Below, piece after piece: positions 1-44,818 of a stretch of 44,818 nucleotides of DNA (positions are counted from its first letter, which is position 1; each line of letters opens with the position of its first letter). This DNA is from Archaeoglobales archaeon (GTDB taxonomy: Archaea > Halobacteriota > Archaeoglobi > Archaeoglobales > Archaeoglobaceae): the NCBI GenBank assembly GCA_029984855.1, contig JARQZL010000031.1:1-44818 (forward strand). The letters are read 5' to 3'. A program made the position numbers and the translations under genes. The notes beneath the pieces were generated by a model that did no database searches, was not told where the DNA came from, and saw only the letters and a program-made list of their open reading frames with translations.

Positions 1-186
1 CAGGACGTTTCAGAGCTAAAGAGAAGGGTTGAGACAGTTATTGCTGGACTCAGGAGAGGAGGAATTCAGGCTGAAATCCTAAACAGGGATGGAATACTTG
101 CCTTATACGATCTCATAAACTACAGGAAGATTATGCCGGCAAACTACGATTCTACAAAGCTCCTTTTAAGGGAGGTGGGGCAATGA
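1..186 (+). CDS. C-terminal fragment of an unidentified gene upstream of the VirB4-like ATPase
   Basis: The frame is open from the first base and ends with a TGA whose A overlaps the ATG of the next gene (ATGA), so the two are translationally coupled. The visible 61 residues include a basic helix followed by an alternating hydrophobic stretch (segments RVETVIAGLRRGG and ALYDLINYRK). That pattern loosely recalls the helix-strand N-terminal part of VirB4/TraC proteins or a PrgI-type membrane subunit. I cannot identify the family from the tail alone. Its position makes a role in the same secretion apparatus likely. Confidence 0.6.
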   Translation, partial: QDVSELKRRVETVIAGLRRGGIQAEILNRDGILALYDLINYRKIMPANYDSTKLLLREVGQ

Positions 187-2048
187 GGACAGTTTCAGCT
201 GCTGTTAACGATAATACACAAGCAGGTAGGAAAAATGTAACAATAAGAAGAAAAGAGAAGAGAGTAAAGAAGAGGAGTCTTCTTCCAAAGCTTCTCGACA
301 GAGATGGACATAGAGAGGAAGTGGATAGAAGTATAATAGCACCTGAGCTAATAGAGGTGGAGAAGGGGCTGATAACGGTAAACGGTAATCCAATGGTTTT
401 GAGCTACATCTCTGTCTACCCGGCAAAGGTCTATGAGGGCTGGATTGCCGATGAATTTGCTTGGAAACCGTTCAGACTCGATTTCTCCCAATTCATCGAG
501 CCCGTGAGCGAGGAAAGAGTTATCGCAGAGCTGAACAGGAAAATCACCTCGCTTGAAGGCAAGCTTGCCGAGATGAGGAGGAAGGGGAGAATAGATACTC
601 AGCACATAGAACAGGAGCTCGAATACCTCTACAGATACAGAGAGGAGCTTACAGCAAGGAGGATAAGGCTGTTCACCTTGAGCACGTACTTCGCAATTTC
701 TCCCTTAAAGAATGACAGGGAGGCTGCTGAAGATGCACATGCGGAGTTCATGCAGAAGATGAAGTCTAAAGGTGCCCAGCCGAAAAGGATCAGATACAGG
801 ATGCTCGATGCATTCAAGTGCTTTCTTCCCGAAGGTAAAGATTTGCTCAGAAGGAGAATACTCGTTGACAGCGATGCTGCTGCTTCATGCTTCCCATTCG
901 TTTTTCCTACTATCATGCACCCCACCGGCGTACTCTACGGCTTCGATGCAGCGACTCGAGTTCCAGTCATCATAGACAGATTCAGCTTCGCCGGCCATAA
1001 CGAAATTGTAGTCGGGAAAATTGGAAGCGGAAAATCATTCTTTGTTAAGCTTGAAATGCTGAGGTGGTTCATAAACGATCCTAAGATCAAGATATTCCTC
1101 GTTGATCCCCTTGGTGGATTCACGGACTTGGCCGAGGTTCTTGGGGCTCAGAGAATCGTTGTCGGAAAGGCTACAATGAACCCACTAGACATCATAGTTC
1201 CGGAGGGCAAAAAGCCGGTTGATGTGCTGAGAGAGAAACTAATGGCTTTAATGGAGTTTTTCTCCACGTTTTTCGAAGAAGAAGTTGGAAGCCCAATGGA
1301 CAAGACTGAATCTGGTGTACTAAGAAAAGCTATACAGAAGACGTATGAGGAGAAAGGATTTGGAACTCCAGAGTTTGAACCGCCTATAATAGACGATGTG
1401 ATTGCAAAGCTTGACGATGTTGCTGAAAATCAGGAAGAGCAGAGTGCTGCTGCAAGGCTTAAGTCATCATTACAAGCTTTCTCGCAGAAATCTGAACTGG
1501 GAATGTTTAACGGCAGAACAAACGTGGACATCTACGGTAGAATAGTTTACTTCGACTTCAGCGAGGTTGAAGGAGTTGTGAGAAGTCCTCTCTTACTGCA
1601 TGCAGTGTTAACGTGGATTGATTCGAGAGTGAGAGGAGAGAGTGGCAGAAAGATCGTCGTAATAGATGAGGCACACTACTTCATGAGATACAGGCAGATC
1701 AGAGCGTTTCTGGAGAGGAGTGTGAGACACTCGAGGCACTACAAAGTTGGATATACTCTGATCAGCCAGAGCTTTGAGGAGTTCGTAGGGCATGAGGAGG
1801 GGAGAGTGATCTTAACGAACGCAAACATAGTTGTAATCTTTAGGCTCGATTCTATCCCGCAGGAGGTCAAAAAGATCCTGAACATCTCCAGTTTTGGAGA
1901 GAGGTTTGTAAAGGAAGCTGCACAGGGTAAAACTTCCGGATACTCTTCAGCCCTCATAGCTATTCCAGGGGAGGGGAACTATCACGTTAACGTGCTCGCA
2001 TCTCCGGGTGAATTAGAATTTCTGGGAACCGCTGGGAGAGGAGTTTGA
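183..2048 (+). CDS. VirB4/TraC-type conjugation ATPase
   Basis: This 621-residue protein is probably the motor ATPase of a type IV secretion or conjugation channel at the inner face of the membrane. A basic N-terminal tail is followed by a VirB4-like N domain with a predicted coiled coil at about residues 115-160. The RecA-like motor carries a Walker A at about residues 278-285 (GKIGSGKS) and a Walker B at about 490-496 (VVIDEAH). Length and order match complete VirB4/TraC proteins, so the upstream fragment is a separate gene. The start is firm: GGAGGTG lies just upstream and the ATG overlaps the preceding stop. It overlaps the next gene by a few bases. HerA-type ATPases are more distant relatives, but the long N domain favours VirB4. 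Confidence 0.82.
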   Translation: MRTVSAAVNDNTQAGRKNVTIRRKEKRVKKRSLLPKLLDRDGHREEVDRSIIAPELIEVEKGLITVNGNPMVLSYISVYPAKVYEGWIADEFAWKPFRLDFSQFIEPVSEERVIAELNRKITSLEGKLAEMRRKGRIDTQHIEQELEYLYRYREELTARRIRLFTLSTYFAISPLKNDREAAEDAHAEFMQKMKSKGAQPKRIRYRMLDAFKCFLPEGKDLLRRRILVDSDAAASCFPFVFPTIMHPTGVLYGFDAATRVPVIIDRFSFAGHNEIVVGKIGSGKSFFVKLEMLRWFINDPKIKIFLVDPLGGFTDLAEVLGAQRIVVGKATMNPLDIIVPEGKKPVDVLREKLMALMEFFSTFFEEEVGSPMDKTESGVLRKAIQKTYEEKGFGTPEFEPPIIDDVIAKLDDVAENQEEQSAAARLKSSLQAFSQKSELGMFNGRTNVDIYGRIVYFDFSEVEGVVRSPLLLHAVLTWIDSRVRGESGRKIVVIDEAHYFMRYRQIRAFLERSVRHSRHYKVGYTLISQSFEEFVGHEEGRVILTNANIVVIFRLDSIPQEVKKILNISSFGERFVKEAAQGKTSGYSSALIAIPGEGNYHVNVLASPGELEFLGTAGRGV

Positions 2049-4690
2049 AGAGTGTGATGAGCATGCTGGGATTACTAAAAAAGCTTAGAAAGAGTAAAAA
2101 ATTAGATTCTGAGCATGTACAAGAAAGAAGGGAAGTTAATTATGAAGAACTCTTAACCAACAAGAGGTATGGTGATCCGCTGTATCTGGGCGTATACACT
2201 GACAATATAAGGGGAGACATACACGTTCCAATTAACTTTCAGGACAGATTCCGCCATGTATTCATCTGCGGCGCCACTGGATCGGGGAAGAGCACTCTTC
2301 TCGTTAACATGATCGTCCAGGACATGCACGCTGGCCACGGACTCTGCTTTATCGATCCGAAAGGTGATGCCATTGAAGAAGTTCTCATGCGAGTGCCGGA
2401 GCACAGAATCGATGACGTAATCTTAATCGATCCGGCAAATTACGATAAAGTAGTTGGATTGAACTTCCTTGAATTGCCTAAGAAGAATTTGAGCGATGCT
2501 CAGCTGAATGCAATCAAGGAGGTAATAGTCAGCGACCTCGTAGCTTTAATGAAACAACAGACGAAGATCTGGGGTGAGAGGTTCGGTAGAATTTTTGAAA
2601 CATTAATCAGAGCTATACTTGACTTCAATGAGAGAGCGTCAGAGGAGGATCAGCTGACGTTTCTCGATCTGTATGTTCTTCTTACGGATGAGGAGATAAG
2701 GAACAAGTTTGCAGACTCTGTGAAGGATCCAATCATCAGAGAGTATCTGCTGAAGATAAACGAGATGAAAGAAGATGTGATGGAACCTGTTATTAGACGT
2801 TTGAACGATTGGGTTATGAATAAAGTTGCCAGACAGATTGTTGCACATAGAAAGTCATCATTTGATTTCAGAGAGGCTATCGACTCTGGAAAAATAATCT
2901 TGGTGAGAATTCCAAAGGGTGAAGTTGGAGAAGCAATAATGCAGCTCGTAGGCTTGACAGTTATTTCAAAGATATGGGCTGCCGCAAAGTCGCGAGTCGA
3001 TACGCCACCAGAAGAACGAGTCCCATTCTTCCTATACATCGATGAATTTGCGAATTTTGCGTTTGAAGGTTCAACTTTCGATGAAATTCTATCAGAAGCG
3101 AGAGCTTTTAAGCTCGGGTTAATTCTGGCTACTCAATATCCAAGCCAGCTCTCTCACGAGGTAAGAGAAGCTGTCTACGGAAACTGTGGAACGATCATTA
3201 CTTTCAACCCTCAGAACCCCAACGATGCAAAGGTTCTGATAAAGAGGTTTCCGGGTGTGAAGGATGAAGATCTGCTATCTTTGGGCTTGTATACTGTAAT
3301 GCTACGTTTAATGGTAAGAAATGAGCTATCAGATCCATTTATAATCAGAACTTATCCGCCTACAACCCCAATCAGGAGCAGAAGCGAGATCAACAGAGTT
3401 ATCGAGAGATCTCTTTCGCTTTACGGCAGAGAGCGTATCTCGGAAATGGATCTCTCTGCAAGCCTGAGAAGAATCAAGGAGATGAGCAGGTTCTCGCTGA
3501 AAGATGGTTTTGTGGATGAAATGGTCGAAGTCCTTTACAACCTCGTTATCAAGGGTTTGGAGCTAAATTACAGAAATTTTGCTGAGGAGGCAAAAAGGAG
3601 GGCAATAAGTGTTACTGAGCAACAATACGCCAATCTTTTGGAAATTTTTGATAGAATGGACCTGATAGAACTCAGAAGCGAACTCGTTAAGGGGAAGTAT
3701 ACAGCCAATCAAAAGCCCGATAAAATTAGATCTTACTTCTGGGACGGCAAGTTCAACACAATTCTTGCTGGCTTAATTGACCATAGAAAGCTTGTTGAGA
3801 GAGTTTACGAGTTCTTCACCCAGCTCGGGTTTGTTGTTGAAGTTCCCGTAGCTAGAGATGCTTACATGCCCGATCTACTGCTGAAATACCCTGCTGCGAT
3901 GAACTATCAGGAGATGGACAAAGTTTACAGGGAGATGAATAAGAGTGGAGCATGGCAATTAACGAGAGGGAGGGAGGCAGCTGTTGAGATAGAAACGACA
4001 ACACACACCCGTCCCGGGCAGCTATTGATGAAGTTGAAGAAAGCGTACAGCTCTGGCAGAGTTGCAATATTCGTTGTAATGGGTTCTGGAACTACCGTAA
4101 AAGAGTATACGTCAGTTGCAAGGCAGATACTTCAGGTTCTTACAGATATGAGGGGCAGAAGTGGTTTCTATACTACCGATGAGCCGGAGAGGGATCACAG
4201 GGGCAGAAAGCTTTGGGTGAACAAGCATAGTGGCGAGATAGCGTATGAATCAAACGGTATGCTGTTTAACGTTAAAACCAACGAGTTAGAGTGTACAGTT
4301 AGAGAGGCTAAAGACAAGGGCTGGACTGTTAAAAGGACGGTTTTCGACCCGTACAAGGAGTTTGGAGACGTTATGCCTGAGCAAGGCAGAGATTTTATCG
4401 TGCTTATCTTTCCACCAGATGATTTCGATTTTCCTGTTGTGCAGGTGATAAGAGCGGGAACCGGATTCAAGCTGATTCCGGTAAGGAGGAGTGATTCGGA
4501 GTTCTGGAGAAGGACAATGGGAGAAGAGACTGCAGGAGGAAGAGAACTTACTCCAGCTTTAGAGTATGCGCTTAAGAAGTACTTGAAGGGCGAAAAAGTA
4601 AGCGATGGGAACATAAAAAGAGAGATAGATGAAGATAGGCTGGAAGAGTTGCGTAGGATATTTCAGGATGAGGACAATGACGAAGAATGA
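2045..4690 (+). CDS. VirD4/TraD-type coupling ATPase fused to a PD-(D/E)XK-like domain
   Basis: This 881-residue protein (counted from TTG 2045) has no obvious N-terminal membrane segments. Walker A is G76-T84 (GATGSGKST, K82) and Walker B ends at D333-E334 (LYIDEFANF), followed by a conserved ATQYPSQL sensor motif, as in VirD4/TraG coupling proteins that bring DNA to the secretion channel. After about residue 440 a helical, winged-helix-like stretch leads to an extension (about 590-690) that reads like a restriction-endonuclease fold: helix, a PD at 609-610, a strand with E648-I-E650, a helix, then a hydrophobic strand. The last about 190 residues are unassigned and the tail is acidic. The start is ambiguous: TTG 2045, GTG 2054 and ATG 2057 all follow GGAGAGGAG. 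The ATPase call is strong; the nuclease call is by eye. Confidence 0.8.
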   Translation: MKSVMSMLGLLKKLRKSKKLDSEHVQERREVNYEELLTNKRYGDPLYLGVYTDNIRGDIHVPINFQDRFRHVFICGATGSGKSTLLVNMIVQDMHAGHGLCFIDPKGDAIEEVLMRVPEHRIDDVILIDPANYDKVVGLNFLELPKKNLSDAQLNAIKEVIVSDLVALMKQQTKIWGERFGRIFETLIRAILDFNERASEEDQLTFLDLYVLLTDEEIRNKFADSVKDPIIREYLLKINEMKEDVMEPVIRRLNDWVMNKVARQIVAHRKSSFDFREAIDSGKIILVRIPKGEVGEAIMQLVGLTVISKIWAAAKSRVDTPPEERVPFFLYIDEFANFAFEGSTFDEILSEARAFKLGLILATQYPSQLSHEVREAVYGNCGTIITFNPQNPNDAKVLIKRFPGVKDEDLLSLGLYTVMLRLMVRNELSDPFIIRTYPPTTPIRSRSEINRVIERSLSLYGRERISEMDLSASLRRIKEMSRFSLKDGFVDEMVEVLYNLVIKGLELNYRNFAEEAKRRAISVTEQQYANLLEIFDRMDLIELRSELVKGKYTANQKPDKIRSYFWDGKFNTILAGLIDHRKLVERVYEFFTQLGFVVEVPVARDAYMPDLLLKYPAAMNYQEMDKVYREMNKSGAWQLTRGREAAVEIETTTHTRPGQLLMKLKKAYSSGRVAIFVVMGSGTTVKEYTSVARQILQVLTDMRGRSGFYTTDEPERDHRGRKLWVNKHSGEIAYESNGMLFNVKTNELECTVREAKDKGWTVKRTVFDPYKEFGDVMPEQGRDFIVLIFPPDDFDFPVVQVIRAGTGFKLIPVRRSDSEFWRRTMGEETAGGRELTPALEYALKKYLKGEKVSDGNIKREIDEDRLEELRRIFQDEDNDEE

Positions 4691-5736
4691 TCATGATCAA
4701 GCTATCTGTTCGCAATATAGGGTTGGCTTATCCAATTCTCCAGCTAACACCAGCTCCTCCTTTGCTTAGATTAAGCGGGGCAGAGGCTGGATTTCTTCTT
4801 GCTCATGTTACGAAGAGTAAGCTAGATAGGGCTTGTATCATTGCTGCAAGTATTGCCCTCAGAAGGGATAGAATAGTAGAATCCACGCTTGTTAAGGAAA
4901 CAACTGAGAAACTAAAAGAGTTTGATATTGCTGATAGGATAGCGGGAATTGCTGTGAGAAGGCTTAAGAAGATGGGAATTTTAAGAGGAGATAAAATCTT
5001 ACGAGCTCCTAAAGGCAAGGAAAGAACGATTTCTTTTTACGATGATATGCTGTTTTTAGACTACATTTCAAAAAAGATGAAGGGTTTTGTCTGGTTTAAG
5101 GAAGAAACGTTACTCATAGATGGTGTTGCACTTGCCTATGCGTACTTAAAGAGCGAGCTAAACACAACTCTTAGGGCTGCGAGGCTCTTTGCCGATGAAC
5201 TCAGCAGACAATTCGTGCCAAAAGGGGTTCTAAAGAAAAGGCATGCAAACTTACTTTCAAAGTTTATGACTATGGATGTAGAAGTTTGTAATGATTGCCT
5301 TAGCGGAGAAGAAGAGATTGCTGTGAGAAGCTGTGAAGTTGTTCCAGCCCTTCATAGGTTACTTTCGACAAAAACTGGGAGAGTCGAAGTTAAGCTTCTA
5401 AGGCGAAATCGCTGCAAGTATCCTTCAGGTAAGGTGAAAGAAAAGGTTACAGCAAGAGACGCTCAGAAAAATCTACCTAAAACTGTAAAGAGAGTGTCAA
5501 TTATTGATCCGGAGTTGCTCAGCGTTGCTGACTTTCCTTCTAGTTCTTTCGTTGCTGGTAAACTTTGCGGACTTGCAGTCAGTCATGCTTTGAGTAGATT
5601 GAGGAAGGAAGATGCTATTGCTGCTGATGCTATACTTCAGACAGCTTATAATATAAGCAGGGAAGAGCTAGTAATATCGTTCAGAAACGTTGCAAAACAG
5701 GTATTGGATATCTTTAGGGCGACATTAAGTACGTAA
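4687..5736 (+). CDS. Unrecognised 349-residue protein, last gene of the conjugation-type module
   Basis: Its ATG overlaps the stop of the coupling-ATPase gene (ATGA), so it is probably made in step with it. I do not recognise the family. The N-terminal part is helical and basic, and the middle has a Cys-rich patch (C201, C204 and a third Cys near 217) that could bind a metal. The C-terminal about 80 residues are Ala-rich amphipathic helices vaguely like a cyclin-fold repeat of TFB proteins; this likeness is weak. There are no signal peptide or membrane segments, so it is probably cytosolic. It may be an accessory DNA-processing or regulatory factor of the element, by context only. Confidence 0.6.
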   Translation: MIMIKLSVRNIGLAYPILQLTPAPPLLRLSGAEAGFLLAHVTKSKLDRACIIAASIALRRDRIVESTLVKETTEKLKEFDIADRIAGIAVRRLKKMGILRGDKILRAPKGKERTISFYDDMLFLDYISKKMKGFVWFKEETLLIDGVALAYAYLKSELNTTLRAARLFADELSRQFVPKGVLKKRHANLLSKFMTMDVEVCNDCLSGEEEIAVRSCEVVPALHRLLSTKTGRVEVKLLRRNRCKYPSGKVKEKVTARDAQKNLPKTVKRVSIIDPELLSVADFPSSSFVAGKLCGLAVSHALSRLRKEDAIAADAILQTAYNISREELVISFRNVAKQVLDIFRATLST

Positions 5737-5854
5737 GTAATTCTACCAAAATTTTAATTTTGCCAACGAATAAAAACCATAACAATTTTATCCTACCAAA
5801 AAGTGAAGGAAATGATAAAGAGAATTTGGGGCTGGCTCTACACCTTTTCCTTTA
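5737..5854. other. AT-rich boundary between the element and tRNA-Cys
   Basis: This non-coding stretch is the likely junction between element and chromosome. A short frame on the plus strand starts at ATG 5812 and runs through the antisense of the tRNA to a stop at about 5907, giving a PGPGFEPG-type reading. That reading is like the tRNA-overlapping part of SSV-type integrases. It is only 31 codons long with no integrase N domain before it, so I treat it as a tRNA antisense artefact or, at most, a decayed remnant. No direct repeat of the tRNA end is visible. Confidence 0.35.
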
Positions 5855-5925
5855 AGCCAGGGCCCGGATTTGAACCGGGGTCCGCGGATCTGCAGTCCGC
5901 TGCATAGCCCCTCTGCCACCCTGGC
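5855..5925 (-). tRNA. tRNA-Cys (GCA)
   Basis: Read on the minus strand the sequence folds as a full cloverleaf. The acceptor stem is GCCAGGG paired with CCCTGGC, the anticodon stem GCGGA/TCCGC encloses loop CTGCAGA (anticodon GCA), and the T arm is CCGG-TTCAAAT-CCGG. The discriminator base is U, as conserved in tRNA-Cys. CCA is not encoded and there is no intron. Its 3' end faces the conjugation-type module, so its 3' half is the probable attachment site of that element. Confidence 0.95.
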
Positions 5926-5959
5926 CTGCGTATTATCGGTTGGCCTTTGAACTCAACGA

Positions 5960-5969
5960 TTATTTAAGG
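5960..5969 (-). promoter_or_regulatory. TATA box of tRNA-Cys
   Basis: On the minus strand CTTAAATAAT lies about 35-40 bases before the mature 5' end of the tRNA, which would place transcription start roughly a dozen bases upstream of the tRNA. It fits the archaeal TATA consensus. No clear BRE was checked beyond the adjacent purines. Confidence 0.5.
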
Positions 5970-5979
5970 ATTATGGTGC

Positions 5980-6171
5980 TCAGCGGCATCGCCCTTCAGA
6001 CCTGACAAGCAGATATATTATAAGGGCAACTATTCCTCCTACAAGCCCGGCAATCAGCCATAAAATCGGTTTGGTATCATCACGGTATCTTCTCCTCGCA
6101 TCGGTGTACATGTAGTATGCGATTACGAGCGATACGACCAGCCCTATCAGATACATAGTCTCTTTTGGCAT
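5980..6171 (-). CDS. Small two-helix membrane protein
   Basis: This is a 63-residue protein. Two hydrophobic segments (about residues 6-22 and 35-56) are separated by a basic, Tyr/Arg-rich cytoplasmic-type loop (TDARRRYRDD), so it is probably a hairpin in the membrane with both ends on one side. No enzymatic motif is visible. The ATG at 6171 is served by the shared TATA region at 6203-6215. It is divergently oriented from the ChlI-like gene. The family is not recognised; small proteins of this hydrophobic hairpin type are common in archaea. Confidence 0.6.
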   Translation of the reverse strand: MPKETMYLIGLVVSLVIAYYMYTDARRRYRDDTKPILWLIAGLVGGIVALIIYLLVRSEGRCR

Positions 6172-6202
6172 GCAAGATTAAAAAACTTCCCACCACAAGT
6201 CT

Positions 6203-6215
6203 CTTATAATTTATA
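6203..6215. promoter_or_regulatory. Shared, near-palindromic TATA region for divergent genes
   Basis: CTTATAATTTATAG reads as a TATA box on both strands. On the plus strand it lies about 23-25 bases before ATG 6231, suggesting a leaderless mRNA for the ChlI-like ATPase. On the minus strand it would start transcription a dozen or so bases before the ATG of the small membrane protein. Confidence 0.5.
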
Positions 6216-6230
6216 GTGAAAGTTAGTGCA

Positions 6231-7646
6231 ATGGAGTACATATTCGAAGAAGTGATCATAAAACCATCAAACGCTCCAAAGTTTATTCTTGACGGTGAAG
6301 AAGTTGACATCTGGAGCGATGAGATGCTGAGATACCATTCAAGGAACATCATTGACTATGTTCGAGAGAACATTTACTCATACGAGAGACGGGGCGAAGA
6401 CCCGTTTGCCGAAATAGTCGGTAAGGAATCCGAGAAGGAAATGGTCAAAAACGCCCTGATGAGCAACTCAAACATCCTTTTCAAGGGCAGGAAAGGTTAT
6501 GGCAAAACTACATTCTCAAAAGCGATGGCGAAGCTTCTACCGGAGAAGCTGCTTGCTGTAAAAGACTGCAAAATTCACGACGATCCTACACACCCAACAT
6601 GCTTTTCCTGCAAGAGAAAACTCCTTGAGGAAAATGTTGTGGAGCTAACGTGGGTCCCAAGAAAGTGGATAAGGATTCCCGGTGACCCGATGATGACCAC
6701 CCGGCAGCTCATAGGTGGAATAAGCATTCAGAAAGTCAGGGAAGGATACGAGTTAGATCACCCGGAAGTCTTCACACCGGGGAGAGTTCTCAAAGCTCAC
6801 AGGGGAGTTGCTTACTTCGATGAGCTTGGAGCAATCCCTTCTGCACTTCAAACTCTTCTTCACGAGCTGCTTGAAGAGAGGCAGATAACAACACCTGAAG
6901 GTGACATAATCCCCATGAAAATTGACACAATATTCGTTGCTTCAACAAATCCCGCAAACTACAAGGGGGTTGCGGACATAAAAGAGCCGCTGATGGACAG
7001 AGTTGAAGAGATACCTATAGGCCCCCCTGAAACGCTGAAAGAGGAGATAGAGATAGCACTCAGAAATATGAGTCTTAAGGAGGGAGCGATTCTTCCAGAA
7101 TGGCACATGGACATTCTCGCAAGAACAGTGAGGTATGCAAGAAACAGGGAACTTAAAGTTTCGGGACAGATAGAACTTGAGCCTTCGTGCAGAGCCACTA
7201 TCAAGCTCTTCGATCACCTAAGGGCTTCAGCAACGAGAAGAGGCCATAAGGCTGCCATGCTCTCAGATTACGGCAACCAGTATGAGGTTGTAAAGCTCGG
7301 AATGAGGAGCAGGATCGGGCTTGAATACGATGATGGAAACGAGAAAGATTCTGTGATAGAGAACCTTGTTGAGGAGGCAATAAACAGAACAGGCAGCAGA
7401 ATATACACAGCAATTCCGAAGGAGAGCTTTGGAGTGATAATGGAGGAAATTTCCACATTTGATGAAATAGACGTTGAAAAGCAGAACCCGGAGGATATGG
7501 AGAACGTCTGGAAGGTTATTCTTCTGCTGGCCAGAAGACCTGAAGAAGTAATGTCAGCATTTGAAATTCTTCTTGAGTCTATAAGGAGATGCACAGGGCT
7601 GATCGAAAGGATCTCTCCAGGAAAATACGCATATGCAGGATCATAG
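6231..7646 (+). CDS. ChlI/BchI-like (magnesium-chelatase-type) AAA+ ATPase
   Basis: This 471-residue MoxR/ChlI-clade AAA+ ATPase probably works with the VWA protein encoded directly downstream, in the way ChlI pairs with ChlD to remodel or metallate a client. The P-loop is GRKGYGKTT (about residues 80-90). It is followed by a Cys/His-rich insertion (KDCKIHDDPTHPTC, then FSCKRK) that could hold a zinc or Fe-S centre. The Walker B region is VAYFDELGAI, and a sensor ASTNPANYKG and an arginine-finger region follow. I chose ATG 6231 over GTG 6216 because the TATA box sits about 25 bases before it. The client is unknown; no cobalamin or chlorophyll genes are adjacent. Confidence 0.75.
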   Translation: MEYIFEEVIIKPSNAPKFILDGEEVDIWSDEMLRYHSRNIIDYVRENIYSYERRGEDPFAEIVGKESEKEMVKNALMSNSNILFKGRKGYGKTTFSKAMAKLLPEKLLAVKDCKIHDDPTHPTCFSCKRKLLEENVVELTWVPRKWIRIPGDPMMTTRQLIGGISIQKVREGYELDHPEVFTPGRVLKAHRGVAYFDELGAIPSALQTLLHELLEERQITTPEGDIIPMKIDTIFVASTNPANYKGVADIKEPLMDRVEEIPIGPPETLKEEIEIALRNMSLKEGAILPEWHMDILARTVRYARNRELKVSGQIELEPSCRATIKLFDHLRASATRRGHKAAMLSDYGNQYEVVKLGMRSRIGLEYDDGNEKDSVIENLVEEAINRTGSRIYTAIPKESFGVIMEEISTFDEIDVEKQNPEDMENVWKVILLLARRPEEVMSAFEILLESIRRCTGLIERISPGKYAYAGS

Positions 7647-7685
7647 CCGGTAAAATTATAACAATTGAAGAATTAATAGAGGATT

Positions 7686-8900
7686 ATGAAGAAGCCTGAG
7701 TGCAGGGTCTGTGGTGAAAAAAATTTCGACCGTCAGCTGGCAGCTGAGCTTCTGTACTCTCTTTTCAACCCATTCTACAGTGAACGGGGAATTATCAGAC
7801 CAGAGGAGTTCATAAAGAACTATCTGAATGATGAACTGAAGGGTCAGTACGAAGTATTCTCCCACATATTCAACGATTTGCTTCAGAGCTTTGGATATAT
7901 AAATCCAGCATGGTCAGACAGGCTGGAAGAATACGCACAGGCAAGAAAAAAAGCCTGGGAAGAAATAAAAAAGAAGTTGCTGACCGGTGAAATTGACAGG
8001 AGCGAGATAAGTGCCAGCGAACTTGTGGACTACTTTTACGATGAAGTTGTGGAAGATCTCTTCAATGAAGGATATATAAAAGGTGTCATAAGCAGATTAA
8101 ACAGAAAAAAAGTTGTTTTCAGTTCTCAGGCTGAAAGAGCCGTAGGTGAGAAAGTCCTCAGGCTTGCACTTCAGAGCCTCGGTAATAAGGGCTATGGCGA
8201 GCATGAATCCGGAAAAAGAGGCGTATCTGTGGTTCTGGGAAGTGAAATCGAGAGGTTTGATGAATTCATACACACTTTTGATATGCTCGACATACAGGAG
8301 ACGCTGGTAAATGCTGCCCTCAGAAACAGAGAACTGGAGATTGAAGAAAAAGACATGGTGGTAAGACAGCCAAAACACGTAGAAAAATGTATTTACGTTA
8401 TGCTCATCGACGTAAGCGATTCTATGAGGGGCAGGAAGATTATAGGTGCTATAGAAGCAGCACTTGCTCTGAAAAAGGCGATAAAATCCAAAGCTCATGA
8501 CGAGCTTCACGTAATTGCATTCAACCACAACGTGAGGAGCATTCGTGAAGGGGAGATAATGAATCTGAACGCAAGAGGAAGAACGGATATAGGGCTTGCA
8601 TTAAAGAGGGCGAGAGAAATACTGAGGGGGAGACGTGGAACGGGAGTTGTTCTTCTCATCACCGATGGCGAGCCAACGTCAAGCTACAGCCCGTTTATAA
8701 CACCATGGAGGTGTGCAGTCAAGGAAGCTGAGAACCTCAGGACTGTCGATGCGAGACTGACCATAGTGATGTTTGGTAAAGAGCACAGATTCCTTGACCT
8801 CTGTAACAGAATGGCCAGAGCTGCGAGAAAATCCAGTGTTCTCTTTTTTCCAAACCCTCTCGATCTCAAATCCTTTCTCGTTAAGAGCTACATACGGTAA
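7686..8900 (+). CDS. VWA-domain (MIDAS) protein, partner of the ChlI-like ATPase
   Basis: This 404-residue protein starts with a CxxC (CRVCGEK), continues through a helical, charged middle section and ends in a von Willebrand factor A domain. The MIDAS motif is visible as DVSDSM (DxSxS), with the later Thr in the GRTDIG segment and an Asp in TDGEPT. It lies 39 bases downstream of the ATPase gene on the same strand with a GAGG ribosome site just before the ATG, so the two are probably one operon and one complex. Such AAA+/VWA pairs act as metal-insertion or protein-remodelling machines. Its stop abuts the stop of the convergent rubredoxin gene. Confidence 0.78.
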   Translation: MKKPECRVCGEKNFDRQLAAELLYSLFNPFYSERGIIRPEEFIKNYLNDELKGQYEVFSHIFNDLLQSFGYINPAWSDRLEEYAQARKKAWEEIKKKLLTGEIDRSEISASELVDYFYDEVVEDLFNEGYIKGVISRLNRKKVVFSSQAERAVGEKVLRLALQSLGNKGYGEHESGKRGVSVVLGSEIERFDEFIHTFDMLDIQETLVNAALRNRELEIEEKDMVVRQPKHVEKCIYVMLIDVSDSMRGRKIIGAIEAALALKKAIKSKAHDELHVIAFNHNVRSIREGEIMNLNARGRTDIGLALKRAREILRGRRGTGVVLLITDGEPTSSYSPFITPWRCAVKEAENLRTVDARLTIVMFGKEHRFLDLCNRMARAARKSSVLFFPNPLDLKSFLVKSYIR

Positions 8901-9056
8901 TCAAAGGAGTTCAAATCTGTTTTTGGGTGTCCCGCATATCGGGCAGACCCAGTTTTCCGGCAGCGCATCCCATTTTGTTCCCGGTTCGATTTTGCTCCCC
9001 GCCTCCCCTTCTTCTTCATCATAAACGTATCCGCAGACCGTGCACTGATACATCAT
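8901..9056 (-). CDS. Rubredoxin
   Basis: This 51-residue protein is a small one-iron electron carrier, cytosolic. It has the two canonical knuckles, CTVCGY near the N-terminus and CPICGTPK near the C-terminus, giving the four Cys ligands of a mononuclear Fe centre, plus the usual central aromatic and acidic loop (W-CPICG at the end). Length is typical of rubredoxins (50-54). Two ATGs lie in tandem (9056 and 9053); both give the same core. A longer in-frame start at 9116 would add residues not found in the family. In anaerobic archaea rubredoxin often feeds oxygen-detoxifying enzymes; none is adjacent here. Confidence 0.93.
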   Translation of the reverse strand: MMYQCTVCGYVYDEEEGEAGSKIEPGTKWDALPENWVCPICGTPKNRFELL

Positions 9057-9149
9057 GGCCTGTTTTCTGGTCTGGAGTAATATATCTTTTCTGATAGGCG
9101 TAAGTACTGGCAGCACAAAAGTTATCTGAAGTTATGCAAATCCGGCGTC

Positions 9150-9728
9150 ATGAGGCTCGACATTCTTCTCGTTGGCGTTGGCGGGCAGGGAATCCTCACC
9201 TCCGCTGCAATCCTCGCTAAATCAGCGATAAATTCAGGAATAAATGTTATAACGGCTGAAACGCACGGTATGGCTCAGAGAGGAGGAAGCGTTGAGGTTC
9301 ATGTCAGATTTGGAGATGCAATGTCCCCTCTGATTCCCTATGGCAGCGCTGACATCATGGTTGCTCTCGAGCCGGCCGAGGCGTTGAGATACGCCCACTA
9401 CTGCAGTGAGAAAACAAGAGCTATAATCAACACAAAGCCTGTATATCCACCATCTGTGAGCAGGGGTGAGGCTGAATATCCTTCCCTCAAGGTAATCCGG
9501 GAGAAGTTATCATGGCTCAGCAGCGCTCATTTCATAGATGCAACACACCTTGCCAGAAAAGCCGGGAATGTTCAGGCAGCAAATGTGGTTGTACTCGGGG
9601 CTCTATGCAGGCTCACAGAGCTCAACAGGGAAAAGATGGAGAAGGCGATAACTGAAGTTTTACCGGCCAGACTTCACGAAATCAATTTGAGGGCTTTTAA
9701 AGCCGGTTATAACGCTTTAAAGGAATAA
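9150..9728 (+). CDS. iorB: Indolepyruvate ferredoxin oxidoreductase, beta subunit (IorB-like)
   Basis: This 192-residue protein belongs to the gamma/beta catalytic-subunit family of 2-oxoacid:ferredoxin oxidoreductases. The N-terminal GVGGQGILTSAAILAKSA motif, the ETHGMAQRGGSVEVHVRFG segment and the ALEPAEALR motif are characteristic. Length (about 190-200) fits IorB, which pairs with the large IorA to oxidise aryl pyruvates to acyl-CoA with reduced ferredoxin in aromatic amino acid breakdown. No iorA is next to it, so the partner must be encoded elsewhere, or this is another stand-alone OR gamma subunit. Its 3' end overlaps the convergent membrane-protein gene by about 22 bases. Confidence 0.82.
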   Translation: MRLDILLVGVGGQGILTSAAILAKSAINSGINVITAETHGMAQRGGSVEVHVRFGDAMSPLIPYGSADIMVALEPAEALRYAHYCSEKTRAIINTKPVYPPSVSRGEAEYPSLKVIREKLSWLSSAHFIDATHLARKAGNVQAANVVVLGALCRLTELNREKMEKAITEVLPARLHEINLRAFKAGYNALKE

Positions 9729-10207
9729 ATCGAAAGAGCTATCAGCCCGACTGCAACAATTGCCGCCAGAAATCCAGCATTGATGGGCGTGAACATGTTG
9801 TAGGCAATCAGGGCAAAGACCGCCACAGCAGAGGCGAGAACAAATCCCTCTTTCCGCTCTGAGACGTGAGAAATGCAGAAGAGTAGAACAACCGCTGGAA
9901 GTGTCATTGAACTCATGGCAGGAAATGCTGAATGAATGTACTCGGAAAGCTCTTTATAACCCAGGAAGTAGAGCACATCAAGCGACGAGTTGAAGACTTC
10001 TGTTCCCGGCAGAATGTAGGCAAGATGCATGGCAATAAGCATGCCGAAGAATTCAAACCCGAAAGGGTCTTTTTTGAGTCTGAGGAAAGGTATTGCCGCA
10101 AGTGGGAGCAGATAAACCGGATCGATGCATGCGGACAGGGGGGAGACTGAATAACCCATCCATGAAATAAAAAATGCAAGCTCTGCAAGGAGTAGTCTGA
10201 TAATCAT
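9707..10207 (-). CDS. Polytopic membrane protein of unknown function
   Basis: This 166-residue protein has about five hydrophobic segments spread along its length and short loops (for example RLKKDPFG and SHVSERKEG). It has no transporter or enzyme motif that I recognise. It lies one base after the small 35-residue gene on the same strand, so the two are probably co-transcribed, and it converges on iorB with a small overlap. It may be specific to this lineage. Confidence 0.6.
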   Translation of the reverse strand: MIIRLLLAELAFFISWMGYSVSPLSACIDPVYLLPLAAIPFLRLKKDPFGFEFFGMLIAMHLAYILPGTEVFNSSLDVLYFLGYKELSEYIHSAFPAMSSMTLPAVVLLFCISHVSERKEGFVLASAVAVFALIAYNMFTPINAGFLAAIVAVGLIALSIYSFKAL

Positions 10208-10208
10208 G

Positions 10209-10316
10209 TTACTTTTCAGCTTTTGCTTCTTCCCCTTCGTAGTAGTACTCTTTCTTCTTTTTTGCCTTTACCTCCTCCCCTCCATAGTAGTATTTCTTTT
10301 TCTTCTCCTCACACAT
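10209..10316 (-). CDS. 35-residue Lys/Tyr/Glu repeat protein
   Basis: This short gene begins at ATG 10316 and ends at TAA (10209-10211), one base before the start of the next gene. The protein opens MCEEKKK and consists of two copies of a unit of the form K(n)-YYY-(G/E)GEE-(V/A)KA, that is, a basic run, three tyrosines, an acidic cap and a short basic tail. It is extremely charged and has a single Cys. A TATA-like stretch (TTTATAGTTTAAAG on the minus strand, about 10341-10356) and a purine-rich site before the ATG support expression. The function is unknown; a nucleic-acid or polyanion-binding peptide is conceivable. Confidence 0.5.
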   Translation of the reverse strand: MCEEKKKKYYYGGEEVKAKKKKEYYYEGEEAKAEK

Positions 10317-10347
10317 ACGCTGCCACCATCTACACTACTCCTTTAAA

Positions 10348-11520
10348 CTATAAAAAACTGCTAACTCTGTTCACATCAAATTCCACGCAGTGCCCGCAGG
10401 CTCTGATTTTTGAGACAAGCTTTTTCCGAACTGCATTGAAAACCTCTCCCGAAATTCCGGAGTCAAGACCTTCAAGTGCCACAACCTGAACCGGGACAAG
10501 TCTCGAGAGTCTGACAATGCCGTCAAGCTTTGCCCTCTCAACTCTTGTAATCAGAATAACGAGCGGTTTGTGCAGCATAATGAGCTTTTTACAGGCCTGT
10601 ATTGCCTCGGTAACGTCTTCAACCCCTCCATCAACTTCGAGAAGAGCCCTGCTAATCCTCCTGAACTGCCTGCCACCGATGTCAGGATGGAGAATTCTCC
10701 TCTCTCCAATTACATAAAGTCCGACCTTATGCTGTTTTGATGTGTAGTGATATGCGAGAGATGTTGCAATCTCTATTGCCGATTCAAGATAGTTTTTCAC
10801 CGTGGTTCCGTGGAGCATGTAGGGGTTTGAATCAACGAATATCCAGACGGCTTTTTTGCCCTCCACTTCATACTGGTTGACCATCAGCCTTCCCCTCCTC
10901 GCACTCGCCTTCCAGTTCACAAACTTTATGGAATCTCCCGGCAGGTACTCCCTTATTTCTCTGAAATCAGTTCCGGGCACGCCTATCCTTGCAATGTCAA
11001 TGTCTGGAACAGGAGACTTTGCCCTTCCCCTGATTGCTCCAACTTTGCTTATCTTCACAACTCTGTGTTTTACCTCAACACTCACATCTGCCTGAATTTC
11101 ACCCCTCCTGACAAATGTTGAGAGGGGGTTTTCAACTTCGTATTCGATCTTTTCCAGCCTGTAAACACCTCTTCTTGTCGCTATCGCTCTGTACGAAATT
11201 CTCATAATCTTTTTTCCAAAAACAGATCCCTCAGTTACATTGGAGCCCTCTGCAAGCTCGAAGTGTGCGGGCAAGCGGTGTCTGAGCCTGATTATCCCAA
11301 ATCCCCTTGCCTCCACAGTTATGCTTACGGAGAATCCATCCCCCACGAAGCTCTGGCTATCGAAACTCCTTTCAATAACTCTGAGCCCTGCAGCGGATGG
11401 AATTGCAAGGAACAGGAGAGGCATGACAGATAGAGCAAGCAGCTCCTTTGATGTCAGAACTATTCCAAGTACTGCAAGCATCAGTGCAGTCTTTGAGAGC
11501 CTAACTGCCGCTTTCCGCAC
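10348..11520 (-). CDS. DUF58-family protein
   Basis: This 390-residue protein starts with two hydrophobic helices (about residues 10-45), then a beta-rich region, then the DUF58 core with the signature GTDFREIREYLPGD and the following IKFVNWKASARR, and a VWA-like C-terminal half with IFVDSN in a MIDAS-like position. DUF58 proteins almost always accompany MoxR ATPases, as here, where its start overlaps the MoxR gene by 20 bases. It is the last gene of a four-gene leftward operon with a transglutaminase and a membrane protein. The system is thought to work at the cell envelope; the substrate is unknown. Confidence 0.85.
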   Translation of the reverse strand: MRKAAVRLSKTALMLAVLGIVLTSKELLALSVMPLLFLAIPSAAGLRVIERSFDSQSFVGDGFSVSITVEARGFGIIRLRHRLPAHFELAEGSNVTEGSVFGKKIMRISYRAIATRRGVYRLEKIEYEVENPLSTFVRRGEIQADVSVEVKHRVVKISKVGAIRGRAKSPVPDIDIARIGVPGTDFREIREYLPGDSIKFVNWKASARRGRLMVNQYEVEGKKAVWIFVDSNPYMLHGTTVKNYLESAIEIATSLAYHYTSKQHKVGLYVIGERRILHPDIGGRQFRRISRALLEVDGGVEDVTEAIQACKKLIMLHKPLVILITRVERAKLDGIVRLSRLVPVQVVALEGLDSGISGEVFNAVRKKLVSKIRACGHCVEFDVNRVSSFL

Positions 11521-12469
11521 CTTTCGGCACCTCTACTTCCATCAAAACGTCCTGAATCACCTGTTCCGGCCTGAAACCCTCAACTGCTCTCTCAATTCTG
11601 AGCACGAGTCTGTGGGATACCGCTTCTATTGCCACACTCTTGACGTCATCCGGGATCACGTAATCTCTCCCATCCATGGCAGCTATGGCTTTTGATACCT
11701 TGAGGAGTGCGAGTCCACCCCTCGGACTCGAGCCGACCTCAACAGCCTCATGCTCTCTTGTAGCCCTTACAATGCTGGCTATGTACTTCATAACACTATC
11801 ACTGACGTGTATCTCCTCCTCAACTATTTTCTGCATCTCTCTGAACTCCTCAAGACTTACAACGGGTTTGACATCTTCTGTTGGATCGTCCTTCCTCCAT
11901 TCTATTCTCCTCCGCAAAACCTCCATTTCCTCCTCTATCCTTTCCGGATATCCGGGACTGAGTTTCAGCATGAACCTGTCAAGCTGTGCTTCGGGTAAAG
12001 GATAAGTTCCCTCCTGTTCTATGGGATTCTGTGTGGCCATAACGAAGAATGGAAGGGCTAATCTGTGTGTCTCACCTTCTATTGTTACCTGCCGCTCCTC
12101 CATCGCCTCAAGCAGTGCAGCCTGGGTTTTTGGAGGACTTCTGTTTATTTCATCCGCAAGCAGCACATTTGTAAATATGGGCCCCTTAACCAGCTCAAAC
12201 CTGCCATTTCTGAGTACCTTTGTACCTGTTATGTCTGCCGGCAGCAGATCAGGAGTGAACTGAATTCTCCTGTATTCAGCCCCAATTGTTTTTGCAAAAA
12301 CCTTGGCAAGAAGTGTCTTTCCCAAGCCGGGGTAGTCTTCGAAGAGTACGTTTCCGTTACTCAGACATGCCGCAAGCATTTTCCTTACGAACTCTTCTTT
12401 CCCGACGTAAACGCTACATACCGCCTTAACTGCTCTATCACACTTCTTTCTGAACTCTTCCAGCATCAT
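11501..12469 (-). CDS. MoxR-family AAA+ ATPase
   Basis: This 322-residue MoxR-type ATPase is a chaperone-like motor that usually works with DUF58 or VWA partners. It has a Walker A (EDYPGLGKTLLAK), a Walker B (NVLLADEINRSPPKTQ) with the diagnostic ALLEAMEERQVT segment, and sensor-1 (MATQNPIEQEGTYPLPEAQ). A GSSPRGGL stretch, which carries the arginine of sensor 2, precedes the lid. Length matches the family. It overlaps the upstream membrane gene by about 32 bases and the downstream DUF58 gene by 20 bases, so translation is coupled. Start is ATG 12469 or the next codon 12466. Confidence 0.92.
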   Translation of the reverse strand: MMLEEFRKKCDRAVKAVCSVYVGKEEFVRKMLAACLSNGNVLFEDYPGLGKTLLAKVFAKTIGAEYRRIQFTPDLLPADITGTKVLRNGRFELVKGPIFTNVLLADEINRSPPKTQAALLEAMEERQVTIEGETHRLALPFFVMATQNPIEQEGTYPLPEAQLDRFMLKLSPGYPERIEEEMEVLRRRIEWRKDDPTEDVKPVVSLEEFREMQKIVEEEIHVSDSVMKYIASIVRATREHEAVEVGSSPRGGLALLKVSKAIAAMDGRDYVIPDDVKSVAIEAVSHRLVLRIERAVEGFRPEQVIQDVLMEVEVPKGAESGS

Positions 12470-13427
12470 ACCAGCCCCTCAATCTTGATATGGTTTTCTC
12501 CATAATCTTCTCCCTTCTCCTCCTGTTTCTACCCTCCACCAGCCTCCTCTCCCATGAAAATGAAAAGCGTGGCACTCTTTCGTCAATATGATGTGCAATT
12601 GGCTCTATAACCTCCGCAATCTTCTGTGCTTCGATTCCCGCATCACTCAGCACCTTTGCAATCAGTGCTATCAACTCTGATTTCTCACCGCTCTCAACAA
12701 AGGCCTTTGATGCAGATTCAATGGAAGTTGCGAGCTCATCACCTCTTGTTGATATTTCCGGTTTGTGCTCTTCCAGACGGTATTCATCTGCCTCAAACCT
12801 GATATTTTTTGCAACTGAAATCGAGAGGAAGAGCAACAACAACCACTCGGCAAAATCGAAGAGGCCTCCTTTCAGGTGGGGTTTTGCAAAACTTATGATG
12901 GCAAAGCCCGCAAGGGCGAGAATTGCATAGCCTCTTGACCTTACGATGCCTCTCGCTATCCAGTTATCGAACCCTGTAGAGAGGGCGGATATTGAAATCA
13001 GACCGCACAGGGCGGAGGTAAAAAATGCAAGGTTTTTGTTAAATCCTTCCAGAAGCATGTAGAGAGAGAGTGCAGCGATTGCGAATCCGGCTGAGTTAAA
13101 AATGTGCCTTTTTGGCAATTCAACAGCTATGAGCGCAGCAGAAATCAGAAACAGGAGTACGTATTCGCTGGAAATGTAAACGGGATAGTAGTGGGAGATG
13201 TTAAATATGGCAAGCCGGGCTGCGAAATAGAGAGCTATGGCTATACTGAAGGATCTAAAGACCTTTAATCTGCCTCTCAGAACGATGGAAGTGAGCAGTA
13301 GCACATATATCGCCGCAAGAGTCTGTGTATCCACGAACAGGAGCTCCCTGCCGAAGTAGAGCTGCTGATGTGTGGATACGTAGTATAGTGCAAGAAATAC
13401 TGCTGTAAGGCTTATGATGCTAAGCAT
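12438..13427 (-). CDS. Polytopic membrane protein of the transglutaminase-MoxR operon
   Basis: This 329-residue protein has about eight hydrophobic segments in the first 200 residues, then a cytoplasmic tail of about 110 residues that is charged and helical (for example RRRREKIMEKT near the end). In related operons this place is taken by a membrane protein that sits between transglutaminase and MoxR genes. It overlaps the transglutaminase gene by 8 bases and the MoxR gene by 32 bases. I cannot name a Pfam family with certainty. The soluble tail may contact the MoxR ATPase, by inference. Confidence 0.7.
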   Translation of the reverse strand: MLSIISLTAVFLALYYVSTHQQLYFGRELLFVDTQTLAAIYVLLLTSIVLRGRLKVFRSFSIAIALYFAARLAIFNISHYYPVYISSEYVLLFLISAALIAVELPKRHIFNSAGFAIAALSLYMLLEGFNKNLAFFTSALCGLISISALSTGFDNWIARGIVRSRGYAILALAGFAIISFAKPHLKGGLFDFAEWLLLLFLSISVAKNIRFEADEYRLEEHKPEISTRGDELATSIESASKAFVESGEKSELIALIAKVLSDAGIEAQKIAEVIEPIAHHIDERVPRFSFSWERRLVEGRNRRRREKIMEKTISRLRGWYDAGRVQKEV

Positions 13428-15888
13428 TTCTCACACCTCTGCAGAGATTGAATAGCTCGACGAGCTCTTTTCTTCCGCCTCTTGCGTCCCCGTATCTTGC
13501 AGGCTCGAAGAGTGACAGTATCTCCCGGGCATTATTAAATCCCTCAAGCACCTCTCTTGCCGTAGCATGCTTTAAACTCCCTTTTTTACCCTCAACGCCC
13601 TTAACAAATTCACCGAATATTTCAGCCACGGCTCTTCTGTAATTCAGTATTCTGAGCTTCAGTTCTTTTCTCTCTTTAACCTTTGTCCTTTCCAGCCGTT
13701 CAGCAACGAGGATGTGCTCTCCTTCATCTTGAAATTCCGCTCTGAAAACAAGTCCGTTTTCTCCAGCTCCAACGTATTCACCGTCGAGGGCAAGTCTGAG
13801 CATACCTTTTCCTTTTACAGTAACTTCGACCTCATCACCCGGAAGCCAGATGTTCGGCATCTGGAACTCGAAGGTGATTGCGTCCTCTTTTTTGAGGAAT
13901 TTCGCCACTGCAAACGCAATTACAGGCAGTGGAAGCAGCAAAAGCCAGAGAGGCAGCTGTCTGTTTATTATAGTCCTGGATGGCAGGTGGAACTCATCCC
14001 CGGGGTAGTATATCTCCAGTCTGCTCTCGTTGAATCTGACCTTTGCCACTCCGCCTGAAGCGAATACGGGTCTCCCATTCACGTAGAGCATCCCCTCAAG
14101 CAGACCCTTCGAATCTCTTAGATGTATGCTGACGATGTCCCCCATAACTCTCGTCTCTATCTCTGTTGGCTCCTTAACTCTGAGCTGGAAATGCTTAGAA
14201 TATCCAAACTCCGGAACGAGGCACGTCAGATTGATTGTTCTTGCCATGGGAACCTCTGCATGGATATGCCCAGAGACAGTGAGGTTAACTCCCTTACCCC
14301 TTATCAAAAGCGTCGTATCCACAGGCTTGCCGTTGAAGTAAACAGTTGCGTTAGCATTCCAGATTCCCGCTATTGCCGAGAGGTTGTCAATGCTGACCGC
14401 TACATCTCCCGCCTCAACCTCTTTTTCGATGCTCGCAGGGAGTATGAGGTTCTCCTCTGAACCGGGATAGTAAACCCTAATTCTGTGCATACCCTTTGTA
14501 AGGCTTACGCCGAACTCAAAACTTCCGTTAAACTTTTTCTCATACTTCACTCCATCAACAAATAGCTGGACTGTTCCGTTTACAGGTTTATTCGCCAGAA
14601 CCTCCCCTTTAATTCTACACAGTCCTGCAGCAACTCTTTCTGGGATGTCCAGATTTATCTCCGGCTTGCCGTATATTCTGACGACGGGGTCGCTCCATGA
14701 AGAAGCGAAAAGCAGGCTTCCCGTGTAATGAGCCACAACGTGATACTCACCGGTTGTGTTCACTCTAATGCTGGCAGAGAACAGGCCGTCCCTCACGGGT
14801 ACAAGGGAAAGAAGCCTGCCATACTCTTTTTTATCCTTTTTCAGATATATCTCCACATAGCCGGACGGCTTGAGAGATGCTGAAGAAACAACACCTCTCA
14901 CACTGAGATTTTCACCACTTTTTATGACCGGATCAACGTACGTTATGTCGGTTGTTGTCTTTATCTTCACGGGTGAGGGTGTGGGGTCAAATTCTATCCA
15001 TCCAGCATCAAACTTCACTTCAGCCCAAGCGTGAGCCTGAGATGCAAAAACCGTCTGGTTGTACTCAACCGGCCTTGCAAGATAGCCAAAGACCATTCTT
15101 GCAGGAAGGTTTACGGAGCGGCACAACATTACAAAGGCTGAAGCGAAATGCTTGCAGATGCCTTTCTTCTTGACAAAAAGAAACTCATAAACTGGCGCAT
15201 TGCTAAAATTTTCTGGCCCGTATCTGTAGTTCTTTTTGAGATACTCTTCGATCATCCTTGCTTTCTCATAGTCATTCCTTGCTCCTTCCGTTATTTCTTC
15301 AGCGAGCTTTTTTATCTCCTCTCTTTTCTCACATGTGACGGCAAGGTATCTGCCATCATTTACGGCATTTCTGGCATCTACGTGGTGTGCAGATGAGAAG
15401 GCAACGTATGAGTCTTCAAGCCTGTCGATGAAATATGTGGAGGTCTCTGAACTGTACTTGGCATTTACAGTTACGTAAAAAGTGTCCCTGGCCACGGGTA
15501 TGTGCCCTTCAAATGGAACCACTGGTGTAACTCTGTACCTTGTGAAAGGTGTACCGCTTCCCTTGCTCCCGTACTGCGTCTTCTCTTCAAGCCACACACC
15601 ATTGACGTAATCCTTTCCGGTGTAGAGGCGGAGGTGGTTCGTATACGAGTTTAATCCCTCTACAAAGAAAACGGGGACTTTTGGTGGGTTGCTGGAGTTT
15701 TTAAGATTGCACATGTCGTTAGAATATGAAACAGGGACTATTGCAGCCGGTTGTTTTACCTGATTTCCACCACCGATGAAACCCGGAAGCCCGGTATTGC
15801 TGAAATCGAGAGATGAAATGAAACCGGCAAGTAGGGATGCTGCGAGAATGAAAAAGAGGACGGGAACTATTTTTAGGGCATCTTTCAT
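13420..15888 (-). CDS. Membrane-anchored transglutaminase-like protein with Ig-like repeats
   Basis: This 822-residue protein has an N-terminal signal anchor (about residues 7-26), then a cell-surface region with the transglutaminase-like core. Its catalytic triad is visible as C245 (KKGICKHFASAF), H286 (SQAHAWAEV) and D301 (IEFDPTPSP). Several Ig-like or beta-sandwich repeats follow (about 330-640), then a transmembrane helix (LPLWLLLLPLPVIAFAVAKF) and a cytoplasmic helical C-terminal domain. Members of this superfamily cleave or crosslink peptide bonds. It is the first gene of the operon, so the MoxR and DUF58 proteins likely handle the cytoplasmic side of the same envelope system. A weak TATA-like site precedes the ATG. 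Confidence 0.88.
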   Translation of the reverse strand: MKDALKIVPVLFFILAASLLAGFISSLDFSNTGLPGFIGGGNQVKQPAAIVPVSYSNDMCNLKNSSNPPKVPVFFVEGLNSYTNHLRLYTGKDYVNGVWLEEKTQYGSKGSGTPFTRYRVTPVVPFEGHIPVARDTFYVTVNAKYSSETSTYFIDRLEDSYVAFSSAHHVDARNAVNDGRYLAVTCEKREEIKKLAEEITEGARNDYEKARMIEEYLKKNYRYGPENFSNAPVYEFLFVKKKGICKHFASAFVMLCRSVNLPARMVFGYLARPVEYNQTVFASQAHAWAEVKFDAGWIEFDPTPSPVKIKTTTDITYVDPVIKSGENLSVRGVVSSASLKPSGYVEIYLKKDKKEYGRLLSLVPVRDGLFSASIRVNTTGEYHVVAHYTGSLLFASSWSDPVVRIYGKPEINLDIPERVAAGLCRIKGEVLANKPVNGTVQLFVDGVKYEKKFNGSFEFGVSLTKGMHRIRVYYPGSEENLILPASIEKEVEAGDVAVSIDNLSAIAGIWNANATVYFNGKPVDTTLLIRGKGVNLTVSGHIHAEVPMARTINLTCLVPEFGYSKHFQLRVKEPTEIETRVMGDIVSIHLRDSKGLLEGMLYVNGRPVFASGGVAKVRFNESRLEIYYPGDEFHLPSRTIINRQLPLWLLLLPLPVIAFAVAKFLKKEDAITFEFQMPNIWLPGDEVEVTVKGKGMLRLALDGEYVGAGENGLVFRAEFQDEGEHILVAERLERTKVKERKELKLRILNYRRAVAEIFGEFVKGVEGKKGSLKHATAREVLEGFNNAREILSLFEPARYGDARGGRKELVELFNLCRGVRNA

Positions 15889-16062
15889 TCATTCTGAAGA
15901 GGGAAATGAATGATTTTAACTTTTTGCTCTAACAGAGTGAAAAGAACCTAACCAAAATAAAGTTTCATGAGAAGGCCGTAAAGGACAAATACCTGAAGAG
16001 TTAACGGCTTTCAGTTTAGAGTTAAAAATACAGATTTTAAATTCAGATTTGGAGGTGTTAAC

Positions 16063-17133
16063 TTGAAGAAAAATGTAGATTATATAAAGAGCGTAGGAAT
16101 TCCACGAATAATTGAAGTTTCTGAAACGGCAAGAAAGAAAGTCAAAAGCTCGGTTGAAGCCATAGGCCGTTCATCAGTTTTAATATTAACTGGAGAAAAC
16201 GTATACAATACCGTTGGCAAAAACATAGAGAAAAAACTGAAAGACTTGCTTCTCAAAACGATGCTGGTTTCATCTCCACGAATCGAGGAAGTCAGAAAAA
16301 TAGAGTTCGAAATGGAGCTGGATGAGGTAGATTGTGTAGTAGGTGTTGGAGGGGGCAGGGTTCTGGATGTGGCAAAGGTTGTGGCAACCGAGACGAACGT
16401 ACCGTTCGTAAGCGTACCTTCAACAGCTTCACACGACGGAATAGCATCACCCATAGCAAGCTTTAAAGAGGATAACAGACCGGTTTCGATTTCAACAAAT
16501 CCTCCGGCTGCAGTTCTGGCTGACATAACCGTGATAAGAAACAGCCCCATCCGGCTCATAAGGGGTGGCTATGGTGATTTAATTTCAAACATAACTGCTG
16601 TGAAAGACTGGAAGCTTGGTAAGGAAAAGAAAGATGAAGAGTACAACGAAGTTGCAGCTTCAATGGCCTTAATGCCCGCTCAGCTTTTACTGAGAGAGGC
16701 AGAAACTCTCGATTTGAAAAACCCATCACATCTCGAACTGCTCGTGAAAGGATTGATTTTAAGCGGGGTGACGATCTCGGTTGTTGGCAGCAGCAGGCCC
16801 GTTAGCGGTGCCGAGCATAAATTCAGCCATGCCCTCGACTACCTTGGATACGGTACAGGCTTGCATGGAGAGCAGGTTGGAATAGGGACAATCATAATGG
16901 AGTATCTGCATGAGAAAGCGTATGGAGAGGGTAACTGGGAACTCATAAAGCAGTCCCTCGAAAACATCAGAGCGCCGACAACTGCAAAGGAGATAGGGCT
17001 GGCAAAGGAGCAGGTTATAGAGGCAATCGAATACGCCAAGAGGATAAGAAGAAAGAGGTATACGATTCTTGAGGATCAGAACCCAAGTAAAGAAGAATTC
17101 GAAATCGCAATAGAAAAGACAGAAGTGGCCTGA
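16063..17133 (+). CDS. egsA: sn-Glycerol-1-phosphate dehydrogenase
   Basis: This 356-residue enzyme reduces dihydroxyacetone phosphate to sn-glycerol-1-phosphate, the stereospecific first step of archaeal membrane lipid synthesis. The NAD(P)-binding motif GVGGGRVLDVAK and the STASHDGIASP, SGAEHKFSHAL and LHGEQVGIG segments, which carry the zinc ligands, are all present. Length is normal for EgsA. I chose the TTG at 16063 because GGAGGTG sits five bases before it and no ATG matches. A TATA-like TTTTAAATTC lies about 25 bases upstream. It stands alone, with the transglutaminase operon divergent and the cytochrome operon downstream. Confidence 0.95.
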   Translation: MKKNVDYIKSVGIPRIIEVSETARKKVKSSVEAIGRSSVLILTGENVYNTVGKNIEKKLKDLLLKTMLVSSPRIEEVRKIEFEMELDEVDCVVGVGGGRVLDVAKVVATETNVPFVSVPSTASHDGIASPIASFKEDNRPVSISTNPPAAVLADITVIRNSPIRLIRGGYGDLISNITAVKDWKLGKEKKDEEYNEVAASMALMPAQLLLREAETLDLKNPSHLELLVKGLILSGVTISVVGSSRPVSGAEHKFSHALDYLGYGTGLHGEQVGIGTIIMEYLHEKAYGEGNWELIKQSLENIRAPTTAKEIGLAKEQVIEAIEYAKRIRRKRYTILEDQNPSKEEFEIAIEKTEVA

Positions 17134-17160
17134 TTTATATCATGACCGTACTTTGGCAAA

Positions 17161-17190
17161 GCTTAAGTAATTCTTATAATCTATATAGTT
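17161..17190 (+). promoter_or_regulatory. Promoter of the cytochrome operon
   Basis: Two overlapping TATA-like elements, CTTAAGTAA (about 17162-17170) and CTTATAAT (about 17173-17180), precede ATG 17194. The first lies about 28 bases before the ATG, the usual spacing for an archaeal leaderless transcript. No Shine-Dalgarno sequence is present before the start, which agrees with a leaderless message. Confidence 0.5.
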
Positions 17191-17193
17191 ATA

Positions 17194-17904
17194 ATGAGCA
17201 TTGACTTCCCGAAAGGTCTGTTGATTGTAATAATCCTTTTTGCAGTAGGTATCCTTGTCCTCCCCTCCACAACCTCACTTTTTGCCGGAGAACATATGTG
17301 GTATGATTTAAGCAACGAGAAAAGTGTGCCATGTGTTAAGTGCCATGCAGACGTGTACGACGAGCTCAAACACAGTGCAAACCACTCAATGGTTGATATG
17401 AAAGCAGGAGTTGACGGAGGGGAGTGTCTTGTCTGCCATAGGGCAAATACGAGCATAACGTATGCAAGTGTTAGCGGAGGGTACACCACAGCAGAGCCGG
17501 GCAAAGAGGCACACGCTGCAACGATAGTGAGCTGCGGTTACTGTCACTTTAATTCGACAAACCCGTTCAACGCTCCGGTTGCTGGAGGGTTCGGGCTGTC
17601 AGATTTTGCATCAAACCCCGGAAACGACACGGGAATAAATGCGTCACACTACTCCTTCGTGATAAGGTCAAGAGAATCCGGTCTGCTATACAACGAAAGT
17701 GAGAGCTGTGTTGCATGCCACACCACTGTGAATATTACAATGAACTTCACAGCAGCTGTTGAATCAAAAATCCTCGTGAACGATACCTACACGTCATCGC
17801 AGTCTCACTGGGATGTCAAGAGTATTGATGCCAGTAACTACACAACATATCATATATATGTTGCAAATAAAACAGCAAAAGGAAGTTATGAGGTGATACA
17901 ATGA
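17194..17904 (+). CDS. Tetraheme c-type cytochrome, exported; candidate filament subunit
   Basis: This 236-residue protein has a signal or anchor segment (about residues 8-31, possible cut after FAG) and four CXXCH haem-binding motifs at C47, C78, C114 and C172. Extra His residues (for example H34, H60, H64, H107, H152, H205 and H220) could be second axial ligands. About ten N-x-S/T sequons lie on the exported part, implying heavy N-glycosylation. Four haems, sequon density and an archaeal order with known cytochrome nanowires (Archaeoglobus veneficus) make a filament-forming cytochrome plausible, but this is an inference. The gene overlaps the decaheme gene by 4 bases (ATGA). Likely role: electron transfer outside the cell membrane, perhaps to metal oxides. 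Confidence 0.88.
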   Translation: MSIDFPKGLLIVIILFAVGILVLPSTTSLFAGEHMWYDLSNEKSVPCVKCHADVYDELKHSANHSMVDMKAGVDGGECLVCHRANTSITYASVSGGYTTAEPGKEAHAATIVSCGYCHFNSTNPFNAPVAGGFGLSDFASNPGNDTGINASHYSFVIRSRESGLLYNESESCVACHTTVNITMNFTAAVESKILVNDTYTSSQSHWDVKSIDASNYTTYHIYVANKTAKGSYEVIQ

Positions 17905-19235
17905 AAGCGATCCATATAATTCCTCTTCTGCTTGCAGTTTCTGCCTTACTGCTTCTCACGTCAACAAACGTCGTTACACTCTTTCAGGGATCGCACCAGA
18001 TTATTGAAATAAGTGGCAATGGGAACAACATAAACTGCACCTCCTGCCACCCGCAGATAGCTGATCAGCTAAGACGTTCAGCCATACATTCAAACTTCAA
18101 GTGCGAGGAGTGCCACAGGTTAAGGCAGACTGCTGAAGGTAAAACGATAGTTTATGCGGAGCACAATGCAAGTGGTATTTTTGCAGGAAATCAGAGTCAC
18201 GCTGCCTACACGCCCCGCTGTTTGGATTGTCATGGTGGAAATGGTATATATGTCAACTACACCGGGGAAACACGTAAAGCACCGGTGGCAAAGGCCTTCA
18301 ATGAATCAAATTACGGAAGTGACTATTCTGCCCATAAGCAGTTTGTTTTAGATGCCTTAAACTGCAATCTATCGGTTGGAGAGAACGAGGCATGCATTGC
18401 ATGCCACACGAACTATTCCATCACAATTGATTACAGCTACTTCTGGAATGTAAGCTATACAAAGAGTGGCAGTTCATGGACACTCGCAAACTTCAACTAC
18501 AATGGAACAAGAACGTACTCTGTCTCTTACAGCAGGACTGGAGCAAAGCATGAATTTTTAAATTTGAATGATATAGACTGCACAAAATGCCACAAAAATA
18601 TTTACGACGCTCTGGTGAACGGCACTTCCGATTCCCCCTACAACGACCTCGCTCATGCTCCTGTTGAGATAGATTACTATGACAGTGCAGCAGTTAAGAA
18701 AGATCATGACTGGCCAATCGATAACTACTGGGGGCATACAAGATATCACTACATCCCCTCTACCTACAGAGCGAGCTGGGTTAACACCACTTACTGCATC
18801 AAGTGCCACAATGTTACAAGATATGCAGATGAGAATCCTTCAGATGCCACTACGTACAACCTCAACAGTGTCATCAGCGACACGAACTCTACGAGTGTTC
18901 ATGCGGTGGAGAAAATCAGGTGCACGACATGCCATGGATACGGCAAGGCGAAAGACCCGTACAGTGTAATAAGCAGCAGTGGTTACTGGGGTAATGAAAA
19001 TGGACACAGAGCTTTTATGAACCAGACAGAGAGTAAAGCTCGAACGTTTAGTGGAGACCTCTGTATGGGGTGTCATGAGGCTGCCGGACATAAAGGGTGG
19101 GAAGATGGCTGGTGCAATGGCTGTCACAGCTATCATGGATACTATGACTGCGGTGGTTGTCATTCAGACACATATAGCTACAACATAAGCATAAACATAG
19201 AATCTGAGCCCTCAGGAAATGTGTCACGGTCTTAA
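17901..19235 (+). CDS. Decaheme c-type cytochrome, exported
   Basis: This 444-residue protein has an N-terminal signal anchor (about residues 5-22) and ten CXXCH motifs, in order CTSCH, CEECH, CLDCH, CIACH, CTKCH, CIKCH, CTTCH, CMGCH, CNGCH and CGGCH. The last three crowd into about 45 residues. Many sequons and aromatic residues mark an exposed surface protein. The C-terminus ends at SINIESEPSGNVSRS, which resembles the opening strand of a PEGA-like domain and stops abruptly, so a longer ancestral form may have been truncated. It is co-translated with the tetraheme protein and could pass electrons to it or cap it. Confidence 0.9.
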   Translation: MKAIHIIPLLLAVSALLLLTSTNVVTLFQGSHQIIEISGNGNNINCTSCHPQIADQLRRSAIHSNFKCEECHRLRQTAEGKTIVYAEHNASGIFAGNQSHAAYTPRCLDCHGGNGIYVNYTGETRKAPVAKAFNESNYGSDYSAHKQFVLDALNCNLSVGENEACIACHTNYSITIDYSYFWNVSYTKSGSSWTLANFNYNGTRTYSVSYSRTGAKHEFLNLNDIDCTKCHKNIYDALVNGTSDSPYNDLAHAPVEIDYYDSAAVKKDHDWPIDNYWGHTRYHYIPSTYRASWVNTTYCIKCHNVTRYADENPSDATTYNLNSVISDTNSTSVHAVEKIRCTTCHGYGKAKDPYSVISSSGYWGNENGHRAFMNQTESKARTFSGDLCMGCHEAAGHKGWEDGWCNGCHSYHGYYDCGGCHSDTYSYNISINIESEPSGNVSRS

Positions 19236-19517
19236 TTCACCGCCTGTTTCTTCTTTATCCTGAGTTCTTCTGATGATGCCTTCTGATGCTTTCAGTCCTC
19301 TGAATTCCCGGCTCTTTAATGAATGCAAATGCCCCTTTACAGCATTCCTGATGCGCAGATGCAAGGGAAACACAGAGAAGATGATGGTTGTTGCAAGCAT
19401 CAGTGCAACACGGTAACAGTAGAGGCTGCCCGCATTGCTGCATGCCAGTAAACTTGTATTTTACTTTTTATTTTTGACTTTTCACGGATAAAATAAAAAA
19501 ATAAACAAGATTATATC

Positions 19518-20300
19518 TCAATTTATCTCAATCAAACTGCCAGCCCCGATGAGCTTGAACCTGTCACCGAGCTTCGATGAGAGAATTGCCTCACCCTTAA
19601 ACCCTGTGCAGTGGCACGGGGCAAGGAGTTCAACCTTCTTTGCAAGCCATTCTGCAATTTCAACGACATCTCTGTCCTTGAGAGATACAAGATGCGTTCC
19701 TCCTATCACAAATCGCACCTCATCACCGCAAACCTCCTCTGCATATTCAACCGTGTTTCTTACGCCCGCATGACAGCAGCCGAGCACAAGTGCAATACCT
19801 CTATCTGTTTTCACGGCAAGGGACTGATCATCTGTTACCTTATCATCCACAAGTTTTCCATCCCTCAATACTCTACCAACTCCAACATCAATGTGATTCC
19901 GGGGGATCTCTCCAAGGGCATAGATGTGCTTTGCAACTTCAACCGGCTCACGATGTTCCACAATCCTTGCACAGCTCTCGATCTCCTCTCTGCAATAGGG
20001 TATGCCTATATAAACACCTCTATGATACCTCGGAAGCCACGCATCGGGGTGCATGTAGATGGCTGGATTTGTTCTGAGGAATCCCGGCAAACCTCCCGTG
20101 TGGTCGTAGTGTCCGTGACTCAAAACAATAGTATCGAACTCAATAAGACCGAGCAATAAGGCGTTGTTGTACGCAGCAATCTTCTGGCCAGCATCAAAGA
20201 GTACATTGTCCACAGCAGCAGAAAATCCCCATTCTGCAAGCAGCCCCTTAGGGCGCAGGTTGACAATTTTGTTATCTGCCAGTATGCGTATCTGCACCAT
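19518..20300 (-). CDS. Metallo-beta-lactamase-fold hydrolase (MJ0301-like)
   Basis: This 260-residue protein has the MBL-fold metal motif SHGHYDHTGGLPG (HxHxDH), then GCCHAG and GGTHLVSL and the C-terminal APCHCTG, which together supply the metal ligands. The overall pattern matches COG1237, whose archaeal members include the dihydropterin aminobenzene-phosphate synthase of methanopterin synthesis. That function would suit Archaeoglobales, which use tetrahydromethanopterin, but the family is mixed and I cannot separate subtypes by eye. It is monocistronic and divergent from the GNAT gene, with TATA-like TTTATATATAC between them. Confidence 0.8.
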   Translation of the reverse strand: MVQIRILADNKIVNLRPKGLLAEWGFSAAVDNVLFDAGQKIAAYNNALLLGLIEFDTIVLSHGHYDHTGGLPGFLRTNPAIYMHPDAWLPRYHRGVYIGIPYCREEIESCARIVEHREPVEVAKHIYALGEIPRNHIDVGVGRVLRDGKLVDDKVTDDQSLAVKTDRGIALVLGCCHAGVRNTVEYAEEVCGDEVRFVIGGTHLVSLKDRDVVEIAEWLAKKVELLAPCHCTGFKGEAILSSKLGDRFKLIGAGSLIEIN

Positions 20301-20427
20301 GCCTGTGGTTATCCATGCCTGTATTTATCGTTTTATTGTGCTATCCTGTCACGTGCCATCAGAAGTCGAATAAGATTTATATATACTCAAAATTAAATAT
20401 GAATGTAAATTACGTTTAGCGTGGCTG

Positions 20428-20910
20428 ATGCGTATGCTCAGTTTTCAGCTCGTATTCAGAGACAGAAAAGGAGATGTTTTGACCCTGAGGCTTCACAGAC
20501 CTGAAGACCGAGCCAGACTTGTTGAAATGTATGAGAATTATAATCCCGAAGACAGAAGTTTCGGCTTACCGCCTTCATCAAAAAACGCAATTCAGGCATG
20601 GCTCGACTACCTTGAGAAAGAAGGATATTCGATTGTTGCCGAACATAATGGCAGAATCGTCGGTCATCTTGCCCTTGTCCCCTTCAATGAAGACCTTGAG
20701 CTGTGCATGTTCATATCCCGGAACTACCAGAACAGGGGGATAGGTCGGCATATGGTCAGTTTTGCCATAGAATTTGCCAGAACCTTAGGTTATAGAGGGC
20801 TGGTACTCACCACAGAAAAACACAATAAGAGGGCTTTACACGTCTTTCACAGGGCCGGTTTTGAAGTCTGTGGAGAAGAGGGTGGCGTTCAGATGCGTCT
20901 CTCTTTATAA
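20428..20910 (+). CDS. GNAT-family N-acetyltransferase
   Basis: This 160-residue protein has a full GNAT core. The acetyl-CoA binding loop is visible as RNYQNRGIGRHM (Q/R-x-x-G-x-G), preceded by strand and beta-bulge region GRIVGHLALVP and followed by the terminal ALHVFHRAGFEV. It would transfer an acetyl group to an amine; the substrate (ribosomal protein N-terminus, amino acid or polyamine) cannot be told. ATG at 20428 or 20434 is possible. A TATA element TTTATATATACTC lies about 50-60 bases upstream. It converges on the ThiI-like gene. Confidence 0.85.
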   Translation: MRMLSFQLVFRDRKGDVLTLRLHRPEDRARLVEMYENYNPEDRSFGLPPSSKNAIQAWLDYLEKEGYSIVAEHNGRIVGHLALVPFNEDLELCMFISRNYQNRGIGRHMVSFAIEFARTLGYRGLVLTTEKHNKRALHVFHRAGFEVCGEEGGVQMRLSL

Positions 20911-20921
20911 TACTAATATCA

Positions 20922-21500
20922 TTATATTTTTATTTCCTCGACAAAATCCGACAGCCATGATAAGTCAATAGCCTTTATCTCCGAAATCTCTACCCTTGTA
21001 GCAGGGTATTCCGGTACTGCCCTGCATTCGCCCCCTTTTTCAATAGAAATTTCGTACGTTCCAATTTCCTTCGCAATTTCGACAATCTCTTCTTTATCGA
21101 ATCCTATGAGAGGTCTGAGCACCGGTATATTAACTGCAAGATCCTCAGCTCTTAAGTTCAGAACCGTTTGACTCGCCACCTGACCGAGACAGTCCCCTGT
21201 AAGTAAAAACTCACACTTAAGATTTTCTGCAAGCTTTTCGGCTACGCTCAGCATGCCTCGCTTGCAATAAATACATGTGTATCTGTTTTTTGGTATCCTT
21301 TCTATCAGCATGGAATGGGGCAGAACGAACATCCTTTCTGCTCCACCATAACCCTTCAGTTTCCTTGCGATTCTTTCGGCCTTATCACGGCTTCCAATCG
21401 AGAAGTGAAGGTACTCCACACCAATCCCTCTTCTGAGCATCAGGTAACATGCAACTGCGGAGTCGATGCCTCCCGAGAGCAGAGCTACGAGCTTAATCAC
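20922..21500 (-). CDS. ThiI-like PP-loop ATPase lacking the THUMP domain
   Basis: This 192-residue protein starts directly with the PP-loop, LSGGIDSAVA, the ATP-pyrophosphatase signature. The rest matches the catalytic domain of ThiI, with GDCLGQVASQT and the RPLIGFDKEEIV and GTYEIS segments conserved. Full ThiI proteins (about 390-490 residues) carry N-terminal NFLD and THUMP tRNA-binding domains; both are absent here, as is the rhodanese domain. A CIYCKRG knuckle is present and may bind metal. It is probably a tRNA-thiolation or sulfur-transfer enzyme that borrows its tRNA-binding part from another protein. It is followed closely by the transporter gene on the same strand. Confidence 0.8.
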   Translation of the reverse strand: MIKLVALLSGGIDSAVACYLMLRRGIGVEYLHFSIGSRDKAERIARKLKGYGGAERMFVLPHSMLIERIPKNRYTCIYCKRGMLSVAEKLAENLKCEFLLTGDCLGQVASQTVLNLRAEDLAVNIPVLRPLIGFDKEEIVEIAKEIGTYEISIEKGGECRAVPEYPATRVEISEIKAIDLSWLSDFVEEIKI

Positions 21501-21503
21501 GTA

Positions 21504-22727
21504 TCATATCACCCCCAGAATTCTGAGAGAGATGATGTAACATGCAGTCCCAAGAATATCCATAAACGAAGTGATTAGGGGGATTCCGATATTATCGGGA
21601 TCAAGTCCTTTCTTAAACGACAGAATTGAGAAGTAGTATGACATCGCATCGATGAGCAGCATGAGCAGTTGCCCCGCTACAAGAGTGACAAAAATCATTT
21701 CTCCAAGAGAGACCGTGGGGAGTGAAAGAGTCATGTTAACGGTATAACCAAAAACGCCAACAAGAAGGAAAATGGGGAAAGATACTGCATGCATCGCCCC
21801 GAAGTTAAGAACGACATCCTTCTGAGGTTTTATTCTGGGCTCAAGCAAACCGAGATGAAGCATTGAGGAGAAACGGGCTGCAAGAATTCCCCCCATAGCT
21901 CCCCCATCCTCGAGGAAGGCAGGAACGACTGTGAGCAGACCAGCAATTACCAGAAACTTTTCTAACTCTCCTCCCAGTATTGTGCCCGCACCGAACTCGA
22001 GAATTGTACAGAAAGCAAGCACTGGAGAGCTTTCTACCAATATTCTGTATCCAATCTCCGAACGGCTTGCGAAGTAGAGGAGCGGCATCGATACAATAAT
22101 GAGAATCAACCCCGCAATTTTCAGCATAATTCCAAACGAGAGTACAATATCTGCCGATGCGAATACAAATGGTAGAGTTATGATGTCTCCAAAGAGAGTA
22201 ATTAAAGGAGCAGTCAGGTTATCGGGATTCCATCCCCACCGGTAGCTACCAATCGCCAGGAGGACGGTTGCCGGAATCATAAAGAGAGCTGAAAAAAAAG
22301 CGGCAATTGAAGAAATCAGAATCAGATCGATACTCATTTCCTGCAGGTTCAGATCAAGTCCCATGAGGTAGGCAATACCAGCCGCAAGAGCGCCATTTAC
22401 AATGCTGAAAAAGATCAGAAGGAACGTGGATGAGGAGATGTTTCTGAGCAGTAAAGTGTTTGCTCTGAGCTTCGGAGTCATTCTTCCGGTGTGGAGATAT
22501 GAGCCGAGTCTTGAGCCGAGAGAGGCGCATATGTTACCCCTCAGGCCTATGCTTGGGGGTATGAGCAGAATCAGGGCAGGGATTATGTTGAATTCGCCAG
22601 ATGAAGCACCCATTACTATTCCGGTAATCAGATCGCCCAGAGTACAGAGAATGAGAGCAACAAAGCTCTCCTTCACATCCCTGAAGTTCATTCGAACAGA
22701 ATCAATCGATAGAGACACCTCCTTCAA
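21504..22727 (-). CDS. MgtE/SLC41-type divalent cation transporter
   Basis: This 407-residue protein is a polytopic membrane protein of about ten helices and consists of two related halves. Each half carries the MgtE transmembrane signature: GLRGNICASLGSRLG and NPDNLTAPLITLFGDIITLP in the first, DPDNIGIPLITSFMDILG in the second. It lacks the N and CBS sensor domains of bacterial MgtE, so it is SLC41-like and may transport Mg2+. It starts four bases before the ThiI-like gene ends in operon order. The start is uncertain: TTG 22727 lies with GGAGGTG inside the reading frame, and ATG 22691 is an alternative. Confidence 0.85.
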   Translation of the reverse strand: MKEVSLSIDSVRMNFRDVKESFVALILCTLGDLITGIVMGASSGEFNIIPALILLIPPSIGLRGNICASLGSRLGSYLHTGRMTPKLRANTLLLRNISSSTFLLIFFSIVNGALAAGIAYLMGLDLNLQEMSIDLILISSIAAFFSALFMIPATVLLAIGSYRWGWNPDNLTAPLITLFGDIITLPFVFASADIVLSFGIMLKIAGLILIIVSMPLLYFASRSEIGYRILVESSPVLAFCTILEFGAGTILGGELEKFLVIAGLLTVVPAFLEDGGAMGGILAARFSSMLHLGLLEPRIKPQKDVVLNFGAMHAVSFPIFLLVGVFGYTVNMTLSLPTVSLGEMIFVTLVAGQLLMLLIDAMSYYFSILSFKKGLDPDNIGIPLITSFMDILGTACYIISLRILGVI

Positions 22728-22759
22728 AACTTTAAATAAATCCTGTATATATTTCTTGC

Positions 22760-22876
22760 CTATTTCAGCAGCCGTTTTTCGATTTCAAGAGCTTTTTTAA
22801 GAGTAGTTAAGAAAAGAAGGGCTATCAGGAGCATAACCACCATCGTAGCTGCAAACACCGCTGTAAAATCGTCCAT
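22760..22876 (-). CDS. CcmD-like single-span small membrane protein
   Basis: This 38-residue protein consists of a short acidic start, one transmembrane helix (about residues 6-22) and a basic tail (LKKALEIEKRLLK). Its ATG 22876 overlaps the TGA of ccmC (TGATG), and GGAGGTGG lies within the end of ccmC as ribosome site, so it is clearly translated after CcmC. In bacteria, CcmD has this size and topology and lies in the ccm operon, where it helps release haem-loaded CcmE. The match is by size, topology and position, not sequence. It was too short for ordinary gene finding. Confidence 0.6.
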   Translation of the reverse strand: MDDFTAVFAATMVVMLLIALLFLTTLKKALEIEKRLLK

Positions 22877-23517
22877 CACACCACCTCCATTTCAATTTTT
22901 GATAGCTTCGTATCCAGAAGAACGTAGGCAACATAAAGGAGCAGAAATGCTGTAATCATTGTTCCAAGAGTTGTGCCTATATTCAGACCTATCTTCAGTC
23001 CCTGAGTGGATGGATGGAGCGAAAAGTAAAGCTTTGTAGAAAGGTAGCTGAGCGGAACCGTGGCATAGCAGAAGATTGCAAGAATTGATGAAACCTTCGC
23101 TCTCTCCTCGACATCCTCAACTGAGGAGCGGAGGGCAAAATAGGCGGCATATGCAAACCACAGAATTAATACAGTTGTCTCTCTTGGATCCCAGTTCCAG
23201 TATGCTCCCCATGCAACCTTTGCCCAGATCGAGCCACTGACGAGAGCAGCAGTGATCATAACGAATCCTGCCTTTGCAGAAGAAGCGGAAAGGATGTCCC
23301 AGCCAAACTTTCTCGTCCTGAGATACTGTATGGAGGCAAGAAGTGTCACGGTAAAGGCCGTAAAGGATGTGATCGCAGAGGGAAGGTGGAAAAATATTAT
23401 GCGGTAGTTGTTCCTCAGGATTGGTTCAGGTGATGATGGAAGTTTCACTAAGGCAAGGTAAGCTCCGACGGTGAATAAGGCCACAGAGATTGCCATCAGA
23501 GTTGTTTCTTTTTTCAT
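22876..23517 (-). CDS. ccmC: CcmC-like haem handling protein for cytochrome c maturation
   Basis: This 213-residue membrane protein has six hydrophobic helices. The WWD-type haem motif is visible at about residues 103-114 (WGAYWNWDPRET), flanked by conserved His residues H44 and H168, as required in CcmC for holding haem during transfer to CcmE. It would act at the outer face of the membrane. It is slightly shorter than bacterial CcmC (about 240). CcmE, CcmF and CcmH are not in this window, but this gene is close to the multiheme cytochrome operon whose products need haem attachment. It is operonic with the CcmD-like gene. Confidence 0.88.
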   Translation of the reverse strand: MKKETTLMAISVALFTVGAYLALVKLPSSPEPILRNNYRIIFFHLPSAITSFTAFTVTLLASIQYLRTRKFGWDILSASSAKAGFVMITAALVSGSIWAKVAWGAYWNWDPRETTVLILWFAYAAYFALRSSVEDVEERAKVSSILAIFCYATVPLSYLSTKLYFSLHPSTQGLKIGLNIGTTLGTMITAFLLLYVAYVLLDTKLSKIEMEVV

Positions 23518-23627
23518 GCTTCTCCGTTTAGCTGCTGGTATTTAGTATTTTTCATGCGATTATACTATATGTACACCGAAAAGTATATAAATGATGATAA
23601 TAATGATATAATGATGAGGTGATGATT

Positions 23628-23867
23628 GTGGAGAGACTGGTTATAGTCCAGACGAAGCTTCCTGAAGATGTGCTTGCTGAGTTGAAGAAGAAAACCGGAG
23701 AAAAAACAACAAAGGAGGCTCTTGCAAAGGCTGTCGACCACTTTCTCGAGTGCTCTCATGTCAAAATCGCACCAAAGGCTGCAAAGGCAAGAAGAAGGAG
23801 TGGTAGAATTCCAGTGTACCTGGACAACATCTTCAAGCAGTACAGAATAAGTGTCAGCAACGAGTAG
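23628..23867 (+). CDS. DUF5371-like small protein
   Basis: This is a 79-residue protein. The stretch IVQTKLPEDVLAELKKKTG followed by TTKEALAKAVDHFLEC is the signature I associate with DUF5371, a family found in Archaeoglobi and methanogens. It looks ribbon-helix-helix-like, with a beta strand then two helices and a basic C-terminal tail (RRRSGRIP). I chose GTG 23628 because AGGTGA lies a few bases before it; earlier starts at 23619 and 23622 lie on top of this site. The function is unknown; DNA binding is possible. A TATA-rich stretch (about 23572-23590) precedes it. Confidence 0.65.
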   Translation: MERLVIVQTKLPEDVLAELKKKTGEKTTKEALAKAVDHFLECSHVKIAPKAAKARRRSGRIPVYLDNIFKQYRISVSNE

Positions 23868-23918
23868 GGTCTAATGTTTAATGGAAAGAAAAATATACCC
23901 CTATCCCAGCCATAAACT

Positions 23919-24545
23919 ATGTCTACAGATGTCCTGTTAATTGCTGATCCGGGATTTGAGGGGGCATCTCTCCTCTTCAATCTTGCCTCACGCTACTCTA
24001 CAAACATAGTCTGGATCGCTGCCGAGCCTCCACTAATTATCGAGTCAATAGTCTCTTCATATGAGTCCGGAGCAAAACTTAACGTTGTAACGCCGAAGCA
24101 ATGGAGAGAATACGGATTCGTCAACATAATGAACCTGAATGAGGTGAGCATTGCAATATCCAAGGCCGGAGAGGAACTCAGAAACTTCGCTCTTATAATC
24201 ACACTTATTCCTGAGCTGCTGCTCATCCACGGCCTCGAGAAGACCTATCTATTTATCTTGAATACAATGTGGAAGATACACAATCAGGGTGGAACCACAT
24301 TTGCCCTGCTGACGAGGGGGGCACAGAGCCCTAAGGATGAAATAATGCTGTCCAGACCCTTTTCATGTGTTTTGAGGCTTAATAAAAACCTCGGCAACTC
24401 GGGATGGAACAGAAAGCTCGTTGTGGAGACCCCCATAAGCAACCTCGATCAGGAGATCTATGAAGTTCGGACAAAAGGGTTCAGGGTTGAAATTCCAGAG
24501 GAAGTAAAAGAAATGGTGATACAAACGCTGAAGACCAGAAACTAA
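23919..24545 (+). CDS. Hypothetical protein, RecA/KaiC-like with degenerate P-loop
   Basis: This 208-residue protein begins with a strand-loop-helix, LLIADPGFEGASLLF, in the place where RecA/KaiC folds have a Walker A, but lacks the GxxxxGK[ST] core, so it probably does not hydrolyse ATP. A second strand (NFALIITLIPELLLIHG) could be the Walker B-equivalent strand. The alternation of strands and helices suits a RecA-like alpha/beta fold. There is no membrane segment. It overlaps the convergent nip7-like gene by 4 bases. No named family can be assigned safely. Confidence 0.5.
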   Translation: MSTDVLLIADPGFEGASLLFNLASRYSTNIVWIAAEPPLIIESIVSSYESGAKLNVVTPKQWREYGFVNIMNLNEVSIAISKAGEELRNFALIITLIPELLLIHGLEKTYLFILNTMWKIHNQGGTTFALLTRGAQSPKDEIMLSRPFSCVLRLNKNLGNSGWNRKLVVETPISNLDQEIYEVRTKGFRVEIPEEVKEMVIQTLKTRN

Positions 24546-25093
24546 AAAGCATTGTATATCTTTTCTCCCCTCAGATACTCTCCCCTGTCAACGAGATTTT
24601 CGACCACAACCCTGTCGGGCTCGGTTCTTTTCAGATGTCCGATCCTTTCCCAGCTGAACCTGCTTTTTCCAATACCGAGAATATCTCCTCTTCCATTGCA
24701 TACCATCACAGTATCATTCTCCTCAACATCCCGAGTGCATTTTGTAATGGCTGAAGCAAAGATGTCTCTACCATAAAGAAACAGCATTTCACCTTTGTTA
24801 CTGGTATAAACTCTCTTTCTGTCCTTTTTTGCCAGAAAAAATGTGCCCTCGATGCTGAATCTGAACCTCTTCCCAACCTCGCCGAGTTTTATACCGGCGC
24901 ACCTTAAGTTCAGGCCGGGGAAATTATGCAGAAAGCACTCAAGCTCCTTTGATAGCCCATAAACATCTTTTGTATCCTCTCTGACGAGCAGAACATTGTC
25001 TTCAAGAAAAATCGTGGAGCCGTAAGCTGCAAGGGCCTTTCCTATAATCCTGTTCTCCTTTCTACTGGGTTTTCTAAGTCTGATCAGATCCAT
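24542..25093 (-). CDS. Nip7-like PUA-domain ribosome biogenesis protein
   Basis: This 183-residue protein has a two-domain layout like archaeal Nip7: an N-terminal domain (RKPSRKENRIIGKALAAYG) and a C-terminal PUA domain with the conserved GEMLFLYGRDIFASAI and NGRGDILGIGKSRF segments and a final VDRGEYLR. Nip7 binds RNA and acts in ribosome subunit maturation. Length is close to archaeal family members (about 160-180). It overlaps its upstream neighbour by 10 bases, so the two are co-translated. Confidence 0.8.
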   Translation of the reverse strand: MDLIRLRKPSRKENRIIGKALAAYGSTIFLEDNVLLVREDTKDVYGLSKELECFLHNFPGLNLRCAGIKLGEVGKRFRFSIEGTFFLAKKDRKRVYTSNKGEMLFLYGRDIFASAITKCTRDVEENDTVMVCNGRGDILGIGKSRFSWERIGHLKRTEPDRVVVENLVDRGEYLRGEKIYNAF

Positions 25094-25488
25094 ATCCTCT
25101 CCTTCAGGGCTTCTACAACCGCTGAGTAATCGTTATCTATTCTGAAACTCTCAACAGTGTTTATGATGACAGCCCTCCCTCTGACATCGCTACTGCCATC
25201 GAAGTTCTCGCTGAAGACGACTTCTCCATTCAGAGATGCGTTGTATCCATCCATGTGCTCTTCAAGGCCAACAATTTTATATCTGCGCTTCAGGAAGTAA
25301 GGTCTGGGCTTTTCATCAAAGAACCTCAACCTTGCTTCCGTTTCATTTGCAATTATCGATGTATTGGCAGAAAGCGCAAGTACATTGATTCCTATCTCCT
25401 TCTTATCAAGTTCGCTGCTAAACCCGCCTACCCTGCTCACGTACATATCTGCAATTACTTCCCGGGGGTACAGGAAAGCTGCCTGCAT
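25084..25488 (-). CDS. Hypothetical protein co-transcribed with Nip7
   Basis: This 134-residue protein is mixed alpha/beta with no signal peptide, membrane helix or catalytic motif visible. It overlaps nip7 by 10 bases and precedes it, so it may take part in RNA or ribosome biology by association. A plausible start is ATG 25488. I do not recognise a family. Confidence 0.5.
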   Translation of the reverse strand: MQAAFLYPREVIADMYVSRVGGFSSELDKKEIGINVLALSANTSIIANETEARLRFFDEKPRPYFLKRRYKIVGLEEHMDGYNASLNGEVVFSENFDGSSDVRGRAVIINTVESFRIDNDYSAVVEALKERIWI

Positions 25489-25584
25489 TGGCTTTATTTC
25501 AAATTATTAAATTATAAAGTTTTTGCTCTCAGAGTTAAAACGAAGAGCGAAAAGTATTTTTTGGAATCCTCACAGCTCACAGTA

Positions 25585-26082
25585 ATGTGGAGCCACATTG
25601 TTGAAAAGTTCGAAAGATATCCCTCGCAGATTACTGTGGCAAGAGAGTTTCTGAGGCTCGGGATAAGTGTAAAAAACGGAAAAGCCTACTGCGGGAATAT
25701 AGAGCTTGTACCAACAAAGATTGCAGACGCAATTGGTGTTGACAGAAAGGTTGTCATAATGGCAATACAGAATATAGAGAGTGATGAGAAACTGAAAAAA
25801 GTTTTTGCCTCTCTCAAACCGGTGGCGAACATAGCAGAGGTTGCAAGAATTCTTGGTTTTGGCGTGCTGGAGGTCTATGCAGAAAGCTACAAGGTCGGAA
25901 TAGTTGCCGGTATATCCGGAATACTCGCAAGAGAGGGCATCTCGATAAGATATATCCTTGGTGAGGATCCTGAACTCAGCGTGGAGTCAAAGCTGACGAT
26001 AGTAACGGATACAAAGATTCCAGGACGCTTTGTTGATGAGCTCCTTGCCATTGATGGAGTGCAGAAAATAGTAATCAGCTAA
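25585..26082 (+). CDS. ACT-domain regulator of amino acid metabolism (COG2150-like)
   Basis: This is a 165-residue protein. The N-terminal half is a helix-turn-helix-like region (SQITVAREFLRLGISVKNGK, then TKIADAIGVDRKVV). The C-terminal half has the ACT fold with GIVAGISGILAREGISIRYI and the later LTIVTDTKIPG. This pairing matches a predicted archaeal regulator that senses an amino acid. I set the start at ATG 25585; the frame is open further upstream, but only in the shadow of the divergent gene. It converges on tatC with an 8-base overlap. Confidence 0.78.
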   Translation: MWSHIVEKFERYPSQITVAREFLRLGISVKNGKAYCGNIELVPTKIADAIGVDRKVVIMAIQNIESDEKLKKVFASLKPVANIAEVARILGFGVLEVYAESYKVGIVAGISGILAREGISIRYILGEDPELSVESKLTIVTDTKIPGRFVDELLAIDGVQKIVIS

Positions 26083-26815
26083 TTCTCTTCCTCTCCATCA
26101 GAGAGGCGGCTACTATGCTTATCTCATACATCACAATAACAAGAGCAAGAATCACAATCTGACTGAGACCCGTTATGTCAAGTGTCACATTCGTTGCAAG
26201 GATGAATACGGCTATATAGACCATCAATCTCTTTCTCTTCAACCATTTCGAGTCTATTATCCCTATTCTTGTTGCTATTACGGCAAGCACGGGAATCTGA
26301 AAAGCTAAACCGAAAGCGAGAAATATCTTGAATGCTCCGTAGAGAGTCTTTTTTACCGAAAGGAATGGGTAAGCACCCAGATACTCCACCGTTCCAAGAC
26401 TGTAGAGCCTCGGAATTACCACAAAGTACGCAAGAGCCGTACCGAGCAGAAACAGAATATACGAGAATGGCAAGAAAGTTTTAACGAAGTCTCTCTCGTT
26501 CTGATATAGGCCGGGTCTGGCAAAGAGGTAAAGCTCATACACAATGTATGGATACGCAATAAAGAACACCAAGACAAAAGAGAATACGAGACGGGCCATT
26601 ATCCACTCCGTTGGTGTGTAAACAACCATGTCCAGCTTTTCTCCGAAGATGTTCTCCCAGAAATCTTTTATGAGAGTCGCAGAGTACTGGAAAATGATTG
26701 CAATTCCGGCAAGTACAACAATCAGAAGTCTCGTTGTTCTTGCCTTGAGCTCGGCAAGATGCTCTCTAAGCTCCATCTCCCTGTCTTCCGGCGGATGCTC
26801 TTCCAGTGGATGCAC
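26075..26815 (-). CDS. tatC: Sec-independent protein translocase TatC
   Basis: This 246-residue protein has six transmembrane helices and the conserved cytoplasmic N-terminus ELREHLAELKART (H-L-x-E-L) that recognises the twin-arginine signal. FARPGLYQNERDF and a later YFVVIPRL agree with TatC. It forms the receptor of the Tat export pathway for folded proteins, many of them redox proteins. No tatA is next to it, so the partner must be elsewhere. It is divergent from argB. Confidence 0.93.
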   Translation of the reverse strand: MHPLEEHPPEDREMELREHLAELKARTTRLLIVVLAGIAIIFQYSATLIKDFWENIFGEKLDMVVYTPTEWIMARLVFSFVLVFFIAYPYIVYELYLFARPGLYQNERDFVKTFLPFSYILFLLGTALAYFVVIPRLYSLGTVEYLGAYPFLSVKKTLYGAFKIFLAFGLAFQIPVLAVIATRIGIIDSKWLKRKRLMVYIAVFILATNVTLDITGLSQIVILALVIVMYEISIVAASLMERKRIS

Positions 26816-26935
26816 ATCTCTGTCTTTGCTGGAAGAACTTAACTCTTCCGCTCCCTTGGCTGTTTCACAACTTCACTTACTGTTATTATGCAAACTCATC
26901 CGAAAAATCTATAACTCATTCATTAAGCTACGAGC

Positions 26936-27796
26936 ATGGAAAAAGTTGCGGCGATAGTTGAAGCTCTGCCGTACATAAAGGAGTTTCACGGTTCGTGTAT
27001 GGTCATAAAGATTGGCGGTCATGCAATGATAAACGAGGAGATACTTGAGAAAACAATCAGAGACGTGCTCCTGCTCTACTTCGTTGGCATAAAGCCAGTT
27101 GTTGTGCACGGTGGAGGGCCGGAGATAAGCGAGAAGATGGAGAGACTTGGAATAAAACCGAAGTTTATCAACGGTTTACGTGTAACGGATGAGGAAACAA
27201 TGGAAGTTGTCGAAATGGTTCTCGACGGTAAAATAAACTCCAAAATAGTCACCACATTTATAAGAAATGGAGGTAAGGCTGTTGGCCTCAGTGGGAAGGA
27301 CGGACTGCTTGTAGTTGCAAGGAAAAAGAAGATTAAACGGGAGGATGAATTCATCGATCTTGGCTATGTCGGCGAGACTGAATACATAAACCCTGAAATC
27401 CTCCGGATTTTAATAGATAACGATTTTATTCCCGTTGTTTCTCCAGTTGCAGCAGATCTGGAGGGAAAGATATACAATCTCAACGCAGATGTTGTGGCCG
27501 GTAACATCGCAGCAGCCCTGAAGGCAAAGAAACTGATCATGATGACGGACGTTGCCGGTATACTGGCTGACATTAACAATGAATCCTCACTGATATCAAG
27601 AATGAGCGTCAAAGAGCTCGAAAACATGGTTTCAGAGGGGAGACTCAGTGGAGGAATGATTCCAAAGGCTGAAGCGGTCATAGCAGCCATTAAAGGTGGT
27701 GTAGAAAAAGCACACATAATAAACGGCTCAAAAGAGCACGCAATACTCATGGAGCTGTTTACCAGGGAGGGCACAGGCACGATGGTTGAACTATGA
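26936..27796 (+). CDS. argB: Acetylglutamate kinase
   Basis: This 286-residue amino-acid-kinase-fold enzyme phosphorylates N-acetylglutamate, the second step of arginine and ornithine synthesis. The N-terminal VIKIGGHAM, the substrate-binding VVHGGGPEISEKM, the NGLRVTDEETMEVVEM and the C-terminal GRLSGGMIPKAEA are all diagnostic. Length is normal. The stop overlaps the start of the TIM-barrel gene (ATGA), so it is the first of three coupled genes. Confidence 0.96.
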   Translation: MEKVAAIVEALPYIKEFHGSCMVIKIGGHAMINEEILEKTIRDVLLLYFVGIKPVVVHGGGPEISEKMERLGIKPKFINGLRVTDEETMEVVEMVLDGKINSKIVTTFIRNGGKAVGLSGKDGLLVVARKKKIKREDEFIDLGYVGETEYINPEILRILIDNDFIPVVSPVAADLEGKIYNLNADVVAGNIAAALKAKKLIMMTDVAGILADINNESSLISRMSVKELENMVSEGRLSGGMIPKAEAVIAAIKGGVEKAHIINGSKEHAILMELFTREGTGTMVEL

Positions 27797-28569
27797 ATCC
27801 CAAAGACATAAAACTCGGAATCCAGCCGGATATATACCAGAGGCCGAAGGAGGCCTTTGAATTTGCTGCAGAGCACAACTTCACTCATGTGGAACTTCTG
27901 ATGGATCATCCATACTATTCAATCGAGAATTTGAGTTATGCAGAGCTTCTTGAGCTCAAAGGCAGCTATGATGTGGAAATTCTGCTCCATGCTCCCGCAA
28001 CCTCAATCAACTTCCTCTCCATCAGCGATGTCGCAAGAAAGGCAAGCTACATGGAACTGGAAAGAACGATGAACTTCGCCGAGAGGTGCGAGGCGAGGCT
28101 TGTCACAGTTCATATCGGATGGAATCCCGGTTTTATAACGGCAAGAGGTTTCGTCTTTCAGCCAGAACTTTACATGACCCACAACTATAACGCTTTGACA
28201 AGAGAGTTCTATGCGTTTGCAAAGCATTATGATGGTCAGCTCTCAATTGAGAACACGATAAGGCTGGATGAAAGCCTGACAAGGGCACTGAAGTTTCTTC
28301 TTGAAAATACAGAAGTTTCTCTCACCTTTGACATAGGTCACTACAACGCCAAGGGCGGACACGATTTGTTTCTGAAGAACTTCAACAGGGTAAGAAATAT
28401 ACACCTCCACGATAACAATGGCAGAGAAGATTTGCATCTCGCCCTCGGCAGGGGAAATGTTGAGCTCAGCATAATCCCGCAAAACTACAGTGGATATCTG
28501 ACCATAGAAACGAGGGACAGAGAAGCGATACTTGAATCGAAAGAATACCTGATGGAGATGATAAAATGA
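27793..28569 (+). CDS. Sugar phosphate isomerase/epimerase-type TIM barrel
   Basis: This 258-residue protein is of the xylose-isomerase-like (AP endonuclease 2) superfamily. Metal-ligand positions are visible in order: HVELLMDHP near residue 35, LLHAPATSIN near 75, VTVHIGWNPG, LSIENTIR, FDIGHYNA, and IHLHDNNG plus YLTIETRD near the end. It is probably a divalent-metal isomerase or epimerase of a small sugar or keto acid. It is co-translated with argB and the LOR/SDH gene through ATGA overlaps at both ends, but no arginine-pathway role is known for this family. Confidence 0.78.
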   Translation: MNPKDIKLGIQPDIYQRPKEAFEFAAEHNFTHVELLMDHPYYSIENLSYAELLELKGSYDVEILLHAPATSINFLSISDVARKASYMELERTMNFAERCEARLVTVHIGWNPGFITARGFVFQPELYMTHNYNALTREFYAFAKHYDGQLSIENTIRLDESLTRALKFLLENTEVSLTFDIGHYNAKGGHDLFLKNFNRVRNIHLHDNNGREDLHLALGRGNVELSIIPQNYSGYLTIETRDREAILESKEYLMEMIK

Positions 28570-29792
28570 ACACGAGAGAGGTTGAATTTGAGGGTCATCT
28601 AATAGACTCCATGATTCTGCCAAAGGTACTCGATGCAATACTTGATCTGGATGGTGAGTTCGAAATACTTGAATTCAGAGTGGGAAAGAGAAAAGAGGAT
28701 TACAGCTATGCAAGGCTTCTTGTCATCGGAAAGGACGAAAAGCATCTGATGGAGATTCTCCATGTACTCCACAGACTTGGTGCGAGAATTCCCGAAGCAG
28801 AAGAGGTGGAGCTTGCACCTGCACCGGCTGATAAGGTTGTGCCAGAGAACTTCTATGTAACCACCAATCATTTAACATTCGTAAATTATGGCGGGAAAAA
28901 GCTTCGGGTTGAAGGGATAGGAATGGACAAGCTCATAGCAATCAGAGATGGAAAGGCAGTATGCATATTCCTCAACGAGGTTAAAAAAGGAGACCTCATT
29001 GTCGTTGGAGAAAAGGGTGTTACGGTCATACCACCCGAAAGGCCCAGAAGAGTTTCCCACTTCCAGTTCATGGGAGGCGGGGTTTCCTCGGAAAGGCCGA
29101 CTGAAGAGCTGATTGAGATAATAGCCGATGAAATACTGAAGCTCAAGCGCAGTGGTGGCAAGGTTGCTGTTGTTGCCGGACCGGCAATAGACCACACCGG
29201 AGCAAGGAACGCACTTGCGGGTATGATAAGAGATGGCTACGTTGACCTGCTGCTTTCCGGCAATGCGCTGGCAGTTCACGACATGGAGCTGTCCCTCTTT
29301 GGCACCTCACTCGGTATGGATATCAAAACGGGCAGGCCCGTGCCCGGCGGGAACAGGCACCACCTCTATACAATAAGCAAGGTGATTGCCGCAGGTGGTA
29401 TAAGAAGAGCTGTCGAAGAGGGAACAATCAGAGACGGGATAATGTATGAGTGTATAAAGAACAACGTTCCATTCATACTGGCAGGCTCAATAAGAGACGA
29501 TGGGCCATTGCCCGAAGTCATAACGGACGTCATGGAAGCAAAGAAGGCGATGAGAGAAGCCATTCAGGATGTGGATATGGTAATTATGCTCGCTACCATG
29601 CTGCACTCAATTGCCGTGGGCAACCTGTTACCCTCAACTGTCAAAACGGTATGTGTGGATGTAAACCCTGCAACGGTAACAAAGCTCATAGATAGGGGGA
29701 CTGCACAGGCAATTGGCATTGTTACCGATGTTGGATTGTTTGTTCCCGAGCTTTACAAGAAGTTGAAGGAGAGAAAAGAACTTTGGCTTTAA
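28566..29792 (+). CDS. LOR/SDH-family protein, probable archaeal ornithine cyclodeaminase
   Basis: This 408-residue protein matches the archaeal LOR/SDH bifunctional-enzyme conserved-domain family (TIGR00300). The N-terminal domain has the EFEILEFRVGKRKEDYSYA segment and the C-terminal nucleotide-binding domain has VAVVAGPAIDHTGARN, LSGNALAVHD and PGGNRHHLYT. In cyanobacterial AgrE/ArgZ this domain is implicated in turning ornithine into proline. Being coupled to argB here supports ornithine or proline metabolism, but no activity can be read from the sequence. No membrane segment is seen. Confidence 0.75.
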   Translation: MNTREVEFEGHLIDSMILPKVLDAILDLDGEFEILEFRVGKRKEDYSYARLLVIGKDEKHLMEILHVLHRLGARIPEAEEVELAPAPADKVVPENFYVTTNHLTFVNYGGKKLRVEGIGMDKLIAIRDGKAVCIFLNEVKKGDLIVVGEKGVTVIPPERPRRVSHFQFMGGGVSSERPTEELIEIIADEILKLKRSGGKVAVVAGPAIDHTGARNALAGMIRDGYVDLLLSGNALAVHDMELSLFGTSLGMDIKTGRPVPGGNRHHLYTISKVIAAGGIRRAVEEGTIRDGIMYECIKNNVPFILAGSIRDDGPLPEVITDVMEAKKAMREAIQDVDMVIMLATMLHSIAVGNLLPSTVKTVCVDVNPATVTKLIDRGTAQAIGIVTDVGLFVPELYKKLKERKELWL

Positions 29793-29854
29793 AGTTCAAT
29801 TGATGACAATGCCAAAACCATCAGCTTTTTAACAGCAAATACCAACAGGAAACG

Positions 29855-30856
29855 ATGGCGGAAAAGCGGGAGAAGTTCAGTTATGCAAAGTCAGGGGTTG
29901 ACATAAAACAGGAGGAGAAGGCCATTAAAGCCTTAACAGACAGAATCAGGTACATCCGCAAGGGCATAGGCCAGCCAGTTCTCACGGGCCATTTTGCAAG
30001 CATTGTTGATTTCGGCGCTTTTGGAGTTGCAGTGACAACCGATGGAGTTGGCAGCAAGATCATGGTTGCAGAAGCGATGAGCAAATTCGATACAATAGGC
30101 ATAGACTGCGTTGCGATGAACGTTAACGATCTTATAGCTGTAGGCGCTGAACCGGTGGCAATGGTGGACTACATTGCAGCAGAAAAGCCCGATGAGGAGG
30201 TGCTGGCTGAGATTGCTGCCGGACTGGAGAAGGGGTGTGAAATTGCAAACATTACTCTCGTTGGAGGTGAGACAGCAACACTGCCAGACATGATAAGGGG
30301 CTTTGACCTTGCAGGTACGGCAATAGGCATTGTCGAGAAGGACAGGATAATCACTGGCAATGGGATTCAGCCCGGAGATGTCATTTTTGGCATCCCCAGC
30401 AGCGGAATACACAGCAACGGACTTACGCTTGCAAGGAAAGTGGTAGAAAATGCTGGAATGAGCTACGATGATGAATTTGGTGAAAACGGAAAAACAATAG
30501 GCGAAGAACTGCTCATACCAACCCGTATATACCGGGAGGTTGTAGGCGTCATTCGAAGGCACGAAGTCCACGGCATGGCGCACATCACCGGTGGCGGCTT
30601 ACTCAACCTGAAGAGGCTAAAAGACCTGAAGTTTGTGATCTCTGATCCTCTACCCTCCCAGCGCATATTCAGGTTCATTCAGGAGCTGGGGAGCATTGAC
30701 GATGATGAAATGTACCGAACGTTCAACATGGGTATGGGATTTGCCCTGATCATGCCGGAAGAGGAGGCAAAGAGTGTGAAGATAGAGGGTAAAATCGTGG
30801 GCTACGTGGAAGAGGGCAAGGGCGTCTATCTCAAAGATATCAGGGTAGACGTCTGA
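29855..30856 (+). CDS. purM: Phosphoribosylformylglycinamidine cyclo-ligase
   Basis: This 333-residue AIR synthetase is the fifth step of purine synthesis. The [12 protein letters not shown] opening, [41 protein letters not shown] and the ITGGGLLNL segment are conserved. Length agrees with the family (about 330-350). It is a single gene with a short spacer to the upstream operon; its end overlaps the convergent TPR gene by 17 bases. Confidence 0.96.
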
Positions 30857-31724
30857 TTGTGTCAATTACTTCAGAGACAACATCTGTTTTCAAACCCAGC
30901 TTTTTAATCCTCTCTTTTGCCCTTTCGGCCATTTTCAAGCTATTTGATTTCTCACCTTTTGCGAGAGCGATTACTGAATTCAGCAGATCTAAGAGTGCAG
31001 TGATTCTATCAACCTTACATTCAGCCTTCTTCATCAGTTCCTCGGCCTTTGTTACGTTGCCCTTCATGAGGTAAATCGCCGCAAGCTGCAGGTTGGTCAG
31101 AGCGTAGTTCTCCCTGCTTGCCCCTTTCCACGTTTCTCTTATGTTCTCAAGCAGTTCAAGAGCTTTATCAGCCATCCCCTTCTTCATAAAAGCTACACAG
31201 GCGTTCTGAAGAGTTTTACCCATGCCATCTGCGTCCCCCACCTCTGCAAACATGTCGAAAGCCTCGAGTGATAGATTCATTGCACTCTCATAATCCCCCC
31301 TTAAAAATTGAAGTTTTGCCATTGCAGAATAACAGCTTGCTTTGAGCCATGCGCTCCTGCACTCTTCAGCAAAGGCCATGCACTCCCCAAGAACCTCTTC
31401 GGCCTTCCCCACGTTGTTCTGGTCTATATGGAGAAGGACTATGTAATAAAGAGTTTTACCCATTCCAAGTCTATCTCCGGCCTTTCTGAGCAGCCTCAGA
31501 CACTCATGATACCGGCCAGCCGCCTTTACAACGTTTCCCGTAAGACAATCAATCCTACCAAGCTCCAGAAGAATCTCGGCTCTTCTCTTGGGATCTCTTG
31601 TTCTGGGAAGGTAATATTCAAGACTCGTTCTTCTCTTTTCCAGCTCGGCAGGGCTCAGATCTTTCAGAAGCCATATTGAATCCAGAATTTTCAACGCGAG
31701 TTGCCTCGCAACTGCCCGGTGCAT
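30840..31724 (-). CDS. TPR-repeat protein
   Basis: This 294-residue protein is almost wholly helical, with about six tetratricopeptide-like helix pairs. Repeated Gly/Ala-Tyr patterns are visible, for example [18 protein letters not shown] and [15 protein letters not shown], then [16 protein letters not shown] and [14 protein letters not shown]. There is no catalytic motif, signal or membrane segment, so it is a protein-protein scaffold. It lies 29 bases after PAN on the same strand and may be co-transcribed with it; a role as a proteasome-related adaptor is possible but unsupported beyond position. Confidence 0.8.
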
Positions 31725-31753
31725 ATTTAAAAATAGTGGAGGCTCGAAGTGGA

Positions 31754-32980
31754 TCAGACGAACATGACACCTTTTAGCTCACCTGAATACTTTGCTTCCT
31801 TCTTAAGAACTTTCTCCACTGCCCTCAGAAAGTCATCCATACAGACTTCTGTTCTCTCCTCTCTTATTGCGAGCATGCCTGCTTCCGTAACTATTGCCCT
31901 TATATCCGCTCCACTTGCCCCCTCTGTAAGCCTTGAAAGTTCATTGAAGTCGATATTTCCAGTCTTCATCTTTCTTGTGTGGATTTTAAATATCTGCACT
32001 CTGCCTTCGAAGCTTGGCAGTGGTGTCTCTATTATTCTATCAAACCTGCCTGGCCTCAGGATGGCCGGGTCAAGGATATCAATACGGTTCGTTGCTCCTA
32101 TTATCTTCACGTCACCTCTCGGATCGAAACCGTCCATTTCTGCAAGCAACTGCATTAGTGTGCGCTGAACTTCCCTGTCCCCACTTGTATCACTGCTCGT
32201 TCTCTTTGCTGCAATCGCATCGACTTCATCGATGAATATTATTGCCGGAGATTTCTCCTTTGCAAGCTGAAAGACCTCTCTGACGAGTCTTGCTCCCTCA
32301 CCTATGTACTTCTGTACAAATTCACTGCCAACAACACGTATGAATGTGGCCCGGGTATGCTGGGCAACTGCCTTTGCAAGCAGCGTTTTGCCAGTTCCTG
32401 GAGGGCCGTGGAGTAGCAGGCCCTTGGGTGGCTCTATACCAACCTCCTGGAATAGCTCTGGCTTGAGGAGGGGCAACTCTATTGCCTCTCTGACCTCTTC
32501 AATTTGCTTTTCGAGACCGCCTATATCATCGTATGTCACACCCGGTCTCTCTTCAATCTCGAAACCATAAACTGCAGGATCTTTTGGAAGTGGAAGCACA
32601 CTTACAACTGCAAGCGTCTGCTGGTTCATGGCAATTCTCGCACCCGGCTTCAAATCATCCCTGGCTATGTGTTGCGAGGCGTGGACAACAAACTTCGGGC
32701 CTGTTGAGCTTTTAACAACAATCCTGCCATCTGGTAGCACATCTGATACTGTGCCGATGAGCAATGGAGGTGAACGCAACCTTTCAATCTCACTTCTCAG
32801 TCTTCTCACTTCTCTCTCATATCTGATCCTTTCACTTTCAACGAATTTCTTTTCATCTTCAAGCCGGCGATAAAGTTCTTTAAGCCTGACGTATTCTTCT
32901 TCAAGCTGCTTGAGTCTATCAAGCAGGTATTCTGATATATCAACATCATTCATGTCTTTTGCCTTGCCCTCGCTTCCCAC
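31754..32980 (-). CDS. pan: Proteasome-activating nucleotidase PAN
   Basis: This 408-residue (from GTG 32980) AAA+ ATPase unfolds proteins and feeds the 20S proteasome. It has an N-terminal coiled coil (about residues 15-70), an OB domain, Walker [12 protein letters not shown], Walker [12 protein letters not shown], and second region [10 protein letters not shown]. The C-terminus ends VMFV, a variant of the HbYX gate-opening motif with Phe where Tyr is usual. I chose GTG 32980 because GGAGGT lies six bases before it; the longer frame from 33040 has no ribosome site. It is divergent from the MBF1 gene. Confidence 0.95.
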
Positions 32981-33051
32981 TTCGAAACCTCCAATTTTAT
33001 ATAGCGAAGTTCGAGTATAAGAAATTATTGATAGCTGCATGGTGAATGAGG

Positions 33052-33519
33052 ATGGAGTGTGAGATTTGTGGCAGGGAGATAAAAGGTAAGGGATTCAGAG
33101 TAATAGTCGAAGGCAGTGAAATTACAGTCTGTGCGAGGTGCAAGGAGTATGGCACAGCAAAGCCCGAGATCGTTGACCAGAGCTCCAGAAAAAAACTCGT
33201 TCTGAAAAAAAAGCAGGTCAGGCCTATAGAGTTCACAGAAGAAATGATTGAAAACTACCACCTTATTATAAAAAGGGAAAGGGAGAAGAGGGGCTGGAGT
33301 CAGGACGTGCTGGCGAAGAAGATACAGGAAAAAGTCTCTCTGATAAGGAAGATTGAAAACAACGAGATAACTCCAGAACCGGGTGTTGTGGAGAAGCTTG
33401 AAAGACTATTCAACATAAAGTTGAGGGAGAAGGTTCCGGAGGTAAAAGTTGACCTCAGAAAGAGTAATCTCTCCCCAACCTTAGGAGATGTGGTTATCAT
33501 AAAAAAAAGGAAGAACTGA
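33052..33519 (+). CDS. Multiprotein bridging factor 1 (MBF1)-like transcription factor
   Basis: This 155-residue protein has an N-terminal zinc ribbon ([14 protein letters not shown] and CARCKEYG, four Cys), a basic linker ([10 protein letters not shown]) and a C-terminal HTH_3/Cro-type domain ([19 protein letters not shown]). This is the standard archaeal MBF1 layout. I chose ATG 33052 since GGTGA at 33041-33045 sits six bases before it; ATG 33046 is too close. It is followed within two bases by the methyltransferase gene on the same strand, so the two form an operon. Confidence 0.88.
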
Positions 33520-33520
33520 G

Positions 33521-34708
33521 ATGGCCATTAAGGTTCACATAGAGGAGACGGGCTTTCTCAAAACCGAAAAAGCTGTGAAGAAAGCAGTACAGTTAATAAG
33601 AAGAGGTTTACAGAAGGATGATGTGATAAGAAGTCTGAAAGCAGCAGATCTGCCTGTATCTCCAGAGGACATTTATGAGATCGGCAGAAACAGGATAAAA
33701 GCACGGAAGAAATTCTCAACGGGCAGTAAACTGTTCTTTGACGAGCTCGGCCTTCGCTATTCGACGCCCGAGGCGGTAGCAGACTACAGGGCCAGGAGGC
33801 TCAGGTGCAGAGTTATCGCAGATGTAAGCTGCGGGGTGGGTGGTCAGCTTTTATTTTTCGCCAGATACTGCAGGAAGGTTTACGGAGTTGAGATAAACGC
33901 AAAAAGGGCAATAATTGCCGCTTTAAATGCAAGGGCGATGAAGGCAAATATTCAGATCATCCTCGGGGATTCGCTGTCCGATGACGTTCACAACCTCCTG
34001 AAGGACTCTGAAGTAATATTCTCGGATCCTGCCAGACCTTCTATTGAGAAAGTGAGGACTGTAGACAATCTTGAGCCAAACCCGGGAAAGATTGTGGAGA
34101 GATACAAGGATATTACGGAAAAATTTGCCTTCGAGCTGCCACCTCAGATGCCCCCTGAAAGGGTAAACAAGTGGTTGAACGGAGAGAAGGAGTACACGTC
34201 CCTGGACTTCAAGCTGAACAGGCTCGCTCTGTATATGGATGGACTCGCCAGATGTGATGTTTCCGCTGTTTCGTTGCCTTCAGAGGAAAGGGTAACAGAC
34301 CAAGACGAGGCCGTTAACATCGAAAGCACATCCCGGATCAGATCGTTTATCTACGAAGTTGACCCGGCTGTTGTTAAGGCCGGGCTTTTGAGAAATCTGA
34401 TCGGCAGACTTGGATTTGAGGCTGAGATTCTCAACGAAGATAAACGGAGGACGCTTCTGACTTCGGACGATAAACAGGACTCAGCATTCCTCAGAAAATA
34501 TAAAGTCAGACAGATTACGAACTTCAGTGCTGAATCAATAAAACAGGCTCTAAGAGATATAGGAGCTGGGAAAGTAACGTTACGCTTCTCTCTGCCACCT
34601 TTCAAGTACTGGGATCTCAGAAGAGAGCTTGAAAATGGACTTAAAGGGGACAGGTGGGTTCATCTGTTTAGAGTTGGAGAGAGAGCTATTTTAGCGGAAA
34701 GGCAGTAA
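33521..34708 (+). CDS. Class I SAM-dependent methyltransferase with THUMP-like C-terminal domain
   Basis: This 395-residue protein has a helical N-terminal part (about residues 1-95), motif I of class I methyltransferases (VIADVSCGVGGQ), the acidic VYGVEINAKRA, and motif IV-like IFSDPARPS. The C-terminal half resembles the THUMP-like domain found in an uncharacterised archaeal and bacterial methyltransferase family. The likely substrate is RNA or a ribosomal component. It directly follows the MBF1 gene and converges on cysS with an 18-base overlap. Confidence 0.8.
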   Translation: MAIKVHIEETGFLKTEKAVKKAVQLIRRGLQKDDVIRSLKAADLPVSPEDIYEIGRNRIKARKKFSTGSKLFFDELGLRYSTPEAVADYRARRLRCRVIADVSCGVGGQLLFFARYCRKVYGVEINAKRAIIAALNARAMKANIQIILGDSLSDDVHNLLKDSEVIFSDPARPSIEKVRTVDNLEPNPGKIVERYKDITEKFAFELPPQMPPERVNKWLNGEKEYTSLDFKLNRLALYMDGLARCDVSAVSLPSEERVTDQDEAVNIESTSRIRSFIYEVDPAVVKAGLLRNLIGRLGFEAEILNEDKRRTLLTSDDKQDSAFLRKYKVRQITNFSAESIKQALRDIGAGKVTLRFSLPPFKYWDLRRELENGLKGDRWVHLFRVGERAILAERQ

Positions 34709-36115
34709 TCCGATCTTCCACCTCGTCCCCCTCGGTGTATCTATCAGGACATATCCCTTCCCTCGCATTTTGTCTCTGATTCTGTCCGCCTTCTCAAAGT
34801 CTTTTTCCTTTCTGGCAAGTTCTCTCTCCCTCACAAGTTCTGCCAGCTCCTGACTGAGGGGTGGAATTCTTATGTAATCTGAAAATAGCCCGAGAACCCC
34901 GCACAAATCTACAAATTCGTTGAATGCGGCTTCAAGTTCACCGAGTGATGCCCTTCCTTCATTCACGATTCTGTTTGCCTCAGTGGAGAAATCATGAAGT
35001 GCTGCAATGGCCTTTGGCGTGTTGAAGTCATTCTCCATAGCTTCTATAAAACGAGTCCGGAGATTCAGAGCAGCGGTCTCAAGTTCGCCGCTTGATGAAT
35101 TTTCACATCCAGACGTTTTCAAAGCTGCGATCTCCATGTCTATTATCTCAAGAGTGTTCTTTAAAGCTAAATATGCTTTTTCCGCTCTATCCATTGCAAT
35201 ATTGCTGTAGTCGATTGGGCTGCGGTAGTGGGCTGAGAGCAGGAAATAGCGCAGAACCTCTCCACTTCTTTTTTTCAGCACATCTTTAATCCTCACGATG
35301 TTTCCCAAGCTCTTGCTCATCTTCTCTCTCTCTATGGTCACAAAGTCGTTGTGTATCCAGTATCGAACTGGCTCCACGCCATACAGTGCATAACTCTGAG
35401 CTCTCTCATTTTCATGGTGTGGAAAAATCAAGTCTTTGCCACCTCCATGAATGTCGAATGGAATGCCAAGATACTTTGCTGCCATCACCGAGCACTCAAT
35501 GTGCCAGCCCGGTCTTCCCATGCCCCATGGCGATTCAAAAACAGCCTCAGCCTTTAAGTCCTCCTTCTTTGCAGCTTTCCAGAGGGCAAAATCCTTTACG
35601 TCCTTCTTCCTCTCATCAGGTTCTATCCGATGCCTGTCGAGTTCTTCAACGCTGACTCCAGAAAGCTTCCCGTAGCTCGGGAGGGACGGGACATGGAAGT
35701 AAACGTTCCCTTCAACCACGTATGCATGGCCCTTTTCTATCAGCTTTCTGATGGCATTTATTATGTCAGGTATGTGTTCAGTAACCTTCGGATGATAAGT
35801 TGCCCTTTTTACGTTTAGCGAAGCCATATCCTCAAGATATTCTTCGATGAACTTTTCTGCCACCTCTTTCTGAGTTTTGTTCTCCATAACAGCTCTTTTC
35901 ACTATTTTATCGTCGACATCTGTGAAGTTCTGAACATAGATAACCTCATGTCCCTTCCATTCAAGATACCGTCTCAGAGTGTCGAAAATTACTGCACTTC
36001 TCGCATGGCCTATATGCGAGCAGTCATAGGCAGTTATCCCACAGACATACACTCTGACTCTTTTTTCAAGTATGAGCTCCTCTTCGGTCTTTGTGAGAGT
36101 GTTGTACATCCGCAT
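34691..36115 (-). CDS. cysS: Cysteinyl-tRNA synthetase
   Basis: This 474-residue class I synthetase charges tRNA-Cys; a tRNA-Cys gene lies in this window at 5855. The HIGH motif is HIGHAR, preceded by CGITAYDCS with its zinc-binding Cys. HHENERAQS has the other metal ligands, and the KMSKS motif appears as REKMSKSLGN. The C-terminal anticodon-binding region ends LIDTPRGTRWKIG. Length is typical (about 460-480). Its presence means this archaeon need not rely solely on the SepRS/SepCysS route. Confidence 0.96.
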   Translation of the reverse strand: MRMYNTLTKTEEELILEKRVRVYVCGITAYDCSHIGHARSAVIFDTLRRYLEWKGHEVIYVQNFTDVDDKIVKRAVMENKTQKEVAEKFIEEYLEDMASLNVKRATYHPKVTEHIPDIINAIRKLIEKGHAYVVEGNVYFHVPSLPSYGKLSGVSVEELDRHRIEPDERKKDVKDFALWKAAKKEDLKAEAVFESPWGMGRPGWHIECSVMAAKYLGIPFDIHGGGKDLIFPHHENERAQSYALYGVEPVRYWIHNDFVTIEREKMSKSLGNIVRIKDVLKKRSGEVLRYFLLSAHYRSPIDYSNIAMDRAEKAYLALKNTLEIIDMEIAALKTSGCENSSSGELETAALNLRTRFIEAMENDFNTPKAIAALHDFSTEANRIVNEGRASLGELEAAFNEFVDLCGVLGLFSDYIRIPPLSQELAELVRERELARKEKDFEKADRIRDKMRGKGYVLIDTPRGTRWKIGLLPFR

Positions 36116-36160
36116 GTTCTACGCTGAGCTGATATCAATAAAAAGCTTCGGAATGGTTTT

Positions 36161-36781
36161 ATGCAGATTACTGGCAGAACTTCTGTGGAGGTTCGAAAGA
36201 TACTGAGAAAAAAAATTGAAACCTGCAGACTTTACTCTGAAATAACGAATCTCATCCCCATCTCCAGACGCTACTTTATAATAGGTTATTTCGATGGTGT
36301 TCTCACAATTCAGGGCCTTATAATGGGCGCACACTTGAGCGGAAAAGCAAGTTCTGAGCTCATAATCTCCGCAGGTATTGCAACCGCAATAGCTCTTGGA
36401 ATTTCCAGCGGTTGGGGAGCGTATGAAGCAGAGGAGATCGAGCAGAGAGCGATTAAAAGGGCTCAGGCAAAAGCGATGCTCAAGGATGTTGGGGGGGTAG
36501 TCGATAGAGCCCACAGGTTTGCAGTATATGTTTCCTCCTTTGTCCATGCAGTGTCACCTGCTGTAGGAGCATGTATACCTCTCTCCGTCTACCTCTTTCT
36601 TCCAATAGATGCTGCCTTTCCTGTCGCCATAGCCATCGGGTTCATTCAGCTCTTTGCAATTGGAGCGTTTACAGGAAAAATATCGGGAGTAAACTTTCTC
36701 TTTGCCGGCCTGAAGCTTGTGCTTGCGGGAGTCATAACACTCGTAGTTATAACCCTCCTGAGCCCGAGCCGTGTAATTTAG
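36161..36781 (+). CDS. VIT1/CCC1-family membrane transporter
   Basis: This 206-residue membrane protein has four to five helices. The YFIIGYFDGVLTIQGLIMGA segment is the family signature (the DG at the first helix followed by GLI-GA). A Glu-rich cytoplasmic loop (WGAYEAEEIEQRA) after helix two is where related proteins bind divalent metal. The family moves Fe2+ or Mn2+; for an iron-reducing organism an iron role is tempting, but this is inference. It is convergent with the histidine kinase and divergent from cysS. Confidence 0.82.
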   Translation: MQITGRTSVEVRKILRKKIETCRLYSEITNLIPISRRYFIIGYFDGVLTIQGLIMGAHLSGKASSELIISAGIATAIALGISSGWGAYEAEEIEQRAIKRAQAKAMLKDVGGVVDRAHRFAVYVSSFVHAVSPAVGACIPLSVYLFLPIDAAFPVAIAIGFIQLFAIGAFTGKISGVNFLFAGLKLVLAGVITLVVITLLSPSRVI

Positions 36782-36842
36782 CACATATCCACTGCTTATA
36801 TGAGAAAAATTTAGGTATAGGTGCTTCTTTACCTCAACTTTT

Positions 36843-38123
36843 TTATCCTCCCTGCTCTAACTTTCTCTCAGGGCACTTCAGTCTTAAGATGAAGATACTT
36901 CCTTCAGGTTTATTATTTTTAACCATGATGCTACCTCCATATCTTTCCACTGTTTTCCTTGCTATGTACAGCCCTAATCCCATACCCTTTCTGTCTCCGC
37001 TGAATCCTTCCTCAAAGATTTTTTCCTTTATTTCATCCGGAATGCCTATTCCATTATCAGCTATCTCCAGCTCACAAAACTCACCCTTGTTTTCGATGGT
37101 TATATCGATTCTATCAGCTCTACCGTGCTGTATTGCGTTTCTTATCAGGTTATCAATAACACAGCTCAAAGCTTCATCTGCAATAACACTGCAATCTCCT
37201 CTGACGCTGAATTCAGCCTGATAGTCCTTTATTACCTCCTCCACAACCTCTCTCACATTCCAAGACTTCAGGTTTTTGCCGGAAGAGATGAGCGATTCAA
37301 GCTCTTTCATCCTCTCAATCAACCTGATACTTTTTTTCATACATCCCAAAGCCACGCTCAGGAGCTTCTCATCTCTGCTCTCCTTGTACTGCTCTATGGA
37401 CATGCACACCACGGTCAGATCATTGAGTATATCGTGCCTGAGTATCTTGTTCAGCAATCTCAGGACTTCGTTAAGTTCAACCTGTGCTCTCTCCATCTGC
37501 TCTCGCTCAGTGATATCCTTGAAGTGTTCAACGATTCCGATCAGTTCGCCATCTGGCTTCCTTAACGGCGTTGCAGTCACAATACAGGATAGATTGCCCT
37601 TTCTCACGTCACACTCAACACGCTTTTCGCCTTCGAGAGTTCGGATTAGCGGACACTCAGGGGTGTGACATGCAGAACAGGAGAATACACTGTAGCATTT
37701 CTGACCTATCAACCCGTCCTTGCTTATACCTGTCAGCGTGGAGAATGATTCATTGGCTCGAAGCACATTAAAGTTTCTGTCAACCACGCTCATTCCGTCA
37801 GCTGCGGTTTCGAATATTTGGTTGAGTTCTGCATAGGCAATTTTTGTCCTTTCCTCTGCGCTTCTGCTTTTGTTAACCATAAGCTGAGCATAGAGACCCA
37901 GCATAACGAGAAGGAATAAAGTAAAATAGCGTAACCAGAACTCATGAGGATCCGGACTGATTATCTGCTGAACAAGAGTGCGATCCTGGAATACATATGC
38001 ACGTATGGCAGATTCGAGAAAATAGAAGAAAATACCGAGTCCTATACAGATCCACACAATTTCGCCCTTAATCAGGCGTCCTATCTGCTCTATTTTTCTA
38101 TCTCCTTCGCCATCATCACCCAT
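36843..38123 (-). CDS. PAS-domain sensor histidine kinase
   Basis: This 426-residue protein has two membrane helices (VWICIGLGIFFYFLESAI and FWLRYFTLFLLVMLGLY) and a PAS domain with Cys cluster CSACHTPECPLI. Then come the dimerisation helix with H230 (RHDILNDLTVV), the N box DNLIRNAIQHG and the G boxes DNGIGIPDEI and GMGLGLYIARKT. It is a sensor kinase of the HisKA/HATPase type that probably senses a small molecule or redox state. I chose ATG 38123, since TTTATTA lies about 25 bases before it (leaderless); ATG 38174 is an alternative. No response regulator is adjacent. Confidence 0.85.
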   Translation of the reverse strand: MGDDGEGDRKIEQIGRLIKGEIVWICIGLGIFFYFLESAIRAYVFQDRTLVQQIISPDPHEFWLRYFTLFLLVMLGLYAQLMVNKSRSAEERTKIAYAELNQIFETAADGMSVVDRNFNVLRANESFSTLTGISKDGLIGQKCYSVFSCSACHTPECPLIRTLEGEKRVECDVRKGNLSCIVTATPLRKPDGELIGIVEHFKDITEREQMERAQVELNEVLRLLNKILRHDILNDLTVVCMSIEQYKESRDEKLLSVALGCMKKSIRLIERMKELESLISSGKNLKSWNVREVVEEVIKDYQAEFSVRGDCSVIADEALSCVIDNLIRNAIQHGRADRIDITIENKGEFCELEIADNGIGIPDEIKEKIFEEGFSGDRKGMGLGLYIARKTVERYGGSIMVKNNKPEGSIFILRLKCPERKLEQGG

Positions 38124-38229
38124 ATCTTCTATTATCTTGGAAAGTAATAAATGATTCCCCCAATATGATATCAACGATTATTAAAAGCGTAACGGATAAC
38201 TTCTTAAAGCCATCCGGAGATGTCTTGAT

Positions 38230-38724
38230 ATGGGCAGAGTGTGGAAGTTTGGCGATGATATAGACACTGATGTAATAATCCAAGGAAAGTACCTTGTCAT
38301 TAACGATCCTGAAGAGCTGGCAAAGCACGTCTTCGAGAACATGATGCCGGACTTTGCCAGCAAGGTGAAACCGGGAGATTTTGTTGTTGCAGGAGAAAAT
38401 TTTGGCTGCGGGAGCAGCAGAGAACATGCTCCCCTTGCGTTGAAAGCAACGCATATAGAGGCGGTAATAGCCAGATCTTATGCCAGGATATTCTTTAGAA
38501 ATGCCATAAACATAGGACTGAGAGTGCTCGAATGCAAAGATACAGACAGAATAGATGATGGCGACGAACTTGAAGTGGACTACTCCGCAAATGTAATCCT
38601 GAACAGAACTAAGGGCGAAGAATATCAGATAAATCCCCTTCCAGACTTCCTGAAGCAGATAATTGAGAAAAACGGCTTGGTTGGTTTTGGAAAGTCACTG
38701 CTCAGGAGTACAGGAAGGAGTTAG
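38230..38724 (+). CDS. leuD: 3-Isopropylmalate dehydratase, small subunit
   Basis: This 164-residue swivelling domain of an aconitase-type hydratase has an N-terminal [16 protein letters not shown], the [14 protein letters not shown] catalytic segment and [16 protein letters not shown]. The substrate loop reads YLVI (residues 21-24), nearer to the YLVY type known for isopropylmalate than the YLRT of homoaconitase. It therefore fits leucine synthesis, with a large subunit encoded elsewhere. The stop is three bases before rtcB on the same strand. Confidence 0.9.
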
Positions 38725-38726
38725 TT

Positions 38727-40169
38727 ATGTCAATGGAGAACATTCTCAAAAAGATTACAGACTACAAATGGGAGCTGCCAAAGGGCTACAAGCAGGGGAT
38801 GAGGGTTCCTGCTATATTCTACGTGAACAGAAAACTAATGGAAATTCTCGAAAAAGATGCTGTTGAACAGGCGGCTAACGTTGCGACAATGCCGGGCATT
38901 CAGAAAGCTTCGCTTGTAATGCCAGACGTCCATGTTGGCTATGGCTTTCCGATTGGAGGGGTTGCAGCATTTGATATCGAAGAGGGTGTTGTTTCACCCG
39001 GTGGCGTTGGTTTCGATATAAACTGTGGAGTCAGGCTTCTGAGGAGTTGCCTGAGTGTTGAAGAGGTAAGACCAAAAATTCGCCAGCTCATAGATGAACT
39101 CTTTGCTGCCGTGCCGTCTGGAGTGGGCAGCAAGGGAAGACTGAAAGTTAGCGATAAAGAGCTGGATGAAATCTTTATTGCCGGAGCAAAATGGGCAGTT
39201 GAGAATGGATACGGGCAGAAAGAGGACCTTGAGAACTGCGAAGAGCATGGATGTCTTTCTGGTGGAAAGGCAGAGGTTGTGAGCGGGAAAGCAAGGACAC
39301 GTGGTAGACCACAGCTCGGGACGCTGGGGAGTGGAAACCACTTTTTAGAGGTGCAGTACGTGGATAAGATCTACGACGAAAATGCAGCAGAAGCGATGGG
39401 GCTCAAGGAGGGAATGGTTACAGCCATGATTCATTGTGGAAGCCGAGGTCTGGGGCACCAGGTCTGCACGGACTTCTTAGAGGTTCTTGACAGAGCTGTT
39501 AAGAAGTATGGAATAAAGCTGCCGGACAGACAGCTTGCATGCGCCCCGATAAAGAGCAAAGAAGGGCAGGACTACTTTGCAGGAATGGCTGCGAGTGCAA
39601 ACTATGCGTGGTGCAACAGACAGATAATAACACACTGGGTTCGAGAAACTTTCGAGAAGGTATTTAGCATAAGTGGAGAAGAACTGCACCTGATTTATGA
39701 TGTCGCTCACAACATCGCCAAGTTCGAAGAACACAGAGTTGATGGCAGAAAGAGAAAGGTCTGCGTGCACAGAAAAGGAGCTACGAGGGCATTCGGGCCG
39801 GGATGCAGGGAAATTCCACAGCACTATCGCGATATAGGCCAGCCTGTCCTGATTCCAGGTAGTATGGGAACTCCGAGCTACGTGTTGATCGGAACAGAGA
39901 GGGCAATGGAGGAAAGCTTCGGATCTGCCTGCCACGGAAGTGGCCGGGTTATGAGCAGGGCCGCGGCAAAACGAAAGTTGAGGGGCTCAGCAGTCAAATC
40001 AAACCTCGAAAAAAGGGGGATATATGTCAGAGCAACACAAGGTGCATTACTCGCAGAAGAGGCACCGGAAGCGTACAAGCTCAGCGATGATGTTGTCGAA
40101 GTCGTGCACAGAGCTGGCCTTTCAAAACCCGTTGCCAGACTGCTTCCTCTGGGCGTTGCCAAAGGTTAA
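38727..40169 (+). CDS. rtcB: RNA-splicing ligase RtcB
   Basis: This 480-residue ligase joins tRNA halves and other RNA ends with a 2',3'-cyclic phosphate to a 5'-OH, using GTP and Mn2+. Conserved catalytic segments are all present: GVGFDINCGVRLL (metal Asp and Cys), GSGNHFLEVQ, HCGSRGLGHQ, YDVAHNIAKFEEH and HRKGATRAFGPG with the His that takes GMP. There is no intein, although archaeal rtcB genes often hold one. The start is ATG 38727, six bases after GGAG; ATG 38733 is possible. It forms an operon with leuD. Confidence 0.96.
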   Translation: MSMENILKKITDYKWELPKGYKQGMRVPAIFYVNRKLMEILEKDAVEQAANVATMPGIQKASLVMPDVHVGYGFPIGGVAAFDIEEGVVSPGGVGFDINCGVRLLRSCLSVEEVRPKIRQLIDELFAAVPSGVGSKGRLKVSDKELDEIFIAGAKWAVENGYGQKEDLENCEEHGCLSGGKAEVVSGKARTRGRPQLGTLGSGNHFLEVQYVDKIYDENAAEAMGLKEGMVTAMIHCGSRGLGHQVCTDFLEVLDRAVKKYGIKLPDRQLACAPIKSKEGQDYFAGMAASANYAWCNRQIITHWVRETFEKVFSISGEELHLIYDVAHNIAKFEEHRVDGRKRKVCVHRKGATRAFGPGCREIPQHYRDIGQPVLIPGSMGTPSYVLIGTERAMEESFGSACHGSGRVMSRAAAKRKLRGSAVKSNLEKRGIYVRATQGALLAEEAPEAYKLSDDVVEVVHRAGLSKPVARLLPLGVAKG

Positions 40170-40207
40170 CTCCTGCCCATCAAAGACTCCTGTCAGGAGG
40201 TGAAATA

Positions 40208-42058
40208 ATGCAGGATTACAGTTCCCTCGGCCTCAGAGTTGGTATAGAAATTCACCAGCAACTCGATACAAGGCACAAGCTCTTCTGTTACTGCCCCACC
40301 ATCCAGAGAGACGCAGAGGAATCGAACTTCGAATTCTTCCGCTACCTGCGATCAAAGAGGAGTGAGATGGGTGAGGTTGATAGAGCAGCAAAAGAAGAAG
40401 TTGCGAGGAGCAAGAAGTTCATCTACAAGGCATACGATACTACATGTCTTGTTGAGGCTGATGAGGAGCCACCAAGAGAGGTCAACAGGGAGGCTTTACA
40501 GATAACAATTCTCATCGCAAAGATGCTCAACATGGAAGTTGTTGATGAGGTTCATATGATGCGAAAGATAGTCATAGACGGCAGCAACACCACCGGATTC
40601 CAGCGTACAGCTCTTGTTGCCTTCGATGGCCACATTGACTGTAACGGAAAGAGAATAGGTATTGCAACTCTCTGTCTCGAAGAAGAGGCATGCAGAAAGA
40701 TTGAAGATAGAGGAGATGAAGTTGTATACTCCCTCGACCGTTTGGGAATCCCTTTAGCCGAAATAGGAACCATGCCGGATATAACATCACCCAAGGAGGC
40801 AAAAGATGTAGCAGCAAAGCTTGGAATGATTCTCCGCTCCACTGGCAGAGTGAAGAGGGGGCTGGGAACTATAAGGCAGGATGTCAACATATCAATAAGA
40901 GATGGAGCAAGGGTGGAAATCAAGGGCGTGCAGACACTCGATATTCTTGATAAAATAGTTGAATACGAGGTTTTAAGGCAGCTCAGCCTGTTGAAGATAA
41001 AAGATGAACTGAAAAAGAGAGGAGCTTCAGTGGTAAACAAGGTATTTGATGTAACAGATGTCTTCGCAAACACAAAATCAAAGGTGATAAAGAGGGCAGA
41101 GTGTGTTAAGGCTATTATGCTGAAGGGCTTTGCTGGACTGGTTGGAAAGGAAATCCAGCCGGGAAGAAGGCTTGGAACAGAGTTTGCGGACATAGCAAAG
41201 ACTTTTGGGTTGGGCGGGATATTTCACACCGATGAACTGCCCGCCTATGGAGTGAGCAAAGAAGAAGTTGAGGCGTTGAGGGCAAGGGTTGGAGCAGGAA
41301 ATAGAGATGCGGTGATTGTTGCAGCCGGCAAAGCGACGAGGGTTGAAAATACTCTCATAAGGATTGTTGAAAGAGCAGAATACTGCCTTGCCGGCGTGCC
41401 TGAGGAGACGAGAAAAGCGAATGAGGATGGGACGACATCTTACCTGCGTCCGCTGCCAGGTGCTGCGAGGATGTATCCTGAAACTGATGTACCAGCAGTA
41501 AAGATAACCCCAGAAATGCTCAAAGTGGAAATTCCCGAACTGATAGAGGAGAGAGCGAGAAGGTATACTAAAACCTACAGCCTTTCTCATGACCTCGCAT
41601 ATGTCATGGCAGATTCGGCTTTTTACCATCTCTTTGAAGAATTTGCGGAGAAGATTCCTGCCACAACGGTTGCAAGAGTTCTTCATACAGCTCCGGCAGA
41701 ACTCAGGAGAGATGGTATTAACACAGACGTTCTTGAGGAAGAACAGTTTAGGATGGTGCTTGAGCTGATAGAAGAGGGTAGAATAGCTAAGGAGGGAGCG
41801 GACGAGGCTCTTAAGATTCTCTGTGAGAACCCAAGAGCTACAAAGGATGAGATCGTTGACCGTATTGGCTCCGCTTCGGATCTCGATTCCTTCATAGCAA
41901 AGCTGGTGGAAGAAAAGAAGGATTTCATTGCCGAAAAAGGTGCTAATGCATTCAAGCCGTTGATGGGGCTCGTTATGAAGGAGTTCAGGGGAAAGGTTGA
42001 TGGTAAGGTTGTTGCAGAGAAGCTGAACAGGGCTATAAAGAGTATGCTCCAAGCTTGA
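40208..42058 (+). CDS. gatE: Glutamyl-tRNA(Gln) amidotransferase, subunit E
   Basis: This 616-residue archaeal-specific subunit of GatDE converts Glu-tRNA(Gln) to Gln-tRNA(Gln). The N-terminal GLRVGIEIHQQLDTRHKLFC, the TTCLVEADEEPPREV and the later DVNISIRDGARVEIKGVQ are diagnostic. A GAD-like insertion (about residues 270-410) and the C-terminal YqeY-like tRNA-binding helical domain follow. Full length. The strong GGAGGTGA before ATG 40208 fixes the start. GatD is not in the window. It follows rtcB in the same direction and ends 79 bases before tRNA-Arg. Confidence 0.96.
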   Translation: MQDYSSLGLRVGIEIHQQLDTRHKLFCYCPTIQRDAEESNFEFFRYLRSKRSEMGEVDRAAKEEVARSKKFIYKAYDTTCLVEADEEPPREVNREALQITILIAKMLNMEVVDEVHMMRKIVIDGSNTTGFQRTALVAFDGHIDCNGKRIGIATLCLEEEACRKIEDRGDEVVYSLDRLGIPLAEIGTMPDITSPKEAKDVAAKLGMILRSTGRVKRGLGTIRQDVNISIRDGARVEIKGVQTLDILDKIVEYEVLRQLSLLKIKDELKKRGASVVNKVFDVTDVFANTKSKVIKRAECVKAIMLKGFAGLVGKEIQPGRRLGTEFADIAKTFGLGGIFHTDELPAYGVSKEEVEALRARVGAGNRDAVIVAAGKATRVENTLIRIVERAEYCLAGVPEETRKANEDGTTSYLRPLPGAARMYPETDVPAVKITPEMLKVEIPELIEERARRYTKTYSLSHDLAYVMADSAFYHLFEEFAEKIPATTVARVLHTAPAELRRDGINTDVLEEEQFRMVLELIEEGRIAKEGADEALKILCENPRATKDEIVDRIGSASDLDSFIAKLVEEKKDFIAEKGANAFKPLMGLVMKEFRGKVDGKVVAEKLNRAIKSMLQA

Positions 42059-42137
42059 GTCTGACTGGTGGGAAAACTCTTAAATTGCGAGATTGTCGGA
42101 TGTGGTAGAAGGGTATAGAGGAAAGAAAAAATATCCA

Positions 42138-42212
42138 GGGCCCGTGGCTTAGCATGGATAAAGCACCGGCCTTCTAAGCCGGGGATCGCGGGTTCAAATC
42201 CCGCCGGGTCCG
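42138..42212 (+). tRNA. tRNA-Arg (UCU)
   Basis: The 75-base sequence forms a full cloverleaf. The acceptor stem is GGGCCCG with CGGGTCC (one G-U pair), the anticodon stem CCGGC/GCCGG encloses loop CTTCTAA (anticodon UCU), and the T arm is GCGGG-TTCAAAT-CCCGC. The discriminator base is G; CCA is not encoded. Its 3' half is covered antisense by the integrase fragment, so it is the attachment site of the downstream element. Confidence 0.95.
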
Positions 42213-42384
42213 CTCGGACACCCCCCAATCTCCGATATAACGGGGGATCTACGTAATACAGGAACTCCAGAAACTTCCCCTCTACAAAAGCGCTGAGATT
42301 CGGGATGTATTCCCTAGCAGCTTCCAAGACATCCTTCCGAATACTCAACCTCACAGGTACCTTACCAAGGTTCGGACGTGGCAT
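42138..42384 (-). pseudogene. int(N): N-terminal fragment of an SSV-type tyrosine integrase over tRNA-Arg
   Basis: Read on the minus strand from ATG 42384 the frame gives an RHH-like N domain (VPVRLSIRKDVLEAAREYIP, then SAFVEGKFLEFL), followed by RADPAGFEPAIPG exactly where it enters the antisense of the tRNA 3' half. This arrangement, an integrase N-terminus of about 57 residues leading into a GFEP-type reading antisense to tRNA, is the hallmark of SSV-type integrases, where integration splits the gene at attP. The catalytic part is absent here and should be at the far end of the element. Coding past the tRNA is chromosomal and not meaningful. Confidence 0.8.
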
Positions 42385-42483
42385 AATGGAATAACATGGC
42401 CATGAAATGATAAAGTTAGCGGAAGCTGTCACTAAGGGGATGGATTTATTTTCTCTTCTTTAAAATAAAATAGTAAGTAAATA

Positions 42484-42710
42484 GTTACCTGGTTACCCGG
42501 TTACTTGGGTTACTTGGAATTTTTAGATACATTGGTTACTTGGTTACCCGGTTACCTGGACTTTCACGAAGTGTGTTGAAAAAGTTTAGACCCCTTTCTA
42601 TATAGGCAGGTAACCCCTTAGTAAACCAGCAAGGAGAGAACTCCGTTACCCGAAAGAAGGCACTGATGCCGTTACCTGTGTTGAGGTAACCTCAGGTAAC
42701 CCAAGTAACT
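42484..42710. repeat. GTTAC iteron-like repeat array, candidate replication origin
   Basis: GTTAC occurs on the plus strand at 42484, 42492, 42500, 42509, 42535, 42543, 42551, 42645 and 42671, and as GTAAC at 42609, 42686, 42696 and 42705. The first seven form two clusters with 8-9 base spacing separated by 26 bases; the tails of the units (CCTGG, CCCGG, TTGG) appear in mirrored order in the two clusters. Short regular repeats beside an element's regulator and replicase are typical of iteron origins or of operators. The 300-base stretch holds no gene that I can support. Confidence 0.7.
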
Positions 42711-42741
42711 TTATTCGAGAATTAGTATAATTAAGAAGGAA

Positions 42742-43344
42742 TTACTTAGTAGTAGTTTCTTCCAGAGAATTCTTTAAGTGGTCAAACCACTCTTCGATAA
42801 CCTTCTCAACTTGGCTTTCCTTCTCCTTGATTAATTTGTCAAGCTCTTCATCAGAGACCTTTGAAAGGTTCTCTTTTAATCGGACAAAGTACTCTTCAAG
42901 TTCCTGAATAAACTCAGAGCATTTGATAGTGTTGAGGACGAATTTTTCCAACTCTAATAGAATCCCAGTAAGGATAAACCTCCTTCTTTCTTCATCCCTA
43001 ACTCCGAGCGTTATCATAAAAATAGCCTCGCCAGCTGCATATGCTAAAGCAAGAGTGAGGGGTATTTTGTATTTCTCTGCATATTCTTCTGAAGTTTTGA
43101 AGATCATTTTCAATAGATCACGGACCGTGTACATGTCTTCCTTAAATTTACGGTCGATAAGAACATAATAAACACCGCTTTTTTCTGGGAGAACTGTTCT
43201 CATAATTTTTCCTTCTTTTTCCATCCTCCTCAACCACTTAGCAACAGTTGGCTCGGAAACCCCTGTTAATCTGCTAATCTCCTTAAATCGGAGTGGTCCT
43301 TTTTCTAATAGCACTTTTTTTATTGCGTCTTCTTTGCTGTTCAT
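42742..43344 (-). CDS. Winged-helix transcriptional regulator of the element
   Basis: This 200-residue protein has an N-terminal winged HTH (LRFKEISRLTGVSEPTVAKW and a wing with MRTVLPEKSGVYYV) and a helical, very charged C-terminal part (coiled-coil-like from about residue 130) that probably dimerises. The C-terminal effector part is not recognised. It is divergent from the AbrB-like gene across a control region with three perfect inverted repeats, so it most likely regulates its own and the replication genes. The adjacent GTTAC array on its other side may also be its target. Confidence 0.75.
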   Translation of the reverse strand: MNSKEDAIKKVLLEKGPLRFKEISRLTGVSEPTVAKWLRRMEKEGKIMRTVLPEKSGVYYVLIDRKFKEDMYTVRDLLKMIFKTSEEYAEKYKIPLTLALAYAAGEAIFMITLGVRDEERRRFILTGILLELEKFVLNTIKCSEFIQELEEYFVRLKENLSKVSDEELDKLIKEKESQVEKVIEEWFDHLKNSLEETTTK

Positions 43345-43353
43345 TTTTCCACC

Positions 43354-43429
43354 TTAAGCATGCTTAACTCCTTTACTTTGTTTCCACCGTTAAGTTTAAA
43401 TATCTAACGGTGCTTAATACCATTAAGCA
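43354..43429. promoter_or_regulatory. Operator-like control region with three perfect inverted repeats
   Basis: Between the divergent regulator and AbrB-like genes lie TTAAGCATGCTTAA (43354-43367), ACCGTTA/TAACGGT (43386-43411, 12-base spacer containing TTTAAATAT, a TATA box) and TGCTTAAT-ACC-ATTAAGCA (43411-43429). The first and third share the half-site TTAAGCA. These would let a dimeric regulator cover both promoters. Confidence 0.68.
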
Positions 43430-43449
43430 GTTAGAAGTTGGTGAGCAAA

Positions 43450-43617
43450 ATGAACAGAGCGAGCATTAAGCAGCCAATACGAAAAGTTTGGCGCTTCACG
43501 AATGGGAGCCTACTCGTTTCGCTTCCAAAAGAGCTAGGCATCCGAGAAGGTGATTTTGTCGTTTTCAAGATAATAGATGGTCAAATTGTCTTGGAGAAGC
43601 TGGAGAATATGACTTAA
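43450..43617 (+). CDS. AbrB/SpoVT-type small DNA-binding protein
   Basis: This 55-residue protein has the swapped-hairpin AbrB pattern: VWRFTNGSLLVSLPKELGI followed by REGDFVVFKIIDGQIVLEK. Such proteins bind DNA as dimers and act as transition-state regulators or antitoxins. The ATG at 43450 has GGTGA five bases before it. No toxin gene lies next to it, so a regulatory or copy-number role in the element is more likely. It is divergent from the winged-helix gene. Confidence 0.75.
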   Translation: MNRASIKQPIRKVWRFTNGSLLVSLPKELGIREGDFVVFKIIDGQIVLEKLENMT

Positions 43618-43634
43618 AAAATAGGGTGACTAAA

Positions 43635-43814
43635 ATGGCCGCGATCCAGCTGCTGAGGGATGTAAGAAATTGCACCGATATAAACATTTCGTTTTTCCAG
43701 ATCCCATTATCCGGCTCCTCCTTCTCCTCTCGCCCTTTCTCCTATATGCCATGCCACCGCCCGCCCTCCCTCACTTCCCGGCCAAAACCAGTGGAGGGAG
43801 TGAGATATGAGTGA
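43635..43814 (+). CDS. Possible 59-residue protein upstream of PrimPol
   Basis: ATG 43635 has GGTGA a few bases before it, and the frame ends at a TGA that overlaps the start of the PrimPol gene, as co-translated genes do. The first 20 residues look normal (MAAIQLLRDVRNCTDIN), but the rest is Ser/Pro/Arg-rich and is encoded by a pyrimidine tract, so it may be chance coding in a regulatory stretch. No family is recognised. It is a weak call. Confidence 0.3.
   Translation: MAAIQLLRDVRNCTDINISFFQIPLSGSSFSSRPFSYMPCHRPPSLTSRPKPVEGVRYE
43760..43779 (-). other. G-quadruplex-capable sequence before the PrimPol gene
   Basis: On the minus strand four GGG tracts occur with loops of 6, 1 and 1 bases, meeting the usual G4 pattern. 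It sits within a pyrimidine-rich tract (about 43720-43780) just before the replicase start, where a strand-structure element might affect replication or translation. Confidence 0.45.
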
Positions 43815-44818
43815 TTTACTGCTCAAGGCAAAAGAGTATCTGAAGGCTGGATTTAGCGTTATTCCTGTAATGGCTATTCCAGAGACTGGCAGGAAGGTGG
43901 CTTTAGTCAAATGGGAGGAGTTCCAGCATAGGCACCCCTCTTTAGGAGAGATCGAAAGCTGGTTCCTCCATCCTGAGCAATTTCCAGCCCTGAGAAACGG
44001 AAAGAATAAGCTTGGTTTAGCAATTGTAACGGGCAGAATTTCAGGCAACTTGGTAGTTATCGACTTCGATGGTGAAAAACCAGCCTTGGAGGTCCTTCCA
44101 GAGCTGAAAGAGAAATACCCTGATCTCTTCCTGAAGTTCCTTAACACCTGGATAGTCAAAACTGGAAAGGGTGTTCACTACTACTTCAGAATCAAGGATC
44201 CCGAAAATCTGGATCCAAAGTTCTTTGGCAACAGGATAGGCATAAGGCCAGGCATCGACATAAGAGCAGAGGGTGGTTATGTCGTTGCGCCTCCCTCTCC
44301 TCATCCCTCAGGCTCCCGTTACGAGTTCATCAAGAGGCCTGAGAAAATAGCCGAGCTGACAGCCAGCGAATACATAACCCTCCTTAGTTTTCTGGAGGGA
44401 GATAGCGTCAAGGATGACGTTAAGCCAGAGCTGCCGGCTAAGGAAGATGGTATAAAACTTCCCGAAAGCAAAATCCTGGAGATCGTCAACCTTCTCAGGC
44501 CAATCTACAGGCCAGGTTACAGGAACTACCTCATCCTCTTCCTTAGTGGCTGGCTCAGAAAAGCAGGCATTGATTACAGCTCGGCCAGGAAGGTTGTTGA
44601 AATCTTGGCTGAGGGAGATGAGGAGAAGGACCTCAGGCTTTATGTCCTTGACAGGACCTATGGAAAGAAGGGCAACCCTCCATCAGAGGATGAGCTTAAG
44701 GGCAAAAGCGGTTTGCAGGAGATAGCTGAAAAGCAGCTAGGAGAGGAAAAATCTTTAGAGCTGATAAGGGGGCTTGAAGAGCATCTCGGCAGGGCTTCAC
44801 CCTTCAGGGATTCAGTCT
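43807..44818 (+). CDS. PrimPol-family replication protein, N-terminal part (runs off the window)
   Basis: At least 337 residues are visible. The primase/polymerase domain shows the archaeo-eukaryotic primase signatures: VVIDFDG with D86 and D88, KGVHYYF with H124, and GIDIRAEGGYVVAPPS with D151. It therefore belongs to the bifunctional DNA primase/polymerase type of plasmids and viruses, which starts and extends DNA. Residues from about 220 on form a helical linker and may lead to a helicase domain, but the gene is cut by the window end. GGAGGGAGTGAG precedes ATG 43807. It is the likely replicase of this element. Confidence 0.88.
   Translation, partial: MSDLLLKAKEYLKAGFSVIPVMAIPETGRKVALVKWEEFQHRHPSLGEIESWFLHPEQFPALRNGKNKLGLAIVTGRISGNLVVIDFDGEKPALEVLPELKEKYPDLFLKFLNTWIVKTGKGVHYYFRIKDPENLDPKFFGNRIGIRPGIDIRAEGGYVVAPPSPHPSGSRYEFIKRPEKIAELTASEYITLLSFLEGDSVKDDVKPELPAKEDGIKLPESKILEIVNLLRPIYRPGYRNYLILFLSGWLRKAGIDYSSARKVVEILAEGDEEKDLRLYVLDRTYGKKGNPPSEDELKGKSGLQEIAEKQLGEEKSLELIRGLEEHLGRASPFRDSV

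Follow-up and report, generated by a model that had tools for sequence, protein, structure and literature searches.

The ATP-driven pump that archaea use to push DNA into other cells is a coupling ATPase of the VirD4/TraG/TrwB type (PF10412, PF02534); reviews describe the bacterial coupling proteins as having transmembrane and all-alpha domains rather than a nuclease tail (PMC7431656). In bacteria, MOBC relaxases, including MobC of CloDF13 and TraX of pAD1 (NCBIfam NF041423; Pfam PF13814, Replic_Relax), form a rare and little-studied class of conjugation nicking enzymes that are PD-(D/E)XK-related, i.e., related to restriction nucleases. The prototype TraX has an N-terminal winged helix, showed no covalent DNA intermediate, and carries a restriction-enzyme-like active site that was confirmed by mutagenesis (PMC12857230). 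MobC is a separate protein of about 245 aa whose gene usually lies directly downstream of that of the coupling protein. In contrast, archaeal conjugative elements have been stated to lack a recognized relaxase (PMC9905601, PMC6563490, PMC12857230, PMC4390865), and the tail of the TraG-like ATPases of the Sulfolobus conjugative plasmids and of pT33-3 was not recognized as a nuclease in the papers examined. Other systems that invite comparison are Hjc, Mrr, and further PD-(D/E)XK nucleases, which share the predicted fold class, and the phage large terminases, which join a translocating ATPase to a nuclease of RNase H-like fold and are a functional analogy only, no sequence relation having been tested.

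The window analyzed here is the whole 44,818-nucleotide contig JARQZL010000031.1 (positions 1 to 44,818, forward strand) of an Archaeoglobales archaeon (GCA_029984855.1), the nearest named relatives being Archaeoglobi and Archaeoglobus metagenome assemblies. At its left end lie three genes on the forward strand whose starts and stops overlap: a 621-aa VirB4-like ATPase (183-2048), which is the partner motor of the transfer channel, an 881-aa coupling ATPase (2045-4690; TTG start as listed, exact start uncertain), and an unknown 349-aa protein (4687-5736). The first matches the NCBIfam CD1110-family VirB4 model with E=1e-57, albeit below the cut-off of that model, and Pfam AAA_10 and DUF87 above cut-off. 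The 349-aa protein has no Pfam hit, recurs beside the coupling ATPase in two other genomes (G017 and G051) as 87-88% identical copies, and has a C-terminal part that recalls the cyclin fold of TFIIB by eye only. These genes are followed by a tRNA-Cys (5854-5926, reverse strand), a possible integration site of the element as inferred from position only.

The surroundings fit an integrated conjugative element. The genome holds three copies of the coupling-ATPase gene (contigs C80, which is the window, C91, and C141), the other two being 95% and 64% identical to the window copy. Close copies in G017 and G051 sit before a gene that reads by eye like a leuC-type dehydratase large subunit, whereas in genome G012 the gene ends beside a tRNA-Gln. 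The left end of the window element is off the contig, and attachment sites could not be shown. A recurring gene order is pilin-like gene, membrane protein of about 280 aa, VirB4, and coupling ATPase, and the VirB4-coupling ATPase order of the window is the same in G012, G017, G020, and G051. Isolated short remnants of the coupling-ATPase tail (aa about 787-818, 81-88% identical) with stop codons, perhaps scars of past insertions, are found in G017 (contig C22, 49716-49841) and in a further genome, G005 (contig C25, 25966-26088). At another locus (L034), large proteins with tandem Ig-like (Big_7) repeats (15199-18546 and 18552-19730, both on the reverse strand) lie near the transfer genes and could be surface adhesins for mating contact.

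The coupling ATPase combines a VirD4-type motor with a winged helix, a PD-(D/E)XK-like domain, and a C-terminal beta domain. The motor (2222-3364, about aa 60-440) passes the Pfam cut-offs for TrwB_AAD_bind (PF10412, 35.2 bits against a cut-off of 20.5) and T4SS-DNA_transf (PF02534, 34.4 bits against 20.1). N-terminal transmembrane helices, for which no dedicated test was made, are not obvious by eye, and coupling proteins without them are known (PMC7431656). The initial annotation had described, behind a RecA-like motor and a helical linker, a helix, PD at 609-610, E648-I-E650, helix, strand pattern, with E-x-E where E-x-K is usual. This observation is confirmed: P609-D610 (3869-3874) and E648-I-E650 (3986-3994), the predicted metal ligands, are exactly at these positions, and the order of elements agrees with the AlphaFold2 model. 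The one adjustment is that the helical linker is mostly a predicted winged helix (3509-3712, about aa 489-556).

The AlphaFold2 model, built with 22 sequences (mean pLDDT 77.8), places these residues in an alpha-beta-beta-beta-alpha-beta core, mostly with pLDDT 72-94, within a domain spanning aa 578-700 (3776-4144). The winged helix is followed by helix 578-594, strands 597-599 and 611-614, an insertion, strand 645-649, helix 657-669, strand 673-679, and a further helix, such that D610 and the E-x-E fall at the usual active-site places. The absence of an alpha-beta nuclease core from a structure prediction had been named in advance as grounds for rejecting the assignment, and the model does contain one. 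Foldseek searches of the 441-aa model against PDB and BFVD returned no hit with E below 0.001; MarR/PadR-type winged helices were among the hits to the winged-helix region, and nuclease-named viral hits ranked high without being significant. A 155-aa single-domain model, in which Hjc and tRNA-splicing endonucleases appeared, also gave nothing significant, but that model was poor (pLDDT 49.6), probably because only five rows were given. Comparison with solved structures thus leaves superfamily membership undecided, and the fold rests on topology, motif position, and the profile link described below. Searches of the tail against Pfam, NCBIfam, and PDB sequences found no relative, and no Pfam or NCBIfam family covers the domain. 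It is followed by a conserved, confidently predicted beta-rich domain (4169-4489, aa 709-815) of unknown function, which has no Pfam match and in which W724 and P769 are invariant in 39 sequences.

The fusion and its acidic residues are conserved over a wide range of archaea. All seven archaeoglobal proteins keep P, D, E, and E. A profile of the tail found relatives in haloarchaeal coupling ATPases of about 900-1570 aa, and a collection scan brought 39 loci, nearly all haloarchaeal plasmids or contigs, whereas scans of viral contigs with the coupling ATPase and with MOBC found no relatives. In the 39 aligned coupling ATPases of this second homologue set, H580 (3782-3784), D610, E648, and E650 are identical. 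Some haloarchaeal versions are much larger: at loci L145-L150 and L152 (Halorubrum, Haloferax) and L147 (Halobaculum), giant open frames of 2039 to more than 3000 aa, some Halorubrum and Haloferax proteins exceeding 3000 aa, join the coupling motor and the nuclease-fold domain to further segments. Most of these frames run off the fetched locus; the Halorubrum one scanned has weak DnaG-like primase matches (DNAG_N E=6.5e-5, below cut-off) and the Halobaculum one a weak Pox_D5 match, which is reminiscent of bacterial relaxases joined to helicase or primase domains.

Proven conjugative plasmids in which no relaxase has been recognized carry the same kind of tail. Ten plasmids, including Sulfolobus pKEF9, pNOB8, pARN3, and pSOG1, Acidianus pAH1, and Thermococcus pT33-3 (here the 103-kb plasmid of strain 33-3), encode a coupling/TraG-like ATPase of 1000-1370 aa that ends in a winged-helix-like stretch followed by R/K-P-D … I-A-x-E-I-E-S, with all these acidic residues invariant. 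These proteins belong to a different motor branch, and the Sulfolobales/Thermococcus type has G in place of H580, which is otherwise invariant in the archaeoglobal/haloarchaeal branch. The Sulfolobus protein is labeled both TraG-like and TrbE-like in the literature, and curated models do not cleanly separate VirB4 from VirD4 for it. The plasmid tail matches the window family by profile (P=3e-5, score 44; highest of 100 column shuffles about 24), and a second archaeoglobal coupling ATPase (locus L040) bridges the two with P=1.5e-12 and 8.5e-9. Other archaeoglobal ATPases of the pT33-3 kind show the same pattern. A more distant coupling ATPase of 756 aa (locus L038, 14204-16471, reverse strand) also ends in an I-E-I-E-H segment but does not match the archaeal tails or MOBC significantly and possibly represents an independent fusion. 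Loss of conservation of D610, E648, and E650 across homologues was the other outcome that had been specified as counting against the nuclease assignment. Over 92 aligned archaeal tails from Archaeoglobi, Halobacteria, Sulfolobales, and Thermococcus, D610 and E648 are identical in 92 and E650 in 91 (one D), although many of these rows are close relatives and do not amount to 92 independent tests. The nuclease region is under strong purifying selection, with a dN/dS of about 0.04 between close copies that is close to that of the motor, so the domain is in use.

Profile comparison links the tail specifically to MOBC relaxases. Because mobC is frame-broken in the CloDF13 record NC_002119, intact homologues from other plasmids were used, and in the nine MobC proteins aligned H114, P147, D148, E161, and E163 are invariant. 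Comparison by hhalign aligned the archaeal tail to MobC from the wing through the helix after E-x-E, with H (H580 against H114), PD, and E-x-E in register and with P=7.3e-5, 2.4e-5, and 2.2e-6 as the sets increased. The score of 46.7 compares with a maximum of 22.3 in 150 column shuffles of MobC, and Hjc and Mrr nucleases do not match. These P-values are for one comparison and carry some selection, as MOBC was chosen after its motif had been noticed. The Sulfolobales tails alone do not match MOBC significantly (P=0.048), and a simple hmmsearch with the MOBC model does not find the archaeal tails significantly; only profile-profile comparison does. Furthermore, the curated models NF041423 and PF13814 do not hit, the R-x-x-K that follows E-x-E in MobC (R164 and K167, invariant in the nine proteins) is not conserved in archaea, and the archaeal protein has an extra C-terminal domain. 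The domain is accordingly described as MOBC-like and not as a proven member of the class. In seven of nine MobC loci, a gene annotated as a coupling or type IV secretion ATPase ends just upstream of mobC, so the archaeal protein looks like that gene pair joined.

The reading best supported, and considered more likely than not, is that the tail is the DNA-processing (relaxase-like) enzyme of archaeal conjugation, built into the motor. In this model, the winged helix binds a transfer origin, the metal-dependent active site (D610, E648, E650) cuts the DNA of the element there by hydrolysis, as in MOBC relaxases and without a covalent tyrosine link, and the same protein, as a ring-shaped VirD4-type motor, loads the strand and pumps it through the VirB4-powered channel. 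The fusion, the fold model, the conservation of the active-site residues, and the specific similarity to MOBC come directly from the analysis, while binding, cutting, the site, and the strand transferred are inferences; no transfer origin was identified, and neither metal-dependent nuclease activity nor nicking at oriT was assayed. The proposal of the initial annotation that a nuclease joined to the coupling ATPase could be the DNA-processing enzyme is supported, and its premise that archaeal conjugation-like elements generally lack a recognizable relaxase is confirmed in the literature cited above. The unusual E-x-E is the pattern of MOBC relaxases, which explains the odd motif and strengthens this idea. 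Standard relaxases were sought elsewhere in the carrying genomes, and no PF03432, PF08751, or PF02486 relaxase was found in the five genomes with the element, nor any PF13814 match in the four of them searched. The simplest account is that the enzyme was missed because it is hidden in the motor and has E-x-E instead of E-x-K.

The main rival, judged unlikely but not excluded, is a terminase-like cut-and-pump machine in which the nuclease domain makes double-strand cuts while the motor translocates double-stranded DNA, so that transfer would not start with a nick at a transfer origin. The ATPase-plus-nuclease layout is that of large terminases, and PD-(D/E)XK enzymes often cut both strands. Moreover, it has been suggested that archaeal conjugation may move double-stranded DNA (Greve et al. 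as cited in PMC6563490). However, the closest profile relative is MOBC, a relaxase class, and single-stranded DNA has been argued for in the related import pili (PMC9905601). Less likely still is a catalytically dead PD-(D/E)XK fold used only to hold DNA or partner proteins. There is no conserved lysine after E-x-E, and some PD-(D/E)XK proteins are inactive, but D, E, and E are invariant while other positions drift, MOBC relaxases also have E-x-E here, and BamHI is another E-x-E enzyme. Least likely is a part in defense or repair (HerA-NurA-like end resection or anti-plasmid cutting), for although PADLOC mad8 and HerA models match the motor and HerA-NurA was proposed to make the DNA substrate in archaeal DNA import (PMC9905601), the PADLOC matches cover only the motor, the neighbors are VirB4, a pilin-like protein, and a membrane protein, the same fusion occurs in pNOB8, pKEF9, pSOG1, and pT33-3, and VirB4/VirD4 mutation abolished pT33-3 transfer (PMC12857230).

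MobC is a separate protein, while here the MOBC-like domain is the tail of the motor. No paper found describes this domain, although the search did not extend to several key papers and an earlier mention cannot be excluded, which makes its novelty likely but not certain. A broader possibility, held somewhat more likely than not, is that the long-missing relaxase of archaeal conjugation is a nuclease domain built into the coupling motor and shared by Archaeoglobi, Halobacteria, Sulfolobales, and Thermococcales. It would start transfer without a covalent protein-DNA link, so that the motor is its own relaxase (or a terminase-like cutter) and DNA selection and DNA pumping are one enzyme. If the enzyme is the tail of the coupling ATPase, the question becomes directly testable with three point mutations in a known gene. 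It would also explain how archaea start DNA transfer, link them to the MOBC class, give a search profile for conjugative elements in archaeal genomes, and show a motor-nuclease fusion reminiscent of phage packaging enzymes.
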